Origin: Deltaproteobacteria bacterium
GTDB lineage: Bacteria > Myxococcota > Myxococcia > Myxococcales > SZAS-1
Length of the DNA: 64,000 nucleotides
Reading direction: 5' to 3'
Assembly: GCA_018266075.1 (NCBI GenBank)
Contig: JAFEBB010000009.1
Location: forward strand, 62,001 to 126,000
Made by a program: the position numbers and the translations under genes. Of this stretch, positions 1 to 64,000 are shown in pieces (within the stretch, counting starts at the first letter, position 1; every line of letters starts with the position of its first letter). The notes beneath the pieces were generated by a model. The model was given only the letters and a program-made list of their open reading frames with translations, was not told where the DNA came from and did not search any database.

Positions 1-1345
1 CATTGGCGCTCGCGGACACCGTGCGCGAGCTGATCCCCGCCTCCTGACACGCGAGCTGCATGAGGATGGCCTGGTGCCGGCACACGCCGCGGCCCGCGGT
101 GATGAGGTCGCCCAGCTTCATCGGGTCCCAGTTCGAGTGGGCGTTCATCAGCGCCATGGCCTGCTTGCTGTTGGCGTCGGTGGTGTTCGCGTCCTCGTCC
201 GGGTAGCTCATCGTCTTGTTGCAGAGCAGGGTGAGGTCGACGAGCGCTTGCTTCTGGCCCGCGGCGATCTGCTCCGGCGTGCCGGTGGCGGGGATGTCCT
301 TCGCGGCGACAGCCTTGGCCTGGTCGAGGAAGCCCTTGAGCACCGGGTCGGTGTCCACGTTGATGCTCACGTCGTCGAACGTGGAGCCGTGGAGGTCGTA
401 GACCATCGGATCGTTCGCCGAGCGGATGGCGCTCTCCGACTCCTGCATGACCTTGCTGGTGCCGTCGGGCAGCGTGACCTTGACGTCGTACGTGCCGTTG
501 CCGTCGTACTTGACGATCTCGCCCTTCATCTCGCGCTTGTCGCTGTACACGACGCCGAGCGGGTTGCCGTCCTCGCCCTTGGTGGTGCCGGGCAGCGTCT
601 CCTTGTACACGCCGGGCATCTCCACTGAGACGGAGTCGCCCGCGTTGACCTTGAGCTTGCTCAGGTCCTGGTCCATCACGACGGAGATCTGGCGGCCCAC
701 GCCGTAGCTGGGCGCGAGCGTGGGATCGATGAGGAACTTCACGTCGGGCACGCGCACGGCCATGTGCGCGCCCGACTTGCCGAGGTCGGCGGCCATGAAG
801 ATCTGGCGGCTCGCGTTCGGGTCCTCGACGGCCTTGCCGCCCTGATCCACGAAGCTGCGGACGGTGTTGTCCTTGCCGCGCACGAGGTAGACGAGCTGGT
901 CCTTGGCGCTCGTCGACGCCGTGCCCGCGAGCGAGATCTGCGCGCCGGGGAACTGGCTCTTGAGCTGGTTGTAGACGGAGCCCGGCTTCGACGACGCATC
1001 GGCGGCGGCGATGAAGTTGGTGGCGACGGTCTGCACGTGCGACTTGAGGCCGTCGGTGTCGAGCAAGAACGACTTGTCGTAGCCGCCGATGACCTTCATC
1101 ACCGTGTCGGCGACGCGGCGGCCGCCCACGGCTGCGGGCGTGAGCTTGTCGGTGGCGACGCTGACCGTGGCGGCGTGCGCCTGGAAGTCGCTCTTGCCCT
1201 TGCGATCCTCGGCGGCGCTGTTGCGCGAGGGCGTCTTCGCGGGCGCGGTGTTCTTCGCCTCGGCGGGCTTGCCGCTGGCCTTCGGCGCGCTCGGCGCCGG
1301 CGTGGAGGGGAGCTTCGTCTTCGAGTCGGCGCCGCGGACGGTCAT
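1..1345 (-). CDS. Transglutaminase-like (EDR1-type) protein, C-terminus cut by the window edge
   Basis: The reading frame is open from the ATG at 1345 to the first base of the window, giving about 448 residues without a stop. The first 50 residues are rich in Ser, Pro, Ala and Lys and look disordered. A globular part follows, and at the truncated end the motif GRGVCRHQA (about residues 418-426) resembles the Cys-containing segment of transglutaminase/EDR1-like domains, where Cys is the nucleophile. The catalytic His and Asp would lie beyond the window. The start at 1345 is preferred because GGAG lies 8 nt before it; an in-frame ATG at 1387 has no ribosome site. No signal peptide is visible. 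The gene diverges from ftsH across 206 bp. The function is unknown; the fold call rests on one motif. Confidence 0.6.
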   Translation of the reverse strand, partial: MTVRGADSKTKLPSTPAPSAPKASGKPAEAKNTAPAKTPSRNSAAEDRKGKSDFQAHAATVSVATDKLTPAAVGGRRVADTVMKVIGGYDKSFLLDTDGLKSHVQTVATNFIAAADASSKPGSVYNQLKSQFPGAQISLAGTASTSAKDQLVYLVRGKDNTVRSFVDQGGKAVEDPNASRQIFMAADLGKSGAHMAVRVPDVKFLIDPTLAPSYGVGRQISVVMDQDLSKLKVNAGDSVSVEMPGVYKETLPGTTKGEDGNPLGVVYSDKREMKGEIVKYDGNGTYDVKVTLPDGTSKVMQESESAIRSANDPMVYDLHGSTFDDVSINVDTDPVLKGFLDQAKAVAAKDIPATGTPEQIAAGQKQALVDLTLLCNKTMSYPDEDANTTDANSKQAMALMNAHSNWDPMKLGDLITAGRGVCRHQAILMQLACQEAGISSRTVSASAN

Positions 1346-1551
1346 GGGAGACGCTCCAAGAAGCTTTATGGCGACATTGTCGTACATCGTCGCCAAAGGT
1401 TGCTTGTCGGGCCGGAAGCATAGCGCGGGTCCAGGCGTTCGTCGGAAAGAGCCGAGCGCTCGAAAAGCGCCTGCCCGCCCTGCAGCGGAGCGAGCGCGGT
1501 GCATAGGTTTTCCGCGTCGCGCTGCTGTCTGGCCGGTTGCCGGAGGAACGG

Positions 1552-3538
<1,987 letters not shown>

Positions 3539-3552
<14 letters not shown>

Positions 3553-4270
3553 CGGGCTCGGCGATGCGCTTCGGCGTGCGGAACGCGAGGTAGAACGCGC
3601 CGCCGAGCAGCACCAGGTCGAGCGCGGCGATGAGCACGCCCCAGAGGATTGCCGGCGGGAACAAGCTCGACGCGATGTTCGCCACGTCGCTCGCGCGCAT
3701 CTCGCCGCCGATCACCGCGCTCGACTCGAACAGGTAGTCGATGCGCGAGAGCGTATCGAGCCCGAAGCACACGGCCAGGAACTGGGCCACCCAGACGCGC
3801 CCGCCGCGCCACTTCCACGCCACCAGCCCAAGCACCGCGGCCACCGGCGCCAGCGCGATCCAGCCGACCAAAGTCCGGACCCACACTCCGAGTGAAATGG
3901 CAATCGCCAGCGCCAGGCCGCCGAGGGCGATCGCCGCGCGCCGCTGTCCGCGGGCGAAGAGCAGCATGGTCGCGCCCGCAATCGGCGGCCCGACCAGCCC
4001 TCCCGCCGACACCAACGCGGAACGAATCCCGAGCGGCGCGGCCGCGAGCGCCACACCCGAGGCGTCGCCGAAGATTTGAAGCGTGTCGAAGCGGCCGCCC
4101 ACGAGCACCGCCGTCAGCCCGTGGCCCATCTCGTGGACCCAGGTCGCGAGCAGCGTGAGCGGGTAGAGCACCAGCCGGCCAAAGGGCACGAGGTGCTCGA
4201 GCGCGAGCGCGGCGATGGCCGCGAGCACGAGGTCGAAGCGCGGCGTGGCGGCGTCTTGCGGCGAAGCCAT
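3539..4270 (-). CDS. M50B-type integral membrane metalloprotease
   Basis: The 243-residue product is almost entirely hydrophobic, with six or so predicted membrane helices and the zinc-binding motif HEMGH at residues 46-50, within a helix as in site-2-protease-like families. The size and early position of the motif fit the M50B-like family (PF13398-like), whose substrates are mostly unknown. The ATG at 4270 is preferred over an upstream in-frame start 54 nt earlier because the shorter protein begins just before the first helix. It converges on ftsH with a 14-nt overlap and diverges from the hydroxylase gene across 84 bp. Whether it works with FtsH in membrane protein turnover is only suggested by position. 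Confidence 0.75.
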
Positions 4271-4354
4271 GGCGGCACCCGGATAACGCCCGGCGTCAAG
4301 GTGCCGAGCGAGCCCACCCTCCAATTACGCGCGAGCCGCCTTAGTATTCCGTCA

Positions 4355-5080
4355 ATGGCTACGCCCGAGTACACCGAGGATCTGCTCCCCAACGAGAAGC
4401 GCGAGAAGATCCGCGCCGAGGCGCTGGGCACCGGTTTCTATTCGCCGTGGCTGCATCTGGGCGTGACGAGCATCGTCGGCGGCGGGCTGGTGGTCGCCGC
4501 CATCACCCAGCTCCACGACGTGACGCTCGGTCAGATTCTCTTCGGCGTGGCGCTCTTCCTCTTCTCGAACGCGACCGAGTGGCGCATCCACAAGAGCCTC
4601 TTGCACCACCGCTTCAAGCTCGCGCCCGTGCTCTATGACCAGCACACGCCCATGCACCACATGATCTTCTACACGCACGACATGGCCGTGCGCAGTCGCC
4701 GCGAGTGGAAGGTCGTGCTCATCCCCAGCTTCGGGATCGTGATGGCGGCGGTGGGTCTGTTCCCGGTGATCGCGCTGCTGTGGATCTACAGCTCACACAA
4801 CATGGCGGCGGTCTTCACCATCGAGACCATGGGCTACATCGTGAGCTACGAGTGGCTGCACCTCTCGTATCACCTGGATCCGAAGAGTCCGATCGGCTCG
4901 CTGCGCATCATCGGCTTCCTGCGGCGGCACCACGCGCTGCACCACGATCCGCGGCTCATGCAGCGCTGGAACTTCAACGTCAGCCTGCCGCTGTGGGATC
5001 TCGTGCGGCGCACGTACGCGAGCACGCTCGAGGAGGCGCAGGCCCGCGACGCGGAGAAGAAGGCTGCGCGCACTGCGTAG
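4355..5080 (+). CDS. Fatty acid hydroxylase / sterol desaturase superfamily protein
   Basis: The 241-residue protein has several hydrophobic helices and the histidine clusters of the diiron fatty-acid hydroxylase superfamily: HKSLLHH, HTPMHH, HLSYH and HHALHH. In the family these bind two irons and hydroxylate lipid chains, carotenoids or sterols at the membrane. A much longer upstream reading frame exists, but the ATG at 4355 gives the natural N-terminus (MATPEYTEDLLPNEKR). No clear ribosome site precedes it, so the mRNA may be nearly leaderless. The substrate cannot be told from sequence. It ends at a strong hairpin shared with the convergent glutamine synthetase gene. Confidence 0.8.
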   Translation: MATPEYTEDLLPNEKREKIRAEALGTGFYSPWLHLGVTSIVGGGLVVAAITQLHDVTLGQILFGVALFLFSNATEWRIHKSLLHHRFKLAPVLYDQHTPMHHMIFYTHDMAVRSRREWKVVLIPSFGIVMAAVGLFPVIALLWIYSSHNMAAVFTIETMGYIVSYEWLHLSYHLDPKSPIGSLRIIGFLRRHHALHHDPRLMQRWNFNVSLPLWDLVRRTYASTLEEAQARDAEKKAARTA

Positions 5081-5087
5081 AAACACA

Positions 5088-5117
5088 ACGGCCGCCGCGC
5101 TCGCGCGCAGCGGCCGT
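5088..5117. terminator. Hairpin between converging hydroxylase and glnA genes
   Basis: ACGGCCGC (5088-5095) pairs perfectly with GCGGCCGT (5110-5117) around a GC-rich loop. Read on the minus strand it is followed by TTGTGTTTCT, so it looks like an intrinsic terminator for glnA. On the plus strand the tail is not T-rich. Confidence 0.6.
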
Positions 5118-5137
5118 CGAAGCAACCGCGAGGCCCT

Positions 5138-6583
5138 CTAGAACATCGACCAGAGCAGCTGGTTGGTGACCTCGTGGTGGAACATGACCTCTTCCTTCTT
5201 GATGCGCGTGCCCAGGATGCGCGGGCAGCGGTCGGCGGCGCTCTGCTTGAGCTCGGCGAAGCGGGTCTGCATGTCCTCGCCGAGGAGCTGGGCCACGAAG
5301 GTGGAGGCCTTGAAGTTGCGGATCGCGTCGTTGATGTTGTCCGGCAGGAACCGGGTGCGCTCGCGCTTGCCCTCCTTCTCCTTCGGGTCGCTCGCGGGGC
5401 CCTCGAGGCCGGTGCGGACGAGCGTGTAGAGCTCGAGGTACGGGTTCGCGTCCGGGGCCACCGAGCGGACCTCGATGCGCGCGCTGCGCTCGTTGCCGGT
5501 GGGGATGCGCACCATGGCGCCGCGGTTGTTGGCCGAGGCCTTGATCTGGTTGGGCGCCTCGAACGCCGGGTCGAGGCGGCGATACGAGTTCACGCTCGAG
5601 TTGAGGATGAGGCAGATGTCGTTGGCGTTGTTGAGGATGCGGTCGATGAAGTCCCAGCCCGGCGCGGAGAGGTTCTCCTCGCCGCCCTTCTCCCAGAACA
5701 GGTTCTTGCCGTTCCGGTTGATGCTCATGTTGGTGTGCATGCCCGTGCCGTTGATGCCGGTGACGGGCTTGGGCAGGAAGCTCGCGGTCATGCCCAGGTT
5801 GTGCGCCACCTGGCGGGAGAGCAGCTTGTAGAGCTGCACCTGGTCGGCGGCGATGATCGCCTCGGAGAAGGTGTAGTTCATCTCGAACTGGCTCGGCGCC
5901 ACCTCGGGATGGTCCTTCTCGTTCATGAAGCCCATCGAGCGCTGCACCTCGGCGGCGCGGTCGATGAACTGGCGGAGCGGGTCGTTGGGCAGCGAGTGGT
6001 AGTAGCCGCCCTCGCTCACGTAATCGAACTTGCCGGTGTCGTGGTAGTGGCGCTCGGCGTCGCGGCCCTTGAAGAGGAAGCCTTCGATCTCCATCGCCAC
6101 GTGGCAGACGCTCTTGTCCTTCTGCCACATGCCGTCGGTGAGCGCCTTGAGGCGGCCGCGGAAGTCGGCGGAGTAGGGCGAGCCGTCGCGGTTGAGCACG
6201 TGCGCGAAGGTGAGCACCTTGCCCGGGCCGAAGACGTCGGCCGGCAGCCAGTAGAAGCTCGGCCAGTCCACCTTCAGGCGCAGGTCGGACTCGTGCTGGT
6301 GCGAGAAGCCGCGGATGGAGCTGCCGTCGAAGGTGAGGTTGTCCTCGCTCTTGAGGAGGAACTTCTTGTCGTAGTCGAGCATGTGCAGCCGGCCTTCGAG
6401 GTCGGTGAAGCACACGGTCACGGCCTTGAGCCGCTTCTCATCCGAGATGGCCTTGCGACGCGACTCGGCGATCACGCCCTCGTCGGCGTGGCTCGCGCGC
6501 TGCTCCTTGGCAGCGAGGTTCCGCTCCTCGAGCTCGTCGTAGGGAATCTCCAGGAAGTTCCGCAGGGAGTTGTTCGCGTCCAT
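5138..6583 (-). CDS. glnA: Glutamine synthetase, type I family
   Basis: The enzyme condenses glutamate and ammonia with ATP. The 481-residue product carries GSI hallmarks: FDGSSIRGFS near the N-terminal third, an NGTGMHTNMS version of the NGSGMHxHxS signature, and NRGAMVRIP and RIEVRSVAPDANPYL near the C-terminus. Two points are unusual. The second His of the NGSGMHxHxS signature is Asn here. The region where adenylylated enzymes carry the NLYxLP tyrosine loop is a charged stretch (EGKRERTRFLP), so control by adenylylation looks unlikely. The ATG at 6583 has GAGGA upstream; an earlier in-frame start has no such site. It is single-gene, with a candidate sigma-70 promoter at 6635-6663. A glutamine-synthetase-like enzyme acting on another amine cannot be excluded. 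Confidence 0.88.
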   Translation of the reverse strand: MDANNSLRNFLEIPYDELEERNLAAKEQRASHADEGVIAESRRKAISDEKRLKAVTVCFTDLEGRLHMLDYDKKFLLKSEDNLTFDGSSIRGFSHQHESDLRLKVDWPSFYWLPADVFGPGKVLTFAHVLNRDGSPYSADFRGRLKALTDGMWQKDKSVCHVAMEIEGFLFKGRDAERHYHDTGKFDYVSEGGYYHSLPNDPLRQFIDRAAEVQRSMGFMNEKDHPEVAPSQFEMNYTFSEAIIAADQVQLYKLLSRQVAHNLGMTASFLPKPVTGINGTGMHTNMSINRNGKNLFWEKGGEENLSAPGWDFIDRILNNANDICLILNSSVNSYRRLDPAFEAPNQIKASANNRGAMVRIPTGNERSARIEVRSVAPDANPYLELYTLVRTGLEGPASDPKEKEGKRERTRFLPDNINDAIRNFKASTFVAQLLGEDMQTRFAELKQSAADRCPRILGTRIKKEEVMFHHEVTNQLLWSMF

Positions 6584-6937
6584 GTCTCGTCCTCGAATCG
6601 AAAAGGGAAGGTCCAGCCCCAAAAACGCGGCGTAAAACTACGCAAGCAAGTCTTGAAGTCAATCGACTTATTGCTCCGGGATTCCGATTAAGGGAATCGG
6701 CGCAGAAAAATGATTCAAATGGACGAGCGGATAACTCAACGATGTCCAGCCGCCGACGTCGCCGGCGACCCGGGGCTCGCCCGCCCACCCGCTGAGCCAA
6801 GAGCCTGAAAACGCTCAGCTGAGGGGCAGCCGACCGAAAAGAACGGCTAGTCGCTTGTGCGTTGGGGCCGATGTATGGCAATAGGCGACCCCCACGTACT
6901 ACCGACAACAACCTCTTTGATGAATCGGGCGGGAACC
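6584..6937. other. 354-bp divergent intergenic region, glnA / lipoprotein
   Basis: This spacer is clearly richer in A and T than the genes around it. It holds the candidate glnA promoter, nested short inverted repeats near 6679-6698 (GATTCC..GGAATC and CCGATT..AATCGG), and presumably the promoter of the lipoprotein gene. No open reading frame in it looks coding. Confidence 0.6.
6635..6663 (-). promoter_or_regulatory. Candidate glnA promoter
   Basis: Read on the minus strand, TTGACT (6663-6658) and TAGTTT (6640-6635) are separated by about 17 nt, 52 nt before the glnA start. No sigma-54 type GG-N10-GC element was seen. Confidence 0.4.
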
Positions 6938-9460
6938 ATGAAGAACACACTGCGCGGAATGCTCCTGGGCGCGCTGGCGGCGACGGCGCTGGCCTGCGGC
7001 GGCACCACCACCGCGGCCTCGTCGAGCACGGGCACGCACGGCTCGACCACCGGCCACGTGACCAACACCAGCGGCTCCACGGGTCACAGCGGCTCCACGG
7101 CCGCGAGCACCGGCACCAGCGGCTCCGGCGCGACCACGGCGTCGAACGGCACGACCACGGCGTCGAACGGCACGACCACGGCCACCAACGCCAGCGCCGC
7201 CACCGACACCGGCTCGACCGGCACCACGTCCACCACGGGCACCAACACCACGGGCTCGACGGGCACCACGGTGACCACCGGCCTCACGACGTCCACGTCG
7301 ACGTCGACCACGGGCACCACCGGCCGCACCACCTCGACCTCCACGTCGACCACGGGCACGACCGGCACCACCGTGAGCACCACCTCGACGTCGACCACGG
7401 GCACGACGGGCACCACGGTGACCACCGGCCTGACCACCTCGACCTCGACGAGCACCAGCACGGGCACGACGACCGCGGGCAACACCACCGGCACCACGAC
7501 CGCGGGCACGTCGACCAGCACCAGCACGGGCACCACCACCGCGGGCACCAGCGGCAGCTGTGATGTTCCCAGCTTCGGCACGCCGACCAACGGCGACATG
7601 GGCGCCACCTGCACGCCGTACGCGGACGGCGGCTCGGCGCAGTGCGCGGCCGGCGAGTACTGCCTCGGCGCGCAGGGCGCGAGCACGGGTGAGTGCTACG
7701 TCCTCAACTGCGACGCCACCAACCAGACGGGCTGCCCCGGTGACGCGTACTGCTACGACTTCGGCAGCGTGACGGCGTGCATCGCCCAGTGCGTCCCGGC
7801 CCTGGGCGGCTGCAACGGCAGCCAGGTCTGCCCGACGCTCTTCATCAACCCCAACGATCCCGAGCTCTGCAACGACCGCTGCACCAACGCGGCCAGCTGC
7901 AACGCGCCGGACGCGGGCACCACGTTCGTCTGCGACACCACCGCGGGCTACTGCAAGTGCACCCACGACGCCGACTGCGACGGCATCAACCCCGGCGACA
8001 AGTGCGACCTCGCCAGCGGCAGCTGCTACACGCCCTGCGGCAACGGCGGCGACTGCAGCGCGGCCCCGTACGGCGGCTGCTGCCTGAGCGTCTCGGGCGT
8101 GAGCGAGTGCGATCCGTACGGCCAGTCGGCGACCTCGACCACCACCACCGGCACCACCGGCACCGCCACGTCGACGACGGGCACCACGGCCACCTCGACG
8201 ACCGGCACCACCGCCGCGTCGACCACGGGCACCACCGCGACCTCGACCACGGGCACCACCGCCACGTCGACGACCGCCACGTCCACGACCGGCACCACCG
8301 CGACCTCGACGACCGGCACCAGCACCACCGGCACCTCGACCACCACCACGGGCACCAGCACCACCGGCTCCGCGGGCGTGTGCATCTCGCCGGATCCGAC
8401 GCCGGGCCTCATCGACAACGGCGACCTGGGCATGGGATGCACCGCTTATCCCGACGCCGGCTCGGCCAACTGCGCCACCGGTGAATACTGCCTCGGCACG
8501 CCGGGCGAGTGCGTCGGCACCTGCAGCCTGCTCGACGGCACGGGCTGCCCGGGCACCACGCTCTGCCTCGACGTCGGCCTGGGCACCGTGGGCATCTGCT
8601 ACGGCCTCTGCTACCCGGCCTCGACGCCCACCTGCCTCGGCTCGCAGGTCTGCCTGCCCTCCACGCCGAACGGCAACGACCTCAGCCTCTGCGTCGATCC
8701 CTGCGCGGCCACGAGCGACTGCAACGCGGCCGACGGCGGCACCACCAACGTCTGCGACACGAACAGCGGCCTCTGCAAGTGCACGCAGGACGCCGACTGC
8801 GGCTCGGGCTACACCTGCGACGTCGCCAGCGGCGAGTGCATCGTGGCCTGCCCGAGCAACGGCGTGTGCGGCTCGGGCTGCTGCGAGACGGCGGGCGGCG
8901 TGAGCTTCTGCGACTCCGCCGGCTACGTGCCCGACCTCACCATCACCGAGTACGTGACGGGCAGCAGCAACAACAAGGCGCTGGAGATCACCAACCTCTC
9001 CGGCCAGACCAAGACCCTCGCCGAGTACTCCATCCGCGAGTACGCCAACGGCGGCACCACCGTGAACGGCCAGTTCACGCTGGGCACGGCCACCAAGACC
9101 ACGATCGCTCCGGGCGAGGTGTGGGTGGTCTGCAACCCGGGCGTGAGCAACAGCACGCTGCTCGCGGCCTGCAAGCAGAACGGCACCGCGCAGGCGATGG
9201 GCTTCAACGGCAACGACGCCCTCGAGCTCGTGCACACCGCCAGCGGCACGGCGACCGTCATCGACAGCATCGGCCAGGTGGGCAACAACCCCGGCGCCGC
9301 GGGCTGGGTCGACGGCACGGTGAGCACCGTGGGCGAGATGGCGCGCATCTGCGGCACGCCGCCGGACACCGACTCCAGCGATGCCTACGACCCGGCGGTC
9401 GACTTCACCGGCGCCTCGGCCACGACGTTCAGCGGCTTCGGCACCTACAGCTGCCCGTAG
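6938..9460 (+). CDS. Large Cys-rich lipoprotein with Thr/Gly linkers and C-terminal lamin-tail domain
   Basis: The 840-residue product begins with a lipoprotein signal (lipobox LALAC type, Cys at residue 20), so it is exported and lipid-anchored. The order is: Thr/Ser/Gly linker (about 21-207), Cys-rich module A (207-393), second Thr/Gly linker (395-480), Cys-rich module B (480-665), then a lamin-tail-like (LTD) beta domain (about 668-840). Modules A and B share the same cysteine spacing and motifs (GEYCLG, CKCT.DADC), so they arose by internal duplication. The ATG at 6938 gives the signal peptide directly; the upstream extension does not. A separate lipoprotein at 60895-62193 has the same linker style. 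Its role is unknown; surface display, adhesion or a substrate of secreted processing are possibilities. Confidence 0.85.
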   Translation: MKNTLRGMLLGALAATALACGGTTTAASSSTGTHGSTTGHVTNTSGSTGHSGSTAASTGTSGSGATTASNGTTTASNGTTTATNASAATDTGSTGTTSTTGTNTTGSTGTTVTTGLTTSTSTSTTGTTGRTTSTSTSTTGTTGTTVSTTSTSTTGTTGTTVTTGLTTSTSTSTSTGTTTAGNTTGTTTAGTSTSTSTGTTTAGTSGSCDVPSFGTPTNGDMGATCTPYADGGSAQCAAGEYCLGAQGASTGECYVLNCDATNQTGCPGDAYCYDFGSVTACIAQCVPALGGCNGSQVCPTLFINPNDPELCNDRCTNAASCNAPDAGTTFVCDTTAGYCKCTHDADCDGINPGDKCDLASGSCYTPCGNGGDCSAAPYGGCCLSVSGVSECDPYGQSATSTTTTGTTGTATSTTGTTATSTTGTTAASTTGTTATSTTGTTATSTTATSTTGTTATSTTGTSTTGTSTTTTGTSTTGSAGVCISPDPTPGLIDNGDLGMGCTAYPDAGSANCATGEYCLGTPGECVGTCSLLDGTGCPGTTLCLDVGLGTVGICYGLCYPASTPTCLGSQVCLPSTPNGNDLSLCVDPCAATSDCNAADGGTTNVCDTNSGLCKCTQDADCGSGYTCDVASGECIVACPSNGVCGSGCCETAGGVSFCDSAGYVPDLTITEYVTGSSNNKALEITNLSGQTKTLAEYSIREYANGGTTVNGQFTLGTATKTTIAPGEVWVVCNPGVSNSTLLAACKQNGTAQAMGFNGNDALELVHTASGTATVIDSIGQVGNNPGAAGWVDGTVSTVGEMARICGTPPDTDSSDAYDPAVDFTGASATTFSGFGTYSCP
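7000..7556 (+). repeat. Degenerate Thr/Gly/Ser-coding repeat (linker 1)
   Basis: The stretch is built from degenerate repeats of ACC GGC ACC ACC and TCG ACG type, coding TTGTTG/TSTST patterns inside the lipoprotein. The units vary, so it is low-complexity rather than an exact tandem array. Confidence 0.85.
8129..8378 (+). repeat. Degenerate Thr/Gly/Ala/Ser-coding repeat (linker 2)
   Basis: Repeated units of about 18-24 bp code (A/S)TSTTGTT patterns between the two Cys-rich modules. Third positions vary among G and C, so recombination between copies is possible. Confidence 0.85.
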
Positions 9461-9480
9461 TCGCAATGCGCTGAGCACCT

Positions 9481-9518
9481 GGGCCCGTGTCCGCTCCGGC
9501 GGCGCGGGCCCTCGTGTT
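9481..9518 (+). terminator. Candidate terminator of the lipoprotein gene
   Basis: GGGCCCG (9481-9487) pairs with CGGGCCC (9505-9511) and is followed by TCGTGTT. It lies 21 nt after the stop and before the SOS box of dnaE2. Confidence 0.5.
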
Positions 9519-9539
9519 TCCGGGCCGGCTTGATCGACT

Positions 9540-9551
9540 GAACAAATGTTC
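9540..9551. promoter_or_regulatory. Perfect LexA-type SOS box before dnaE2
   Basis: GAACAAATGTTC is a perfect GAAC-N4-GTTC palindrome 13 nt before the dnaE2 ATG. This is the Gram-positive/actinobacterial LexA box form, and it also shares the CTGAAC/GTTCA context of described myxobacterial LexA sites. It predicts damage induction of dnaE2. Confidence 0.75.
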
Positions 9552-9564
9552 ATAGCTTGGGCGC

Positions 9565-12669
<3,105 letters not shown>

Positions 12670-12686
12670 CGCGCTAGAACCGCGAG

Positions 12687-13550
12687 ATGCCTCGACCGCA
12701 CGCCGTCTTGAAAGTCATCGGCGCCGACCGCGCCGGCCTCGTCGCCGATGTGGCGAACCTCTTGTTCCGCCTCGGCGCCAACATCCTCCACGCCGACGAC
12801 CACATCGACTTCGAAGCGGGCCTCTTCTTCCAGCGCGTGGAGTTCACGCTGCAGGGCGAGCTCACGTCGGGCGATCGCGAGCGCATCGGCGCCCAGATTG
12901 GCCAGACCTGCGACCAGTGGAAGATGCGCTGGGATCTGCGATGGCACGGCACGCCTCGACGCGTGGCGCTGCTCACCAGCAAGCACCCGCACTGCACGCT
13001 GGATCTCCTCGCGCGCCACCGCGCGGGCGAGCTCGCGTGCGAGCTCCCGGTCGTGATTTCGAACCACCCGGACCTGGAGCACGAGGTCACGCGCCGCGGC
13101 TACAAGTACGTGCACGAGCCCATCGCGGGCGGCGACAAGCGCGATCAAGAGCAGCGCATCCAGAAGCAGCTCGAGGCCGAGAAGATCGATCTGGTGGTGC
13201 TCGCGCGCTACATGCAGATCCTCTCGAGCGACTTCGTGGCGCCGTGGAGAGAGCGCATCCTCAACATCCACCACTCGTTCTTGCCCGCGTTCGCTGGGGC
13301 CGAGCCGTACAAGCAGGCCTACCGCCGCGGCGTGAAGCTCATCGGCGCCACCAGCCACTACGTCACGGCCGACCTCGATGAAGGCCCGATCGTGTGGCAG
13401 GACGTGACGCGCGTCTCGCACCGAGACAGCGTCGACGACCTCGTGCGCAAGGGCCGCGACCTCGAGCGCGTGGTGCTCGCCAACGCCGTCCGCTGCGCGC
13501 TCGAAGATCGAATCATCGCGTACGGCAACAAGACCGTGGTCTTCGATTGA
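12687..13550 (+). CDS. purU: Formyltetrahydrofolate deformylase PurU
   Basis: PurU hydrolyses 10-formyl-THF to THF and formate, balancing one-carbon pools and supplying formate for PurT. The 287-residue length is standard. An N-terminal ACT regulatory domain (about 1-85) is followed by a formyltransferase-like domain with the active-site region ILNIHHSFLPAF and the conserved SHYVTADLDEGPI. The start at 12687 is 17 bp after dnaE2. The stop overlaps the start of the next gene, suggesting coupled translation. folD elsewhere in the window (27682-28542) makes its substrate. Confidence 0.95.
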   Translation: MPRPHAVLKVIGADRAGLVADVANLLFRLGANILHADDHIDFEAGLFFQRVEFTLQGELTSGDRERIGAQIGQTCDQWKMRWDLRWHGTPRRVALLTSKHPHCTLDLLARHRAGELACELPVVISNHPDLEHEVTRRGYKYVHEPIAGGDKRDQEQRIQKQLEAEKIDLVVLARYMQILSSDFVAPWRERILNIHHSFLPAFAGAEPYKQAYRRGVKLIGATSHYVTADLDEGPIVWQDVTRVSHRDSVDDLVRKGRDLERVVLANAVRCALEDRIIAYGNKTVVFD

Positions 13551-14185
13551 GTGCGCACGCCTGGATCGTGCTCGGCGCGCCGCTCTCGGCCGTGCGTCGC
13601 GCGCTCAAGGCGCAGCAAGCGGAAGCCATCTTCGGCCCGAGCGAGAAGCGTCGGGTGCGCGTGTTTCCGCGCGTGGCCGACGCGGCGGGATTCACCAGGC
13701 GGAACTCGCGCGCGCGGCTCCTGGCGATGGTCGAAGGCGACGCCCGCGTGGCGCTGGCGGTTTGGCGCGCGGGCGTGTGCAAGGTGGAGCTCGAGCTGCC
13801 GCGTGTGCTGCGCTCGTCGGACGACGTGAGCGATGCGCGCGAGGCCATTGGCCGGCTCGCGAAGCCGCTCGAGTCCGATCCGCCGGGCGCGCTCAAACCG
13901 GGCACGGCCGCGATCGATCTCGCCGCGGGCCTCTGCGGCGTGGGAGCCGAGCAGGTGAGGGCGATGGACTTCGCGACCCTCGTCGCGCTTCGCGGCACCG
14001 ACGCGCGCACGCTCGACGCGCGCGAGCAGAAGCGGCTTGGCGGTCTTCGGTTACTCGAACCGGACGGAACGGAATCGCCGCTCGTCGTTGGCCTGCCAGG
14101 TCCCGAGCACGACGACGACGAGCCGCCGCGTGCATCAGGTCGCGCGTGGAATCCGTGGGATCCGCTCGTGAAACGAAAAGGTTAA
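13547..14185 (+). CDS. Hypothetical protein, about 212 residues
   Basis: I do not recognise this protein. The frame has the strong third-position GC bias of real genes here. It probably begins at the TTG at 13547 that overlaps the purU stop (TTGA), with a GTG at 13568 as an alternative. It opens with a short hydrophobic strand (AHAWIVLGAPLSAV), has a mixed alpha/beta composition and ends in an acidic then basic tail (PEHDDDEPPR..). No Cys pairs, signal peptide or membrane segments are seen. Its end overlaps the convergent xthA by 4 nt. Coupling to purU suggests one transcript, but gives no function. Confidence 0.55.
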   Translation: MSAHAWIVLGAPLSAVRRALKAQQAEAIFGPSEKRRVRVFPRVADAAGFTRRNSRARLLAMVEGDARVALAVWRAGVCKVELELPRVLRSSDDVSDAREAIGRLAKPLESDPPGALKPGTAAIDLAAGLCGVGAEQVRAMDFATLVALRGTDARTLDAREQKRLGGLRLLEPDGTESPLVVGLPGPEHDDDEPPRASGRAWNPWDPLVKRKG

Positions 14186-14952
14186 ATGTCGAAGGTGGCG
14201 ACGATCGCCGCGTGGTCCGAGGGCGCGTCGCCCTTGCGCGACGCGCGATCGATATTCGCCGACGTGCAGCGCTCCGCCAGCGGAGCCGTGGCCAGGATGT
14301 GGTCGATGCGCAGGCCCTTGTTCTTCGGGAACGCGAGCTGCCGGTAGTCCCAGTAGCTGTAGAGCCCTGGCTCGGGATGGTGCTGGCGCACCACGTCCTT
14401 CAGGCCGAACTCGGCGATCTTCGCGAGCGCGTTGCGCGCGTCGATGTGGAAGATGGGCTCGTTGGGCCAACCTTCCGGGTCGTAGACGTCGATGGGCTGC
14501 GGCGCGACGTTGAGATCGCCGAGCAGCACCACCTTCTGGTCGGGCTTGAAGTGCCGATCGAGGTACGCGCGGAAGCGCGACATCCAGGCGAGCTTGTAGT
14601 CGTACTTGTCGCTGGGCACCGACGAGCCGTTGGGCATGTATGTGCAGAGGATGCGCACGCCCTGGTACGTGCCGGCGATGAGGCGCGCCTGCGGATCCTC
14701 GTGCTCGTCGTCGAGGCCTGCGGTCACGTCCTCGAGCGGCTGCTTGGTGAGGATGGCCACGCCGTTGTAGCTGCGCTGCCCGGAGACCACGGCCTCGTAG
14801 CCCAGCTGCGCCAGCGGCGCGGTGGGGAACTCGCTCGCCTCGACCTTGATCTCCTGCAGGCAGAGCACATCCGGCTGGTGCTCGGGGAGCCACGCGAGCA
14901 GGCGATCGAGCCGCGCGCGAATCGAGTTCACGTTCCAGGTGGCGATCTTCAC
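14182..14952 (-). CDS. xthA: Exodeoxyribonuclease III (AP endonuclease)
   Basis: The enzyme cuts DNA 5' to abasic sites in base excision repair and has 3' exonuclease activity. The 256-residue product shows the family signatures: N-terminal KIATWNVNSIRAR, the metal-binding Glu in CLQEIK, YNGVAILTK, the catalytic Asp/Asn in LLGDLNVAP and the C-terminal DHAAIVATF. The length is standard. It lies head to head with a 72-residue ORF and close to an SRAP-domain gene, which also acts on abasic sites, and downstream of dnaE2. Confidence 0.95.
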   Translation of the reverse strand: MKIATWNVNSIRARLDRLLAWLPEHQPDVLCLQEIKVEASEFPTAPLAQLGYEAVVSGQRSYNGVAILTKQPLEDVTAGLDDEHEDPQARLIAGTYQGVRILCTYMPNGSSVPSDKYDYKLAWMSRFRAYLDRHFKPDQKVVLLGDLNVAPQPIDVYDPEGWPNEPIFHIDARNALAKIAEFGLKDVVRQHHPEPGLYSYWDYRQLAFPKNKGLRIDHILATAPLAERCTSANIDRASRKGDAPSDHAAIVATFDI

Positions 14953-15018
14953 GGCGCGGAACCTAGCCGCATTTGCATCGTGCGGCCATCGTCACCATCG
15001 GTGTCGGAGGAGGATGCC

Positions 15019-15237
15019 ATGCCCCGCGACGAGACATCGGTCGAACTCTCCGTTCGTCAGTGGCGTGGCGCGCTGCCCGACGAGCAGGAGCAAGCGCTCC
15101 TCGAGCGCATCGCAGAGCTGGAGCTCGGGAGACAGATGCGCCTGCTGCGCGTGTTGCTCCCCGTGCTCGAGCAGCTGCTGAAGGACGAGCAAGCGGAGGG
15201 CGCGCGTTCGCTCGACGCCTCGGGAGCGGTTCACTGA
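15019..15237 (+). CDS. Small helical hypothetical protein, 72 residues
   Basis: An ATG at 15019 preceded by a strong ribosome site (GGAGGAGG, 5 nt spacing) opens a frame of 72 residues. The sequence is Leu/Glu-rich and probably forms one long amphipathic helix (LLERIAELELGRQMRLLRV); it has no Cys, signal or membrane segment. It lies between the divergent xthA and the convergent SRAP gene, with a 7-nt tail overlap. I do not recognise the family. Confidence 0.6.
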   Translation: MPRDETSVELSVRQWRGALPDEQEQALLERIAELELGRQMRLLRVLLPVLEQLLKDEQAEGARSLDASGAVH

Positions 15238-15893
15238 GCCGGCGCCAGGCAGTCGGGCGCTTCGTGGTTGGCGTCGTTGACGGCCGTGGACACGTCGCGC
15301 GCTCGCAGCGCTTCGGCGGGGAAGGGCGCGAGCAGCTCTTGCGAATCGGCCTGGGGATCGAGCCAGCGCGCGATGTCCCGCGGACGGAGCAACACCGGCA
15401 TGCGATCGTGCACGCGCCGCACGAGCGCATTGGCGTCGGTCGTCAGCAGCGTGCACGTGGCGATGGGCTCGGCGCCATGCCCGGGCCACCAGCGCTCCCA
15501 GAGCCCCGCGAACGCGAACGGCGCGTCGTCGCGCATCGCGTAGAACACGGGCTCCTTCTTCTTGCCGCGCTCGGCGGGCCGCCACTCGTAGAAGCCATCG
15601 GCGATGAGCACGCACCGCCTCCGCTGGTAGGCGGCGCGGAACGGCGGCTTGTGGGCCGCCTCCTCGGCGCGCGCGTTGATGAGCTTGCTGCCGAGCTTCA
15701 GATCCTTGGCCCAGGGCGGCACGAGTCCCCAGCGGAGAAACGTGGCGTGCGAGGGGTCGTCGCCGGTGATGGCCAGCACCGGCTGTGTGGGCGCGATGTT
15801 GAAGCGGGGCGGGAGCGAGTCCGGAAACATCACGCCCGGAAACGCGGCCTGCAGCGTGCGCTCCGAAGACTTCAGCGTGTAGCGGCCGCACAT
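15231..15893 (-). CDS. SOS response-associated peptidase / abasic-site processing protein (SRAP, YedK/HMCES family)
   Basis: SRAP proteins form a thiazolidine crosslink with abasic sites in single-stranded DNA through Cys2, shielding them from cleavage. The 220-residue product begins MCGRYT, so after Met removal the Cys is N-terminal as required. Conserved RFNIAPTQ, INARAE, the GFYEW glutamate and the HDRMP histidine are all present. The long upstream open frame is ignored because Cys2 fixes the start at 15893. No SOS box is seen before it. With xthA and dnaE2 nearby it makes an abasic-site/translesion neighbourhood. Confidence 0.93.
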   Translation of the reverse strand: MCGRYTLKSSERTLQAAFPGVMFPDSLPPRFNIAPTQPVLAITGDDPSHATFLRWGLVPPWAKDLKLGSKLINARAEEAAHKPPFRAAYQRRRCVLIADGFYEWRPAERGKKKEPVFYAMRDDAPFAFAGLWERWWPGHGAEPIATCTLLTTDANALVRRVHDRMPVLLRPRDIARWLDPQADSQELLAPFPAEALRARDVSTAVNDANHEAPDCLAPAQ

Positions 15894-15910
15894 CGCGATA
15901 TATCGAGATG

Positions 15911-16114
<204 letters not shown>

Positions 16115-16195
16115 TCACGTTGGGCGCGACGGGTTGCCGCGGCAACGCCACGTGGAGCGAGAAAGCGGCCGCGCGTTCCGCTACCGTGCTCGGCC

Positions 16196-18076
16196 ATGAG
16201 CGAGACCAGCCAGCGCGCCCTCGGGCGCATCCAGGTGCACCCGCGGGGCTTCGGGTTCCTCACCATTACGGCCGGTGACGAGGTGACCTCGGCCTTCGTG
16301 GCGCCGCCGGACCTGAACCGCTTCTTCGCCGACGACGTGGTCGAGGCCACCGTCACCCGCGGCGCCGACGGCCGTTTCACGGCGAAGGACCTGCAGCTCA
16401 AGGAGCGCCCGCGTGCGCTGGTGTTCGGCGAGGTGGTGAGCCGCGGCCCCCAGCTCTTTCTGCACGTGGATCGCGAGGTGTCCAACACCGACTGGCCGCT
16501 CGATGCGCCGGCGGGCGCGGTGACCGTGGGCGATGTGGCGCTCGCGCGCGTGGGCGACGGGCGGCTCGCGCTCTTCCAGAAGCTGGAGAAGGGCGGCGAC
16601 CACTCGCTCGAGCGCGTGGTGGCGCGCTACGCGATTCCCTTCGAGGTGGCGCCGAAGGTGATCGCGGCGGCCGACGAGGCGCGCACGCGGGCGCACACGC
16701 TCGGCGGTCGAAGGGACTTGCGCGACGTGCCGACGATCACCGTCGACGCCGTGAGCACGCGAGACATCGACGACGCGGTGTCCGTGCTCCCTGCCGATGC
16801 GGACGGCGGCGTGCGCCTGCTGGTGTCGATCGCGGATGTGGCCGAGTTCGTGGAGGAGGGTAGCGTGCTCGACAAGGCCGCGCGCGAGCGGGCCACGAGC
16901 GTGTACCTGGCGAACCGCGTGCTGAACATGCTGCCCGAGTCGCTCTCGTCGGAGCACCTGAGCTTGCTGCTCAACGTGGAGCGCTCGTGCTTGACCGTGG
17001 AGCTGCGGCTCGACGCAGAGGGCAACGTGCTCGCGTCGGATGTGTACGAGAGCGTCATTCGCTCGTTCGCGCGCTGCACCTATACGGAAGTCGCGGCGTA
17101 TCTCGACAAGGGCGAGGTCTCGCAGAACCTCGAGCCGGTGCGCGCGGCGCTGCCGTGGCTTCGGGCGGCGTCGGCGCGGCTGGCGGTGGCGCGGGCGCGG
17201 CGCGGCGGCGTCCAGATCGAGAGCGACGAGGCGCGGCTCACATTCGACGACGAGGGCGAGGTCTCCGGCGTGGTGGCCGAGCCGAGCACGAGCGCGCACG
17301 TGATGATCGAGCGCTTCATGGTCGCGGCCAACGAGGGCATCGCCGCGTTCCTCGCCGCGCGCGGTGTGCCCGTGCCGTTCCGCGTACAGGACCGGCCGGA
17401 CCCGCAGCGCGTGGCCGACCTCGCCGCGTTCGCCGAGAACTCCGGCTTCGCCACCGGCTTCGGAAAGGAGCTGAGCCCGCTCGCGCTGGCCGCTTTCGAC
17501 CGGCAGATCTCGGGCTCGGCGTCGGAGCCGGCGCTGCGTGCGGTGCTGCGTCGTGCGCTGGGTTTCGCGCGCTATACCGCCACGCCGACCGGTCACTTCG
17601 GGCTCGCCGCGCCGCTCTACCTGCACTTCACCTCGCCCATTCGCCGCTACGCCGACCTCGCCGTGCACCGCACGCTCAAGCAGTACCTGCGCGGCAAGCG
17701 CGACTTCACGCCGGGCGATGCCAACGTCGCCCAGCTCTGCGAGCACCTGAACGGGCGCGCCCGCGCGGCGGATCGGGCGGAGCGCGACCGGCGTCGCATG
17801 CTGCTCGCGCGCTACATGCGCAACCAGGTGGGCACCCGCTACTCGGCGCGCATCACGCGGGTCACGCCCTTCGGGCTCCTGGCTCAGCTCGACGGCATGC
17901 GGGTGGAAGGCCTCGTTCCCTCGGACGCGTTGCCCGACGGTCCCTACCGGCCCGACGCGCGCCAGACGCGGCTCTCCAACGGCACCCGCAGCTTCGCGGT
18001 GGGCGCGCCCATCGTGGTGAAGGTGTCGTCGACCGACGAGGAGCTCGGTCGGGTGGAGCTCGGCCTCGAGCCTTGA
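16196..18076 (+). CDS. rnr: Ribonuclease R family 3'-5' exoribonuclease
   Basis: RNase R degrades structured RNA processively from the 3' end. The 626-residue product has N-terminal cold-shock-like RNA-binding sequence (GRIQVHPRGFGFLT), the RNB catalytic domain with STRDIDDAVSV (metal-binding aspartates) and LHFTSPIRRYADL, and a C-terminal S1 domain (ARITRVTPFGLLAQLDG). It is shorter than E. coli RNase R (about 810 residues), lacking the extended N-terminal and lysine-rich C-terminal parts. The ATG at 16196 is the natural start of the cold-shock domain; a longer frame upstream overlaps the 15911-16093 gene on the other strand. Confidence 0.92.
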   Translation: MSETSQRALGRIQVHPRGFGFLTITAGDEVTSAFVAPPDLNRFFADDVVEATVTRGADGRFTAKDLQLKERPRALVFGEVVSRGPQLFLHVDREVSNTDWPLDAPAGAVTVGDVALARVGDGRLALFQKLEKGGDHSLERVVARYAIPFEVAPKVIAAADEARTRAHTLGGRRDLRDVPTITVDAVSTRDIDDAVSVLPADADGGVRLLVSIADVAEFVEEGSVLDKAARERATSVYLANRVLNMLPESLSSEHLSLLLNVERSCLTVELRLDAEGNVLASDVYESVIRSFARCTYTEVAAYLDKGEVSQNLEPVRAALPWLRAASARLAVARARRGGVQIESDEARLTFDDEGEVSGVVAEPSTSAHVMIERFMVAANEGIAAFLAARGVPVPFRVQDRPDPQRVADLAAFAENSGFATGFGKELSPLALAAFDRQISGSASEPALRAVLRRALGFARYTATPTGHFGLAAPLYLHFTSPIRRYADLAVHRTLKQYLRGKRDFTPGDANVAQLCEHLNGRARAADRAERDRRRMLLARYMRNQVGTRYSARITRVTPFGLLAQLDGMRVEGLVPSDALPDGPYRPDARQTRLSNGTRSFAVGAPIVVKVSSTDEELGRVELGLEP

Positions 18077-18125
18077 TTTCGCGAGCCTGACAGCAGGCCC
18101 GCCTTGCCGGTAGCATCTGCGCGGC

Positions 18126-20969
18126 GTGAGATGCCTGGCCCCATCCGAGGTCGTCCAGTACGCGATGGGTTCGCTCAGCGGCGCTGAGCTCGCCCAGGCC
18201 GAGTCGCACCTCAACACCTGCGACGCCTGTCTGGCGCGCGTGGAGACGCAGCGGCTCGGCCAGGAGTCGACCGCGCCGCACGCCACGCTGCCCAGCCTCG
18301 GCGCCGCTGCGAAGTCGATGAAGCCGACGCCCCTCGCGGCGCTGAAGCGGCCGCCGTCGGGCGAGATTCTTCGGGGCGACGAGTCCACCGCGCCGGGGAA
18401 GACGCTGCCCGGCGACTCGACCAGCGGCCGGACGCCTCCGCGCGACGAGCGGCCCGCTGAGATCTCCGCGCCCGGCGAGCTCCCGCGCGGCACCGTGGTG
18501 GGCCGCTACCTCGTGGTCGAGCGGCTGGGCACCGGCGCGATGGGCGCGGTGTACCTCGCCTACGACCCCGAGCTCGATCGCCGCGTGGCGCTCAAGCTCT
18601 TGCGGCCGGGCCACGCCGAGGGCCGCGCCGACGTGCTGCGCCAGCGGCTCATTCGTGAAGCGAAGGCGATGGCGCGGCTGGTGCACCCGAACGTGGTCTC
18701 GGTCTTCGACGCCGGCGCCTACGGCCGCCGGGTGTTCGTGGCGCTCGAGTATGTGGACGGCCCCACGCTCGAGAAGTGGCTCAAGGACAAGCCGCGCGGC
18801 TGGCGCGAGGTGCTGGCCAAGTTCGTCGAGGCGGGGCGCGGGCTGGCGGCGGCGCACCGCGTGGGCCTGGTGCACCGCGACTTCAAGGCCGAGAACGTGC
18901 TCATCGCCTCCGACGGCCGGGTGAAGGTGACGGACTTCGGGCTCGCGCACGTGGAGTCGATGCCCGCAGAGCTCGCGGGGACCAGCGGTCCTCGGGAAGC
19001 TTCGCCTTCGCTCACGAGCCCGGGCGCGCTCATCGGCACGCCTGCGTACATGGCGCCGGAGCAGTTCCTCGGGCAGGCCACCGACCCGCGCACCGACCAG
19101 TTCAACTTCTGCGCGGCGCTCTACGAGGCGCTCTACGGCGTCACCCCCTTCGGCGAAGACGATGTGGCCAGGATCGCCCGGCGGGTGACGGGCGGCGAGC
19201 TGCCCACGCCGCCGACGGACGTGGTCGTGCCGGCGTGGGTGCGCGACCTGGTGCTGCGCGGGCTCTCACTGCGGCCCGAAGATCGTCACAAGAGCCTCGA
19301 GTCGCTGCTCTCCGCGCTCGGCCGGGACCCGAACATCGCCCGACGCAAGGTGCTGGCACTGGGGCTCGCGCTCGCCGCGACCGTGGGCGCCGCGGGCATT
19401 GCCGCGCGCTGGATCTGGCGCGAGCGAACGCGCTGCTCCCGCGACGCGATCGCCCAGGAGGCTGGCTTCTGGAGCGCGGACCGAGCCGCCACCATCCGGC
19501 AAGCCGCGGCCGAGCCCCAGCGCGGTGACACCAGCGCCGCCGCGCTCGATTCGTTCGCCCGCGCGTGGACCGAAGAGCGCCGCGCGCTCTGCGATGAGGA
19601 GCGCGTGAACGCCGTGTCGGCGGCGACCGCGGAGCTGCGCGCGCAGTGCCTGGAGGCCACCGCGGCCACTGCGGGCGCGCTCGCCGAGCAGCTCGCCGCG
19701 CCCGATCCGAAGACGCGCGCGATGCTCGAGACCATGCCGCGCGAGCTCTTGCCGCCGTCCATCTGCGCGCAGGTGGAGTCGGCGCGTCCGCGGTGGCGCG
19801 AGCTCGGCGTCGAAGTGCAGCGCGAGCTGGGGCGCGCCGGGCTCTTGCTCCGCCTGGGCCGCTACGAGGAGGCCTCGGCGCTCACCGACAAGCTCGAGGC
19901 CGAGGCCAAGACCCGCGCCGACGTCGATGAGCGAGGTCAGGCCATGCAGCTCCGCGCCATGCTCTCGCTTCGCAAACAGGAGCACCTCGAGAGCGCGCTC
20001 GCGCAGTTCAACGAGTGCGCGCGGCTCGGCGAAGAGGCCGCCGACGACGACCTGGTGGCCGGCTGCCGCGTGGGTGCGGTGATGGTGGCCGGTGAGTTCA
20101 TGAACCGCTACGACGAGGCCCAGGAGCTCGCGAGCGAGGCGAGGGCGGCGGTCGCGCGCGACGGACAGAATCCCTACTGGTCCACGCGGCTCGACCGCGT
20201 GCTGGGCAACATCGCCGTGAACCGCGGCGACCCGCGCGGCACGGCGCTCATCAGCCATGCGCTGGAGCAGAGCCGCGCGCTGCACGGCGGTGATGTGCCC
20301 AGCATGGCCTGGGACTACAACGACCTCGGCCGCGCCGTGGGTGATCTCGACGGCGACGCCGCCCGCGCCGCGCAGCTCTTCGAGCACGCCGCCGAGCTCG
20401 ACCTGCAAGCCTTTGGTCCCCACAACCCGGCGCTGGAGACGTTCTGGGAGAACGCTGGCGCCGCGGCGATCCTGGCCAACGATCCCCAGCGCGCACTGGA
20501 GTTTGCCGAGAAGGCGCGCGACGTCATCACCAGCTCGGGCAAGGAGATGCCCTCCGACGCCGCCGACGCGTTCGTGCTGCGCGCCTCCGCGCTCGCCGAT
20601 CTGGGGCGGCTCGCCGAGGCCCGCGCCGACTTGAGCCAGGCCGAGAAGCTCATGAAGGGCATCGAGGTGGACTCCGGCTCGAGAGCGGAGCTGCTCGTGC
20701 TCCGCGCCCGCGTGGCGCTCGCCGACGGCCGGCGCGCGGACGCCGTGCGCGACGGCGAGCAGGCGCTCTCGCTCGCCAACCAGCGGCCCGGCGAGTCCCT
20801 CACCCTCGGCGAGGCGCGCTTCACGTTGGCTCAGGCGCTGCCCGCGCAGGATCGCGTCCGGGCGCGCACGCTCGCGAGCGAGGCGCAGGACGCGTTCCGC
20901 AAGCTCAAGGCCGCGCGTCCACAGAAGCGGTTGGCGGAGATCGACGCCTGGCTGGCGGGCAATCCGTAG
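18126..20969 (+). CDS. Transmembrane Ser/Thr protein kinase with zinc-finger N-terminus and helical-repeat sensor region
   Basis: The product has 947 residues, with a GTG start. An N-terminal segment (HLNTCDACL, residues 28-36) matches the H-x3-C-x2-C of anti-sigma-factor zinc fingers (zf-HC2 type). After a Pro/Thr-rich linker comes a complete kinase domain (about 126-395): glycine loop GTGAMG, Lys157, HRDFKAEN (250-257), DFG (270-272) and MAPEQ. One membrane helix (about 408-430) leads to a roughly 500-residue Ala/Glu/Arg-rich helical region that looks like TPR-type repeats. DQFNFCAALYEALYG is of a kind common in myxobacterial kinases. An anti-sigma-like finger fused to a kinase suggests a role in transcriptional signalling, which is inference. 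Confidence 0.88.
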   Translation: MRCLAPSEVVQYAMGSLSGAELAQAESHLNTCDACLARVETQRLGQESTAPHATLPSLGAAAKSMKPTPLAALKRPPSGEILRGDESTAPGKTLPGDSTSGRTPPRDERPAEISAPGELPRGTVVGRYLVVERLGTGAMGAVYLAYDPELDRRVALKLLRPGHAEGRADVLRQRLIREAKAMARLVHPNVVSVFDAGAYGRRVFVALEYVDGPTLEKWLKDKPRGWREVLAKFVEAGRGLAAAHRVGLVHRDFKAENVLIASDGRVKVTDFGLAHVESMPAELAGTSGPREASPSLTSPGALIGTPAYMAPEQFLGQATDPRTDQFNFCAALYEALYGVTPFGEDDVARIARRVTGGELPTPPTDVVVPAWVRDLVLRGLSLRPEDRHKSLESLLSALGRDPNIARRKVLALGLALAATVGAAGIAARWIWRERTRCSRDAIAQEAGFWSADRAATIRQAAAEPQRGDTSAAALDSFARAWTEERRALCDEERVNAVSAATAELRAQCLEATAATAGALAEQLAAPDPKTRAMLETMPRELLPPSICAQVESARPRWRELGVEVQRELGRAGLLLRLGRYEEASALTDKLEAEAKTRADVDERGQAMQLRAMLSLRKQEHLESALAQFNECARLGEEAADDDLVAGCRVGAVMVAGEFMNRYDEAQELASEARAAVARDGQNPYWSTRLDRVLGNIAVNRGDPRGTALISHALEQSRALHGGDVPSMAWDYNDLGRAVGDLDGDAARAAQLFEHAAELDLQAFGPHNPALETFWENAGAAAILANDPQRALEFAEKARDVITSSGKEMPSDAADAFVLRASALADLGRLAEARADLSQAEKLMKGIEVDSGSRAELLVLRARVALADGRRADAVRDGEQALSLANQRPGESLTLGEARFTLAQALPAQDRVRARTLASEAQDAFRKLKAARPQKRLAEIDAWLAGNP

Positions 20970-20975
20970 CGATGG

Positions 20976-21377
20976 TTAGCGCACGCGGCCGCGAATGAGC
21001 GGCAGCGCCCAGTCCTCGGCGAGCGCGAGCGCGTCGGCCTTGGACACGCTGTGCGTCGTCTGCAGATGCGCCTCGAGCTGCGTGGAGCACCGCGACACCT
21101 CGATGAGCTCCTCGCTGTGCGCGCGCACGCTCCACTCGCAGTGCGGACACTTGGCCGTCCGGGTCGCGGACTTTCCGGGCGCCGACGAGAGGTCCAGGGC
21201 CGGCAGCAGCGACTTCGACCACGAGCGCGCATGCTCGTGCGCGCGCTGCCAGGTCCAGTCGTGCTCGCCGGCGAGGTGGCCTTCCAGCTCGTGGGAGACG
21301 TCGACCACCACGTCGGCGGCGGCGCTGGGCGCCTCGCGCTTCCACGCGCACTCGGGGCACTGGGCAGATTCGGACAT
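20976..21377 (-). CDS. Hypothetical protein with two tandem zinc-finger-like units
   Basis: The 133-residue product contains two similar units. Unit 1 has CPEC followed by HELEGHLAGEH; unit 2 has CPHC followed by CSTQLEAHLQTTH. Each thus offers a CxxC pair and a distal L-E-(G/A)-H-L-x3-H pair, as in C2H2-like zinc fingers with an unusually long middle. The start at 21377 (MSESAQCPEC) is preferred to a longer frame reaching 21473. It converges on the kinase gene with a 6-bp gap and lies 92 bp downstream of the nitrobindin-like gene on the same strand. Nucleic-acid binding is possible but not shown. Confidence 0.6.
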   Translation of the reverse strand: MSESAQCPECAWKREAPSAAADVVVDVSHELEGHLAGEHDWTWQRAHEHARSWSKSLLPALDLSSAPGKSATRTAKCPHCEWSVRAHSEELIEVSRCSTQLEAHLQTTHSVSKADALALAEDWALPLIRGRVR

Positions 21378-21469
21378 GACGAAAGTGTAGCGCAGTCGGC
21401 AGAATCTGCGTGCCGCTGGGGGCGACTTTTCCTGTCGTGTCACAAATGGGAACCCCGGACGGGGTCCGA

Positions 21470-22117
21470 TCACCGGCCTTCGGCAAGAAACTTGGGGTTC
21501 CGCGCGGCGGGGGCAATTCGGCGCAGCGTGTTGTGGTCGGTGTGGTGGAACGGCTTCGGGCGCCCGCCGACCAGGAGCACGGTGTCCTGCTCGTAGCTGA
21601 AGGTGCCGTCGGCGTTCACGGTGACGGTGATGGCGTACTCGATGGTCTGGAAGTGCTGCTCGAGGAACGGCCCGGAGCAGATGCCTGCGCTCGTGGAGCC
21701 GCGCGCGGCGCGCACGGTGAACGTCGTCGCGTCCGGGAGCGCGGTGCCCATGGCCAGCGCGACCTGCGCGCGCGGAATGGCGATGGTCTGCGTCACCGTG
21801 TTCGTGGCCGGCTCCCAGAGCCAGTAGCCGACCTGATCATGGAAGGCCTCCGTCTCGCCGAGCTTGGTGATGAAGGTGTGGTAGCGCAGGCCGTAGAGCA
21901 GCTGCGGCCCGTTCGGCTGCGGGTCAATGGGCTGAAGCACCATGCGCTCGAGGTACGGCTCCTCTTCGCTGCCTTCCGCGACCGGGTGGACGTCGAGGCC
22001 CTGGCCCTCCCAGGTGCCTGCCAGCGGCGCGAGCGGGCCCAGGTTCTTCAGCGTGTCGGCGTCGATGGGATCGGGCTCGGTGAAGATGTCGGGGGCGTTG
22101 GCGCTCATGGGCGGCAT
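21470..22117 (-). CDS. FABP-like / nitrobindin-type heme-binding beta-barrel protein
   Basis: The 215-residue protein matches the beta-barrel family that includes nitrobindin and THAP4 heme-binding domains: the GTWEGQG motif near residue 34, a YHTF strand, and a C-terminal KPFHHTDHNTLRR containing candidate histidine ligands. Family members bind ferric heme and react with NO or peroxynitrite; some bind lipids. No signal peptide is seen, so it is cytosolic. A second start at 22108 is equally possible; neither has a clear ribosome site. Confidence 0.78.
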   Translation of the reverse strand: MPPMSANAPDIFTEPDPIDADTLKNLGPLAPLAGTWEGQGLDVHPVAEGSEEEPYLERMVLQPIDPQPNGPQLLYGLRYHTFITKLGETEAFHDQVGYWLWEPATNTVTQTIAIPRAQVALAMGTALPDATTFTVRAARGSTSAGICSGPFLEQHFQTIEYAITVTVNADGTFSYEQDTVLLVGGRPKPFHHTDHNTLRRIAPAARNPKFLAEGR

Positions 22118-22212
22118 TTGTACAAGAGTCAGCCTGGACGCGCTCGTGCGTCGGGGACCTGGCCGAGCGAGCGAGCCGTGGTAAGTTGACCGCGTTCGTG
22201 CCGGACCTTTTC

Positions 22213-22286
<74 letters not shown>

Positions 22287-22299
22287 CTTTTCTTCTCTC

Positions 22300-23547
22300 A
22301 TGGCGACGCCGCTTCCGCCGCGCCTCAGTCACGCTCAAATCCCCGAGTACGTGACCCGCGTGGTGCGCGCGCTCGACGAGGCCGGGCACCCGTCGTTCCT
22401 CGTGGGCGGCTGCGCGCGCGATCTCCTGCGCGGGGTTCAGCCCAAGGACTTCGACGTGGCCACGCGCGCGCGGCCGGAAGTCGTCTTGAAGCTCTTCCCG
22501 AAGACGGTGCCCACCGGCCTGCAGCACGGGACGGTGACCGTGGTGGAGCCCGAGGGGCACGTGGAGGTGACCACCTTTCGAGGCGAAGAGGGCTACCAGG
22601 ACGGCCGCCGCCCGGATCGCGTGGTCTTCCTCGACGACGTGGAGAGCGATCTCTCGCGCCGCGACTTCACCATCAACGCGATCGCCTTTGATCCGCACCG
22701 GCAGCTGATGGTGGACCCGTTCGGCGGCGTGAAGGATCTGGAGCGCGAGCTCATCCGCTGCGTAGGCAAGGCCGACGATCGCTTCGGCGAGGACGGATTG
22801 CGGCCCTTGCGTGCGGTGCGGTTCGCGAGCGTGCTGCGCTTCGAGCTCGAGCCCGAGACGCTCGCCGCCATCCCGCGCGCGCTGAACACCTACGCGCGCG
22901 TGGCCATCGAGCGCGTCGCCGACGAGCTTCGCAAGCTGCTCCACGGGCCGCGGCCGTCGCGCGGGCTGCAGCTGCTCATGGACACCGGGCTCTGGATCCG
23001 GATCCTCCCGGCGCTGAAGGACGAATCGAAAGATGCGCTCGCTCATCGTTTCGCGCGCGTGAACTTCACGCCGCGCACGCACGCGCATCGGCTCGCGGCG
23101 CTGTTCTGGGATCACCCGAAGGCGCTCGAGGCGCTCAAGCCGTCGACCGAGCTCTTGAAGCGCGTGCAGGAGATCGATCGCCACCACACGCCGATGTCGA
23201 CGTCGAAGACGGATCCCGAGCTGCGCCGCTTCGCGAGCCAGGTCGGCCGCGCGCGGTTGCACGACGTGCTCGTGCTCCAGCGCGCCGAGCTTCGCACCCG
23301 CGGCGATGCCGAAGCGTGCCGCACGTTCGTGGCGAATCGGGCGCGGCTGCACGAGCTGCTCGCGTCGAACCCGCCGTTGACTGCGCAGGAGCTCGCGCTG
23401 CGCGGCGACGCCCTCGCGTCGCTCGTGGGCGGCCCAGGGCCCGAGGTCGGCCGAGCGCAGCGTCGCCTGCTCGACGCCGTGCTCGACGACCCGACTGCAA
23501 ACACGCCTGAGCGCCTCCGCGAGCTGCTGTCACCTGGCCGCCATTGA
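22300..23547 (+). CDS. CCA tRNA nucleotidyltransferase / poly(A) polymerase family protein
   Basis: Class II nucleotidyltransferases add CCA to tRNA 3' ends or poly(A) tails to RNA. The 415-residue product has LVGGCARDLL (G36-G37) and the metal-binding D50-F-D52, followed by RRDFTINAIA and DRFGEDGLRPLRAVRFA, all typical. The start lies 13 nt after the tRNA-Arg gene, whose transcript lacks CCA, so cotranscription is likely. Sequence alone does not separate CCA-adding from PAP activity; the length is compatible with either. Confidence 0.9.
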   Translation: MATPLPPRLSHAQIPEYVTRVVRALDEAGHPSFLVGGCARDLLRGVQPKDFDVATRARPEVVLKLFPKTVPTGLQHGTVTVVEPEGHVEVTTFRGEEGYQDGRRPDRVVFLDDVESDLSRRDFTINAIAFDPHRQLMVDPFGGVKDLERELIRCVGKADDRFGEDGLRPLRAVRFASVLRFELEPETLAAIPRALNTYARVAIERVADELRKLLHGPRPSRGLQLLMDTGLWIRILPALKDESKDALAHRFARVNFTPRTHAHRLAALFWDHPKALEALKPSTELLKRVQEIDRHHTPMSTSKTDPELRRFASQVGRARLHDVLVLQRAELRTRGDAEACRTFVANRARLHELLASNPPLTAQELALRGDALASLVGGPGPEVGRAQRRLLDAVLDDPTANTPERLRELLSPGRH

Positions 23548-23735
23548 GCTTTGCCCAGGTTTCCCACAAGTTTTCGCACACCCATCCTGGCGCTTGACCC
23601 GGCGCTCGGGCGCACGTGGGGCGCCGTTCTCGGCACTTGGATGCCAATTTTGAGGCGCTCGCGAGGCGACTCAGAGGGCCTCGAGGGCGGGTGGAGGCCT
23701 GTGGACAACCTGTGGCCAGCCGATGCCGCACCGTG

Positions 23736-23762
23736 TTGTGGTGCTTGTAGGCGATCTATATA
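23736..23762 (+). promoter_or_regulatory. Candidate promoter for the histidine kinase - mnmA unit
   Basis: TTGTGG (23736-23741) and TATATA (23757-23762) are separated by 15 nt; GTTGTG gives 16 nt. The TATATA is a striking AT-rich island in the GC-rich spacer, 38 nt before the start. Confidence 0.45.
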
Positions 23763-23799
23763 GTGCGCCGCCCTGCGGGGCGGGGGAGCGTCGAGGCCG

Positions 23800-25068
23800 A
23801 TGGGAAACAGCGTCTCCAGCGCGATTCCTTCGGGCCCGCCGCGGGTGCTCTGCATCCTGAACCAGAGCGAGGTCCGCGGTCGCGTGCGCCAGGTGCTGGA
23901 GCGCGACGGCTTCGTGGTGTCCGAGGCTGCGACGGGGCTGGATGGCGTCGCGGCTGCCGAGCGCGGCACGCCCGACCTGGTGCTGGTGGACTTCCACCTC
24001 CCGGACATCGAAGGCACCGCGGTGGCCACGCACCTGCGCAAGTCGCTCTCGAGCATGCCCATCGTGGCGCTCGCCGAGCCGGGCCACGAGCACAAGCTGG
24101 CCATCAGCGCGGGCTGCAACGGGGTGGTCGACGCGCCGGCCGACTACGAGCGGCTGCCCTCGCACCTGCGCGAGTTCCTCGCGGGCAAGAAGGAGAAGCT
24201 GCGCTCCGTCGAGGAGGCCAAGCTCCTCAAAGAGTATTCGACCAGCCTGGTGACCACGCTCGAGACCAAGGTGAACGAGCTCACCGTGGCCAACGCGCGG
24301 CTCAAGGCGATCGATCGCTTCAAGACCGAGTTCCTGCAGTCGATCGCGCATGAGCTGGCGAGCCCGCTCACGCCCATCGCCGGCTATCTCAAGATTCTCC
24401 AGAGCCAGCGGCTGGGCGAGCTCTCGTCGCGGCAGGCGCAGGTCGTGGAGGCGATGCTGCAGAGCGCGGAGCGGCTCTCGCGCACCATCGACAACCTCGC
24501 CGACTTCGCTGCGCTCGAGACCGGCGAGTACCGGCTGCAGGCCGCCGACATCGATCCGGTGAAGGTGCTCTTCGACGCCATCGCCCAGAAGCACGTGCTC
24601 GCGCGGCAGAAGCGCATCCACGTGCGCACCATCGGGCTGCGGCAGGGCGAGCTCACGGTTCGCGTCGATTCGCGCCGACTGCAGCAGGCGATGGGCAACC
24701 TCGTCGAGAACGCGATCAAGTACTCGCCCGCCGGCTCCGACGTGCTCGTGGAGACGCTGCGCACGTCAGCCGGGATGCGCTTCGGCGTCTACGATCAGGG
24801 CGCCGGTGTGCCCCGCGACGAGCAGCAGGCCATCTTCGAGCCGTTCCACCACATCGAGCGCGCGGGCTCGGGTGAAGCGGGCGGCGCGGGACTCGGCTTG
24901 GCCGTGGCGCGCAAGATCGTCGAGGCGCACGGCGGGAACATCGGCGTCGAGAGCCCGCCCAAGAACCAGCCCGAGCACGGCCGACACTTCGCGGGCTCCA
25001 AGTTCTGGTTCGAGATCGTCACGCTGGTTCCCAACTCCGATGTCGTCCCCAACAACACCCACTCCTGA
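23800..25068 (+). CDS. Soluble hybrid histidine kinase with degenerate N-terminal receiver
   Basis: The 422-residue product has a receiver-like domain (about 14-128), a short coiled linker, a HisKA domain with phospho-acceptor HELASPLTP and a HATPase domain (NLVENAIKYS, DQGAGVP, GAGLGLAV). No membrane segment is present. In the receiver the phospho-acceptor Asp is kept (LVLVDFHLPD). The acidic pair that binds Mg2+ is replaced by Asn-Gln (CILNQSE) and the conserved Lys region reads VVDAP instead of a KP-type loop. The receiver may therefore be a constitutive or ligand-type input. The last 29 nt overlap mnmA in another frame. No partner regulator is adjacent. Confidence 0.88.
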   Translation: MGNSVSSAIPSGPPRVLCILNQSEVRGRVRQVLERDGFVVSEAATGLDGVAAAERGTPDLVLVDFHLPDIEGTAVATHLRKSLSSMPIVALAEPGHEHKLAISAGCNGVVDAPADYERLPSHLREFLAGKKEKLRSVEEAKLLKEYSTSLVTTLETKVNELTVANARLKAIDRFKTEFLQSIAHELASPLTPIAGYLKILQSQRLGELSSRQAQVVEAMLQSAERLSRTIDNLADFAALETGEYRLQAADIDPVKVLFDAIAQKHVLARQKRIHVRTIGLRQGELTVRVDSRRLQQAMGNLVENAIKYSPAGSDVLVETLRTSAGMRFGVYDQGAGVPRDEQQAIFEPFHHIERAGSGEAGGAGLGLAVARKIVEAHGGNIGVESPPKNQPEHGRHFAGSKFWFEIVTLVPNSDVVPNNTHS

Positions 25069-26170
25069 GCTGTCGACCTCGCCCGCGAAGCGCGAGCGAA
25101 TCCCGGCCCAGCGCGAGCGTGTGGTCGTGGCCATGAGCGGCGGCGTGGACTCGTCCGTCGCCGCGGGCTTGCTGGTGGAGCAGGGCCACGAGGTCATCGG
25201 CATCACGCTGCGCGTGTGGAGCTACGAGGGCCCCGCGCGCTGCGGCAGTTGCTGCGCGCCCGAGGACGTCGACGACGCGCGCCGCGTCTGCGACAAGCTC
25301 GGCATTCCGTTCTACGTGGCCCAGGCCGAGGAGCTCTTCCGCGATCGCGTGGTGATGCCGTTCGTGCGCGAGTACCAGCATGGCCGCACGCCGATTCCGT
25401 GCGTGGCCTGCAATCGCGACATCAAGTTCGACTTCTTGCTCAAGCGCGCGCGTGCCCTCGGCGCCAAGCTCGCCACCGGGCACTACGCGCGCATCGACGG
25501 ACCCGCGGGTGCGCGCCGCTTGCTCACCGCCGTCGACGCCGCGAAGGACCAGAGCTACTTCCTCTTCTCGCTCGGCCAGGGCGAGCTCGAGGACCTGCGC
25601 TTCCCGGTCGGCCACCTCACCAAGGCGCAGGTTCGGGCCGAGGGCGAGCGGCTGGGGCTGTGCACGTCGAACAAGCCCGAGAGCCAGGAGATCTGCTTCG
25701 TCCCCGACAACGACTACGCGGGCTTCGTCGAGCGCGTGGGCGGCGGCTCGAAGGGCGGCGACATCGTCACCGCCGAGGGCGAGAAGCTCGGCGCGCACGA
25801 CGGCATCCATCACTTTACGATCGGTCAGCGCCGCGGACTGGGCGTGTCGAGCAAGCTGCCGATCTACGTGCAGCGCATCGATCCCGAGAGCGGCGATGTG
25901 GTCGTCGGCCCGGAGGAGGCGCTCTGGCGCGACGCGCTCGGTGTCTATCCCGTGAGCTGGGTCGCGGGCGCGCCGCCGGCCGAGGCCACGCCGGTCACCG
26001 TGAAGATCCGCAATCGGCATGCGCCGAGCGCAGGCACGCTCACGCCCACGCGCGATGGCGCGAGCATCAAGCTCGACTCGCCCGCGCGCGCGATCACGCC
26101 GGGCCAGGCCGCGGTCTTCTATCGCGGCGACGAGGTGCTCGGCGGCGGGTTCATCCGCTCTGCCAGCTAA
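25040..26170 (+). CDS. mnmA: tRNA-specific 2-thiouridylase MnmA
   Basis: MnmA thiolates U34 of tRNA-Lys, Glu and Gln with sulfur relayed from IscS. The 376-residue product has the PP-loop VVVAMSGGVDSS, the catalytic Cys in PIPCVACN, GHYAR, KDQSYFLF, the second Cys in ESQEICFVPDNDY and HHFTIGQRRGLG. The ATG at 25040 yields a roughly 30-residue N-terminal extension before the PP-loop and overlaps the kinase gene. The usual MnmA start is close to the PP-loop, but no better start codon follows before it. The stop overlaps the convergent phosphoesterase gene by 4 nt. Confidence 0.94.
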   Translation: MSSPTTPTPELSTSPAKRERIPAQRERVVVAMSGGVDSSVAAGLLVEQGHEVIGITLRVWSYEGPARCGSCCAPEDVDDARRVCDKLGIPFYVAQAEELFRDRVVMPFVREYQHGRTPIPCVACNRDIKFDFLLKRARALGAKLATGHYARIDGPAGARRLLTAVDAAKDQSYFLFSLGQGELEDLRFPVGHLTKAQVRAEGERLGLCTSNKPESQEICFVPDNDYAGFVERVGGGSKGGDIVTAEGEKLGAHDGIHHFTIGQRRGLGVSSKLPIYVQRIDPESGDVVVGPEEALWRDALGVYPVSWVAGAPPAEATPVTVKIRNRHAPSAGTLTPTRDGASIKLDSPARAITPGQAAVFYRGDEVLGGGFIRSAS

Positions 26171-27003
26171 GCCGCGCGGAGCGTGAAGATCGCCACTTCC
26201 GGATCCGAGCCCAGGCGCGCCATCGGCGTGCCGTCGCCGAAGCCAAGCCCGCGGTTCACGTAGAGCTGATTCCCATTCACGCGATACAGCCCGCGCACGT
26301 ACGGCTGCCGCGCGAGCCGCATCGCAAGGTGCGTGAGGATCGGAATGTGGATCTGCCCGCCGTGCGTGTGCCCGGAGAAGCAGACCAGGTTCGCATTCGG
26401 CGGCAGGCGATCCGCGGTGGGCGGCGTGTGCGCCATCACCAGGCGCGTGCCCGATTGCGGCGCGTTCTTGAACGCAGCCTCGACATCCTCGTGCTTGGTG
26501 CGCCCATCGTCGACGCCGAACAACGTCAGGTCCGCGCCCTTGAGCCGCACGATGGTGTGATCGTTCTGCAGCACGCCGTAACCCATCTTCACGAGCTGCT
26601 CGGTCACGCCCTTCGCGTCGACGAAGTGGTCGTGGTTGCCCATCACCGCGTACGTCGGCGCCTCGAGGCCCGCGAGCACCAGCGGCAGGTGCGCGATCGG
26701 TTCCTTCGACCAGGTGACGAAGTCGCCGGTGAGCAGCACGAGATCCGGCTTGGCCGCGTTCGCCGCCTTCACCGCGAGCAGGATTCGACCATCGGGCGCG
26801 CCGTCGCCGATGTGCAGATCCGAGAGTTGCGCGACGCGAAGGCCATCGTGCGCCGGATCGAGCCCGGGCACGAAGAGCTCCGGCTGCGTGAGCTCGAAGT
26901 GCTCCTGGCCGTTGCCGCGCGCTTCGGCGTTCGCGACGCGCGGCAGCTCCACCGCAGCCGCGAGGGCTCCGGCGAGCAGCTGTCGGCGAGTGGGTCGAAT
27001 CAT
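26167..27003 (-). CDS. Tat-exported metallophosphoesterase
   Basis: The 278-residue protein starts with a twin-arginine type signal (PTRRQLLAG, then a hydrophobic run ending ANA), so export folded with metals is likely. The calcineurin-like phosphoesterase motifs are complete: SDLHIGD, LTGDFV, GNHDHF, the AHTPP histidine and SGHTHGGQIH. It resembles YaeI-like enzymes, some of which act on lipid phosphates. The start at 27003 is the first ATG giving the signal. lspA lies 125 bp upstream on the same strand. The substrate is unknown. Confidence 0.85.
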   Translation of the reverse strand: MIRPTRRQLLAGALAAAVELPRVANAEARGNGQEHFELTQPELFVPGLDPAHDGLRVAQLSDLHIGDGAPDGRILLAVKAANAAKPDLVLLTGDFVTWSKEPIAHLPLVLAGLEAPTYAVMGNHDHFVDAKGVTEQLVKMGYGVLQNDHTIVRLKGADLTLFGVDDGRTKHEDVEAAFKNAPQSGTRLVMAHTPPTADRLPPNANLVCFSGHTHGGQIHIPILTHLAMRLARQPYVRGLYRVNGNQLYVNRGLGFGDGTPMARLGSDPEVAIFTLRAA

Positions 27004-27128
27004 GGGCGCCTCCCGCTTGGCGCAACCATGCAAAGCCGGGGCGCGCGCGGCCACGCATTCGGCGATCCTGATTCTGCGCCGTTGCGGGCTCGCTGCGAAA
27101 GAAGCCGCGAACTTCTCCACGGCGCGCG

Positions 27129-27629
27129 TCAGGTCACCGACGCGCTTTTCCCCAGCGCACGCGGCCGCAGCACCAGCGCCGCCACGCCAATCATGATGGC
27201 CACGTCTGCGACATTGAAGATGCCTGTGCGCAAACCTCCTACGCCCAGGTTCATGAAGTCGACGACGCGCCCGTGCGCGAAGACGCGGTCCGCGAGATTC
27301 GACGCGCCGCCGCCGACAATCAGCGCGCAGCCCACGAGCTGCAGCCGCGTAATGCGCCGGGTGGTCACGGCCCAGGCGAGCATCCCCAGCAGGACGATCG
27401 ACACGCCGACGGTGAACACCGCGAACCGCGCGTGCACGCTGAGCATCGCGCCCAGGCTCAAGAACGCGCCCGGGTTCTCCGCGAGCTGCAAGCGAACGGT
27501 GTCGCCGAGGTAGTGCGTCACGTGGCCGGGCTCGAGTGCGATCTGCGCCACGCGCTTGGTGCTCTGATCGCACGCGATGGTGCCGAGCAGCAGCAGGCTC
27601 AGGATCAGCAAGCGCTCGAACCGGCTCAT
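27129..27629 (-). CDS. lspA: Lipoprotein signal peptidase LspA
   Basis: LspA removes lipoprotein signal peptides in the inner membrane. The 166-residue product has four hydrophobic helices, the ENPGAF motif, and the two catalytic aspartates in GGGASNLADRV and FNVADVAI. The start at 27629 (MSRFERLL) is preferred over a longer frame. It is 52 nt downstream of folD on the same strand. Two lipoproteins in this window (6938-9460 and 60895-62193) and the zinc protease would be substrates. Confidence 0.92.
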   Translation of the reverse strand: MSRFERLLILSLLLLGTIACDQSTKRVAQIALEPGHVTHYLGDTVRLQLAENPGAFLSLGAMLSVHARFAVFTVGVSIVLLGMLAWAVTTRRITRLQLVGCALIVGGGASNLADRVFAHGRVVDFMNLGVGGLRTGIFNVADVAIMIGVAALVLRPRALGKSASVT

Positions 27630-27681
27630 CGCATTCCTCTGGCTGTCGACGGGCAACCGCGGCGTCGCGAAATGATTCCCG

Positions 27682-28542
27682 CTAGACCTTGGTCGTGTCG
27701 AAGCGGTCGGCCTGGTTGAGCGTGTTGCGAATGAGCATCGCGATCGTCATCGGTCCCACGCCGCCGGGTACGGGCGTGATGGCGCTGGCGCGCTGGCTCG
27801 CGGGCTCGAAGTCGACGTCGCCCCAGAGCTTGCCGTCGGCCTGGCGGTTCATGCCCACGTCGATGACCACCGCGCCCGGCTTGACCCAGTCGCCCTGGAC
27901 GAAGCGGCCCTTGCCAATCGCGGCCACGAGGATGTCGGCCTCGCGAACGACGGCGGGCAGGTCCTTGGTCTTCGAGTGGCACACGGTGACCGTGGCGTTG
28001 GCCTCGAGGAGCATGAGCGCCATGGGCTTACCCACGATGAGCGAGCGGCCAATGACCACCGCGCGCTTCCCCGAAGGATCGCAGCCGGCCTCTTGCAGCA
28101 GCCGCATCACGCCGAAAGGCGTGCACGCGCGCGGCGCGGGCAGGCCCATCACCAGCGCGCCGAGGTTCATGGGGTGGAAGCCGTCGACGTCCTTCTTGGC
28201 GTCGACGAGGTTGAGCAGCGCGCGATCGTCGAGCTGCTTGGGAATCGGCAGCTGCACCAGGATGCCGTGCACGGCCGGGTCGGCATTGAGCTCGCGCAGC
28301 CTGGCCGCGACCTCGTCCTGCGTCGCGGTCTCGGGGAAGACGTGCTCCCACGACTGCATCCCGACCTCGGCGCACGCCTTCCGCTTGCCGCCAATGTAGA
28401 TCTTCGACGCGGGATCCTCGCCCACGCGCACCACCGCGAGCCCGGGCGCACGGAGGCCCTTGGCCACGCGCGCCTTCACGCCCTCCGCCACTTCGGCGCG
28501 GACCTTCGCCGCGATCGCCTTGCCGTCGATGAGGGTTGCCAT
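27682..28542 (-). CDS. folD: Methylenetetrahydrofolate dehydrogenase / methenyl-THF cyclohydrolase FolD
   Basis: FolD interconverts 5,10-methylene-, methenyl- and 10-formyl-THF with NADP. The 286-residue product is standard in length and shows the catalytic YIGGKRKAC lysine region, [18 protein letters not shown]-like [16 protein letters not shown] and the Rossmann [10 protein letters not shown] ribosome site AGGAG precedes the ATG at 28542. A longer open frame upstream is not used. It may share a transcript with lspA. Its product feeds purU at 12687-13550. Confidence 0.96.
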
Positions 28543-28729
28543 GGCGTGCTCCTGGCTGGAGGGGCTCCATGTGCCAAACCGACGCGCAACGCGCAAGCCT
28601 TGATGTGCAGGTCGCGGGTGCCGCCCGAGCGGCCTTCGCTCGGGCTGAACGGTTCCTCGACACGAATCCAAGCGAGAGCGCTCTGCGTTGGCCGCGGCCA
28701 CGCCCCTTGCTACGCTGCCGTCCGTGCGA

Positions 28730-30145
28730 ATGTCTGGAAAGTCCAGTCGCGGGTTGCTCTGCGGGCTGCTCGCGCTCGCGGCCTGCAACGGCCCCTCGAA
28801 CACGCTGCCCATTCACACCGCGGCGGTGACGTTCGACCCCGCCACCGGCAAGTACCAATTGAGCAAGGTGCAGCTCACCACCATCACCGACCTCGAGACG
28901 CTCAAGGGCAGCGTCGCCAACATCCAGGGCGGCGCCGAGGTGGTGATCGACTCGAGCGATCCCAAGCTCGCGGCCGCGCAGACCAACGACGACATCAAGG
29001 CCGCCATCTTGAAAGACCCGGGCGGCGACGTGCGCGCCAGCTTCATCACCTCGGGCGACACCCAGTTCCCGGCGGACTTCCACTCCGAGAACATGGTGAC
29101 CACGTACTTCAACTTCGAGCGCTCGTTCAACTTCTACTCCACGCTCGGCTGGTCGCTGGCACAGGGCGGCACGCCCACGGTCTATTACTTCCCCACCTTC
29201 ATCGAGACCCAGCTCTCGGCGCAGCCGCTCGCGGACAACGCCGCGTTCTTCTCGCTCATCGACGGCTTCATGATCTTGCCGTTCAAGCAGTTCCAGGACG
29301 TGCCCCTGCCCATGAACCTGGGGATCATCGGCCACGAGTACTCGCACTTTCAGACCAACACCCGCGTCTTCAGCGGCCAGGCCATCCCTGATTTTTATTC
29401 GCAGTACGGCGCGTTCGCGTCGGGCACGCCTTCGCCCGCGGCGAACGTGCTCAAGTCGTTCGATGAAGGCTTCGCGGACCTCTTCGGCACCGGCGTGACC
29501 TGCCTCTCCGACGAGAAGACGCTCGATCCCTCGCACTGCGATCCCAACTTCATCGCCGCGTCGATTCCGGGGGCCTCGACCGACCGCCGGCTGGACACCA
29601 TCCACTGCTACGACCAGAACCTCTACGCCCAAGTGAACAACGACGACCTCACCACCTTCACCAACGGCAGCTACCAGTACCAATTGGGCACGGTGCTCGC
29701 CTCGAGCGTGTGGAAGGCCGCGCATGATCCGGATGTCGTCGGCAAGCTCGGCCAGCAAGAGGCGCTGCAGATGGCCTTCCAGGCCGTCTACAACGCGCTC
29801 GACGACGAAACGAACAACGGCTTCGGCATCAAGCAGTTCCTCACCCAGCTCGCCGGCGCCGCGATCTACGTGCGGCCCGAGACGGTGGCGGACGCCGTCA
29901 TCTTCCAGGCCCAGAAACAGGACGACGGCCTCGCCGCGGCCATGTGCGACGCCTTCATCGACCGCCTGGGCACCGTCGAGAGCACCGGTCAGAGCGGGAT
30001 CACCCAGTGCCAGGGCGCCTGCAACGGACCGACGGACGTCAAAGAGGTCTTCACCGACTCGTCCTCGAGCGTGACGCTCGGCTGTCTGTGCGCGTGCACC
30101 AAGTACCCCACCATCCACTCCAACGGCGAGTGCGCTTCGCAATGA
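28730..30145 (+). CDS. Exported zinc metalloprotease of gluzincin type (HEYSH), lipoprotein-like signal
   Basis: The 471-residue product starts with a hydrophobic signal ending LALAAC, a possible lipobox. The zinc motif HEYSH is followed about 40 residues later by DEGFADLFG, whose Glu would be the third ligand, as in thermolysin-like and M36-type gluzincins. The C-terminus is Cys-rich (CQGACNG, CLCAC). The ATG at 28730 gives the signal peptide; a GTG 6 nt earlier is possible. It diverges from folD over 187 bp. The stop overlaps the next ATG (ATGA), so it is translationally coupled to the beta-barrel gene. The substrate is unknown. Confidence 0.8.
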
Positions 30146-30903
30146 AGATCCGCCTCCTGCTGCTTGCCGCGCTGGTGATGCTCGTTCCGCTTCGCGCGCA
30201 CGCACAGGACGAGGACTCGTCCACGAGCGATTCCGCGAGCGACGGCTCCGATTCGACCGACAGCACGCCCGCGCCACGGCGAAAGCACAAGAAGCACAGG
30301 AAGGACGGCGATGCGACGGCCGAAGAAGAGCTCGCCGAGGCGCCGGATCCGTCGAAGCAGAAGCTCGCGCGCATCGACGAGCCGAGGATCGGGCTCGGGG
30401 TGGAGGCCGCGCTCTCCCTGGACCTGCTCGACAAGAGCGCGGGCCCGGGTTTCCAGGGCGTGGCGGCGGCGGGCCTGCGTGTGAACTGGGCGCCGGGCGT
30501 GCTCTGGACCGATCCCGAGGATGAGTTCTGGCGGTACGCGCTCCTCGCCGAGCTCAGCTACGACTACACGGGCTATTCGGACGGCACGACGGCGGTAAAC
30601 ACCAGCACCAAGCTGCACTACCTCAACGCGCACGTGATGTTCGGCTACCCGGCGCAAAAGCTGTTGCTCTTCTACGGCGCGCTCGGGCCGGGGATGGTGG
30701 TGGAGAGCGTCAACGACAACGTGCAAGGCACCGCCACGCCGCTCACGGGCATCAAGTTCCTGCTCGCGTACGGCGCCGGCGCGCGGCTCACGCTCCAGGC
30801 CAACGATCGCTTTTCCATCGCCGCGCGCATGGAGGTTATGGGCGAGCACCGCGGCTACATGCAGGACGTGTTTCTCACCTTCGGCGTCGGCGGCGCGTTC
30901 TGA
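30142..30903 (+). CDS. Outer-membrane beta-barrel-like protein coupled to the zinc protease
   Basis: The 253-residue product has a Sec signal ([21 protein letters not shown]), an acidic Ser/Asp-rich and then Lys-rich linker (DSSTSDSASDGSDSTD, RRKHKKHRK), and about 160 residues of alternating strands with aromatic girdles, ending VFLTFGVGGAF. The terminal Phe fits outer-membrane insertion signals. The ATGA overlap with the protease suggests balanced expression and perhaps a protease/barrel pair for surface display. I do not recognise a named family. Confidence 0.65.
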   Translation: MKIRLLLLAALVMLVPLRAHAQDEDSSTSDSASDGSDSTDSTPAPRRKHKKHRKDGDATAEEELAEAPDPSKQKLARIDEPRIGLGVEAALSLDLLDKSAGPGFQGVAAAGLRVNWAPGVLWTDPEDEFWRYALLAELSYDYTGYSDGTTAVNTSTKLHYLNAHVMFGYPAQKLLLFYGALGPGMVVESVNDNVQGTATPLTGIKFLLAYGAGARLTLQANDRFSIAARMEVMGEHRGYMQDVFLTFGVGGAF

Positions 30904-30970
30904 TCGCGCCCTCCGAGGGATTTGAAGACCCGATTTGCGGGCGGAACGAGCTCTCCGAGCGCTCCCGAGA

Positions 30971-31093
30971 CCAAAAACATTCCATTTTGCCCCCAGATGG
31001 GTCGGTACAGGGCCAAAAATGGCATCCAGAATTCCGTTTTGAGCTCTGTACCGGTCGTTGAGCGGCCAAAAATAGAATTTGGATTTCACCATT
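30971..31093. repeat. Intergenic CCAAAAA repeat with nested hairpins
   Basis: In this 295-bp spacer (30904-31198) CCAAAAA occurs three times, at 30971, 31013 and 31066. The first two copies are each followed by ATTCC(A/G)TTTTG. GGTCGGTACAG and CTGTACCGGTC form a near-perfect inverted repeat (31000-31056) enclosing the small hairpin GCCA-AAAA-TGGC. The whole stretch is markedly AT-rich. No convincing reading frame crosses it. It may be a structured leader for the following gene or a dispersed repeat. Confidence 0.55.
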
Positions 31094-31198
31094 GGACAGT
31101 CCCGGGCCGATCCAGGGCTCAAGACGCTATTTTTCATTCGATTGGGCGCCCGGACCCCATGAGCTGAACGAATTCGGTCGAGATTTTGGGGGAACGGC

Positions 31199-34141
31199 AT
31201 GCGGATCGGGCTTTGGCTGCCCCTTTTGGCTGCGCTGATGGCCTCCCAGGCATTCGCGCAGGTGATCCTCGCGCCTCTCGCGCCGCGCGCGCCCGAGGAA
31301 CGACACCTCAAGTTCGAGCCGCAGCCGCGTCTGGCGAACCTGAATGCCATCCCTGAGGGCCCGCTGGCGCCCGCGAGCACGCCCGGCAGCCTTCACATTC
31401 GCGGCAAGGTCATTGGCCAGCAGATCCCCGGCCACTTGAGGGTCACGGCGGTCACCGACGCGCGCAACTTCGCGCTGCTCACGGATCTGCACCGCGATTG
31501 CATCTCCGATATCGACCACGCGCCGCTGGTCTGCGGCTGCGGCGATGCCGAGCTCGAGCTCCTGCGCGATTTCGATCAGCGCGAAGGGGAGGGGAAGCCC
31601 GCGGCGCGCGCCGACGTCGCCGCCGACGGCTCGTTCGACCTCTCCGGGCTCCCCGAAGGCCAGTTCACCCTCTGGCTCGACGGCCCCGGAGCCCTCTCCA
31701 GCCTCGGCGATGTCCGCGCGGGCAGCCTGAACGTGAGTCTCCCGCTCCGAGCGGGCGTCGAGATTCACGGAAGGGTCCTCGACGAGGTCGGCCAGCCCAT
31801 TCGCGACGCCATCGTCACCTACCAGCAAGGGCTGGAGGCGCGGTTCTTCGACACGGTGAGCGCTGCGGACGGCTCCTTCACCATGCGGGTGAGCCAGCTC
31901 GACCGCGGCGCCCTCTTCGCGCGCCACGCGGGCTTCCAGGTGGCACGCGTGCGCGTGAACTCCGTGGATCTGGCGCACCTCGAGCTCGTGCTCCGCGATC
32001 CCCGGGCGATTACGGGAATCGTGCGGCGCGAGGGCGCGCCCGCAGCGGGCGCGGAGGTCACCGCGAACAGCCTCCGTTGCCGCGCGACCTCCCGGACCGA
32101 TGCCCAGGGCCGATTTCGCCTCGAGCGATTGCTGGGCGAGTCCTACGAGCTCGAGGCGCGCCAGCCGAACGGGCTCGCCAAGACCACGTTGACGATTTCG
32201 CCGGGCGAGGACGAGCACACCGTGGAGCTGGCCCTCCAGCCGCGCGCCGAGCTCTTCGGGCGCGTGGTCGACGCTTCGGGAAAGCCTGTTCCGGAGGCGC
32301 GCGTGCGGGTCGAAGGTGGATGGGACGCGCCGCACACCCTCGCGGGCAAGGACGGGAGCTATCTGCTGCGCGATCTGCTTCCGGGGAAGCTCCGCGTGCG
32401 TGCGACGGCCGGCGCGGCGTGGTCTGCGTCGAAAGAGATCGCCATCGAGAAGCCCGACCAGCGCACGTCGCTCGATTTCACGCTCGTGAACGGCCCCACG
32501 CTGCGCGGAACGTTGCTCCGGCCCGATGGAAAGCCGGCCGCACACCTCGAGCTCGAGGCGAGCGGCCCGCTGGGCACGCCCGAGGACAACCTCCAGGCCG
32601 AGTGGTTCCCGGTGCAGACCGACGAGCGCGGCGGCTTCGCGCTCCCGCTGCCCGTTGCTGGACGCTATCGGCTGCGCGCGTCGATCGAGGATTTCCCCGA
32701 GCTGGATCAGGAGCTCCAGGTGCCGCACGCGCCGGCGACCCTTCGAATTCCGCGTGGCGCGCGCGTGCTGGGCAAGGTCGCGGGCGTTCCGAAAGGCCTG
32801 GGCGTGCACGCGGTGCTCAAGCGCATACTGCCAGGGGCTTCGGAGCCCGAGCCGGGCAACCCCGGCATCGACGCCGACGACGGCGAAGCGCCCGGCACCT
32901 TCTCCTTCAAGGGCCTCGCGGCCGGGAAGTACGTGGGCAGCGTGTTGATCAGCACCTGGGCGGATGGAAATGGCACGTGGCGCTCGGTGGGACTGGCCAT
33001 CACCGTGCACGATGGCGAGACGAAATCGCTCGCCTTCAAGTTCGATGCAGGCAAGCCCATCGCCGGCCGGGTCATCGACGAAGCGGGCCATCCCGTGGCG
33101 GGCGTCGAGGTCCGCTTCGACGATTCCGACCCCGACCGTGGCGATCTGCGCCCTGGAGAACGGAGCGCCAGCGCCTCCGCGGTCTCCGACGCCGCCGGAC
33201 GCTTCCAGACCGGCCCGCTCGATCCCGGCAGCTATGGCTGGAAGGTCGATGACGCCGCCGCGATCGGCTCGGGGAATGCCAAGGCCGGCGACTCGAGCCT
33301 CGAATTGCGCGTGCGCACGATCCGGATGGTGCGCGGGCGCGTGGTGAACGTCGACAAGACCCCGGTGAGCGAATTTCAGCTCCTGGATCGCACGGTGCGC
33401 GCCGCCGACGGACGCTTCGAGGTGCCGTTCGCGCCGTTCCGGCCGAAGTCGGGGAGCGCGAGCCTCGAGATTCGAAAGTCGGGCTTCGTCAGCGAGCGGC
33501 GAGCGCTGTCGTGGAGCCCCGCAGGCGATCAGGAGTTGGGCGACATCGTCCTGGCGCCGCCGCGCGACCTCGAAGTGACGGTCGTCGATTCGTCAGGGAA
33601 GCCGGTCCACGATGCCAAGGTCCGCGCCACCATCTCGAGCCCATCGAAGCGCGTCGAGGTCTGTCCCGAGCCGGCTCGCTCGATCATCGAGAATGGCTTT
33701 GCGCCGGCGGAGCAGGGCACCGCGAAGCTGAATGGGATTCCCAGATATCCGCTGGTGCTCGAGGTGACCGCGCCGGGCCACGCCCATGCGCTGCAATCCG
33801 TCGACGCGTTGGTCACGCACGCCGCGGTGAAGCTCGAAGCCGGTCATCGGCTGGACGGGCACGTTCGAGATTCCGCGGGAAAGCCTGCCGAGGGGTTGGT
33901 GGTCTGCGCGCAGGGGCCGGATGGCGGTCGCACGGAGAGCACCAAGGCCGACGGAAGCTTCTCCTTTGATGACCTGCCCGCGGGCGAGCTCTCGGTCTTC
34001 GTCTATTCGTGGCCGGAGCACGTGAAGCGCGATGCCGACGGGCTCCCCGACGAATCCAGCGCCCTTCGCGGGCCCACTTCGAAGGTGAAGGTGCCCCAGG
34101 AGCAACCCATGGAGCTGCGCTGGACCACGCCCGCGAAGTAG
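31199..34141 (+). CDS. Large exported protein of repeated carboxypeptidase-regulatory-like (CarboxypepD_reg) domains
   Basis: The 980-residue product begins with a Sec signal (MRIGLWLPLLAALMASQAFA). The rest is a run of about eight to ten Ig-like beta-sandwich repeats with the recurring pattern G(R/K)V.D..GKPV..A.V.......D..G.F....L..G.Y, as in CarboxypepD_reg/TonB-plug-like surface modules. A CGCG pair near residue 112 is the only obvious cysteine motif. No enzyme domain was found. GGGGGAA precedes the ATG. The gene ends 3 nt before the convergent purB. Such proteins are common in myxobacterial envelopes; binding to polysaccharide or protein is a guess. Confidence 0.82.
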   Translation: MRIGLWLPLLAALMASQAFAQVILAPLAPRAPEERHLKFEPQPRLANLNAIPEGPLAPASTPGSLHIRGKVIGQQIPGHLRVTAVTDARNFALLTDLHRDCISDIDHAPLVCGCGDAELELLRDFDQREGEGKPAARADVAADGSFDLSGLPEGQFTLWLDGPGALSSLGDVRAGSLNVSLPLRAGVEIHGRVLDEVGQPIRDAIVTYQQGLEARFFDTVSAADGSFTMRVSQLDRGALFARHAGFQVARVRVNSVDLAHLELVLRDPRAITGIVRREGAPAAGAEVTANSLRCRATSRTDAQGRFRLERLLGESYELEARQPNGLAKTTLTISPGEDEHTVELALQPRAELFGRVVDASGKPVPEARVRVEGGWDAPHTLAGKDGSYLLRDLLPGKLRVRATAGAAWSASKEIAIEKPDQRTSLDFTLVNGPTLRGTLLRPDGKPAAHLELEASGPLGTPEDNLQAEWFPVQTDERGGFALPLPVAGRYRLRASIEDFPELDQELQVPHAPATLRIPRGARVLGKVAGVPKGLGVHAVLKRILPGASEPEPGNPGIDADDGEAPGTFSFKGLAAGKYVGSVLISTWADGNGTWRSVGLAITVHDGETKSLAFKFDAGKPIAGRVIDEAGHPVAGVEVRFDDSDPDRGDLRPGERSASASAVSDAAGRFQTGPLDPGSYGWKVDDAAAIGSGNAKAGDSSLELRVRTIRMVRGRVVNVDKTPVSEFQLLDRTVRAADGRFEVPFAPFRPKSGSASLEIRKSGFVSERRALSWSPAGDQELGDIVLAPPRDLEVTVVDSSGKPVHDAKVRATISSPSKRVEVCPEPARSIIENGFAPAEQGTAKLNGIPRYPLVLEVTAPGHAHALQSVDALVTHAAVKLEAGHRLDGHVRDSAGKPAEGLVVCAQGPDGGRTESTKADGSFSFDDLPAGELSVFVYSWPEHVKRDADGLPDESSALRGPTSKVKVPQEQPMELRWTTPAK

Positions 34142-34144
34142 CGG

Positions 34145-35461
34145 CTACTTCGATCGACCGAACACGCGCACGAAGATGTCGTCGACGTGCCGGAAGTGGT
34201 GCTCCAGATCCAGGCACGCGTCGATCTCCGCGGGCGTCATGAGCTTGGCGAGCTCGGCGTCGCCGCGGAGCGCCTCGCGGAAGTTCTGGTTCTGCTCCCA
34301 GACCTTCATGGCATTGCGCTGCACCACCACGTAGGCGGCCTGGCGATCGAGGCCCTTGCGCGCGAGCTCCAGCAAGAGCCGCTGCGAGTGCACCAGCCCG
34401 CCGTACGCCTCGAGGTTCTCCTTCATCCGCTCGGGGTACACGCGCAGGTCCTCCACCAGCTTGGCGAAGCGGTGGAGCATGAAGTCCAGCGTGACCGTCG
34501 CGTCCGGGCCGATGATGCGCTCGACCGACGAGTGCGAGATGTCGCGCTCGTGCCAGAGCGCCACGTCTTCCATGGCCGAGAGCGCGTAGCCGCGCAGCAG
34601 CCGCGCGAGCCCGGTGAGGTTCTCGCTGAGCACCGGGTTGCGCTTGTGAGGCATGGCGCTGGAGCCCTTTTGACCGACCGTGAAGGGCTCCTCGGCCTCG
34701 CGGACCTCGGTGCGCTGCAGGTGGCGAATCTCGGTCGCGAACTTCTCGATCGACGCGCCCACCAGCGCCAGCACGTTGAAGAACTCGGCGTGCCGGTCGC
34801 GCTGGACGATCTGCGTGGCCGCGGGCTCGCCGCCGGTGAGCCCGAGCCGCCGGCACACGTGCGCTTCCACGGCGGGCGGCAGGTGCGCGAACGTGCCCAC
34901 CGCGCCGGAGATCTTGCCCACCGCCACGCGCGAAATGGCCGCGCGCAGCCGGGCCTCGGCGCGCGAGAGCTCGTCGTACCAGGTGGCCATCTTGAGCCCG
35001 AAGGTGATGGGCTCGGCGTGGATGCCGTGCGAGCGGCCGATCATCGGCGTGCGCTTGTGCTCCAAGGCGCGCTTCTCCACCGCCTTCTTGCAGCGGTCGA
35101 GGCCCGAGAGCAGCAGCTCGCCCGCGAGCTTGAGCTGAACGGCCAGAGACGTGTCGAGCACATCGCTCGAGGTCATGCCCAAATGCAGCCAGCGCGCGTC
35201 CGGGCCGATGCGGCGCTCCATGAAGGTGAGGAACGCGATGACGTCGTGCTTGGTGGTCTTCTCGATCTCGTCGATGGCGGCCACGTCGGCGGCGTTGAAG
35301 CTGCCGGCCTTGCTCACGCAGCTCGCCAGCGCGTCGCCGGGCGCCAGGCCTTGCTCGACGAGCCCCTCGAGCGCGTAGAGCTCCACGTCGCGCCAGAGCT
35401 CCAGCCGCTTCTCGCTGGTCCAGAGCTGCGTCATCTCCGGCCGGGCGTAGCGGGGAATCAT
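34145..35461 (-). CDS. purB: Adenylosuccinate lyase
   Basis: PurB cleaves SAICAR and adenylosuccinate in purine synthesis. The 438-residue product has the family signature [11 protein letters not shown], the [11 protein letters not shown] segment and the catalytic His in RSHGIHAEP. The start overlaps the stop of the substrate-binding protein gene (ATGA), making it the third gene of a kinase/FGE - binding protein - purB operon. A housekeeping purine enzyme placed behind a signalling gene is unusual. Confidence 0.95.
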
Positions 35462-36405
35462 GGAATGGCCCTCACCGCGAGGCCCTTCTGGCCCGCGTAG
35501 TCGAGCACGCGCGCGGAGAACTGCGCATCGAGCGCGAGCGTGCGGGTGGTGGACAGGTTCACCCAGACGTCGAGGCCTCCGGGCGGCATCACCGCGAGCG
35601 CGCCAGGATTCACGTGCTCCACGGCGATGCGCGACGCGAGCCGGCCCGCCTGGTTTCCAATGGCCAGGGGGTTCGCGGTGAACGCGGTGAGCGCGCCCTC
35701 GCGGACCTGGCCTTCGGTGAGCGCGAAGAGCGGCACCTTGGCCTTCTTGCACGCGGCCACGAGCGCGCTGGTAGCCGCGACAGTCGCCGTCCCGCGATCG
35801 GCGATGAGCCACACCGCGTCCACCTCGCCCGCGAGCGCGGCGGCGGCCTCCGGCACCTCACGCTTGCCCAGCTTCTCGGCCTTGAGCGAGAGCCCGAGCT
35901 TCTGCGCCACCGGCCCGGCTTGATCGACGAGCGGCTGGGTCAGCTCGGGCGTGTAGAGCACGCCCACCTTCTTGGCATTCGGCAGCAGCGCGTGCACGGC
36001 GCCGAGCTGGTCCTCGAGGGGGCGCGTCAGCGCGATGCCGGTGACGTTCTTCGCCTCGAGCCCGTACTTCTCGTAGTTGGGCACCATCGCGAACACGATG
36101 GGCACGTCGGTGGTGGCGCGCTTGGCGGCGTTGGCGGCCAGCGGCCCCAGCGCGAGGATCACTGCGGGGTTGCGCTTGAGGGCCGCGTCCATCACCTCGT
36201 CGGCCTTCTTGGCGTTGCCGTCGAGGGAGAAGCGGGCGAGCTCCAGATCCGGCGCCTGCGCGGCGAACCCGGTCACGACCTCCTGGTAGCTCTCCAGCGC
36301 GTCCGACTGCACCACGGCGACGACCGCGTTCGAGGCGTGCGCAGCGAAGGGCAGGGCGAGCGTGAGCGCCACCAGCGCCCACGTCTGCACGAATCTCGAG
36401 GACAT
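35458..36405 (-). CDS. ABC transporter substrate-binding protein (PF04392-like)
   Basis: The 315-residue product has a Sec signal ending AAHA and the fold pattern of the TrpX-like ABC_sub_bind family: NPAVILALGPLAANAAKR, GVLYTPE, VWLIADRGT and a closing VNLSTTRTLALD. These proteins deliver amino acids or other small ligands. No permease or ATPase gene is adjacent, so it may act as a ligand sensor. Its start overlaps the kinase stop (TGATG) and its stop overlaps the purB start, so all three are translationally coupled. Confidence 0.82.
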   Translation of the reverse strand: MSSRFVQTWALVALTLALPFAAHASNAVVAVVQSDALESYQEVVTGFAAQAPDLELARFSLDGNAKKADEVMDAALKRNPAVILALGPLAANAAKRATTDVPIVFAMVPNYEKYGLEAKNVTGIALTRPLEDQLGAVHALLPNAKKVGVLYTPELTQPLVDQAGPVAQKLGLSLKAEKLGKREVPEAAAALAGEVDAVWLIADRGTATVAATSALVAACKKAKVPLFALTEGQVREGALTAFTANPLAIGNQAGRLASRIAVEHVNPGALAVMPPGGLDVWVNLSTTRTLALDAQFSARVLDYAGQKGLAVRAIP

Positions 36406-38723
36406 CAGCTGCCGTCCTTGCAGCAGCGGAAGCCGAGCGACGACTCCTTGGAGCGCTCGCCCACGGCGCGACGGCCGGCGCAGCGGGCCATGGCCTCGCC
36501 CGACGCGCCCTTCACGGCCTTGCCGGGGATCGCCGAGGAGTACCGCGACGTCGTCCACTCCGCCGCGTTGCCCGAGAGGTCGTACACGCCGTAGCCCGAC
36601 TTGCAGCGCGGGTGATCGCCGGTGGGGCCGGGCGTCTTGGAGGTGTTGCAGGCGTCCTTGTCGTTGGTCTCGCCCCAGGCGAAGCGCGTGTTCGACGGGC
36701 CCTTGCAGGCGCGCTCCCACTCGTCCTCGCTGCAGAGGCGCTTGCCCTGGCCTTCGCAGGCCGACTTCGCCTCGGCGTAGGTGAGCCCCGTGCTCGGCTT
36801 CTGTCCGGCCTGGTTCGGGTACTCGTACAGGTCGATGCAGTAGGCCTCGGTGTGGGCCTTGGAGAGCGGCATCTCGTCCCAGCCCGCGAGCTGGTCGCCC
36901 GACTTGTAGCCCTTGAGGTAGTCGCCCGCGGAAATCGACGCCATGCCGTCGGGGCAGCCGCCCGCGCCGCCGCCGCCGGTCGTCGGGTGCGGAACGGGAA
37001 CGAGCGAGCCGCCCGTGCTCGTGGCCGGCGGCGGATCGTTGAACTTGGCGAGCTTGGTGCCGCCGTCGGTGAGGCCCTGCAGCGCCACCTCGCCGCCATC
37101 GGTGGCCAGCGAGTTGCGGATCTGCATCACCTCGAGCTGCTTCAGGCGACCGGCGTCTTCTTCGTCGAGCTTGCGCTGCCGCTCGAGCTCGGCCTTCTGC
37201 TCGTCGAGGAGCGCCTGCGCCTGCGCCGACTTCTGGTGCTGCAGGTAGAGCCAGCCGCCGCCCACGCCCGCGAGCAAGCCCACGACCATGAGCAAGGGAA
37301 TGGCCCACTGGGTCTTGCTCTGCTGCGGGAGCGGCCGCGCGATGGGCATGGGCGCGGACGGCTTGGCGTAGCTGAACGGTGGCGGCGTGGGAACGCGCGG
37401 AATCGAGTCCGTCGCGACGACCTGCGTGGGCTCTTCGGTCGCGGCGCCATTGGCGTCGACGACGTTCGAGAGGATGACCTTCGTCGGCAGCGCCTGCTGT
37501 GGATCGGCGACCGGCGGCGGGACGTTGGGCCCCGAGTCCTCCACCGGATCCAGCGCGGGGATCTTCGCGGTGGCCGCATTGGCGAGCGGCGGCGGGCGGA
37601 TGGCCGGCGGCGTGGTCTCGGGATCGAGCGCCGCGGTCATCACCGGCGGCGGCGGCGGGCGGCGGCTCACCGACGTCTTGCGGCCCGGATCCGTCGACGG
37701 CCGGGCCTTGCTCTGCGCGGCCATGGCTGTGGCCACCGCCTGGCGTGAGAGGGGGACCGTCGATCCGCTGTCGAGGTCCTCGGCGCCGCCCGTGAGCATG
37801 GCGATCTCGGCGGAGAGCGCGCCCGCACGCGAGAAGCGCGCAGCGGGATTCTCGTTCACCGCGCGGCGATAGAGCGCTTCGAGCTCGGGCGTGACGGCCG
37901 TGTTGAGCGTGCGCAGCTCGGGGATCTCGCCGCCCTCGGGCAGCGCGCCGCCCATCATCTCGCCGAGGATCGCGCCCAGCGCGTACACGTCGACGGCCGA
38001 GCTCACCTCGCCACCGGTCACGAACTCGGGCGCGCAGTAGCGGTCGGCCTTGCGCGTCTTCTGCGCGTTCACGAACGGCAGCCGCGGCATGGCCATGCCC
38101 AGCGAGACGTCGGTGACCTTGAGCAGGTCGGGCAGCACCAGCACGTTCTCGGGCTTCAGGTCGCCGTGGACGATGCCCAGCTTGTGCGCCTCATCCAGCG
38201 CGTTCGCGAGCTGCGCGAGGATGGGCTCCACCTCGTCGAGGCGGAAGAACTGACCCTTCTCCTTGCGCAGGTCGATGATCTTGCGCAGCGAGAGGCCGTC
38301 GAGGAACTGGCTGGTGAAGTAGGGGCGATCGTTGTGCTCGCCCTCTTCGTACACGCGCGCGATGTTGTTGTGGTTCAGCTTTCGCGCGCCCTTCAGCTCG
38401 CGGGCGAACGCGCGGCGCTCCTCGTGCGTCTGCAGCAGCTTGGGCGAGACGCTCTTCAGCGCGACTTCGACATCGACCTCCTTGTCGTGCGCGCGGAAGA
38501 CGAAGCCGACGGGGCCCTGACCGACGGTGTCGCGGATGGTGTAGCGGTTGGAGATGACGTCGCCCGTCTTGTAGGGCGCGCCGTCGATCGAAGCGGTGGA
38601 GAGCTTGCGCCGCGAGAACGTGCCCGTGGCCTGCCGCAGCCCGCCCGAGGCAAACGACTGCCCGCAGGTGGGGCAGTTTCCGCTCCCATCTGGGACATGG
38701 CTGCCGCAGCGATAGCAAAGCAA
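36405..38723 (-). CDS. Transmembrane Ser/Thr kinase fused to an extracytoplasmic FGE-sulfatase-like domain
   Basis: The 772-residue product has a TTG start. In order: zinc ribbon CYRC..CPTC (3-20), kinase domain (about 58-310), a long Pro-rich linker, one membrane helix (about 474-495), a coiled coil (497-535) and a C-terminal formylglycine-generating-enzyme-like domain (590-772; GLTYAEAKSAC, RLCSEDEWERAC, DLSGNAAEWT, GFRCC). Kinase motifs deviate: HRD reads HGD (186-188, catalytic Asp kept) and DFG reads DVS (205-207, metal Asp kept). Lys90, Lys190 and Asn193 are present, so activity is plausible. The FGE-like part is outside the cell and may bind ligand rather than oxidise Cys. Confidence 0.88.
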   Translation of the reverse strand: MLCYRCGSHVPDGSGNCPTCGQSFASGGLRQATGTFSRRKLSTASIDGAPYKTGDVISNRYTIRDTVGQGPVGFVFRAHDKEVDVEVALKSVSPKLLQTHEERRAFARELKGARKLNHNNIARVYEEGEHNDRPYFTSQFLDGLSLRKIIDLRKEKGQFFRLDEVEPILAQLANALDEAHKLGIVHGDLKPENVLVLPDLLKVTDVSLGMAMPRLPFVNAQKTRKADRYCAPEFVTGGEVSSAVDVYALGAILGEMMGGALPEGGEIPELRTLNTAVTPELEALYRRAVNENPAARFSRAGALSAEIAMLTGGAEDLDSGSTVPLSRQAVATAMAAQSKARPSTDPGRKTSVSRRPPPPPVMTAALDPETTPPAIRPPPLANAATAKIPALDPVEDSGPNVPPPVADPQQALPTKVILSNVVDANGAATEEPTQVVATDSIPRVPTPPPFSYAKPSAPMPIARPLPQQSKTQWAIPLLMVVGLLAGVGGGWLYLQHQKSAQAQALLDEQKAELERQRKLDEEDAGRLKQLEVMQIRNSLATDGGEVALQGLTDGGTKLAKFNDPPPATSTGGSLVPVPHPTTGGGGAGGCPDGMASISAGDYLKGYKSGDQLAGWDEMPLSKAHTEAYCIDLYEYPNQAGQKPSTGLTYAEAKSACEGQGKRLCSEDEWERACKGPSNTRFAWGETNDKDACNTSKTPGPTGDHPRCKSGYGVYDLSGNAAEWTTSRYSSAIPGKAVKGASGEAMARCAGRRAVGERSKESSLGFRCCKDGS

Positions 38724-38924
38724 AGCGGACGGCTCCGAAATCCGGGCGATTCCGACCAGGGCAGGCCCGGGAGGACGGCGAAAATATCAGTTTAAAGCTC
38801 GGCCGAGCAAGCGTCGGGCCTGTCTGAAGCGCCGGTTTTGCGGCCAAAGATCGGGAGGTTGAATCGGGCTCTGGCGGCCGACCGCCTTGCACGATGCCAG
38901 GGCGCTGCCGCATGGCGCCACAGG

Positions 38925-38941
38925 GCCCAATTTTGTTGGGC
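38925..38941 (+). promoter_or_regulatory. Hairpin covering the ribosome-site position before the DUF2383 gene
   Basis: GCCCAA-TTTTG-TTGGGC forms a perfect 6-bp stem ending 5 nt before the ATG at 38947, where a ribosome site would normally lie. It could limit initiation or be a short terminator. Confidence 0.35.
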
Positions 38942-38946
38942 TCACC

Positions 38947-39393
38947 ATGACCGAGACCACCCGTACGCTCAACGAGTTGCTCATGCGCGCGCACGATCTC
39001 ACGCGCGCTTACGGCGCCGCCGCCGACCACGTGCGCAGCCCTACGCTCGCCGCCCAGCTCGAGGGGCTCCGGCTCGAGCACCAGCGCGTGGCGTCGGATC
39101 TCACGGCGCTCGTGCTCCGGCTCGGCGGGCAGCCGAAGGGACATCCCGATGCGCGTGGCCCGCTGTTGAGCGGGCTGGCGACCGTGAGCTCGCTGTGGAG
39201 CGATGAAGCGGTGGTGCTCGCGCTGCTCCGCGCGGAGGAGGTGGCCGGGCGATCGTTCGAGCAGGCGCTCGACGGCTCGCTTCCGGATTCAGCGCGTGAG
39301 GTGGTGCTCGCCGCGCTGCGCGTGCGGCGGACGAACGGCGCGCGGCTTCGCGAGCTGCGGATCGAGTCGGCGCGAGAGCTGGAACAGAGGTAG
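38947..39393 (+). CDS. DUF2383-type ferritin-like protein
   Basis: The 148-residue, all-helical product matches the DUF2383 pattern: TLNELLMRAHDLTRAY at the start, a central LGGQPKGHPDARGPL loop, an E-x2-A-x3-F segment (EEVAGRSFEQAL) and a closing RTNGARLRELR. Family members are four-helix bundles related to ferritins and are often stress-associated; iron binding is not established. No signal peptide is seen. It diverges from the kinase/FGE operon across 223 bp. Confidence 0.8.
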   Translation: MTETTRTLNELLMRAHDLTRAYGAAADHVRSPTLAAQLEGLRLEHQRVASDLTALVLRLGGQPKGHPDARGPLLSGLATVSSLWSDEAVVLALLRAEEVAGRSFEQALDGSLPDSAREVVLAALRVRRTNGARLRELRIESARELEQR

Positions 39394-39412
39394 TCGGGGG
39401 CCGGCCCCTCCA

Positions 39413-39447
39413 ACATCCACCTCTCACTTCACTCGCGTGGTGGATGT
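39413..39447. terminator. Hairpin between converging DUF2383 and typA genes
   Basis: ACATCCACC (39413-39421) pairs perfectly with GGTGGATGT (39439-39447). It lies between two convergent stops and probably ends both transcripts, although neither side has a long T-run. Confidence 0.5.
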
Positions 39448-39481
39448 AGGAGGAGATTCCAAGCCCCGACCCGAAACCGGC

Positions 39482-41323
39482 CTACTCGATGAGCCCGAGC
39501 TCGCGCTTCTTGTCGCGCTCCATGCGGTAGCGATCGGTCACGTTCAGGCTCTTCTTGCGCAGGCGGATGTTCTTCGGCGTGACCTCGACGAGCTCGTCGT
39601 TGCCAATCCACTCCAGCGCCTTCTCGAGACCCATGTCGCGCGGCGGCGTGAGCATGATGTTCTCGTCGCGGCCGGCGGCGCGGATGTTGGTGAGCTTCTT
39701 CTCGCGGCACACGTTCACGTCGATGTCGTTCGGGTGGCTGTGCTCGCCCAGGATCATCCCCTGGTACACCTCGACGCCCGGGTTCACGAAGAACGCGCCG
39801 CGGTCCTGCAGCTTGAAGATGGCGTACGCCACCGCCTCGCCCGTGCGGTCCGCGATGATCGCGCCGTTGGTGCGCTTGGGGATGCCGCCCATCCACGGCT
39901 CATAGCCGTCGAACTGGCTCGACATGATCCCCTCACCACGCGTGATGGTGAGGAACTCGTTGCGGAACCCGAGCAAGCCGCGTGCGGGCACGCGGAACTG
40001 CAAGCGCGTGCGGCCGGAGCCGAGCGGCGCCATGTCCACCATGCGGCCCTTGCGCGGACCCATGCGCTCGGTCACCACACCCACCGCCACATCGGGCACG
40101 TCGCAGACCATGCGCTCCATGGGCTCGTTCTCCACGCCGTCGACGATCTTGGTGATCGGCTCCGGGTTGGAGACAGTGAGCTCATAGCCTTCGCGGCGCA
40201 TCGTCTCCACGATCACCGCGAGCTGCAATTCGCCGCGGCCCACGACCTTGAACGCGTCGGGCGTGTCGGTCTCTTCGACGCGAATCGACACGTTTCGATA
40301 CTGCTCGCGCATCAAGCGCTCGCGCAGGTTGCGGCTGGTGACGTACTTGCCCTCGCGGCCCGCGAACGGACCGTCGTTCACGCGGAACACCATCGACATG
40401 GTGGGCTGATCCACCTCGATGCGCGGCAGCGGCTTCGGATTCTCGGGATCGGTGAAGGTGTCGCCGATGGAGATGTTCTCCAGGCCGGCCACGCAGACGA
40501 TCTCGCCCGCGCCGGCTTCCTTGGTCTCGGCGCGCTTCAAGCCATCGAAGGTATAGATCTTCACGATCTTTCCCTTCTCGAGCTTGCCGCCCTCGCGGAC
40601 GTTGCCGATCTCCATGCCCTCGCGGAGCACGCCGCTGTTGATGCGGCCGATCGCCAGTCGCCCGACGTAGTCGTCGTAGTCGAGGTTGTCGACGAGCATC
40701 TGCAGCTCTTTGACCTCGCCCTCCGGCGGCGGCGGGACGTGGCTGAGGATGGCCTCGAAGAGCGGCTCCAGGCTGGTGCCCGGAACTTCGAGTCGCGTGC
40801 TGGCCTTGCCTTCGCGGGCGATGGCGTAGATGACGGGGAACTCGAGCTGCTTCTCGTCGGCGCCGAGGTCGATGTAGAGCGAGTACACCGCGTCGAGCAC
40901 CTCGCGCGGGCGGGCGTCGTGGCGGTCGATCTTGTTGATCACCAGCACGCTCGGCAGGCCGAGGCTCATGGCCTTGCTGAGCACGAAGCGCGTCTGGGGG
41001 AGCGGGCCTTCGGCCGCGTCCACGAGGAGCAGCACGCCGTCCACGAGGCGGAGCGCGCGCTCGACCTCACCGCCGAAGTCCGCGTGACCGGGCGTGTCGA
41101 CGATGTTGATCTTGTGCCCGCGGAAGTTCACGGCCGTGTTCTTGGCCATGATGGTGATGCCCTTCTCGCGCTCCAGGTCGTTGGAGTCCATCACCCGGTC
41201 GGTGACGGCCTCGTTCGAGCGGAAGGTACCCGCCTGGCGGAGGAGGAAGTCCACCAGGGTGGTCTTCCCGTGGTCGACGTGCGCCACGATGGCCACGTTC
41301 CGAATCTTCTGACGATCGATCAT
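39482..41323 (-). CDS. typA: Ribosome-associated GTPase TypA/BipA
   Basis: TypA is a translational GTPase related to EF-G that helps ribosome assembly and stress responses. The 613-residue product has G1 [10 protein letters not shown]2 with REKGITI, G3 [17 protein letters not shown]4 NKIDR, EF-G-like domains II, III and V and the TypA-specific C-terminal domain ([16 protein letters not shown]..). The start at 41323 is fixed by [17 protein letters not shown]; a longer frame is spurious. Confidence 0.97.
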
Positions 41324-41462
41324 TGGTTGAGGCTTCTGCGCGGGAAAGAGCGCTGGGGCTAAACAGAAAAGGCCGGGCCTTATAGTCCGGGCGCCGCAGT
41401 GCGGCAAGCGAACGTCCGGGGGCTGACGTCCTGATTAACCATCGCCACCCGGAAAAGCGAAC

Positions 41463-41491
41463 GGCGGCCGCTCTTTGAGGAGCGAGCCGCC
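41463..41491 (-). terminator. Intrinsic terminator of gltA
   Basis: GGCGGC-CGCTC (41463-41473) pairs with GAGCG-A-GCCGCC (41480-41491) around a short TTTGAG loop. On the minus strand the hairpin is followed by GTTCGCTTTTC, 23 nt after the gltA stop. Confidence 0.7.
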
Positions 41492-41513
41492 GCCTTGCTG
41501 CTTGGCCGGTTGC

Positions 41514-42803
<1,290 letters not shown>

Positions 42804-42878
42804 GGACATCACCCGCCGGAACGTCGTCCGGAAAAGTCATCGAACCAAACCGCACGCGTTGCGGCGCGTCAAGCCCAA

Positions 42879-43841
42879 TCAACGCTTCAACGCGCGAGCT
42901 GCCAATGGGTTGCGCGTTGGCAAGCCTGCGACGGCGCCCAGCCGCGTGCACACCTGCGCGCCGACGGTGCAGGCATGGCGCGCGGCCGCGTCGATTGCCG
43001 GGGAGGCCGCGGTGGGGCCGGCGTCGCCCAGCTCGGCGAGCAGCCCAGCGACGAAGCCATCGCCTGCGCCGGTGGTATCCACCACGTCGACGGCGGGTGA
43101 AGGCACGCGCCAGCTCTCTTTCCCGCGTTGGAGCAGCGCGCCATCGGCGCCCAGGGTGATGCAGGCGAGCTGAACCCCGCGATCCACGAGCCACGACGCG
43201 GCGCCTTCCGGATTCGTCGCGCCGGTGCAGAGCTCGATCTCCTCGAGCGAGAGCTTCACCACGCTGCAGCGCGGAAACACGTCGCGCACGAGCGCCTGGA
43301 GGTCGCGCACGTCGCGCCAGAGGTGCAAGCGGAGGTTCGGATCGAATGAAACGAAAATGTTTCGTGCGTGCGCGCGCGCGACGGCATCCCGGAGCGCCGG
43401 CTGGGCCTCGGGCAGCACGTGCGCCGACGAGCCCACGTGCAGCCAGCGCGTGCGGGCGAGCAGGGCGTCCGGCAGATCGGCTTCGCGGACGAGCTTGTCG
43501 GCGCTGTTGGCGCCGGTGGGTGTGAAGAAGCTGCGGTCGCCGCGCTCGTCGAGGGCCACGAACCACATGCCGGTGCGCGCGTCGTCGGAGAGGCGCAGGT
43601 GCGTCTCGATGCCTTCGTTGGTGAGCTTGCGTGAGAGCAGGTGGCCGAACTCGTCGTTGCCCACCACGCCCGCGAACGCCACGCGCTTGCCCTGGCGCGC
43701 CAGGCCCACCGCGACGTTCGCCGGCGCGCCGCCCGAGTGGACCTCGAAGCGCTCACAGTCGCGGAGCTTGCCGCGGCTGTCGGGCAACAGGTCCACGAGC
43801 GCCTCGCCGAAGCTGACGACGTCGAGGTCTGGAGTGGGCAT
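42879..43841 (-). CDS. PfkB family sugar kinase (fructokinase-like)
   Basis: The 320-residue product shows both PfkB signatures: GGAPANVAVGLARQG near residue 37 and DVVDTTGAGDGFVAG near the C-terminus, with the catalytic Asp in GAGD. The opening DVVSFGEALVDLLPD and the RSFFTPTGANSAD segment resemble fructokinases, but 2-keto-3-deoxygluconate or ribose kinases are close relatives. It is cytosolic and lies upstream of gltA on the same strand. Its start faces the GATC-rich repeat block. Confidence 0.85.
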   Translation of the reverse strand: MPTPDLDVVSFGEALVDLLPDSRGKLRDCERFEVHSGGAPANVAVGLARQGKRVAFAGVVGNDEFGHLLSRKLTNEGIETHLRLSDDARTGMWFVALDERGDRSFFTPTGANSADKLVREADLPDALLARTRWLHVGSSAHVLPEAQPALRDAVARAHARNIFVSFDPNLRLHLWRDVRDLQALVRDVFPRCSVVKLSLEEIELCTGATNPEGAASWLVDRGVQLACITLGADGALLQRGKESWRVPSPAVDVVDTTGAGDGFVAGLLAELGDAGPTAASPAIDAAARHACTVGAQVCTRLGAVAGLPTRNPLAARALKR

Positions 43842-43858
43842 CCGCGAAACCTAGCAGC

Positions 43859-44153
43859 GATCAGGACTTCCGCGTGTCCGATCGAATCCGATCAGGAATG
43901 GGCGCCGGCTGATCTGAAATGCTGCCCGCGCGCGTCGTAACCGATCGGTTTCATTGGGCCCGACGTGCGTCCGCCGATCAGGAATGCGCTGATTCCGATC
44001 GGCTCCGATCGGGAGGCGCGCGAGGGCTGATCGGCGCCGATCAGGAACCCGTGAATTCAGATCAGAATCGACGATGTAACCACGTGGTTTCATTTGCTCC
44101 GAGTGCGTTCCGCCGATCTGGAATTGCGGGTTTCCGATCGGCCCCGATCAGAC
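43859..44153. repeat. GATC-rich direct repeats, upstream block (two full units and one partial)
   Basis: Three units begin at 43859, 43976 and 44114 with GATC(A/T)GGA, followed by TCCGATCG..(T/C)CCGATC. The first two end with GTAACC-N4-GGTTTCATT and a G-rich tail to CGTCCGCC or CGTTCCGCC, so the units are about 117 and 138 bp. GATC occurs about 14 times. Short open frames cross it in several directions, but their peptides only mirror the repeat. The spacer (43842-44223) has no gene. Confidence 0.75.
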
Positions 44154-44223
44154 GTTTGGGACCGAACACCACGTGTGGAGTGGACAACAGCCTCGGCGAC
44201 AGTTGCCCCAAGTGTCGCGCGCC

Positions 44224-45579
44224 ATGGGGGCCGTCATCGAAGAGCGAGGCTCGGTGGAGTCTGGGCGCGCGCGCGTCGACGCGGCGCGGCTCCTGGGCTT
44301 TCTAGGCGCGCTCACGCCGTTCTGCCTCTTCTTCGGCCTGGCGCTGGTGGGCTTCTCGTTGCTCCACGCGCACGAGCGGAGCATCGCACTGGCAGGCGCG
44401 GCCGTCCTGCTCCACGCGGTGAGCTGCCTCTGGGGACGTCGGTTGGTTCGGCGAGGTCGGCCTGGCGCGGCGGTGGTCCTGCTCACCTATGGGTCGATCG
44501 CCGTGGCGGTGATCGTCGCCAGCCTGATCCCGGAAATCTATCCCGTGGCGGCAGTGGTTCCGCTCGCGGCGCTGGCATTCTCGGTGCCGTACGCGTACGG
44601 CCAGGGCGGCGTGATGCGGCTCGCACCGCTGACCTCGTGGGGGGCGGCGCTGTTGGTCACGGCCATCGGCACGCTCCGGCCGCAGACGCTGGCGCCGCAC
44701 CTGTTCTGGATTGGCTTCGAGGTGGTGGGCATGGCCGTGGTGGCCGGGCCGACCATCTTGCTCGTGCTGCGCTTTGGTGCGCGGCTTCGCGAGGACCTCT
44801 CGGAGCTGCAGCGCATCGCCGCCGAGAACGCGCGGCTCTTCGCCAATGCCGAGCAGGCCGTGCGCGCGCGCGACGAGTTCCTGTCGGTCGCCGGGCACGA
44901 GCTGCGCACGCCGGTGGCGGCGCTGAACCTCCAGGTGCAGAACCTGAGGCTCGCGCTGCAGCCGGCGCTCGGGAGCGATGCACGCATCCCCGATCGGCTC
45001 TCGAAGGTGGATCGCAGCCTGGGCCGGCTCACGGCGCTCATCGACGACGTGCTCGACGTCTCGCGCATCACCGCCGGGCGCCTGCAGCTCTCGCTCGAGG
45101 ACGTGGACCTCGCGGCGCTGGTTCGCGATGTGGTGGCGCGGCAGCTCGAGACCGGCCGCTCGCCGGCGCCGACCGTCGAGGTTGGCGTGCCCCAACGGCT
45201 CGTGGGCCGGTGGGATCGGCTGCGGCTGGATCAGGTGGTGTCGAACCTGGTCTCGAACGCGCTGAAGTATGGCGGCGACAAGCCCGTGCACGTGCGCGTG
45301 GAGGAGCTCGGCGGCGTGGCGCGGCTCACGGTGCGCGACGAGGGCATCGGCATCCCGCGTGAGCGGCAGGCGGCGATCTTCGGCCGGTTCGAGCGCGCGG
45401 TGTCGGAGCGCAACTACGGCGGGTTCGGACTCGGGTTGTGGATCAGCCGCGAGTGCGTGGCCGCGCTGGGTGGCGAGATCCGCTTCGAGAGCGAGGTCGG
45501 GAAGGGCACCACGTTCATCGTGGAGCTGCCTGTCGGCGAGCTCGCGAGCGACTCGGCCGGGCTCCAGCCCGTGGGCTGA
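44224..45579 (+). CDS. Membrane sensor histidine kinase
   Basis: The 451-residue product has about six N-terminal membrane helices (roughly 15-190), a short coiled coil, HisKA with phospho-acceptor His in AGHELRTPVAALN, and HATPase with N-box NLVSNALKYG, DEGIGIP and FGLGLWIS. No periplasmic sensing domain is present, so the helices themselves probably sense. The ATG at 44224 is preferred over a GTG at 44173, which lies next to the repeat. No response regulator is adjacent. The gene is bracketed by direct repeats of one family, so it may have arrived or moved as a unit. Confidence 0.9.
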   Translation: MGAVIEERGSVESGRARVDAARLLGFLGALTPFCLFFGLALVGFSLLHAHERSIALAGAAVLLHAVSCLWGRRLVRRGRPGAAVVLLTYGSIAVAVIVASLIPEIYPVAAVVPLAALAFSVPYAYGQGGVMRLAPLTSWGAALLVTAIGTLRPQTLAPHLFWIGFEVVGMAVVAGPTILLVLRFGARLREDLSELQRIAAENARLFANAEQAVRARDEFLSVAGHELRTPVAALNLQVQNLRLALQPALGSDARIPDRLSKVDRSLGRLTALIDDVLDVSRITAGRLQLSLEDVDLAALVRDVVARQLETGRSPAPTVEVGVPQRLVGRWDRLRLDQVVSNLVSNALKYGGDKPVHVRVEELGGVARLTVRDEGIGIPRERQAAIFGRFERAVSERNYGGFGLGLWISRECVAALGGEIRFESEVGKGTTFIVELPVGELASDSAGLQPVG

Positions 45580-45581
45580 GA

Positions 45582-45756
45582 GATCGGAATCGCGGCCCTC
45601 GAGATCGAACCCGATCGGAGATGCGGCCGGTTCGATCGGAAATGACGCGATCTCGAGACGTAACACTTCGGTTTCGTTCGGCCTGGGCGTCGCTCGCAGA
45701 TCGGGAGTGGCGAAATCCTGATCGGAATCGATCGGAATTCGCGCTCGGCCGATCGC
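45582..45756. repeat. GATC-rich direct repeats, downstream block
   Basis: Two more units begin at 45582 and 45699, in the same orientation as the upstream block. The first contains GTAACACTTCGGTTTCGTT followed by GGGCGTCGCTCGC and then GATCGGGAGTG, matching the order of elements upstream. GATC occurs about nine times. The repeat starts 3 nt after the kinase stop. Confidence 0.7.
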
Positions 45757-45758
45757 CG

Positions 45759-45957
45759 CTAACCGATATTCAGCGACGCCGGGAAGCCGAACAGCTCCTT
45801 CATGCGTTCCGCACTCATCAGCCTCGGCAGCTCGCCGATCGGCTCGGGCGCGCCGATGGGCCAGTCCTGCACCGTCCGCGACGATGGCGTCCGCATCGGC
45901 CGCTCGATACGCGGCGTCGTAGGACTCGACGACCTCGATGGATTTCGGGCTCGGCAT
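45759..45957 (-). pseudogene. Possible SnoaL-like gene remnant with overlapping small ORF
   Basis: From 45957 a frame begins MPSPKSIEVVESYDAAYRA and resembles the start of SnoaL/NTF2-like proteins, including the intact neighbour (MPSDFIQKVIDTYNS). It then runs into Arg-rich shadow sequence. In another frame, an ATG at 45896 opens 45 codons ending LPRLMSAERMKELFGFPASLNIG, which looks like a genuine C-terminus. The pattern fits a decayed, frameshifted gene or a very small real ORF. It lies next to the GATC repeats. Both readings are tentative. Confidence 0.3.
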
Positions 45958-45985
45958 CTCCCGACACCACGTTGTTTCGAGCGCG

Positions 45986-46405
45986 TCAGGCTCGCGCTTC
46001 TGGCCGCGTGACCGGCATGGACGTGAGCTTGCGCATGAGGTCGAGCATGTCGGCGCTGACCCAGATGCGCGAGATGCGCTCGCCGGCGCGCTCGAAGACC
46101 GTGATCCCGCCATAGCGGATCGAGCGGCCCGTCGCTGGCACGCCGAGGTACGCGCCGCGGTGCGTGGCCTCGCCCAGCCAGCGGAGCGCCACCTTGTCGC
46201 CCGACGTGATGACGTCCTCGATGCGGTAGGTGATGTCCGGGAACGCAGCGTAGAGCTTGGCGAGCACCTTCTTGACCGCGTCGCGGCCGACCGCGCCCTC
46301 GCCGTTGCGGACGAGCACGCAGTCGTCGGTGAGCAAGGCGTCGAAGCGCTGGATCTCGTGGCTGTTGTAGGTGTCGATGACCTTCTGGATGAAGTCGGAT
46401 GGCAT
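45986..46405 (-). CDS. SnoaL-like / NTF2-fold ester cyclase family protein
   Basis: The 139-residue product has the NTF2-like cone-fold pattern: an N-terminal helix pair (FIQKVIDTYNSHEIQRFDALLTDD), then VGRDAVKKVLAKLYAAFPDITYRIEDVI, GDKVALRWLGEATHRG and RISRIWVSADMLDLM. The segment AFPD.......GDKV..R....GTH.G is typical of SnoaL-type proteins. A strong AGGAGGT lies 5 nt before the ATG at 46405, which overrules a longer frame. The substrate is unknown; many homologues are not cyclases. Confidence 0.8.
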   Translation of the reverse strand: MPSDFIQKVIDTYNSHEIQRFDALLTDDCVLVRNGEGAVGRDAVKKVLAKLYAAFPDITYRIEDVITSGDKVALRWLGEATHRGAYLGVPATGRSIRYGGITVFERAGERISRIWVSADMLDLMRKLTSMPVTRPEARA

Positions 46406-46479
46406 GGCGACCTCCTGCCGCAAGGTTGCGGCGCGCGAGGTGCGCGACAAGACCGGCTCGGTCGCTCGAGCAAGGACCT

Positions 46480-47274
46480 TCAGCTCGCCTGTGCGCCGCC
46501 CGTCGGGCTCGACGCCTTCTCCGGCAGCTGCGGCGGCTGTGAGCCCTCGCCCAGGGCCTCCTGCATGTTGCGGAAGCCCTCGCACGGCTTCTTGAGCCCG
46601 AGCATGTAAGGCAGCGATCGCAGCGTGAGCCGCAGCCAGTTCCGGAGCGCGCGCCACTTCGACGGCACCAGCACCGGCGGCTGCGCGTCCGCCACCTCGG
46701 TCAGGTCGACGTAGCGCAGCTCCGCATCGCCGATGCCCTCGAGCTCCTCGCGCGAGATGCGCCCGAACTTGCGGATGTCTTCGTGGAGCGCGTTGAAGAG
46801 CGGCTCGGTCATCAGCAGATACTCGGGCACCGGCACGCTGTTCTTGAGCATGCGGTGCACGGTGATCACCGAGACGCCGGCCAGCTCACGCAGCCCTGCC
46901 ACCTTCTGCTCCGCCACCTCGCCCACGTGGGCCACGAACTTGAGCTTGAGGTCGGGCACCTTCACGCAGCCATCACAGCTGCAGAGCTGGTTGATGGCCA
47001 TGTCCTGCTTCTCGGCCAGGAACGCGATGCGGATGTCGGCGACCTGCCGGGAGAGCTTGGTCACGTCGGCGGGCCAGCCCGGCAGCGGCGCGTAGAAGAA
47101 CGCGGCGTCGCCCTCGAGCTTGGCGAGCTTGAAGTCGCCGGCGGCGCCGATGATCGACTCCAGCAGCCGAGCCACCACCTCCTGGGCGTGCGCCAGGTTG
47201 ATGCGATGGACGGTCATGAACTTCGTGTAACCGCCGATGTCGGCGATGAGCAGCACCGCCTGGGTGATGGCCAT
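46480..47274 (-). CDS. DUF2652-type protein, class III cyclase-like fold
   Basis: The 264-residue product opens with ITQAVLLIADIGGYTKFMT and has KLEGDAAFFY, resembling the first metal-Asp and GD motifs of class III nucleotide cyclases, as in DUF2652 proteins. Key nucleotide-binding residues of true cyclases are not recognised, so it may bind a ligand without catalysis. A CSCDGC motif near residue 98 could bind metal. The C-terminus is basic then disordered. It lies 74 nt upstream of the SnoaL-like gene on the same strand and diverges from glsB. Confidence 0.7.
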   Translation of the reverse strand: MAITQAVLLIADIGGYTKFMTVHRINLAHAQEVVARLLESIIGAAGDFKLAKLEGDAAFFYAPLPGWPADVTKLSRQVADIRIAFLAEKQDMAINQLCSCDGCVKVPDLKLKFVAHVGEVAEQKVAGLRELAGVSVITVHRMLKNSVPVPEYLLMTEPLFNALHEDIRKFGRISREELEGIGDAELRYVDLTEVADAQPPVLVPSKWRALRNWLRLTLRSLPYMLGLKKPCEGFRNMQEALGEGSQPPQLPEKASSPTGGAQAS

Positions 47275-47361
47275 GGGGGAATGCTATCCGAACATGGGTC
47301 GCGACGCCGGTTGCCAATGGCTCAGGCGCGGTTAGGTTGGGTCATTTCCGCGAGGCAACCC

Positions 47362-47619
47362 ATGGGCCTGTGTGGATGGATCATGTTTGGCTTCCTGGCC
47401 GGGCTCCTGGCCCGCGCCATCACGCCCGGCGACCAGAAGATGGGCTTCATTGCCACCACGCTGCTCGGCATCGCCGGCTCGTTTGCGGGCGGCATGCTCG
47501 CGGCGCTCATCAACCACGAGTCGCCCATGGTGCTGCAGACGAGCGGCATCATCGGGGCCGTCATCGGCGGCATCGCGCTCCTGGTGCTGGGGCGGGCGCT
47601 GTCGAGGCCGCGGGCGTAG
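47362..47619 (+). CDS. GlsB/YeaQ/YmgE family membrane protein
   Basis: The 85-residue product has three hydrophobic helices and the family pattern GLCGWIMFGFLAGLLARAITPG, GFIATTLLGIAGSFAGG and GIIGAVIGGIALLVLGR. Homologues (transglycosylase-associated proteins) are linked to acid and envelope stress, with no known biochemical activity. GAGG lies 7 nt before the ATG. puuD begins 36 nt downstream on the same strand, so it could be the first gene of the purine operon transcript, although it has no known link to purines. Confidence 0.85.
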   Translation: MGLCGWIMFGFLAGLLARAITPGDQKMGFIATTLLGIAGSFAGGMLAALINHESPMVLQTSGIIGAVIGGIALLVLGRALSRPRA

Positions 47620-47655
47620 TCGGACAGGGCCCGGAAATGCGGTAAAAGGGCTGCC

Positions 47656-49233
47656 ATGCAGCCCTTCGTCGAGGAATGGCTCAACCTGGTGGTGCGCTGG
47701 GCACACGTGATCGCCGCGATCATGTGGGTCGGCGATTCGTTCCTGTTCATGTGGCTCGACAGCCACCTGCACGCGCCCACCCGCGCGCGCTCGGGCGCCG
47801 TCACCGGCGAGCTGTGGATGACCCACAGCGGCGGCTTCTACGAGGTGGTGAAGCGCAAGTCGCTCGCCCAGGACGAGATGCCGGGCACGCTCTACTGGTT
47901 CAAGTGGGAGAGCTACTCGACGTGGATCACCGGCTTCCTGCTGCTCATCATCGTGTTCCACACCAAGGAGACGAGCCTCCTCATCGATCCGCTCGTCATG
48001 AAGCTCACGCGCGACGAGGCCGCCACCCTCAGCATCGGGCTCCTGCCCGTGGCGTACGGCTTCTACGAGCTGCTCTGGCTCACGCCGCTCAAGAACCACA
48101 TGCGCGTGTTCGCCGCCGTGGGCGTGGGTTGCATCGCGGCGCTCGCATACGGGCTGACGCAGGTGTTCAGCGCGCGCGGCGCGTTCCTCCAGGTCGGCGC
48201 CACGCTGGGCACGATCATGGCGTCGAACGTGTTCTTCCGGATCATCCCGGCGCAGCGGCACATGCTCGCGGCCACGCGTGCGGGCCAGCCCGTGGACACC
48301 GGCTACGGCCTCCGCGCGAAGGGCCGCTCGGTGCAGAACCACTACCTCACGCTGCCCGTGCTGTTCACGATGCTCTCGAACCACTTCCCGAGCACGTACG
48401 GCAGCGACCGCCCCTGGCTCACGCTGACGCTCCTGGTGATCGTGGGCATGGGCGTGAAGTACGCGATGAACGCGCGGCTCTCGACGCCGCCGTGGGCGCT
48501 GGGCGGGACGATCGCCGCGCTCATCACCGTCATCGGAATCACGCGGCCGGCGCCGGATCGCACCGTCGACATCTACGCGAGCCAGCCCGAGGTGAAGTTC
48601 AACACCGTCGCCGGCATCGTGAAGCTGCGCTGCGTGACCTGCCACGCCGAGCATCCCACCAACGCCATGTTCACCGCGCCGCCCATGGGCGTGCGCCTCG
48701 ACACCACCGACTACATCCGCCAGCACGCGGAGCGCGTGTTCGTGCGCGCGGTGAGCACGCACAGCATGCCGCTCGCGAACATGACCGGCATGACCGACGA
48801 GGAGCGCGATGAGCTCGGCCGCTGGTTCGCGCACGGCGCCGATGTGCCCTGGGACGCGCAGATGCCGCGCGAGCAGCCCGTCTCGAGCGACGAGCCGGCC
48901 GTGGCGAGCGACTCCGACAAGCCGCAACCTGCGCATGGCGAAGAGGCCACCAAGCGGGCCAAGGCGTACTTCAAGACCGTCTGCGCAAGCTGTCACGGCC
49001 AGGACGGCAAGGGCGACGGCATCGCCGCCGCCGTGCTCAACCCGAAGCCGCGCGACTTCGCCGACCCGAATTGGCAGCAGAGCGTCACGGATCAGCACAT
49101 TCGCGAGACCATCCTCAAGGGTGGTCCGGCAGTCGGCAAGAGCGCGCTCATGCCCGCGCAGGTGGTGCTGGCCAACGACCCCGAGACTCTTAACGAGATT
49201 GTTAAGCTGGTGCGCGCCTTCGGAGCCGAGTGA
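47656..49233 (+). CDS. puuD: Membrane urate oxidase PuuD with an extra C-terminal cytochrome c domain
   Basis: PuuD oxidises urate to 5-hydroxyisourate and passes electrons to the respiratory chain through its cytochrome c. The 525-residue product has about eight membrane helices (to about residue 297), with the conserved WAHVIAAIMWVGDSF opening. The canonical heme domain follows, with CVTCH at 326-330 and candidate Met ligand in THSMP. After an acidic Ser/Asp/Glu linker (about 402-430) comes a second class I cytochrome c domain (CASCHGQDGKGDG, 443-455; Met499), not usual in PuuD. The stop overlaps the allB ATG (TGATG). It starts the urate-to-glyoxylate operon. Confidence 0.9.
   Translation: MQPFVEEWLNLVVRWAHVIAAIMWVGDSFLFMWLDSHLHAPTRARSGAVTGELWMTHSGGFYEVVKRKSLAQDEMPGTLYWFKWESYSTWITGFLLLIIVFHTKETSLLIDPLVMKLTRDEAATLSIGLLPVAYGFYELLWLTPLKNHMRVFAAVGVGCIAALAYGLTQVFSARGAFLQVGATLGTIMASNVFFRIIPAQRHMLAATRAGQPVDTGYGLRAKGRSVQNHYLTLPVLFTMLSNHFPSTYGSDRPWLTLTLLVIVGMGVKYAMNARLSTPPWALGGTIAALITVIGITRPAPDRTVDIYASQPEVKFNTVAGIVKLRCVTCHAEHPTNAMFTAPPMGVRLDTTDYIRQHAERVFVRAVSTHSMPLANMTGMTDEERDELGRWFAHGADVPWDAQMPREQPVSSDEPAVASDSDKPQPAHGEEATKRAKAYFKTVCASCHGQDGKGDGIAAAVLNPKPRDFADPNWQQSVTDQHIRETILKGGPAVGKSALMPAQVVLANDPETLNEIVKLVRAFGAE
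49189..49206. other. TAAC-N6-GTTA palindrome in the 3' end of puuD
   Basis: CTTAAC-GAGATT-GTTAAG is a perfect 18-bp inverted repeat with a 6-nt centre, 27 nt before the allB start. It encodes L-N-E-I-V-K with CTT, ATT and GTT, codons otherwise rare here. Confidence 0.55.
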
Positions 49234-50588
49234 TGGAGCTCGTGATTCGCGGACAGCGCGTGCTGACGCCCTCGGGCCTGCGCGCGGCGAGCGTGCACGT
49301 GCGCGACGGAAAGATTCGTGCGGTCGAGGCGTTCGATTCGATTCCGCCCGGCGCGAACGTGGTCGATGCGGGTAACCTTTTGGTTACACCCGGCGTGGTC
49401 GACTCGCACGTGCACATCAACGAGCCGGGTCGCACCGAGTGGGAAGGCTTCGAGACGGCGACGGCGGCCGCGGCGGCGGGTGGCATCACCACCGTCGTGG
49501 ACATGCCGCTGAACTGCATCCCCGCCACGACCTCACGCGAGAACGCCGAGCGAAAGCTGGAGGCGCTCGCGGGCAAGCTGCACGTGGACGTGGCCTTCTG
49601 GGGCGGCGTGATTCCGGGCAACGCGAGCGCGCTCGAGGGCCTGGCTCAGTTCGGCGTGCCGGGCTGCAAGTGCTTCACGTGTCCGAGCGGCGTGGACGAG
49701 TTCCCGCACGTCACGCGCGCGGACCTCGAGGTCGCGCTGCCGCGCTTGCACGACCTGGGGCTGTCGCTGCTCGTGCACGCGGAGTCGCCCGGACCGCTCG
49801 AGGCCGCCGAGCAGGCGGTCGCGGGCCGCGATCCGTGCGCGTACTCGACCTATCTCGACTCGCGGCCGCGCGCGGCAGAGGACGAGGCCATCGCGATGGT
49901 CATCGAGCTCTGCCGCAAGCACAAAGCGCGCGCGCACATCGTTCACCTCTCGAGCGCGAGCGCCTTGCCGATGCTCCGCGCCGCGCAGCAGGAAGGCGTG
50001 CAGATCACCGCCGAGACGTGCCTGCACTACCTCGCGTTCACGGCCGAGGAGATCGCGTCCGGTGCCACGAGCTTCAAGTGCGCGCCGCCGATTCGCGAGA
50101 GCAGCAATCGCGAGCAGCTCTGGGCCGGCTTGAAGGACGGCACGATCGGCATGGTCGTCTCGGACCACTCGCCGTGCACGCCTGCGCTCAAGAAGCCGGA
50201 GCAGGGGGACTTCCTCGCGGCCTGGGGCGGCATCAGCTCGCTGCAACTCGGGCTCTCCGTGCTCTGGACGCTCGCGCAGGAGCGCGGTCATTCGCTCGAG
50301 CAGATGTTCCGCTGGAACGTCGACGGACCCGCGAAGCTCGCGGGCCTCGCAGATCGCAAGGGCCAGCTCGCGGCCGGCTTCGATGCGGACATCGTCCTCT
50401 GGGACGACGCCGAGAAGTTTGAAGTCTCGCCGGCAGCGATTCGACACCGCCACAACATCACGCCGTACGCCGGCCGCACGCTTCAGGGCTGCGTGAAAAA
50501 GACGTTCGTGCGAGGCCAGCTCGCCTACGATGCCGCCTCGGGCAAGCCGCCGGCGACCGTCGGCAGCTTCCAGCCCGTCAGGAGGTAG
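49233..50588 (+). CDS. allB: Allantoinase
   Basis: Allantoinase opens the allantoin ring to allantoate with a binuclear metal centre. The 451-residue product has the amidohydrolase ligands: HVHINEP (His59, His61), the carboxylated-lysine position in GVPGCKCFTC, HAES, the IVHLSSA histidine and VSDHSPC aspartate. The ATG at 49233 overlaps the puuD stop. Codons 47-52 carry an embedded palindrome. Hydantoinases are relatives, but the operon context settles the call. Confidence 0.94.
   Translation: MELVIRGQRVLTPSGLRAASVHVRDGKIRAVEAFDSIPPGANVVDAGNLLVTPGVVDSHVHINEPGRTEWEGFETATAAAAAGGITTVVDMPLNCIPATTSRENAERKLEALAGKLHVDVAFWGGVIPGNASALEGLAQFGVPGCKCFTCPSGVDEFPHVTRADLEVALPRLHDLGLSLLVHAESPGPLEAAEQAVAGRDPCAYSTYLDSRPRAAEDEAIAMVIELCRKHKARAHIVHLSSASALPMLRAAQQEGVQITAETCLHYLAFTAEEIASGATSFKCAPPIRESSNREQLWAGLKDGTIGMVVSDHSPCTPALKKPEQGDFLAAWGGISSLQLGLSVLWTLAQERGHSLEQMFRWNVDGPAKLAGLADRKGQLAAGFDADIVLWDDAEKFEVSPAAIRHRHNITPYAGRTLQGCVKKTFVRGQLAYDAASGKPPATVGSFQPVRR
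49371..49388. other. TAAC-N6-GTTA palindrome inside allB
   Basis: GGTAAC-CTTTTG-GTTACA contains the perfect 16-bp palindrome GTAACC-TTTT-GGTTAC. It spells G-N-L-L-V-T using GGT, CTT, TTG, GTT and ACA in a row, a cluster of rare codons in an otherwise G/C-ending gene. Confidence 0.55.
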
Positions 50589-50591
50589 CGC

Positions 50592-52142
50592 GTGTCATCC
50601 CATCAGCCCGTGCCCGCACCGTTCGCGGGCCTGGTCGACTTGTCTTCCGACGTGCTCGGCACGTTCGTGCTCTTCGCCACCGACGACTACTTCGCGGCCA
50701 AGGAAAATCTCCTGAAGCCCGGCGCGCCGGTGTGGCTCGAAGGCGAGTACACCGACAAGGGCAAGTGGATGGACGGCTGGGAGTCGCAGCGCAAGCGCGA
50801 GCCCGGCCACGACTTCGCGATCCTGCGGCTCGGTGCAGCGGGCAGCGTGCGCGGGGTGCTCGTGGACACCACGCACTTCAAGGGCAACGCGCCGCAGCAG
50901 GTCTCGATCGAAGGCATCGAGCTGCCGCACACCGCCACGCCGGCGCAGCTCCTCGACGCCGATGGCTGGTTCGAGATCCTTCCGCAGAGCGCTGTGCAGC
51001 CGGATTTCCAGAACGTCTTTGAGCTCTCGGGTCCGAGCGCCCGCGCGACGCACATTCGCTTGCAGATCTTCCCTGACGGCGGCGTGGCGCGACTGCGTCT
51101 CTACGGCGACGTGATCCCGGAGGAACGCACGTTCTGGCGGCCGGGCAGCGTCGATTTGGGCGCCGTCGAGAACGGCGGCACGATCGCTTTGCAGAGCGAC
51201 GCGTTCTTTGGCCCGCCGCAGAACATGCTGCTGCCCGGACGCGGCGTGAACATGGGCGACGGCTGGGAGACCAAGCGTCGACGCACGCCGGGAAGTGATT
51301 GGGCGGTGGTGAAGCTGGCGCGGCGCGGCGTGGTGGAGCGCATCGAGCTCGACACGCACTTCTTCAAGGGCAACGCGCCGCAAGCGACGCTCGTGGAAGC
51401 GCTCGACGCGAGCGCGCTCGACGCGGAGACGCTCGCGGCCACGCTCGGCTCGCCCAGGGGCTGGACGGCGCTCGTGGACAAGACCGCGCTCGTACAGCAC
51501 CGTCGCCACCAGCTCGAGCCCAGCCGGCCGATGGCCGTGACGCACGTGCGCGTGCACATCTTTCCGCACGGCGGCGTGAACCGGCTGCGCATCTACGGCT
51601 ACGCGCTCGACACCGGCCCGGAAGCAGCGGCGATCGAGAAGCTCAATGCGCTCGACGAGAAGAAGGCCGAGGCGCTCTTCACGTCGGTCTGCGGCTCGAG
51701 CAGGTGGGCCGAGCTCATGACCGGTATTCGTCCGTTCGCGGATGTGCGCGCGCTGTTCGCCGCGGCCGACGGCGCGTGGTGGGCGCTCGGCAGCAAGGAC
51801 TGGCTCGAGGCCTTCGCCGCGCACCCGCGAATCGGCTCGAAGAAGAAGGCCGCGCCGCAGTCCAGCAAGAGCGCGAGCTGGAGCAAGGGCGAGCAGAAGG
51901 GCGTGGCCGGCTCGAAGGCGGAGACGCTCAAGAAGCTCGCGGCGCTCAACGACGCCTACTTCAAGAAGTTCGGCTTCATCTTCATCGTCTTCGCCACCGG
52001 CAAGAGCGCCGACGAGATGCTCGCGTTGCTCGAGGAGCGTGTGAAGCACAGCACGGCGCGCGAGATCGAAGCCGCGGCCGTGGAGCAGGCGAAGATCACC
52101 CGCGTGCGGCTCGAGAAGTGGCTGCGCGAGCAGACGAAGTAG
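50592..52142 (+). CDS. Fused allantoicase - OHCU decarboxylase
   Basis: The 516-residue product joins two purine enzymes. Residues about 1-345 are allantoicase with its usual two homologous halves: half 1 has GKWMDGWESQRKR and THFKGNAP; half 2 has GDGWETKRRR and THFFKGNAP. This part splits allantoate to ureidoglycolate and urea. Residues about 350-516 are 2-oxo-4-hydroxy-4-carboxy-5-ureidoimidazoline decarboxylase (UraD type): AHPRIG with catalytic His411, LNDAYFKKFGFIF and GKSADEMLALL. It makes S-allantoin. The two activities are not consecutive in the pathway. GTG start with AGGAGG 6 nt upstream. Confidence 0.92.
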   Translation: MSSHQPVPAPFAGLVDLSSDVLGTFVLFATDDYFAAKENLLKPGAPVWLEGEYTDKGKWMDGWESQRKREPGHDFAILRLGAAGSVRGVLVDTTHFKGNAPQQVSIEGIELPHTATPAQLLDADGWFEILPQSAVQPDFQNVFELSGPSARATHIRLQIFPDGGVARLRLYGDVIPEERTFWRPGSVDLGAVENGGTIALQSDAFFGPPQNMLLPGRGVNMGDGWETKRRRTPGSDWAVVKLARRGVVERIELDTHFFKGNAPQATLVEALDASALDAETLAATLGSPRGWTALVDKTALVQHRRHQLEPSRPMAVTHVRVHIFPHGGVNRLRIYGYALDTGPEAAAIEKLNALDEKKAEALFTSVCGSSRWAELMTGIRPFADVRALFAAADGAWWALGSKDWLEAFAAHPRIGSKKKAAPQSSKSASWSKGEQKGVAGSKAETLKKLAALNDAYFKKFGFIFIVFATGKSADEMLALLEERVKHSTAREIEAAAVEQAKITRVRLEKWLREQTK

Positions 52143-52151
52143 GAGGCGCGC

Positions 52152-52484
52152 ATGGGAATCAGCACGCACATCCTCGACACCGCGCGGGGCAAGCCGGCGG
52201 AAGGCGTGGCGGTCACGCTCTTCGCGCAGGACGGCGCGGGCTGGCGCGAGCTCGCCCGCGGCCAGACCAACAGCGATGGCCGCGTGAAGCCGTTCCTCGA
52301 CACCATCCCTGGCGCGGGCGTGTACCGGATTGAATTCGCGGTGGCGCCGTACTTTCAGAAGCTGGGCGTCGAGAGCTTCTATCCGCATGTGTCGATCGAC
52401 TTTCATGTGAAGGTGCCGACCGAGCACTTCCACGTGCCGCTCCTCTTGAACCCCTTCGGCTTCTCGACGTACCGAGGCTCATGA
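52152..52484 (+). CDS. uraH: 5-Hydroxyisourate hydrolase
   Basis: The 110-residue transthyretin-like enzyme hydrolyses 5-hydroxyisourate from PuuD to OHCU. It has the N-terminal STHILDTARGKPA with the catalytic His, FYPHVSIDF, HFHVPLLLNPFGFSTYRGS and the diagnostic C-terminal YRGS. AGGAGG lies just before the ATG. No signal peptide, so it is cytosolic. Its stop overlaps the allA start (ATGA). Confidence 0.96.
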   Translation: MGISTHILDTARGKPAEGVAVTLFAQDGAGWRELARGQTNSDGRVKPFLDTIPGAGVYRIEFAVAPYFQKLGVESFYPHVSIDFHVKVPTEHFHVPLLLNPFGFSTYRGS

Positions 52485-52993
52485 GCACCATCCGCACCCT
52501 CCTGGCGCAGCCGATCTCCCGCGAGGCGTTCGCGCCGTTCGGCGAGCTCGTGTCTGCGGGTGTCGTCGCGGGAGCGAGCGCGAACCAGGGCACGGCCACG
52601 CGCTTCGATCACGCGGCGCGGCTCGAGAGCGACCGCGTGCAGTCGCGGCCCAACCTCGCCGTGTTTCGCGCGCAGCCGCAGGATCTGCCGTTCGTGGTGA
52701 AGCTGCTCGAGCACCACCCGCACTCGAGCCAGGCCTTCATTCCCATGGTCTGCAAGCGCTTCCTGGTGATCGTCGCGCCGACGGCAGCGGACGGTGGGCC
52801 GAGCACGGGGCAGCTCGCCGCGTTCGTGTGCGGGCCGGGGCAGGGCGTGAACTACCACGCAGGCGTCTGGCACCACCCCATCGTGGCCATCGACGGGCCC
52901 GCCGACTTCGCCATGCTCGCCTGGGAAGACGGCACCGCGGGCGATTGCGTGGAGCGCCAGGTGCAGATGCCGGTGCTGGTACGAGTCGGGTAG
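52481..52993 (+). CDS. allA: Ureidoglycolate lyase
   Basis: AllA converts ureidoglycolate to glyoxylate and urea. The 170-residue product has the cupin-like family features: LEHHPHSSQAFIPM, AFVCGPGQGVNYHAGVWHHP and DCVERQV. Its presence means urea, not ammonia, leaves at this step, consistent with allantoicase upstream. No urease genes were seen in the window. Glyoxylate can go to the malate synthase encoded at 54430-55929. Confidence 0.94.
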   Translation: MSTIRTLLAQPISREAFAPFGELVSAGVVAGASANQGTATRFDHAARLESDRVQSRPNLAVFRAQPQDLPFVVKLLEHHPHSSQAFIPMVCKRFLVIVAPTAADGGPSTGQLAAFVCGPGQGVNYHAGVWHHPIVAIDGPADFAMLAWEDGTAGDCVERQVQMPVLVRVG

Positions 52994-53002
52994 GCTTTCG
53001 AG

Positions 53003-53710
53003 ATGTCGCTGAGGCCGTGCATCGTGGCGCTTGCCCTGGGGGCCGCGCTGGCGCCGCTGCCCGCGCGCGCAGAAACGTTCGTGAACGACGCGGCCGAGTT
53101 TCGCGCGCACACGTGGCTGGTGAGCTCGACGTTCGTTCTCGGTGCCGATCGCGAAGTGTACTCGGACCTCGAACCCGACTTCGGTTTCGATCTCCGGTTT
53201 TCGGCGCAGGTCGCGATCTTCAACCGCACGCGACTCGAGGGCTGGTTCGGCTTCGCGCCCCGCGGCCAGGTCTGCAGAGACGGCATCGCGACCGACCCGC
53301 CAGATCCCTTTCTCGGCTGCTACAACCTCTCCACGGGCGCGCTCGGGTTGAACGTTCGTCAGGGGCTGATTGCGACTTCGAACTTCCACCTCGGCGCGGA
53401 GCTGGGCGCGAGCGTGCGCAAGGTGCCCGCGTCGATCCTTCTCGCGGGCGCATTCGAGCATGCGGACATCGCCTTCGGCTTGCCTGCCGGGGCGTTCTTG
53501 CTCTTCGGCAAGGTGGGCGCGGCGCTGAGCGAGACACCTGCCAACCACCAGCTCGACCGGCTCACGCAAGCGAGCGTTGGCGCAGAGTGGGTGCTGGGGC
53601 CTTTTCGGCCTGTCATCGAGGTCGCCGTCAGCCACGTGTGGCTCGACTTCAACCAGCCAGACGCCTGGGAAGCGAGCGGTACCCTCGGCGCGGGCTATCT
53701 CTTCGAATAG
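53003..53710 (+). CDS. Outer-membrane-type beta-barrel protein ending the purine operon
   Basis: The 235-residue product has a Sec signal ending ARAE and then alternating strands with regular aromatics and glycine turns, ending LGAGYLFE. Two Cys near residues 91 and 107 could form a loop disulfide. It starts 9 nt after allA, so it is probably in the same transcript. A role in purine or urea passage across the outer membrane is possible but rests only on position. I do not recognise a named family. Confidence 0.65.
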   Translation: MSLRPCIVALALGAALAPLPARAETFVNDAAEFRAHTWLVSSTFVLGADREVYSDLEPDFGFDLRFSAQVAIFNRTRLEGWFGFAPRGQVCRDGIATDPPDPFLGCYNLSTGALGLNVRQGLIATSNFHLGAELGASVRKVPASILLAGAFEHADIAFGLPAGAFLLFGKVGAALSETPANHQLDRLTQASVGAEWVLGPFRPVIEVAVSHVWLDFNQPDAWEASGTLGAGYLFE

Positions 53711-53713
53711 CCG

Positions 53714-54412
53714 CTACCTGCGATCCACCAGCCAGCGGTGAATCGGCGCGAGCTTCGCGTAGTGCTTCAAGCAGTAGTCCACCAGCTTGGCGCTCGTGAG
53801 CTCGCGCGGCACCTTCCCGCTGAAGCTCGCGTACAGCGAGTCATGCCGCAGCAAGGCCGCGCGCGGATGATCCTTCGGGTACGGCTTGGGCACGCGCTTG
53901 TAGTTCTCGCCGTGTACGCCGTAGCCCGCGCGCTCCACCGTCGCGATCGCGCGCTCGAGCGATGCGCCGCGCTTCTTGTCGGCCACGTCGCGGCGGAACG
54001 CGGCGAGCTCTTCGGGCCCAAAGTGGTAGCGGCCCGCGCCGAGCAGGAATCGGCCCGGCTCGATGCTCAGATAGAAGCCCGAGTCGCCCCAGCCGTGGTT
54101 GCCGCCTTCCCAGAACCAGAGCGCGACGTTGGTCTTGTAGGGCGTCTTGTCCTTGGAAAAGCGCGTGTCGCGGTAGATGCGGAAGACGGAGCCATTCACC
54201 TTCGGCTCGAATTGAACCTTGGGCGCGAACTTGCGCAGGCGTGGGCCGAGCGCGGCCACCAGGCGCCGCGCGGGCTCGAGCACGTCGCGCTGGTAGTCCT
54301 CGCGGTGCGCTTCGAACCACTCGCGCTCGTTGTTCAGCGAGAGCCCGACGAGGAACTTCAGCGTGCCGGAGTTGAAGCCCTCGAACGGGCCGACTTCTTC
54401 TTTCTTGGCCAT
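53714..54412 (-). CDS. DUF2461 family protein
   Basis: The 232-residue product matches DUF2461 closely: the early F-N-S-x-T-L-K-F-L-x-x-L segment, NNEREWFEAHREDYQRDVLEP, the central RDTRFSKDKTPYKTN and YLSIEPGRFLLGAGRY, and the closing HYAKLAPIHRWL. The family is widespread, with no established activity. It is cytosolic and lies 17 nt downstream of malate synthase on the same strand, convergent with the barrel protein. Confidence 0.9.
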   Translation of the reverse strand: MAKKEEVGPFEGFNSGTLKFLVGLSLNNEREWFEAHREDYQRDVLEPARRLVAALGPRLRKFAPKVQFEPKVNGSVFRIYRDTRFSKDKTPYKTNVALWFWEGGNHGWGDSGFYLSIEPGRFLLGAGRYHFGPEELAAFRRDVADKKRGASLERAIATVERAGYGVHGENYKRVPKPYPKDHPRAALLRHDSLYASFSGKVPRELTSAKLVDYCLKHYAKLAPIHRWLVDRR

Positions 54413-54429
54413 GCTCGCGTTCTACGACG

Positions 54430-55929
<1,500 letters not shown>

Positions 55930-55973
55930 GAGCCAATTATGCGCAGCCGCGACGCATTGTGCAGCCAAGCTGA

Positions 55974-58319
55974 CTAGCGCCCGGCCTTCGCGTCCTCGAC
56001 GGCAAAGAGCACCGACTCGGGCGTCGCCGGCAGATGGAGCTTCACCTCGTAGTTCGGCTTCGCGAACGCGCCGATCGCGTGTCGGAGCGCGCCAATCGCG
56101 CCAATCGCGAGCATCAGTGGCGGCTCGCCCACGGCCTTCGAGCCGTGAATCGTATCCGGCTGCGGCGCGCGCTGGAGCAGCTTCACGCGGAAGTCGTGCG
56201 GCGCTTCGCCCATCGCGGGGATCTTGTACGTGTCGGGCGAGTGCGTGAGCAGCACGCCCTTTTCGTTGAAGAGCACGTCTTCACAGGTGAGCCAGCCGTA
56301 GCCCTGGATGAACGCGCCCTCGACCTGGCCGCGATCGATCGTTGGCACCAGCGAGTCGCCCACGTCATGCAAGATGTCGACGCGGGTCATGCGGTGCTCG
56401 CCGGTGAGCCCGCTGAGCTCGACCTCGATCACCGCCGCGCCGTACGCGAAGTAGTGGAACGGCTTTCCGCGCCCCGCGTTGCGGTCGTAGGCGATGTTCG
56501 GCGTGCGGTAGAAGCCCGCGGCCGAGAGCTGGATCTGCTGCTGGTACGCCGCGAGCGCGACCTGCTCCAAGGGCACGCTCTTGCCGTTTGCGTTGGCCGC
56601 GTCGCGCGCGAACGTCACGTCCGCGCCGTCGACGCCGAGCAGCTTCGCCGCGATCGGACGGAGCCGCTCACGAATCTGCGCGCACGCATCGCGCACGGCC
56701 TGGCCATTCAAGTCCGCGCCGCTCGACGCCGCCGTCGCCGACGTGTTCGGCACCTTGTCCGTCGCGGTGTTCATCGCGCGGATCTTGGAGAGGCTCACGC
56801 CGAGCTCGTGCGCGCACACCGCGAGCATCTTGGTGTGCAGGCCCTGGCCCATCTCGGTGCCGCCGTGGTTCAGCTGCACCGAGCCGTCGCCGTACATGAG
56901 CACGAACGCGCCGGCCTGGTTGAGGATGCTGTTGGTGAAGCTGATGCCGAACTTGATGGGCTGGAAGGCGATGCCGCGCTTCAGGTGTGTCGAGGCGCGG
57001 TTCCACTGATCGATCTCCGCGCGCCGCTTCACGTAGTCGCTCGAGGCCATCAGCTCGGCGTAGATGCGCTCCAGGCGGTTGTCGTCGAACTTAACCTCTT
57101 GGTTATATGGCGAGAGGTTTCGCGGCGCGGCGCCGTAGAAGTTGCGTGCGCGAACCTCGGCGGGATCGAGTCCGAGCTTCTCGGCCGCGCGGCTCATCGC
57201 CGTCTCCACCACGACCATGCCCTGCGGTCCACCAAAGCCACGGAACGCGGTGTTCGAGGGCAAGTTGGTTCGGCACACCTTGCCCGTGAACTTGAGCGCG
57301 GGGATGAAGTACGCGTTGTCGAGGTGGAAGAGCGCGCGGTCGAGGATGGAGAACGACAGATCCATCGACCAGCCGCCGTTGGCGTAGACCTCGGCCTCGA
57401 GCGCGAGCAGCCTGCCGCTGGTGTCGAAGCCAGCGTCGAAGCGCGTCCAGAACGGGTGGCGCTTGCCGGTCTGGGCCATGTCCTGGTCGCGGTTCAGCCA
57501 CACCTTAACCGGACGGTTAAGCTTGCTCGCGGCGAGCGCGGCCATGGCGGCATAGGGCGCGGCCTGCGTCTCCTTGCCACCGAAGCCGCCGCCCATGCGC
57601 GGCACCTCGACGACGATCTCGTTCCGGCCCTTGGCCAGCACGTGCGAGACGATGGCCTGCACCTCGCTCGGGTGCTGCGTGGAGCAGTGCAGCTTGAGCG
57701 CGCCGTTCTCGTCGGGCACCGCGAGCGTGACCTGCGTTTCCAGGTAGAAGTGGTCCTGGCCGCCGTTCTGCACTTCCCCGGAGATGCGGACGGGCGCCTT
57801 GGCGAGCTCGGCGGCCACGTCGCCGCGCTGGATGATGTGCGGCGTGCCCAGGAACGCGTCGGCCTTGATCGCGTCGGCGATGGTGAAGATTGCGGGCAGC
57901 GGTGCGTAGTCGATTTCAACTGCATTCGCAGCCGCTCGACATGCCGCGTAGCTCTCGGCGACGACGAGCGCGATGGACTGGCCCGTGGTTTGGACCTCGC
58001 CGTCGGCGAAGAGCGGCTCGTCGTGCACGACGGGCCCGACCTGGTTGTCGCCGGGGATGTCGCGCGCGGTGAAGATGCCGTGCACGCCGGGAACCGAGCG
58101 CGCCTTGGCCGCATCGAAGCGCGTGATGCGCGCGTGTGCGTGCGGCGAGGCAATCACCAAGCCCACGAGCATTCCCGGCGGGTGGGGCAGATCGTCGACG
58201 TACAGCGCTTCGCCGCTCGCGTGACGCAGCCCGCTCTCGTGCAGCGCGTCCTGGTGCAGCGGCGAGTCGCGCGGCTCGCGTGGCGTCGGCGGCGGTTGCT
58301 GGCGCGGCTCGATGCTCAT
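55974..58319 (-). CDS. xdhB: Xanthine dehydrogenase, molybdopterin-binding large subunit
   Basis: The 781-residue subunit carries the molybdenum cofactor site that oxidises hypoxanthine and xanthine to urate. Family motifs include [58 protein letters not shown] and the catalytic Glu in [10 protein letters not shown]. Its start overlaps the xdhA stop (ATGA). Two palindromes lie within the coding region. No XdhC-type chaperone gene is adjacent. Confidence 0.95.
57090..57107. other. TAAC-N6-GTTA palindrome inside xdhB (imperfect)
   Basis: CTTAAC-CTCTTG-GTTATA on the plus strand; TAACC-TCTT-GGTTA is a perfect core. On the coding strand it spells Y-N-Q-E-V-K with TAT, CAA and GTT. Confidence 0.5.
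57504..57521. other. TAAC-N6-GTTA palindrome inside xdhB (perfect)
   Basis: CTTAAC-CGGACG-GTTAAG is a perfect inverted repeat at least 8 bp per arm. On the coding strand it spells L-N-R-P-V-K with CTT, CGT and GTT. Confidence 0.55.
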
Positions 58320-59776
58320 GGCGACCTCGCGGGCGCGCCGGCCTGGACGGTCGCCGTGTGGGGATGCGGCAAGCGCGGCTGCGGTGCGGTGCGCGTCTCT
58401 TCGAAGAAGCCGCGCAGCAGGTTCTTCGCGACCAGCATGCGATAGGGCGCCGAGCCGCGATGATCGGAGAGCGGCTTGAAGTCGGCGTCGAGCAGCTTCG
58501 CGGCCGCGTCGACGTTCGCTTGCGTCCACGGCTTGCCCACGAGCGCCGCTTCCGCCTGCTTCGCGCGGGCGGGCGTCGCGGCCATGCCGCCGTACGCGAG
58601 TCGCGCGGACCTCACGTTCTCGCCGTCGAGCTCCACGGCGAACGCGGCGGACACGCAGCTGATGTCCAGTTCGCGGCGCTTGCTGACCTTGTACGAGGTC
58701 GCTCGCACGTCCTTGCCGGGCGGCGCGAACTCCACGCGCGCGAGGATCTCCTTCGGCGCGAGCGCGGTCTTGCGATACGCGACGAAGAAGTCGCTGGCCT
58801 TCACGCGTCGCTCGCCCGCGCGAGAGAGCAGCACGAACGTCGCATCCAGCGCGAGGAACACCGGTGGCAGATCGCCAATCGGTGACGCGTTGCAGAGGTT
58901 CCCGCCGACGGTGGCGCGGTTCTTCACCTGCCGCGCGCCGAAGTAGCGCAGCATGCGCTCGAGCATCGGGACGGGCTTGCTCGCGAACTCGAGCGTCGAG
59001 AGATCCACCGCGGCGCCGATTCGCACCGCCGGCGAATTGAAATCGAATTGTTTCAAATCCGGAACGCCCTCGAGCGAAACGAGCATCTGCGGCTCGGCGT
59101 AGCGCTTGGTGATCTCGAGCGACAGGTCGGTGCCTCCGTTCACGAAGCGCGCGTTCGGGTTCGCGTCCAGCACGTCCCAGAGCTCGTTGAGCGTCGCCGG
59201 CGTGCAGAAGCGCTGCGAGGTCGCGTCGTACGCGAGCGCCATCGGCTCGGGCTTGGCCTCGTGCAGCGTGCGCGTGAAGCGGTCCACTGGCCGCAAGCCG
59301 GCGACCTTGGCCGTGGCCTCGCGAATCGGCCGGTAGCCGGTGCAGCGACAGAGGTTGCCGCACATCGCGGCGTCGAGCTCCCAGGGCTCCTTGAAGCCCT
59401 CGCCGTAGCAGGCCTCGAACATGGCCATCACCACGCCGGGCGTGCAGTAGCCGCACTGGGAGCCGAGCTCGTCCGCGAGCGCGTGCTGCACCAGGTGGTA
59501 GCCGCTCGCGTCCTTGAGCGCCTCGACCGTGTACACGCGCTTGCCCTGAATCATCGGCAAGAGCAGCAGGCAGGAGTTGATGGCGCGGTACTGCGCCTTG
59601 CCGTCGATGGTTTCCAGTACGGCAACGGTGCACGCGCCGCAGTCGCCCTCGGCGCAGCCTTCCTTCGTGCCGGTGAGGTGCGCGTGGTCGCGCAGGTAGC
59701 GGAGGAGCGTGGTGGTGGGCGAGACGTCGCGAAGCTCGACCCAGCGATCGTTCAAGCAGAAACGCAGGCGGTCCAT
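58316..59776 (-). CDS. xdhA: Xanthine dehydrogenase, iron-sulfur/FAD small subunit
   Basis: The 486-residue subunit moves electrons from molybdenum to FAD. The N-terminal plant-type 2Fe-2S cluster uses GCAEGDCGACTV, and the second cluster domain has GSQCGYCTPG and CGNLCRCTGY. The FAD domain shows FVNGGTDL and the RNRATVGGNL-like KNRATVGGNLCNASPIGD. An internal ATG at 59776 (MDRLRFCLND) is chosen over one 9 nt upstream. A strong inverted repeat sits just before the start, where a regulator could act. Confidence 0.95.
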   Translation of the reverse strand: MDRLRFCLNDRWVELRDVSPTTTLLRYLRDHAHLTGTKEGCAEGDCGACTVAVLETIDGKAQYRAINSCLLLLPMIQGKRVYTVEALKDASGYHLVQHALADELGSQCGYCTPGVVMAMFEACYGEGFKEPWELDAAMCGNLCRCTGYRPIREATAKVAGLRPVDRFTRTLHEAKPEPMALAYDATSQRFCTPATLNELWDVLDANPNARFVNGGTDLSLEITKRYAEPQMLVSLEGVPDLKQFDFNSPAVRIGAAVDLSTLEFASKPVPMLERMLRYFGARQVKNRATVGGNLCNASPIGDLPPVFLALDATFVLLSRAGERRVKASDFFVAYRKTALAPKEILARVEFAPPGKDVRATSYKVSKRRELDISCVSAAFAVELDGENVRSARLAYGGMAATPARAKQAEAALVGKPWTQANVDAAAKLLDADFKPLSDHRGSAPYRMLVAKNLLRGFFEETRTAPQPRLPHPHTATVQAGAPARSP

Positions 59777-59786
59777 GCGCCACACA

Positions 59787-59812
59787 GTCTAGACGAAACG
59801 CGTCGTCTAGAC
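59787..59812. promoter_or_regulatory. Perfect inverted repeat before xdhA, candidate operator
   Basis: GTCTAGACG (59787-59795) and CGTCTAGAC (59804-59812) form a perfect repeat around AAACGCGT. Each arm itself contains the 8-bp palindrome GTCTAGAC, with centres 17 bp apart. It covers the rlmN stop and ends 11 nt before the xdhA start. It may be an operator for xdhAB or part of an rlmN terminator. Confidence 0.5.
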
Positions 59813-60838
59813 CTTGTTCGCCAGCTGTCCGCACGCCGCGGCGATCTCGCGGCCGCGCGGCCAGCGGACGAGCGTGCGGATTCCGCCCTTGGCCACGGCC
59901 TTCTGGAAGGCGGTGACCTGGTCGTCCTTCGGTGCCACGAACCCCGAGCCCTCATTGCCATTGAAGGGGATGAGGTTGATGCGCGCGGGCACGCCCTCGA
60001 GGAGCTTCGGCAAGCGCTCGGCGTCCTCGGGCGTGTCGTTGAGGCCCGCGAAGAGCACGTACTCGATGAACGTCTCGCGGTCCGATGCGTGCGTGCGCAG
60101 CGTCTCCATCAGCTTCTCGATGGGCCAGAGCGCGTTGTGCGGCATCACCCGCTCGCGGATCTCGTCCGTCGTCGCGTTCAGCGAGAGCGCGAGGCTGGCC
60201 TTGCTGGCCTTCAAGAAGCGGCGCATCTGCGGCACCACGCCCGCCGTCGACACCGTCACGTGCGCGGGCGAGAGCGCGGGGTAGGGCGCCTGAATCAGCA
60301 GCTCCACCGCCGCGAGCACGTGCTCCAGGTTGTCCATGGGCTCGCCCATGCCCATGAAGACGACGTTCCGCGCAGGTCGGCCCGGAGGCGCGAGGCGCTG
60401 CGCGAGCACGTACTGCGCGACGATCTCGCCCGCCGTGAGGTTCCGCAGGAAGCCCAGCTTCGCCGTCGCACAAAACGCGCAGCTGCGCGTGCAGCCGGCC
60501 TGGCTCGAGAGGCACACCGTCGAGCGCTGCGGCCCGGGGATGAGCACCGTCTCGACCTTCGCGCCGTCGAGATCGAGCGCGAGCTTCGTCGTGCCGTCTT
60601 CACTCTCGAGCTTGGCGAGCTGTTTCCAAGCAGGCAACGGATGGCTGGCGCGCAGCCGTGCCCACTCGCGGTGCGCCACGCCGGGCACGCGCTCGGGCAG
60701 CGAATCCGGCAGGCCGTCTTTGTAGAGCCACTTCAGCGCGGCCTTGGCGCGCGTGTCGCTGCCCAGCCGCCGCGAGAGCTCGGCGTAGGAGAGCGCGGTG
60801 AACGCGGTCTGGCGCGCGGTCGACATGCGGACCGCCAT
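59807..60838 (-). CDS. rlmN: 23S rRNA / tRNA adenine-C2 methyltransferase RlmN
   Basis: RlmN is a radical-SAM enzyme methylating A2503 of 23S rRNA and A37 of some tRNAs. The 343-residue product has the radical-SAM CTRSCAFC motif, GMGEPMDN and the C-terminal Cys (ACGQL) that forms the methyl-bearing intermediate. Length and motif order are standard. Starts at 60838 and 60826 are both possible. xdhA begins 30 nt after its stop on the same strand. Confidence 0.93.
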   Translation of the reverse strand: MAVRMSTARQTAFTALSYAELSRRLGSDTRAKAALKWLYKDGLPDSLPERVPGVAHREWARLRASHPLPAWKQLAKLESEDGTTKLALDLDGAKVETVLIPGPQRSTVCLSSQAGCTRSCAFCATAKLGFLRNLTAGEIVAQYVLAQRLAPPGRPARNVVFMGMGEPMDNLEHVLAAVELLIQAPYPALSPAHVTVSTAGVVPQMRRFLKASKASLALSLNATTDEIRERVMPHNALWPIEKLMETLRTHASDRETFIEYVLFAGLNDTPEDAERLPKLLEGVPARINLIPFNGNEGSGFVAPKDDQVTAFQKAVAKGGIRTLVRWPRGREIAAACGQLANKV

Positions 60839-60894
60839 GTACCCGGCCTCGCGCGCGCGGGCAATGCCTCAGCAGGGACGCGCTTGCCCGCTCG

Positions 60895-62193
60895 TTACGG
60901 GGGGAAGCAGTAGCCCGGGTCGGGGCTGGTGGTGGCGTGCGAGTCGTAGGGGAAGCACGCCGAGTTGCCGGGGCATTGGTTGGGCTGGTTCGCGTCGCAG
61001 TCGGTGAAGCACTCGTTGGCCGCGCCGCCGTCGCGGTAGTGCAGGCCGAGCGAGTAGCAGACCTCGCCTGCCGCGCACTCGCTCGAGCCCTTCACACCAA
61101 AGCCGGGGCACGGATCGCCGTTCTGCGCCGAGCCGGTGCCCATGCAGTAGCCGATGAGACCGCCCTGGCCGTCGCCGAACGGCTGGCAGTAGCCGTCGCC
61201 CGCGTCCGCGAGATTGCAGGGGCCGTAGAAGTTGCCGTTCTGCGGCACGCCGAAGTCGTTCGGGCCGCAGGAGTCGACCTGGCAGTAGCCCTGCTGGCAC
61301 TGCGCGTAGCTCAGGTTGCACTGGTCGGTGGTGCTGCAGCCCTGGAGGCAGTAGCCGCCGCCCGGGTAGGCCACGCAGGTGTAGCCCGCGGCGCAGGGGT
61401 TGGTGCCGGTGCCCGGGGTGCACGCGCCGTAGTCCGTGGGCTTGCTGCACTGGAGCGAGTTCGGATCGCAGACGGTGTTGCCGTCGGGGTTGCCGCTGCA
61501 CGAGTCGCTGCCGGTCTGTCCGTTGCCCTGCGAGCAGGTGCACGACCAGATGGTGCCCGCCGACGAAGGCAGCGCGGTGCAGCTCTCGCCGTAGCCGCAG
61601 CCGCCGCTCCGGCAGTCGCCCGTGCCAGTGGTGCCGCTGGTGCCGGTGGTGCTGGAGACGCTCACGCCGGTGGTCCCGGTCGTCGTGGAGAAGGTGCCGG
61701 TGGTGCTGGTCGCGGTCGACGAGCTCGCGTTGCCGTGGCCGGTGGTGCCGCTCGTCGTCGACGACGTGCCGCTGGTGGTGGTGCTGAAGCCGCTGGTGCC
61801 GTTGGTGGTCGTGCTGCTGAAGCCGTTGGTGCCGGTCGATGTCGCGCTCACGCCGGTGGTGCCGATGTCCGACGTCGCGCTCGAGGTGCCGCTGGTGCCG
61901 GTCGATGTGGCGCTCACGCCGGTGGTGCCGATGTCCGAGGTGGCGCTCGAGGTACCGCTGGTGCCGACGGTGTTCACGCTCGTGGTGGCCGAGGTGCCGT
62001 TGGTGCCGGTGGTCGACGCGCCCGAGCCGCCGTTGGTGTTCGCGGTCGTGTTCGCGCCGCTGCTGCCGTGCGCGGTAGTGCCCTGGCTGCTGCCGGTGCT
62101 CGAGCCGCTGGCCGAGTCGCTCTTGGCGCCGAAGCAGCCCGCCAACGCGATGCCCGCAATCAGCGTGAGCCCCAGTCGAAACGTGCGTGCCAT
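60895..62193 (-). CDS. Cys-rich lipoprotein with Thr/Gly/Ser linker
   Basis: The 432-residue product has a lipoprotein signal ending ALAGC (Cys about residue 20), a long Thr/Ser/Gly linker (about 25-190) and a Cys-rich C-terminal part (about 192-432) with some 26 cysteines in short CxxG/CxC groups. The linker matches in style the one at 6938-9460, but there is no LTD domain and the Cys pattern differs. GGAGGCAGGG precedes the ATG at 62193. It is surface or periplasmic and of unknown function. It diverges from the ferritin-like gene across 161 bp. Confidence 0.82.
   Translation of the reverse strand: MARTFRLGLTLIAGIALAGCFGAKSDSASGSSTGSSQGTTAHGSSGANTTANTNGGSGASTTGTNGTSATTSVNTVGTSGTSSATSDIGTTGVSATSTGTSGTSSATSDIGTTGVSATSTGTNGFSSTTTNGTSGFSTTTSGTSSTTSGTTGHGNASSSTATSTTGTFSTTTGTTGVSVSSTTGTSGTTGTGDCRSGGCGYGESCTALPSSAGTIWSCTCSQGNGQTGSDSCSGNPDGNTVCDPNSLQCSKPTDYGACTPGTGTNPCAAGYTCVAYPGGGYCLQGCSTTDQCNLSYAQCQQGYCQVDSCGPNDFGVPQNGNFYGPCNLADAGDGYCQPFGDGQGGLIGYCMGTGSAQNGDPCPGFGVKGSSECAAGEVCYSLGLHYRDGGAANECFTDCDANQPNQCPGNSACFPYDSHATTSPDPGYCFPP
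61620..62100 (-). repeat. Degenerate Thr/Gly/Ser-coding repeat
   Basis: The stretch codes repeated GTSSATSDIGTTGVSATST-like units. Two near-identical neighbours lie at about 61840-61905 and 61905-61960, the clearest tandem copies in the window. Confidence 0.8.
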
Positions 62194-62354
62194 CCCTGCC
62201 TCCCGAGTGTCAGCGTCCGACCTGTTGCAATCGCATGGCCAGCGCCAACGTCGCGAAACTCCAGCGCGCGAGGGGCGTTAGCGGGGTGGCAGCGGGGTGG
62301 CGGCCCTCAGAAAAGGCCGGCCGCTCTGCCAGGAGCTTGCAGTATCGTCGGCGC

Positions 62355-63182
62355 ATGGCGCACGCGCGGGGCAAGGCCATCGTGCTGGGCGAGCCGGTGC
62401 CGGCGATCGAGAAGGTCGCGGCGCAGCTGGGCAAGCGGCTCGGTGCGGAACATCCGCTGCCGTCGTTCAAGCACCTTCCCAAGCAGACCCGCGACGCCGC
62501 CCGGCGCTTCTGGAGCGAGCGCGCCTGGAGCGAGTACGCGGCCCTGCCGGTGGTCTCGCAGATCGCGCTGCGGATGGCGGCGGAGTCGGCGTCGCTCGCT
62601 GAGCTCGGCGGCGCCACGGCGATCCTCCAGGACGAGGCGCTGCACACCGCGCTCTCGGTGAACGTCGCCGAAGCGATGGGCGGCTACATCAGCGACATCC
62701 CCGATGAGCTCTCCTTCGACGCGCTCGCGCTCACCGGACCCATCGAGCTGCCGCGCGCGGTGTGGCTCGCCGTCGGCTGCTGCGTGGGGGAGACGGTGTC
62801 GCGCGCGCTGATTCAGGCGAGGCTGGCGCGCACCACCGAGCCGCACCTGCACGCGCTGGTGGCCCGGACGCTGCGCGACGAGAACCTGCACGTCGCCTTC
62901 GGCTGGGCGGCCGCGCGCAGTGCCATCTCGGGCCTCGACGCGCGCAGCAAGCGCGTCCTGGCCGACCAAAGTCGCGCGGCGCTCTCGGGCATGTACCGCG
63001 GGCCGGCGACGTCGGGGCTGAGCGGAGCGTTTGGACGTGCGGAGCGCAAGCTGCGCCAGCGCGTGGCCGACGCGGGGCTGGGTTGCTGCGCGCCCGAAGA
63101 AGAAGACGCCGCCGTGGCTGCGTGCGTGCAGAACTTCATCGCGCCCAATTTCCGCAAGCTCGGCGTTCCGTTCGAGCCCTGA
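62355..63182 (+). CDS. Ferritin-like diiron protein
   Basis: The 275-residue, mostly helical product shows a pattern consistent with a diiron four-helix bundle: a Glu in AAESASLAEL, then DEALHTA (E-x2-H), a Glu in CVGETVSRAL, then DENLHVAF (E-x2-H). These would give four carboxylates and two histidines as in ferritin-like oxygenases. A CC pair near residue 240 is unexplained. The ATG at 62355 is chosen over a longer frame. It could be an oxidase, an oxygenase or a structural relative; the substrate is unknown. Confidence 0.72.
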   Translation: MAHARGKAIVLGEPVPAIEKVAAQLGKRLGAEHPLPSFKHLPKQTRDAARRFWSERAWSEYAALPVVSQIALRMAAESASLAELGGATAILQDEALHTALSVNVAEAMGGYISDIPDELSFDALALTGPIELPRAVWLAVGCCVGETVSRALIQARLARTTEPHLHALVARTLRDENLHVAFGWAAARSAISGLDARSKRVLADQSRAALSGMYRGPATSGLSGAFGRAERKLRQRVADAGLGCCAPEEEDAAVAACVQNFIAPNFRKLGVPFEP

Positions 63183-63191
63183 AACGCGCGA

Positions 63192-63217
63192 CGCCCGACC
63201 GCTTTCGCGGACGGGCG
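63192..63217. terminator. Hairpin between converging ferritin-like and hypothetical genes
   Basis: CGCCCGACCGC (63192-63202) pairs with GCGGACGGGCG (63207-63217) with one A/A mismatch and a TTTC loop. No long T-run follows on either side. Confidence 0.6.
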
Positions 63218-63242
63218 CCACTCGCTTCGACTTCGTCGCTGC

Positions 63243-63662
63243 TTAGCCCATCAGGATGTGGCCGATGCCCACCTGGAGGGTGAAGGGGAACGCCTTCTTC
63301 TCGTCGGCGCTGGGGGCCACCAGGGCGCCCGAGTGCAGCTTCACGCCGTCCGTGGTGCCGATCTTGGCGTCCGACTTCACGGAGACCTCGAGGTACTGCT
63401 TGCCGCCTTTGGTCACCACCTGCGTGGTGAAGGGGCTGCTCTTGTTGAAGCCGGTGATCTCCGGGTTGCGGGCGCCCAGCAGGCCCTTGGCCGGGAAGGG
63501 CAGGTACATCTTGTCGCCCGGGGCGAGGATCGCGGTGCCGTTCTTGCCGATGGTGTTCTTGAACGCGTCCACCGTCTTGAAGGTCGTGCCGCCCACGTAG
63601 TCGGGGAGGGTCTTCGAGGCGTGGGTGATCTGGGTGCCGCCGCCAACCTTGGAGATAGCCAT
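63243..63662 (-). CDS. Hypothetical protein, 139 residues
   Basis: I do not recognise this protein. The frame from 63662 (MAISKVGGG) has AAGGA upstream. It is Gly/Lys/Thr-rich and probably all beta, with no signal peptide, Cys or membrane segment. An upstream in-frame ATG adds 40 residues without a ribosome site. Clear codon bias supports expression; the isolated position with its own terminator suggests a single-gene transcript. Confidence 0.65.
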   Translation of the reverse strand: MAISKVGGGTQITHASKTLPDYVGGTTFKTVDAFKNTIGKNGTAILAPGDKMYLPFPAKGLLGARNPEITGFNKSSPFTTQVVTKGGKQYLEVSVKSDAKIGTTDGVKLHSGALVAPSADEKKAFPFTLQVGIGHILMG

Positions 63663-63798
63663 GACTTTTTCCTTTTTGAGGGCCCGGAAACTGCACCGGG
63701 CGTTGATGTAGGTATGTATCGGCAGATGTCGCCGAACGTTGCCTTCGATACCCACCCAGGGCGTCGCGGCCGCGACCCGCACTCAGAGTGAAGTGGCG

Positions 63799-64000
63799 CT
63801 ACTCGGTGATGTCGTCTTTCAGCTGGATGACCTCTCCGCCCGTGGTGACGATCCACACGTCGAGCGTCGGGTCGGTGTCGAGGTTGGCGACGGCTGTCGC
63901 GAGCACATCGGAGCGTTCACCCTGGGGGTGGAACGTCGGAGGGACGAACCCGACGCTCGCCGGAATCACGTCCCCGTGCATGAAGTACGCGTAGCGGTGC
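63799..64000 (-). CDS. C-terminal part of a type IV pilin-like protein, cut by the window edge
   Basis: The frame is open from the right edge to a stop at 63799 and gives 66 codons. The sequence YFMHGDVIP.. leads to VANLDTDPTLDVWIVTTGGEVIQL, a D-x-D/T-LDVW strand-turn pattern that resembles the C-terminal head of myxobacterial PilA-like pilins. The signal and hydrophobic helix would lie outside the window. An ATG at 63981 is probably internal. The call is tentative. Confidence 0.45.
   Translation of the reverse strand, partial: HRYAYFMHGDVIPASVGFVPPTFHPQGERSDVLATAVANLDTDPTLDVWIVTTGGEVIQLKDDITE

Follow-up and report, generated by a model that had tools for sequence, protein, structure and literature searches.

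In purine breakdown, the OHCU decarboxylase UraD converts OHCU to (S)-allantoin, the allantoinase AllB converts allantoin to allantoate, and allantoicase converts allantoate to ureidoglycolate and urea. In the stretch of myxococcotan DNA analyzed here (64,000 nucleotides; henceforth the window), UraD and allantoicase are encoded by a single gene, raising the question of why two enzymes separated by an intervening step should have been joined. A prior reading of the sequence alone had noticed the pair, regarded the two steps as non-consecutive, in agreement with the established biochemistry, and proposed that the fusion might scaffold a larger complex with allantoinase. The gene and its parts are as follows:

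50592..52142, + strand: fused allantoicase-OHCU decarboxylase gene; GTG start, 516 amino acids plus stop
50658..51113, + strand: allantoicase repeat 1 (PF03561; Pfam)
51174..51602, + strand: allantoicase repeat 2 (PF03561; Pfam)
51603..51632, + strand: interdomain linker of about 10 codons, YALDTGPEAA
51645..52115, + strand: UraD/OHCU decarboxylase domain (PF09349), covering the whole profile (1-155)
51822..51824, + strand: His411 codon; this histidine is conserved in UraD, within the AHPRIG motif, and is placed also by alignment to Arabidopsis UraD (2q37)

The frame has no internal stop across its 516 codons and encodes a two-repeat allantoicase (residues ~24-337), a linker of ~10 residues, and a UraD domain (~347-512). 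Pfam recovers two stretches of the allantoicase repeat (1e-93) and an OHCU_decarbox domain at residues 352-508 (profile positions 1-155 of 155; 8e-43), while both halves also exceed the curated cut-offs of their NCBIfam models, namely TIGR02961 allantoicase (379.5 bits against 277.9; residues 14-336, model 2-323 of 324) and TIGR03180 UraD_2 (158.5 bits against 139.4; residues 351-509, model 1-156 of 158). This bears out the earlier claim of two complete domains in one polypeptide. The UraD histidine claimed along with them is likewise present, as His411, and is invariant in all 136 sequences compared; Glu434 is kept in 133 of the 136, and Arg506 is found in every compared sequence that reaches that column. 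We take these three to be the catalytic residues of the UraD half, as in the solved UraD enzymes. More generally, both halves keep many invariant positions across 27 fused homologues, and the length of the linker is nearly constant, at 7-15 residues in most fused homologues.

An AlphaFold model of the fusion, built on these 27 homologues (pLDDT 88.9, pTM 0.85), gives the same picture: its allantoicase half resembles the yeast allantoicase (1o59/1sg3; TM 0.80 by target, 37% identity), its UraD half the Klebsiella OHCU decarboxylase (3o7h; TM 0.89 by target, rmsd 2.0), and the link between them is short, with the final allantoicase strand running to residue 338 and the initial UraD helix starting at 342. 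From these conserved features, we infer that both halves are catalytically active. A whole-genome domain search found one UraD and one allantoicase domain in the source genome, both in the fused protein, with no second copy of either elsewhere in that genome. Hence, if the pathway works, both functions must come from the fused gene.

The sequence-only reading had noted that a sequencing error joining two genes would undo it. A search of 195 Myxococcota genomes with NF010371, the model of the fused family, returned matches in 89; an uninterrupted two-domain frame is present in 29 genomes, the window's included and one cut by a contig end, which span 14 genera and five families. The junction is thus open in 28 further Myxococcota genomes, among them G084, whose frame lies on a single 12.5-Mb contig; homologues sharing 48-76% identity with the window protein keep an open frame across the junction. 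Since independent genomes share the same open junction, chance and sequencing error are excluded, and we assign a negligible probability to the joining of two genes by sequencing or assembly error. Fused forms were also recovered in loci labeled as Acidobacteriota, Planctomycetota, Actinomycetota (Euzebyaceae), and an uncultured proteobacterium, the labels of these metagenome bins being used as given; this prevalence outside Myxococcota reflects 80 loci picked by similarity rather than a census. The same breadth tempers the idea that the architecture is uncommon, most of which has to be given up: with 14 Myxococcota genera and a few loci from other phyla, it is largely common, and it is already catalogued via NF010371. 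In the plasmid collection, no record reached 80% query coverage, and the annotated best places were plain allantoicases.

The genomic setting of the gene is that of a purine-degradation locus:

47656..49233, + strand: PuuD-type membrane urate oxidase (Urate_ox_N plus cytochrome c); 4-base overlap with allB
49230..50588, + strand: allantoinase AllB (TIGR03178, 554.5 bits, cut-off 357.85); ends 3 bases before the fusion gene
52152..52484, + strand: hydroxyisourate hydrolase (UraH/HIUase; TIGR02962, 132.9 bits, cut-off 87.45)
52481..52993, + strand: ureidoglycolate lyase family (PF04115); 4-base overlap with the HIUase gene
54430-55968, - strand: malate synthase A (glyoxylate use)
58316-59785, - strand: xanthine dehydrogenase small subunit

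The allantoinase gene is indeed the direct upstream neighbor, as had been reported. The order puuD-allB-[alc-uraD]-hiuH-ureidoglycolate lyase is encoded entirely on the + strand, and as the neighbors overlap by 4 bases or sit at most 10 bases apart, it reads as a single urate-to-glyoxylate operon. With genes for malate synthase A and xanthine dehydrogenase adjoining this ureide operon, the window covers both ends of purine-to-glyoxylate use. No classical uricase was found in the source genome, and PuuD is therefore the likely urate oxidase. The window PuuD displays two CxxCH motifs (at amino acids 326 and 443) and, by these motifs, probably carries two c-type hemes. Two such motifs are also seen in the PuuD proteins of the Myxococcota relatives at L041, L043, L044, L047, L059, L063, and L065, with most others having one.

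As a separate observation, the PuuD genes beside some of the related loci depart from this heme-bearing form, either in lacking CxxCH altogether or in being reduced to the membrane domain:

L074:7825-9522, + strand: PuuD without CxxCH
L076:166-2265, - strand: PuuD without CxxCH
L088:2915-6256, - strand: PuuD without CxxCH
L109:2998-4620, + strand: PuuD without CxxCH
L114:2989-4605, + strand: PuuD without CxxCH
L134:2926-4605, + strand: PuuD without CxxCH
L066:8303-9178, + strand: membrane-only PuuD
L093:8106-8918, + strand: membrane-only PuuD
L111:3810-4649, + strand: membrane-only PuuD

The six PuuD proteins without CxxCH share a C-terminal domain in which an invariant His and a Cys-Asp-x-His-Pro-Trp-Met motif (H...CDxHPWM) form a type-1 copper pattern. 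The structure predicted for this domain (pLDDT 81.3) matches mainly plastocyanins, amicyanins, and a copper nitrite reductase, at a modest TM of ~0.6 by target and with only one match at E <0.001; the Pfam Copper-bind profile scores below its cut-off on this domain. On the basis of the motif and the model, a cupredoxin domain appears to take the place of cytochrome c in these six proteins, and a copper-linked PuuD variant possibly exists in records of Myxococcota, Planctomycetota, and Bdellovibrionota. If true, there would be a copper-based form of PuuD urate oxidation. The short homologues, of ~270-290 amino acids, comprise the membrane domain only, their frames encoding no heme motif; they occur at L066, L093, L111, L096, L099, and L120.

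What, then, brought allantoicase and UraD together? Most Myxococcaceae-type genomes keep alc and uraD as two touching genes, with the alc stop and the uraD start overlapping as ATGA or GTGA. Across the 96 two-domain loci among L041-L140, 69 have allB directly upstream and HIUase directly downstream, 45 of these being split and 24 fused, and some of the remainder are cut by contig ends; further, a 4-base stop/start overlap is found in 20 of 66 split same-strand pairs. The order allB-alc-uraD-hiuH is thus widespread across many phyla, independent of fusion. The fused domains skip a pathway step yet are old gene neighbors, and the conserved order together with the frequent 4-base overlaps accounts for the pairing of these two enzymes despite their non-consecutive steps. 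We do not regard the fusion as an oddity that needs a scaffold to explain it.

To trace the two states, a tree was built from 109 concatenated proteins, of which 43 are fused and 66 split; it is quick and unrooted, with many open forks. Parsimony on this tree gives at least seven changes between the fused and split states, two of them forced by starred branches, and the count is still seven without the long-branched L088. Constraining all fused proteins to one clade lowers the log-likelihood by 123.5 (p-AU 0.001), and the AU test thereby rejects a single fused origin, indicating that the fused and separate states have changed more than once; on an unrooted, quick tree, these changes may be read as either fusions or fissions. 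A starred clade of 21 fused proteins, drawn from several Myxococcota families, contains the window protein and lies far from the split Myxococcaceae-type clade. Both states even occur within one genus (g29), the locus being fused in G084, G085, and G087 and split in G086, G088, and G089. The two versions from this genus sit in distant clades, a pattern suggestive of replacement through gene transfer, which probably played a part in the history of the locus.

Taken together, we consider it highly probable that the window encodes a bifunctional enzyme of oxidative purine breakdown formed by the joining of conserved, touching neighbor genes. Under this proposal, the C-terminal UraD domain would decarboxylate OHCU to (S)-allantoin, the separate AllB would open allantoin, and the resulting allantoate would be split by the N-terminal allantoicase domain into ureidoglycolate and urea; with the allantoinase step in between, the two fused domains cannot pass substrate directly to each other. 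The old neighborhood of alc and uraD within allB-alc-uraD-hiuH, with ATGA or GTGA overlaps in many lineages, would have required only a small frame change or the loss of a stop to join the two, leaving a linker of ~10 residues. The benefit is likely to lie in a fixed stoichiometry and the co-translational assembly of two enzymes of the same pathway.

That such a benefit exists at all might be disputed: the stop could have been lost by chance in an overlapping pair, and the fused gene, of no advantage, could have become fixed and been carried further by gene transfer, the enzyme still being bifunctional. The repeated changes of state, the little change that a 4-base overlap needs to become a fusion, and the differences among genomes of one genus all sit well with such a neutral course; the retention of the fused state in 14 Myxococcota genera, mostly in two supported clades, and the nearly constant linker length speak against it, and we judge it doubtful on balance. 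Selection for a scaffold is considerably less probable still. Here, the fusion would hold AllB between its domains or dock on an AllB oligomer to constitute an OHCU-allantoin-allantoate-ureidoglycolate metabolon. The presence of allB directly upstream in most loci is consistent with this, as is the UraD-N-carbamoyl amino acid hydrolase family NF010373, in which the same one-step gap would recur if the hydrolase acts on allantoate. The only precedent found is the allantoinase-allantoicase complex of amphibians, as cited in PMC3646786. However, fused and separate forms share one genus and the same gene order, which implies that the fusion is dispensable, and Bacteroidota and plants, moreover, have UraD fused to HIUase, such that UraD fusions do not point to any one complex. 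The stricter version, in which the fusion serves as a fixed metabolon core, with AllB recruited between the two domains and OHCU channeled through allantoin and allantoate to ureidoglycolate despite the non-consecutive steps, is marginally more improbable than scaffolding in general. A metabolon with AllB is possible, but nothing in these data requires one.

The joining of conserved neighbors, which we favor, makes this protein an example of how operon order, rather than the order of reaction steps, may decide which enzymes fuse. As the fused and split forms coexist in one genus with the same gene order, the value of the fusion is directly testable.

Among known systems, the closest is the NCBIfam equivalog NF010371/PRK13797, a single model of 521 positions spanning allantoicase and UraD in the same order as in the window. 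Each of the 27 fused homologues in the alignment matches it; the window protein aligns over residues 11-511 with its positions 12-518 (539 bits, 1.1e-161), below the cut-off of 814 bits, placing the window protein outside the equivalog as curated. That cut-off is reached in none of the 195 Myxococcota genomes, so that their proteins are divergent relatives. The name of the model, 'allantoicase', omits the UraD half, and this gap in annotation has a practical consequence: where a fused protein is named only as allantoicase, the UraD activity of the genome can be missed. In open-access full texts, we found no paper on a bifunctional allantoicase-UraD protein; those naming allantoicase, OHCU decarboxylase, and fusion deal with other matters, and a Streptomyces paper that names allantoicase does not mention OHCU.

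Where alc and uraD are separate neighbors, in Myxococcaceae-type genomes and in many other phyla, they match the window in their domains, order, and allB and hiuH neighbors, but form two frames, often with the ATGA/GTGA overlap, in place of one. A different partner follows UraD in NF010373/PRK13799, where the window UraD matches the N-terminal 'unknown domain' that precedes an N-carbamoyl-L-amino acid hydrolase; the first 170 positions of this model match UraD, which its name, 'unknown domain/N-carbamoyl-L-amino acid hydrolase fusion protein', leaves out. The remaining parallels couple consecutive steps. In the UraD-HIUase proteins of plants (PMC2834698, PMC3646786) and Bacteroidota, UraD is likewise joined to an enzyme of the same pathway, but the partner is another one and acts at an adjacent step. 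The Bacteroidota versions are single frames lying apart from allantoicase (L115:8562-9434, L118:8331-9275, and L130:8394-9245, all on the + strand), and L137 resembles these loci by its coordinates. Similarly, in a eukaryotic allantoicase fusion without UraD, the partner from the same pathway acts on the product of allantoicase and, in contrast to the pair in the window, catalyzes the consecutive step.
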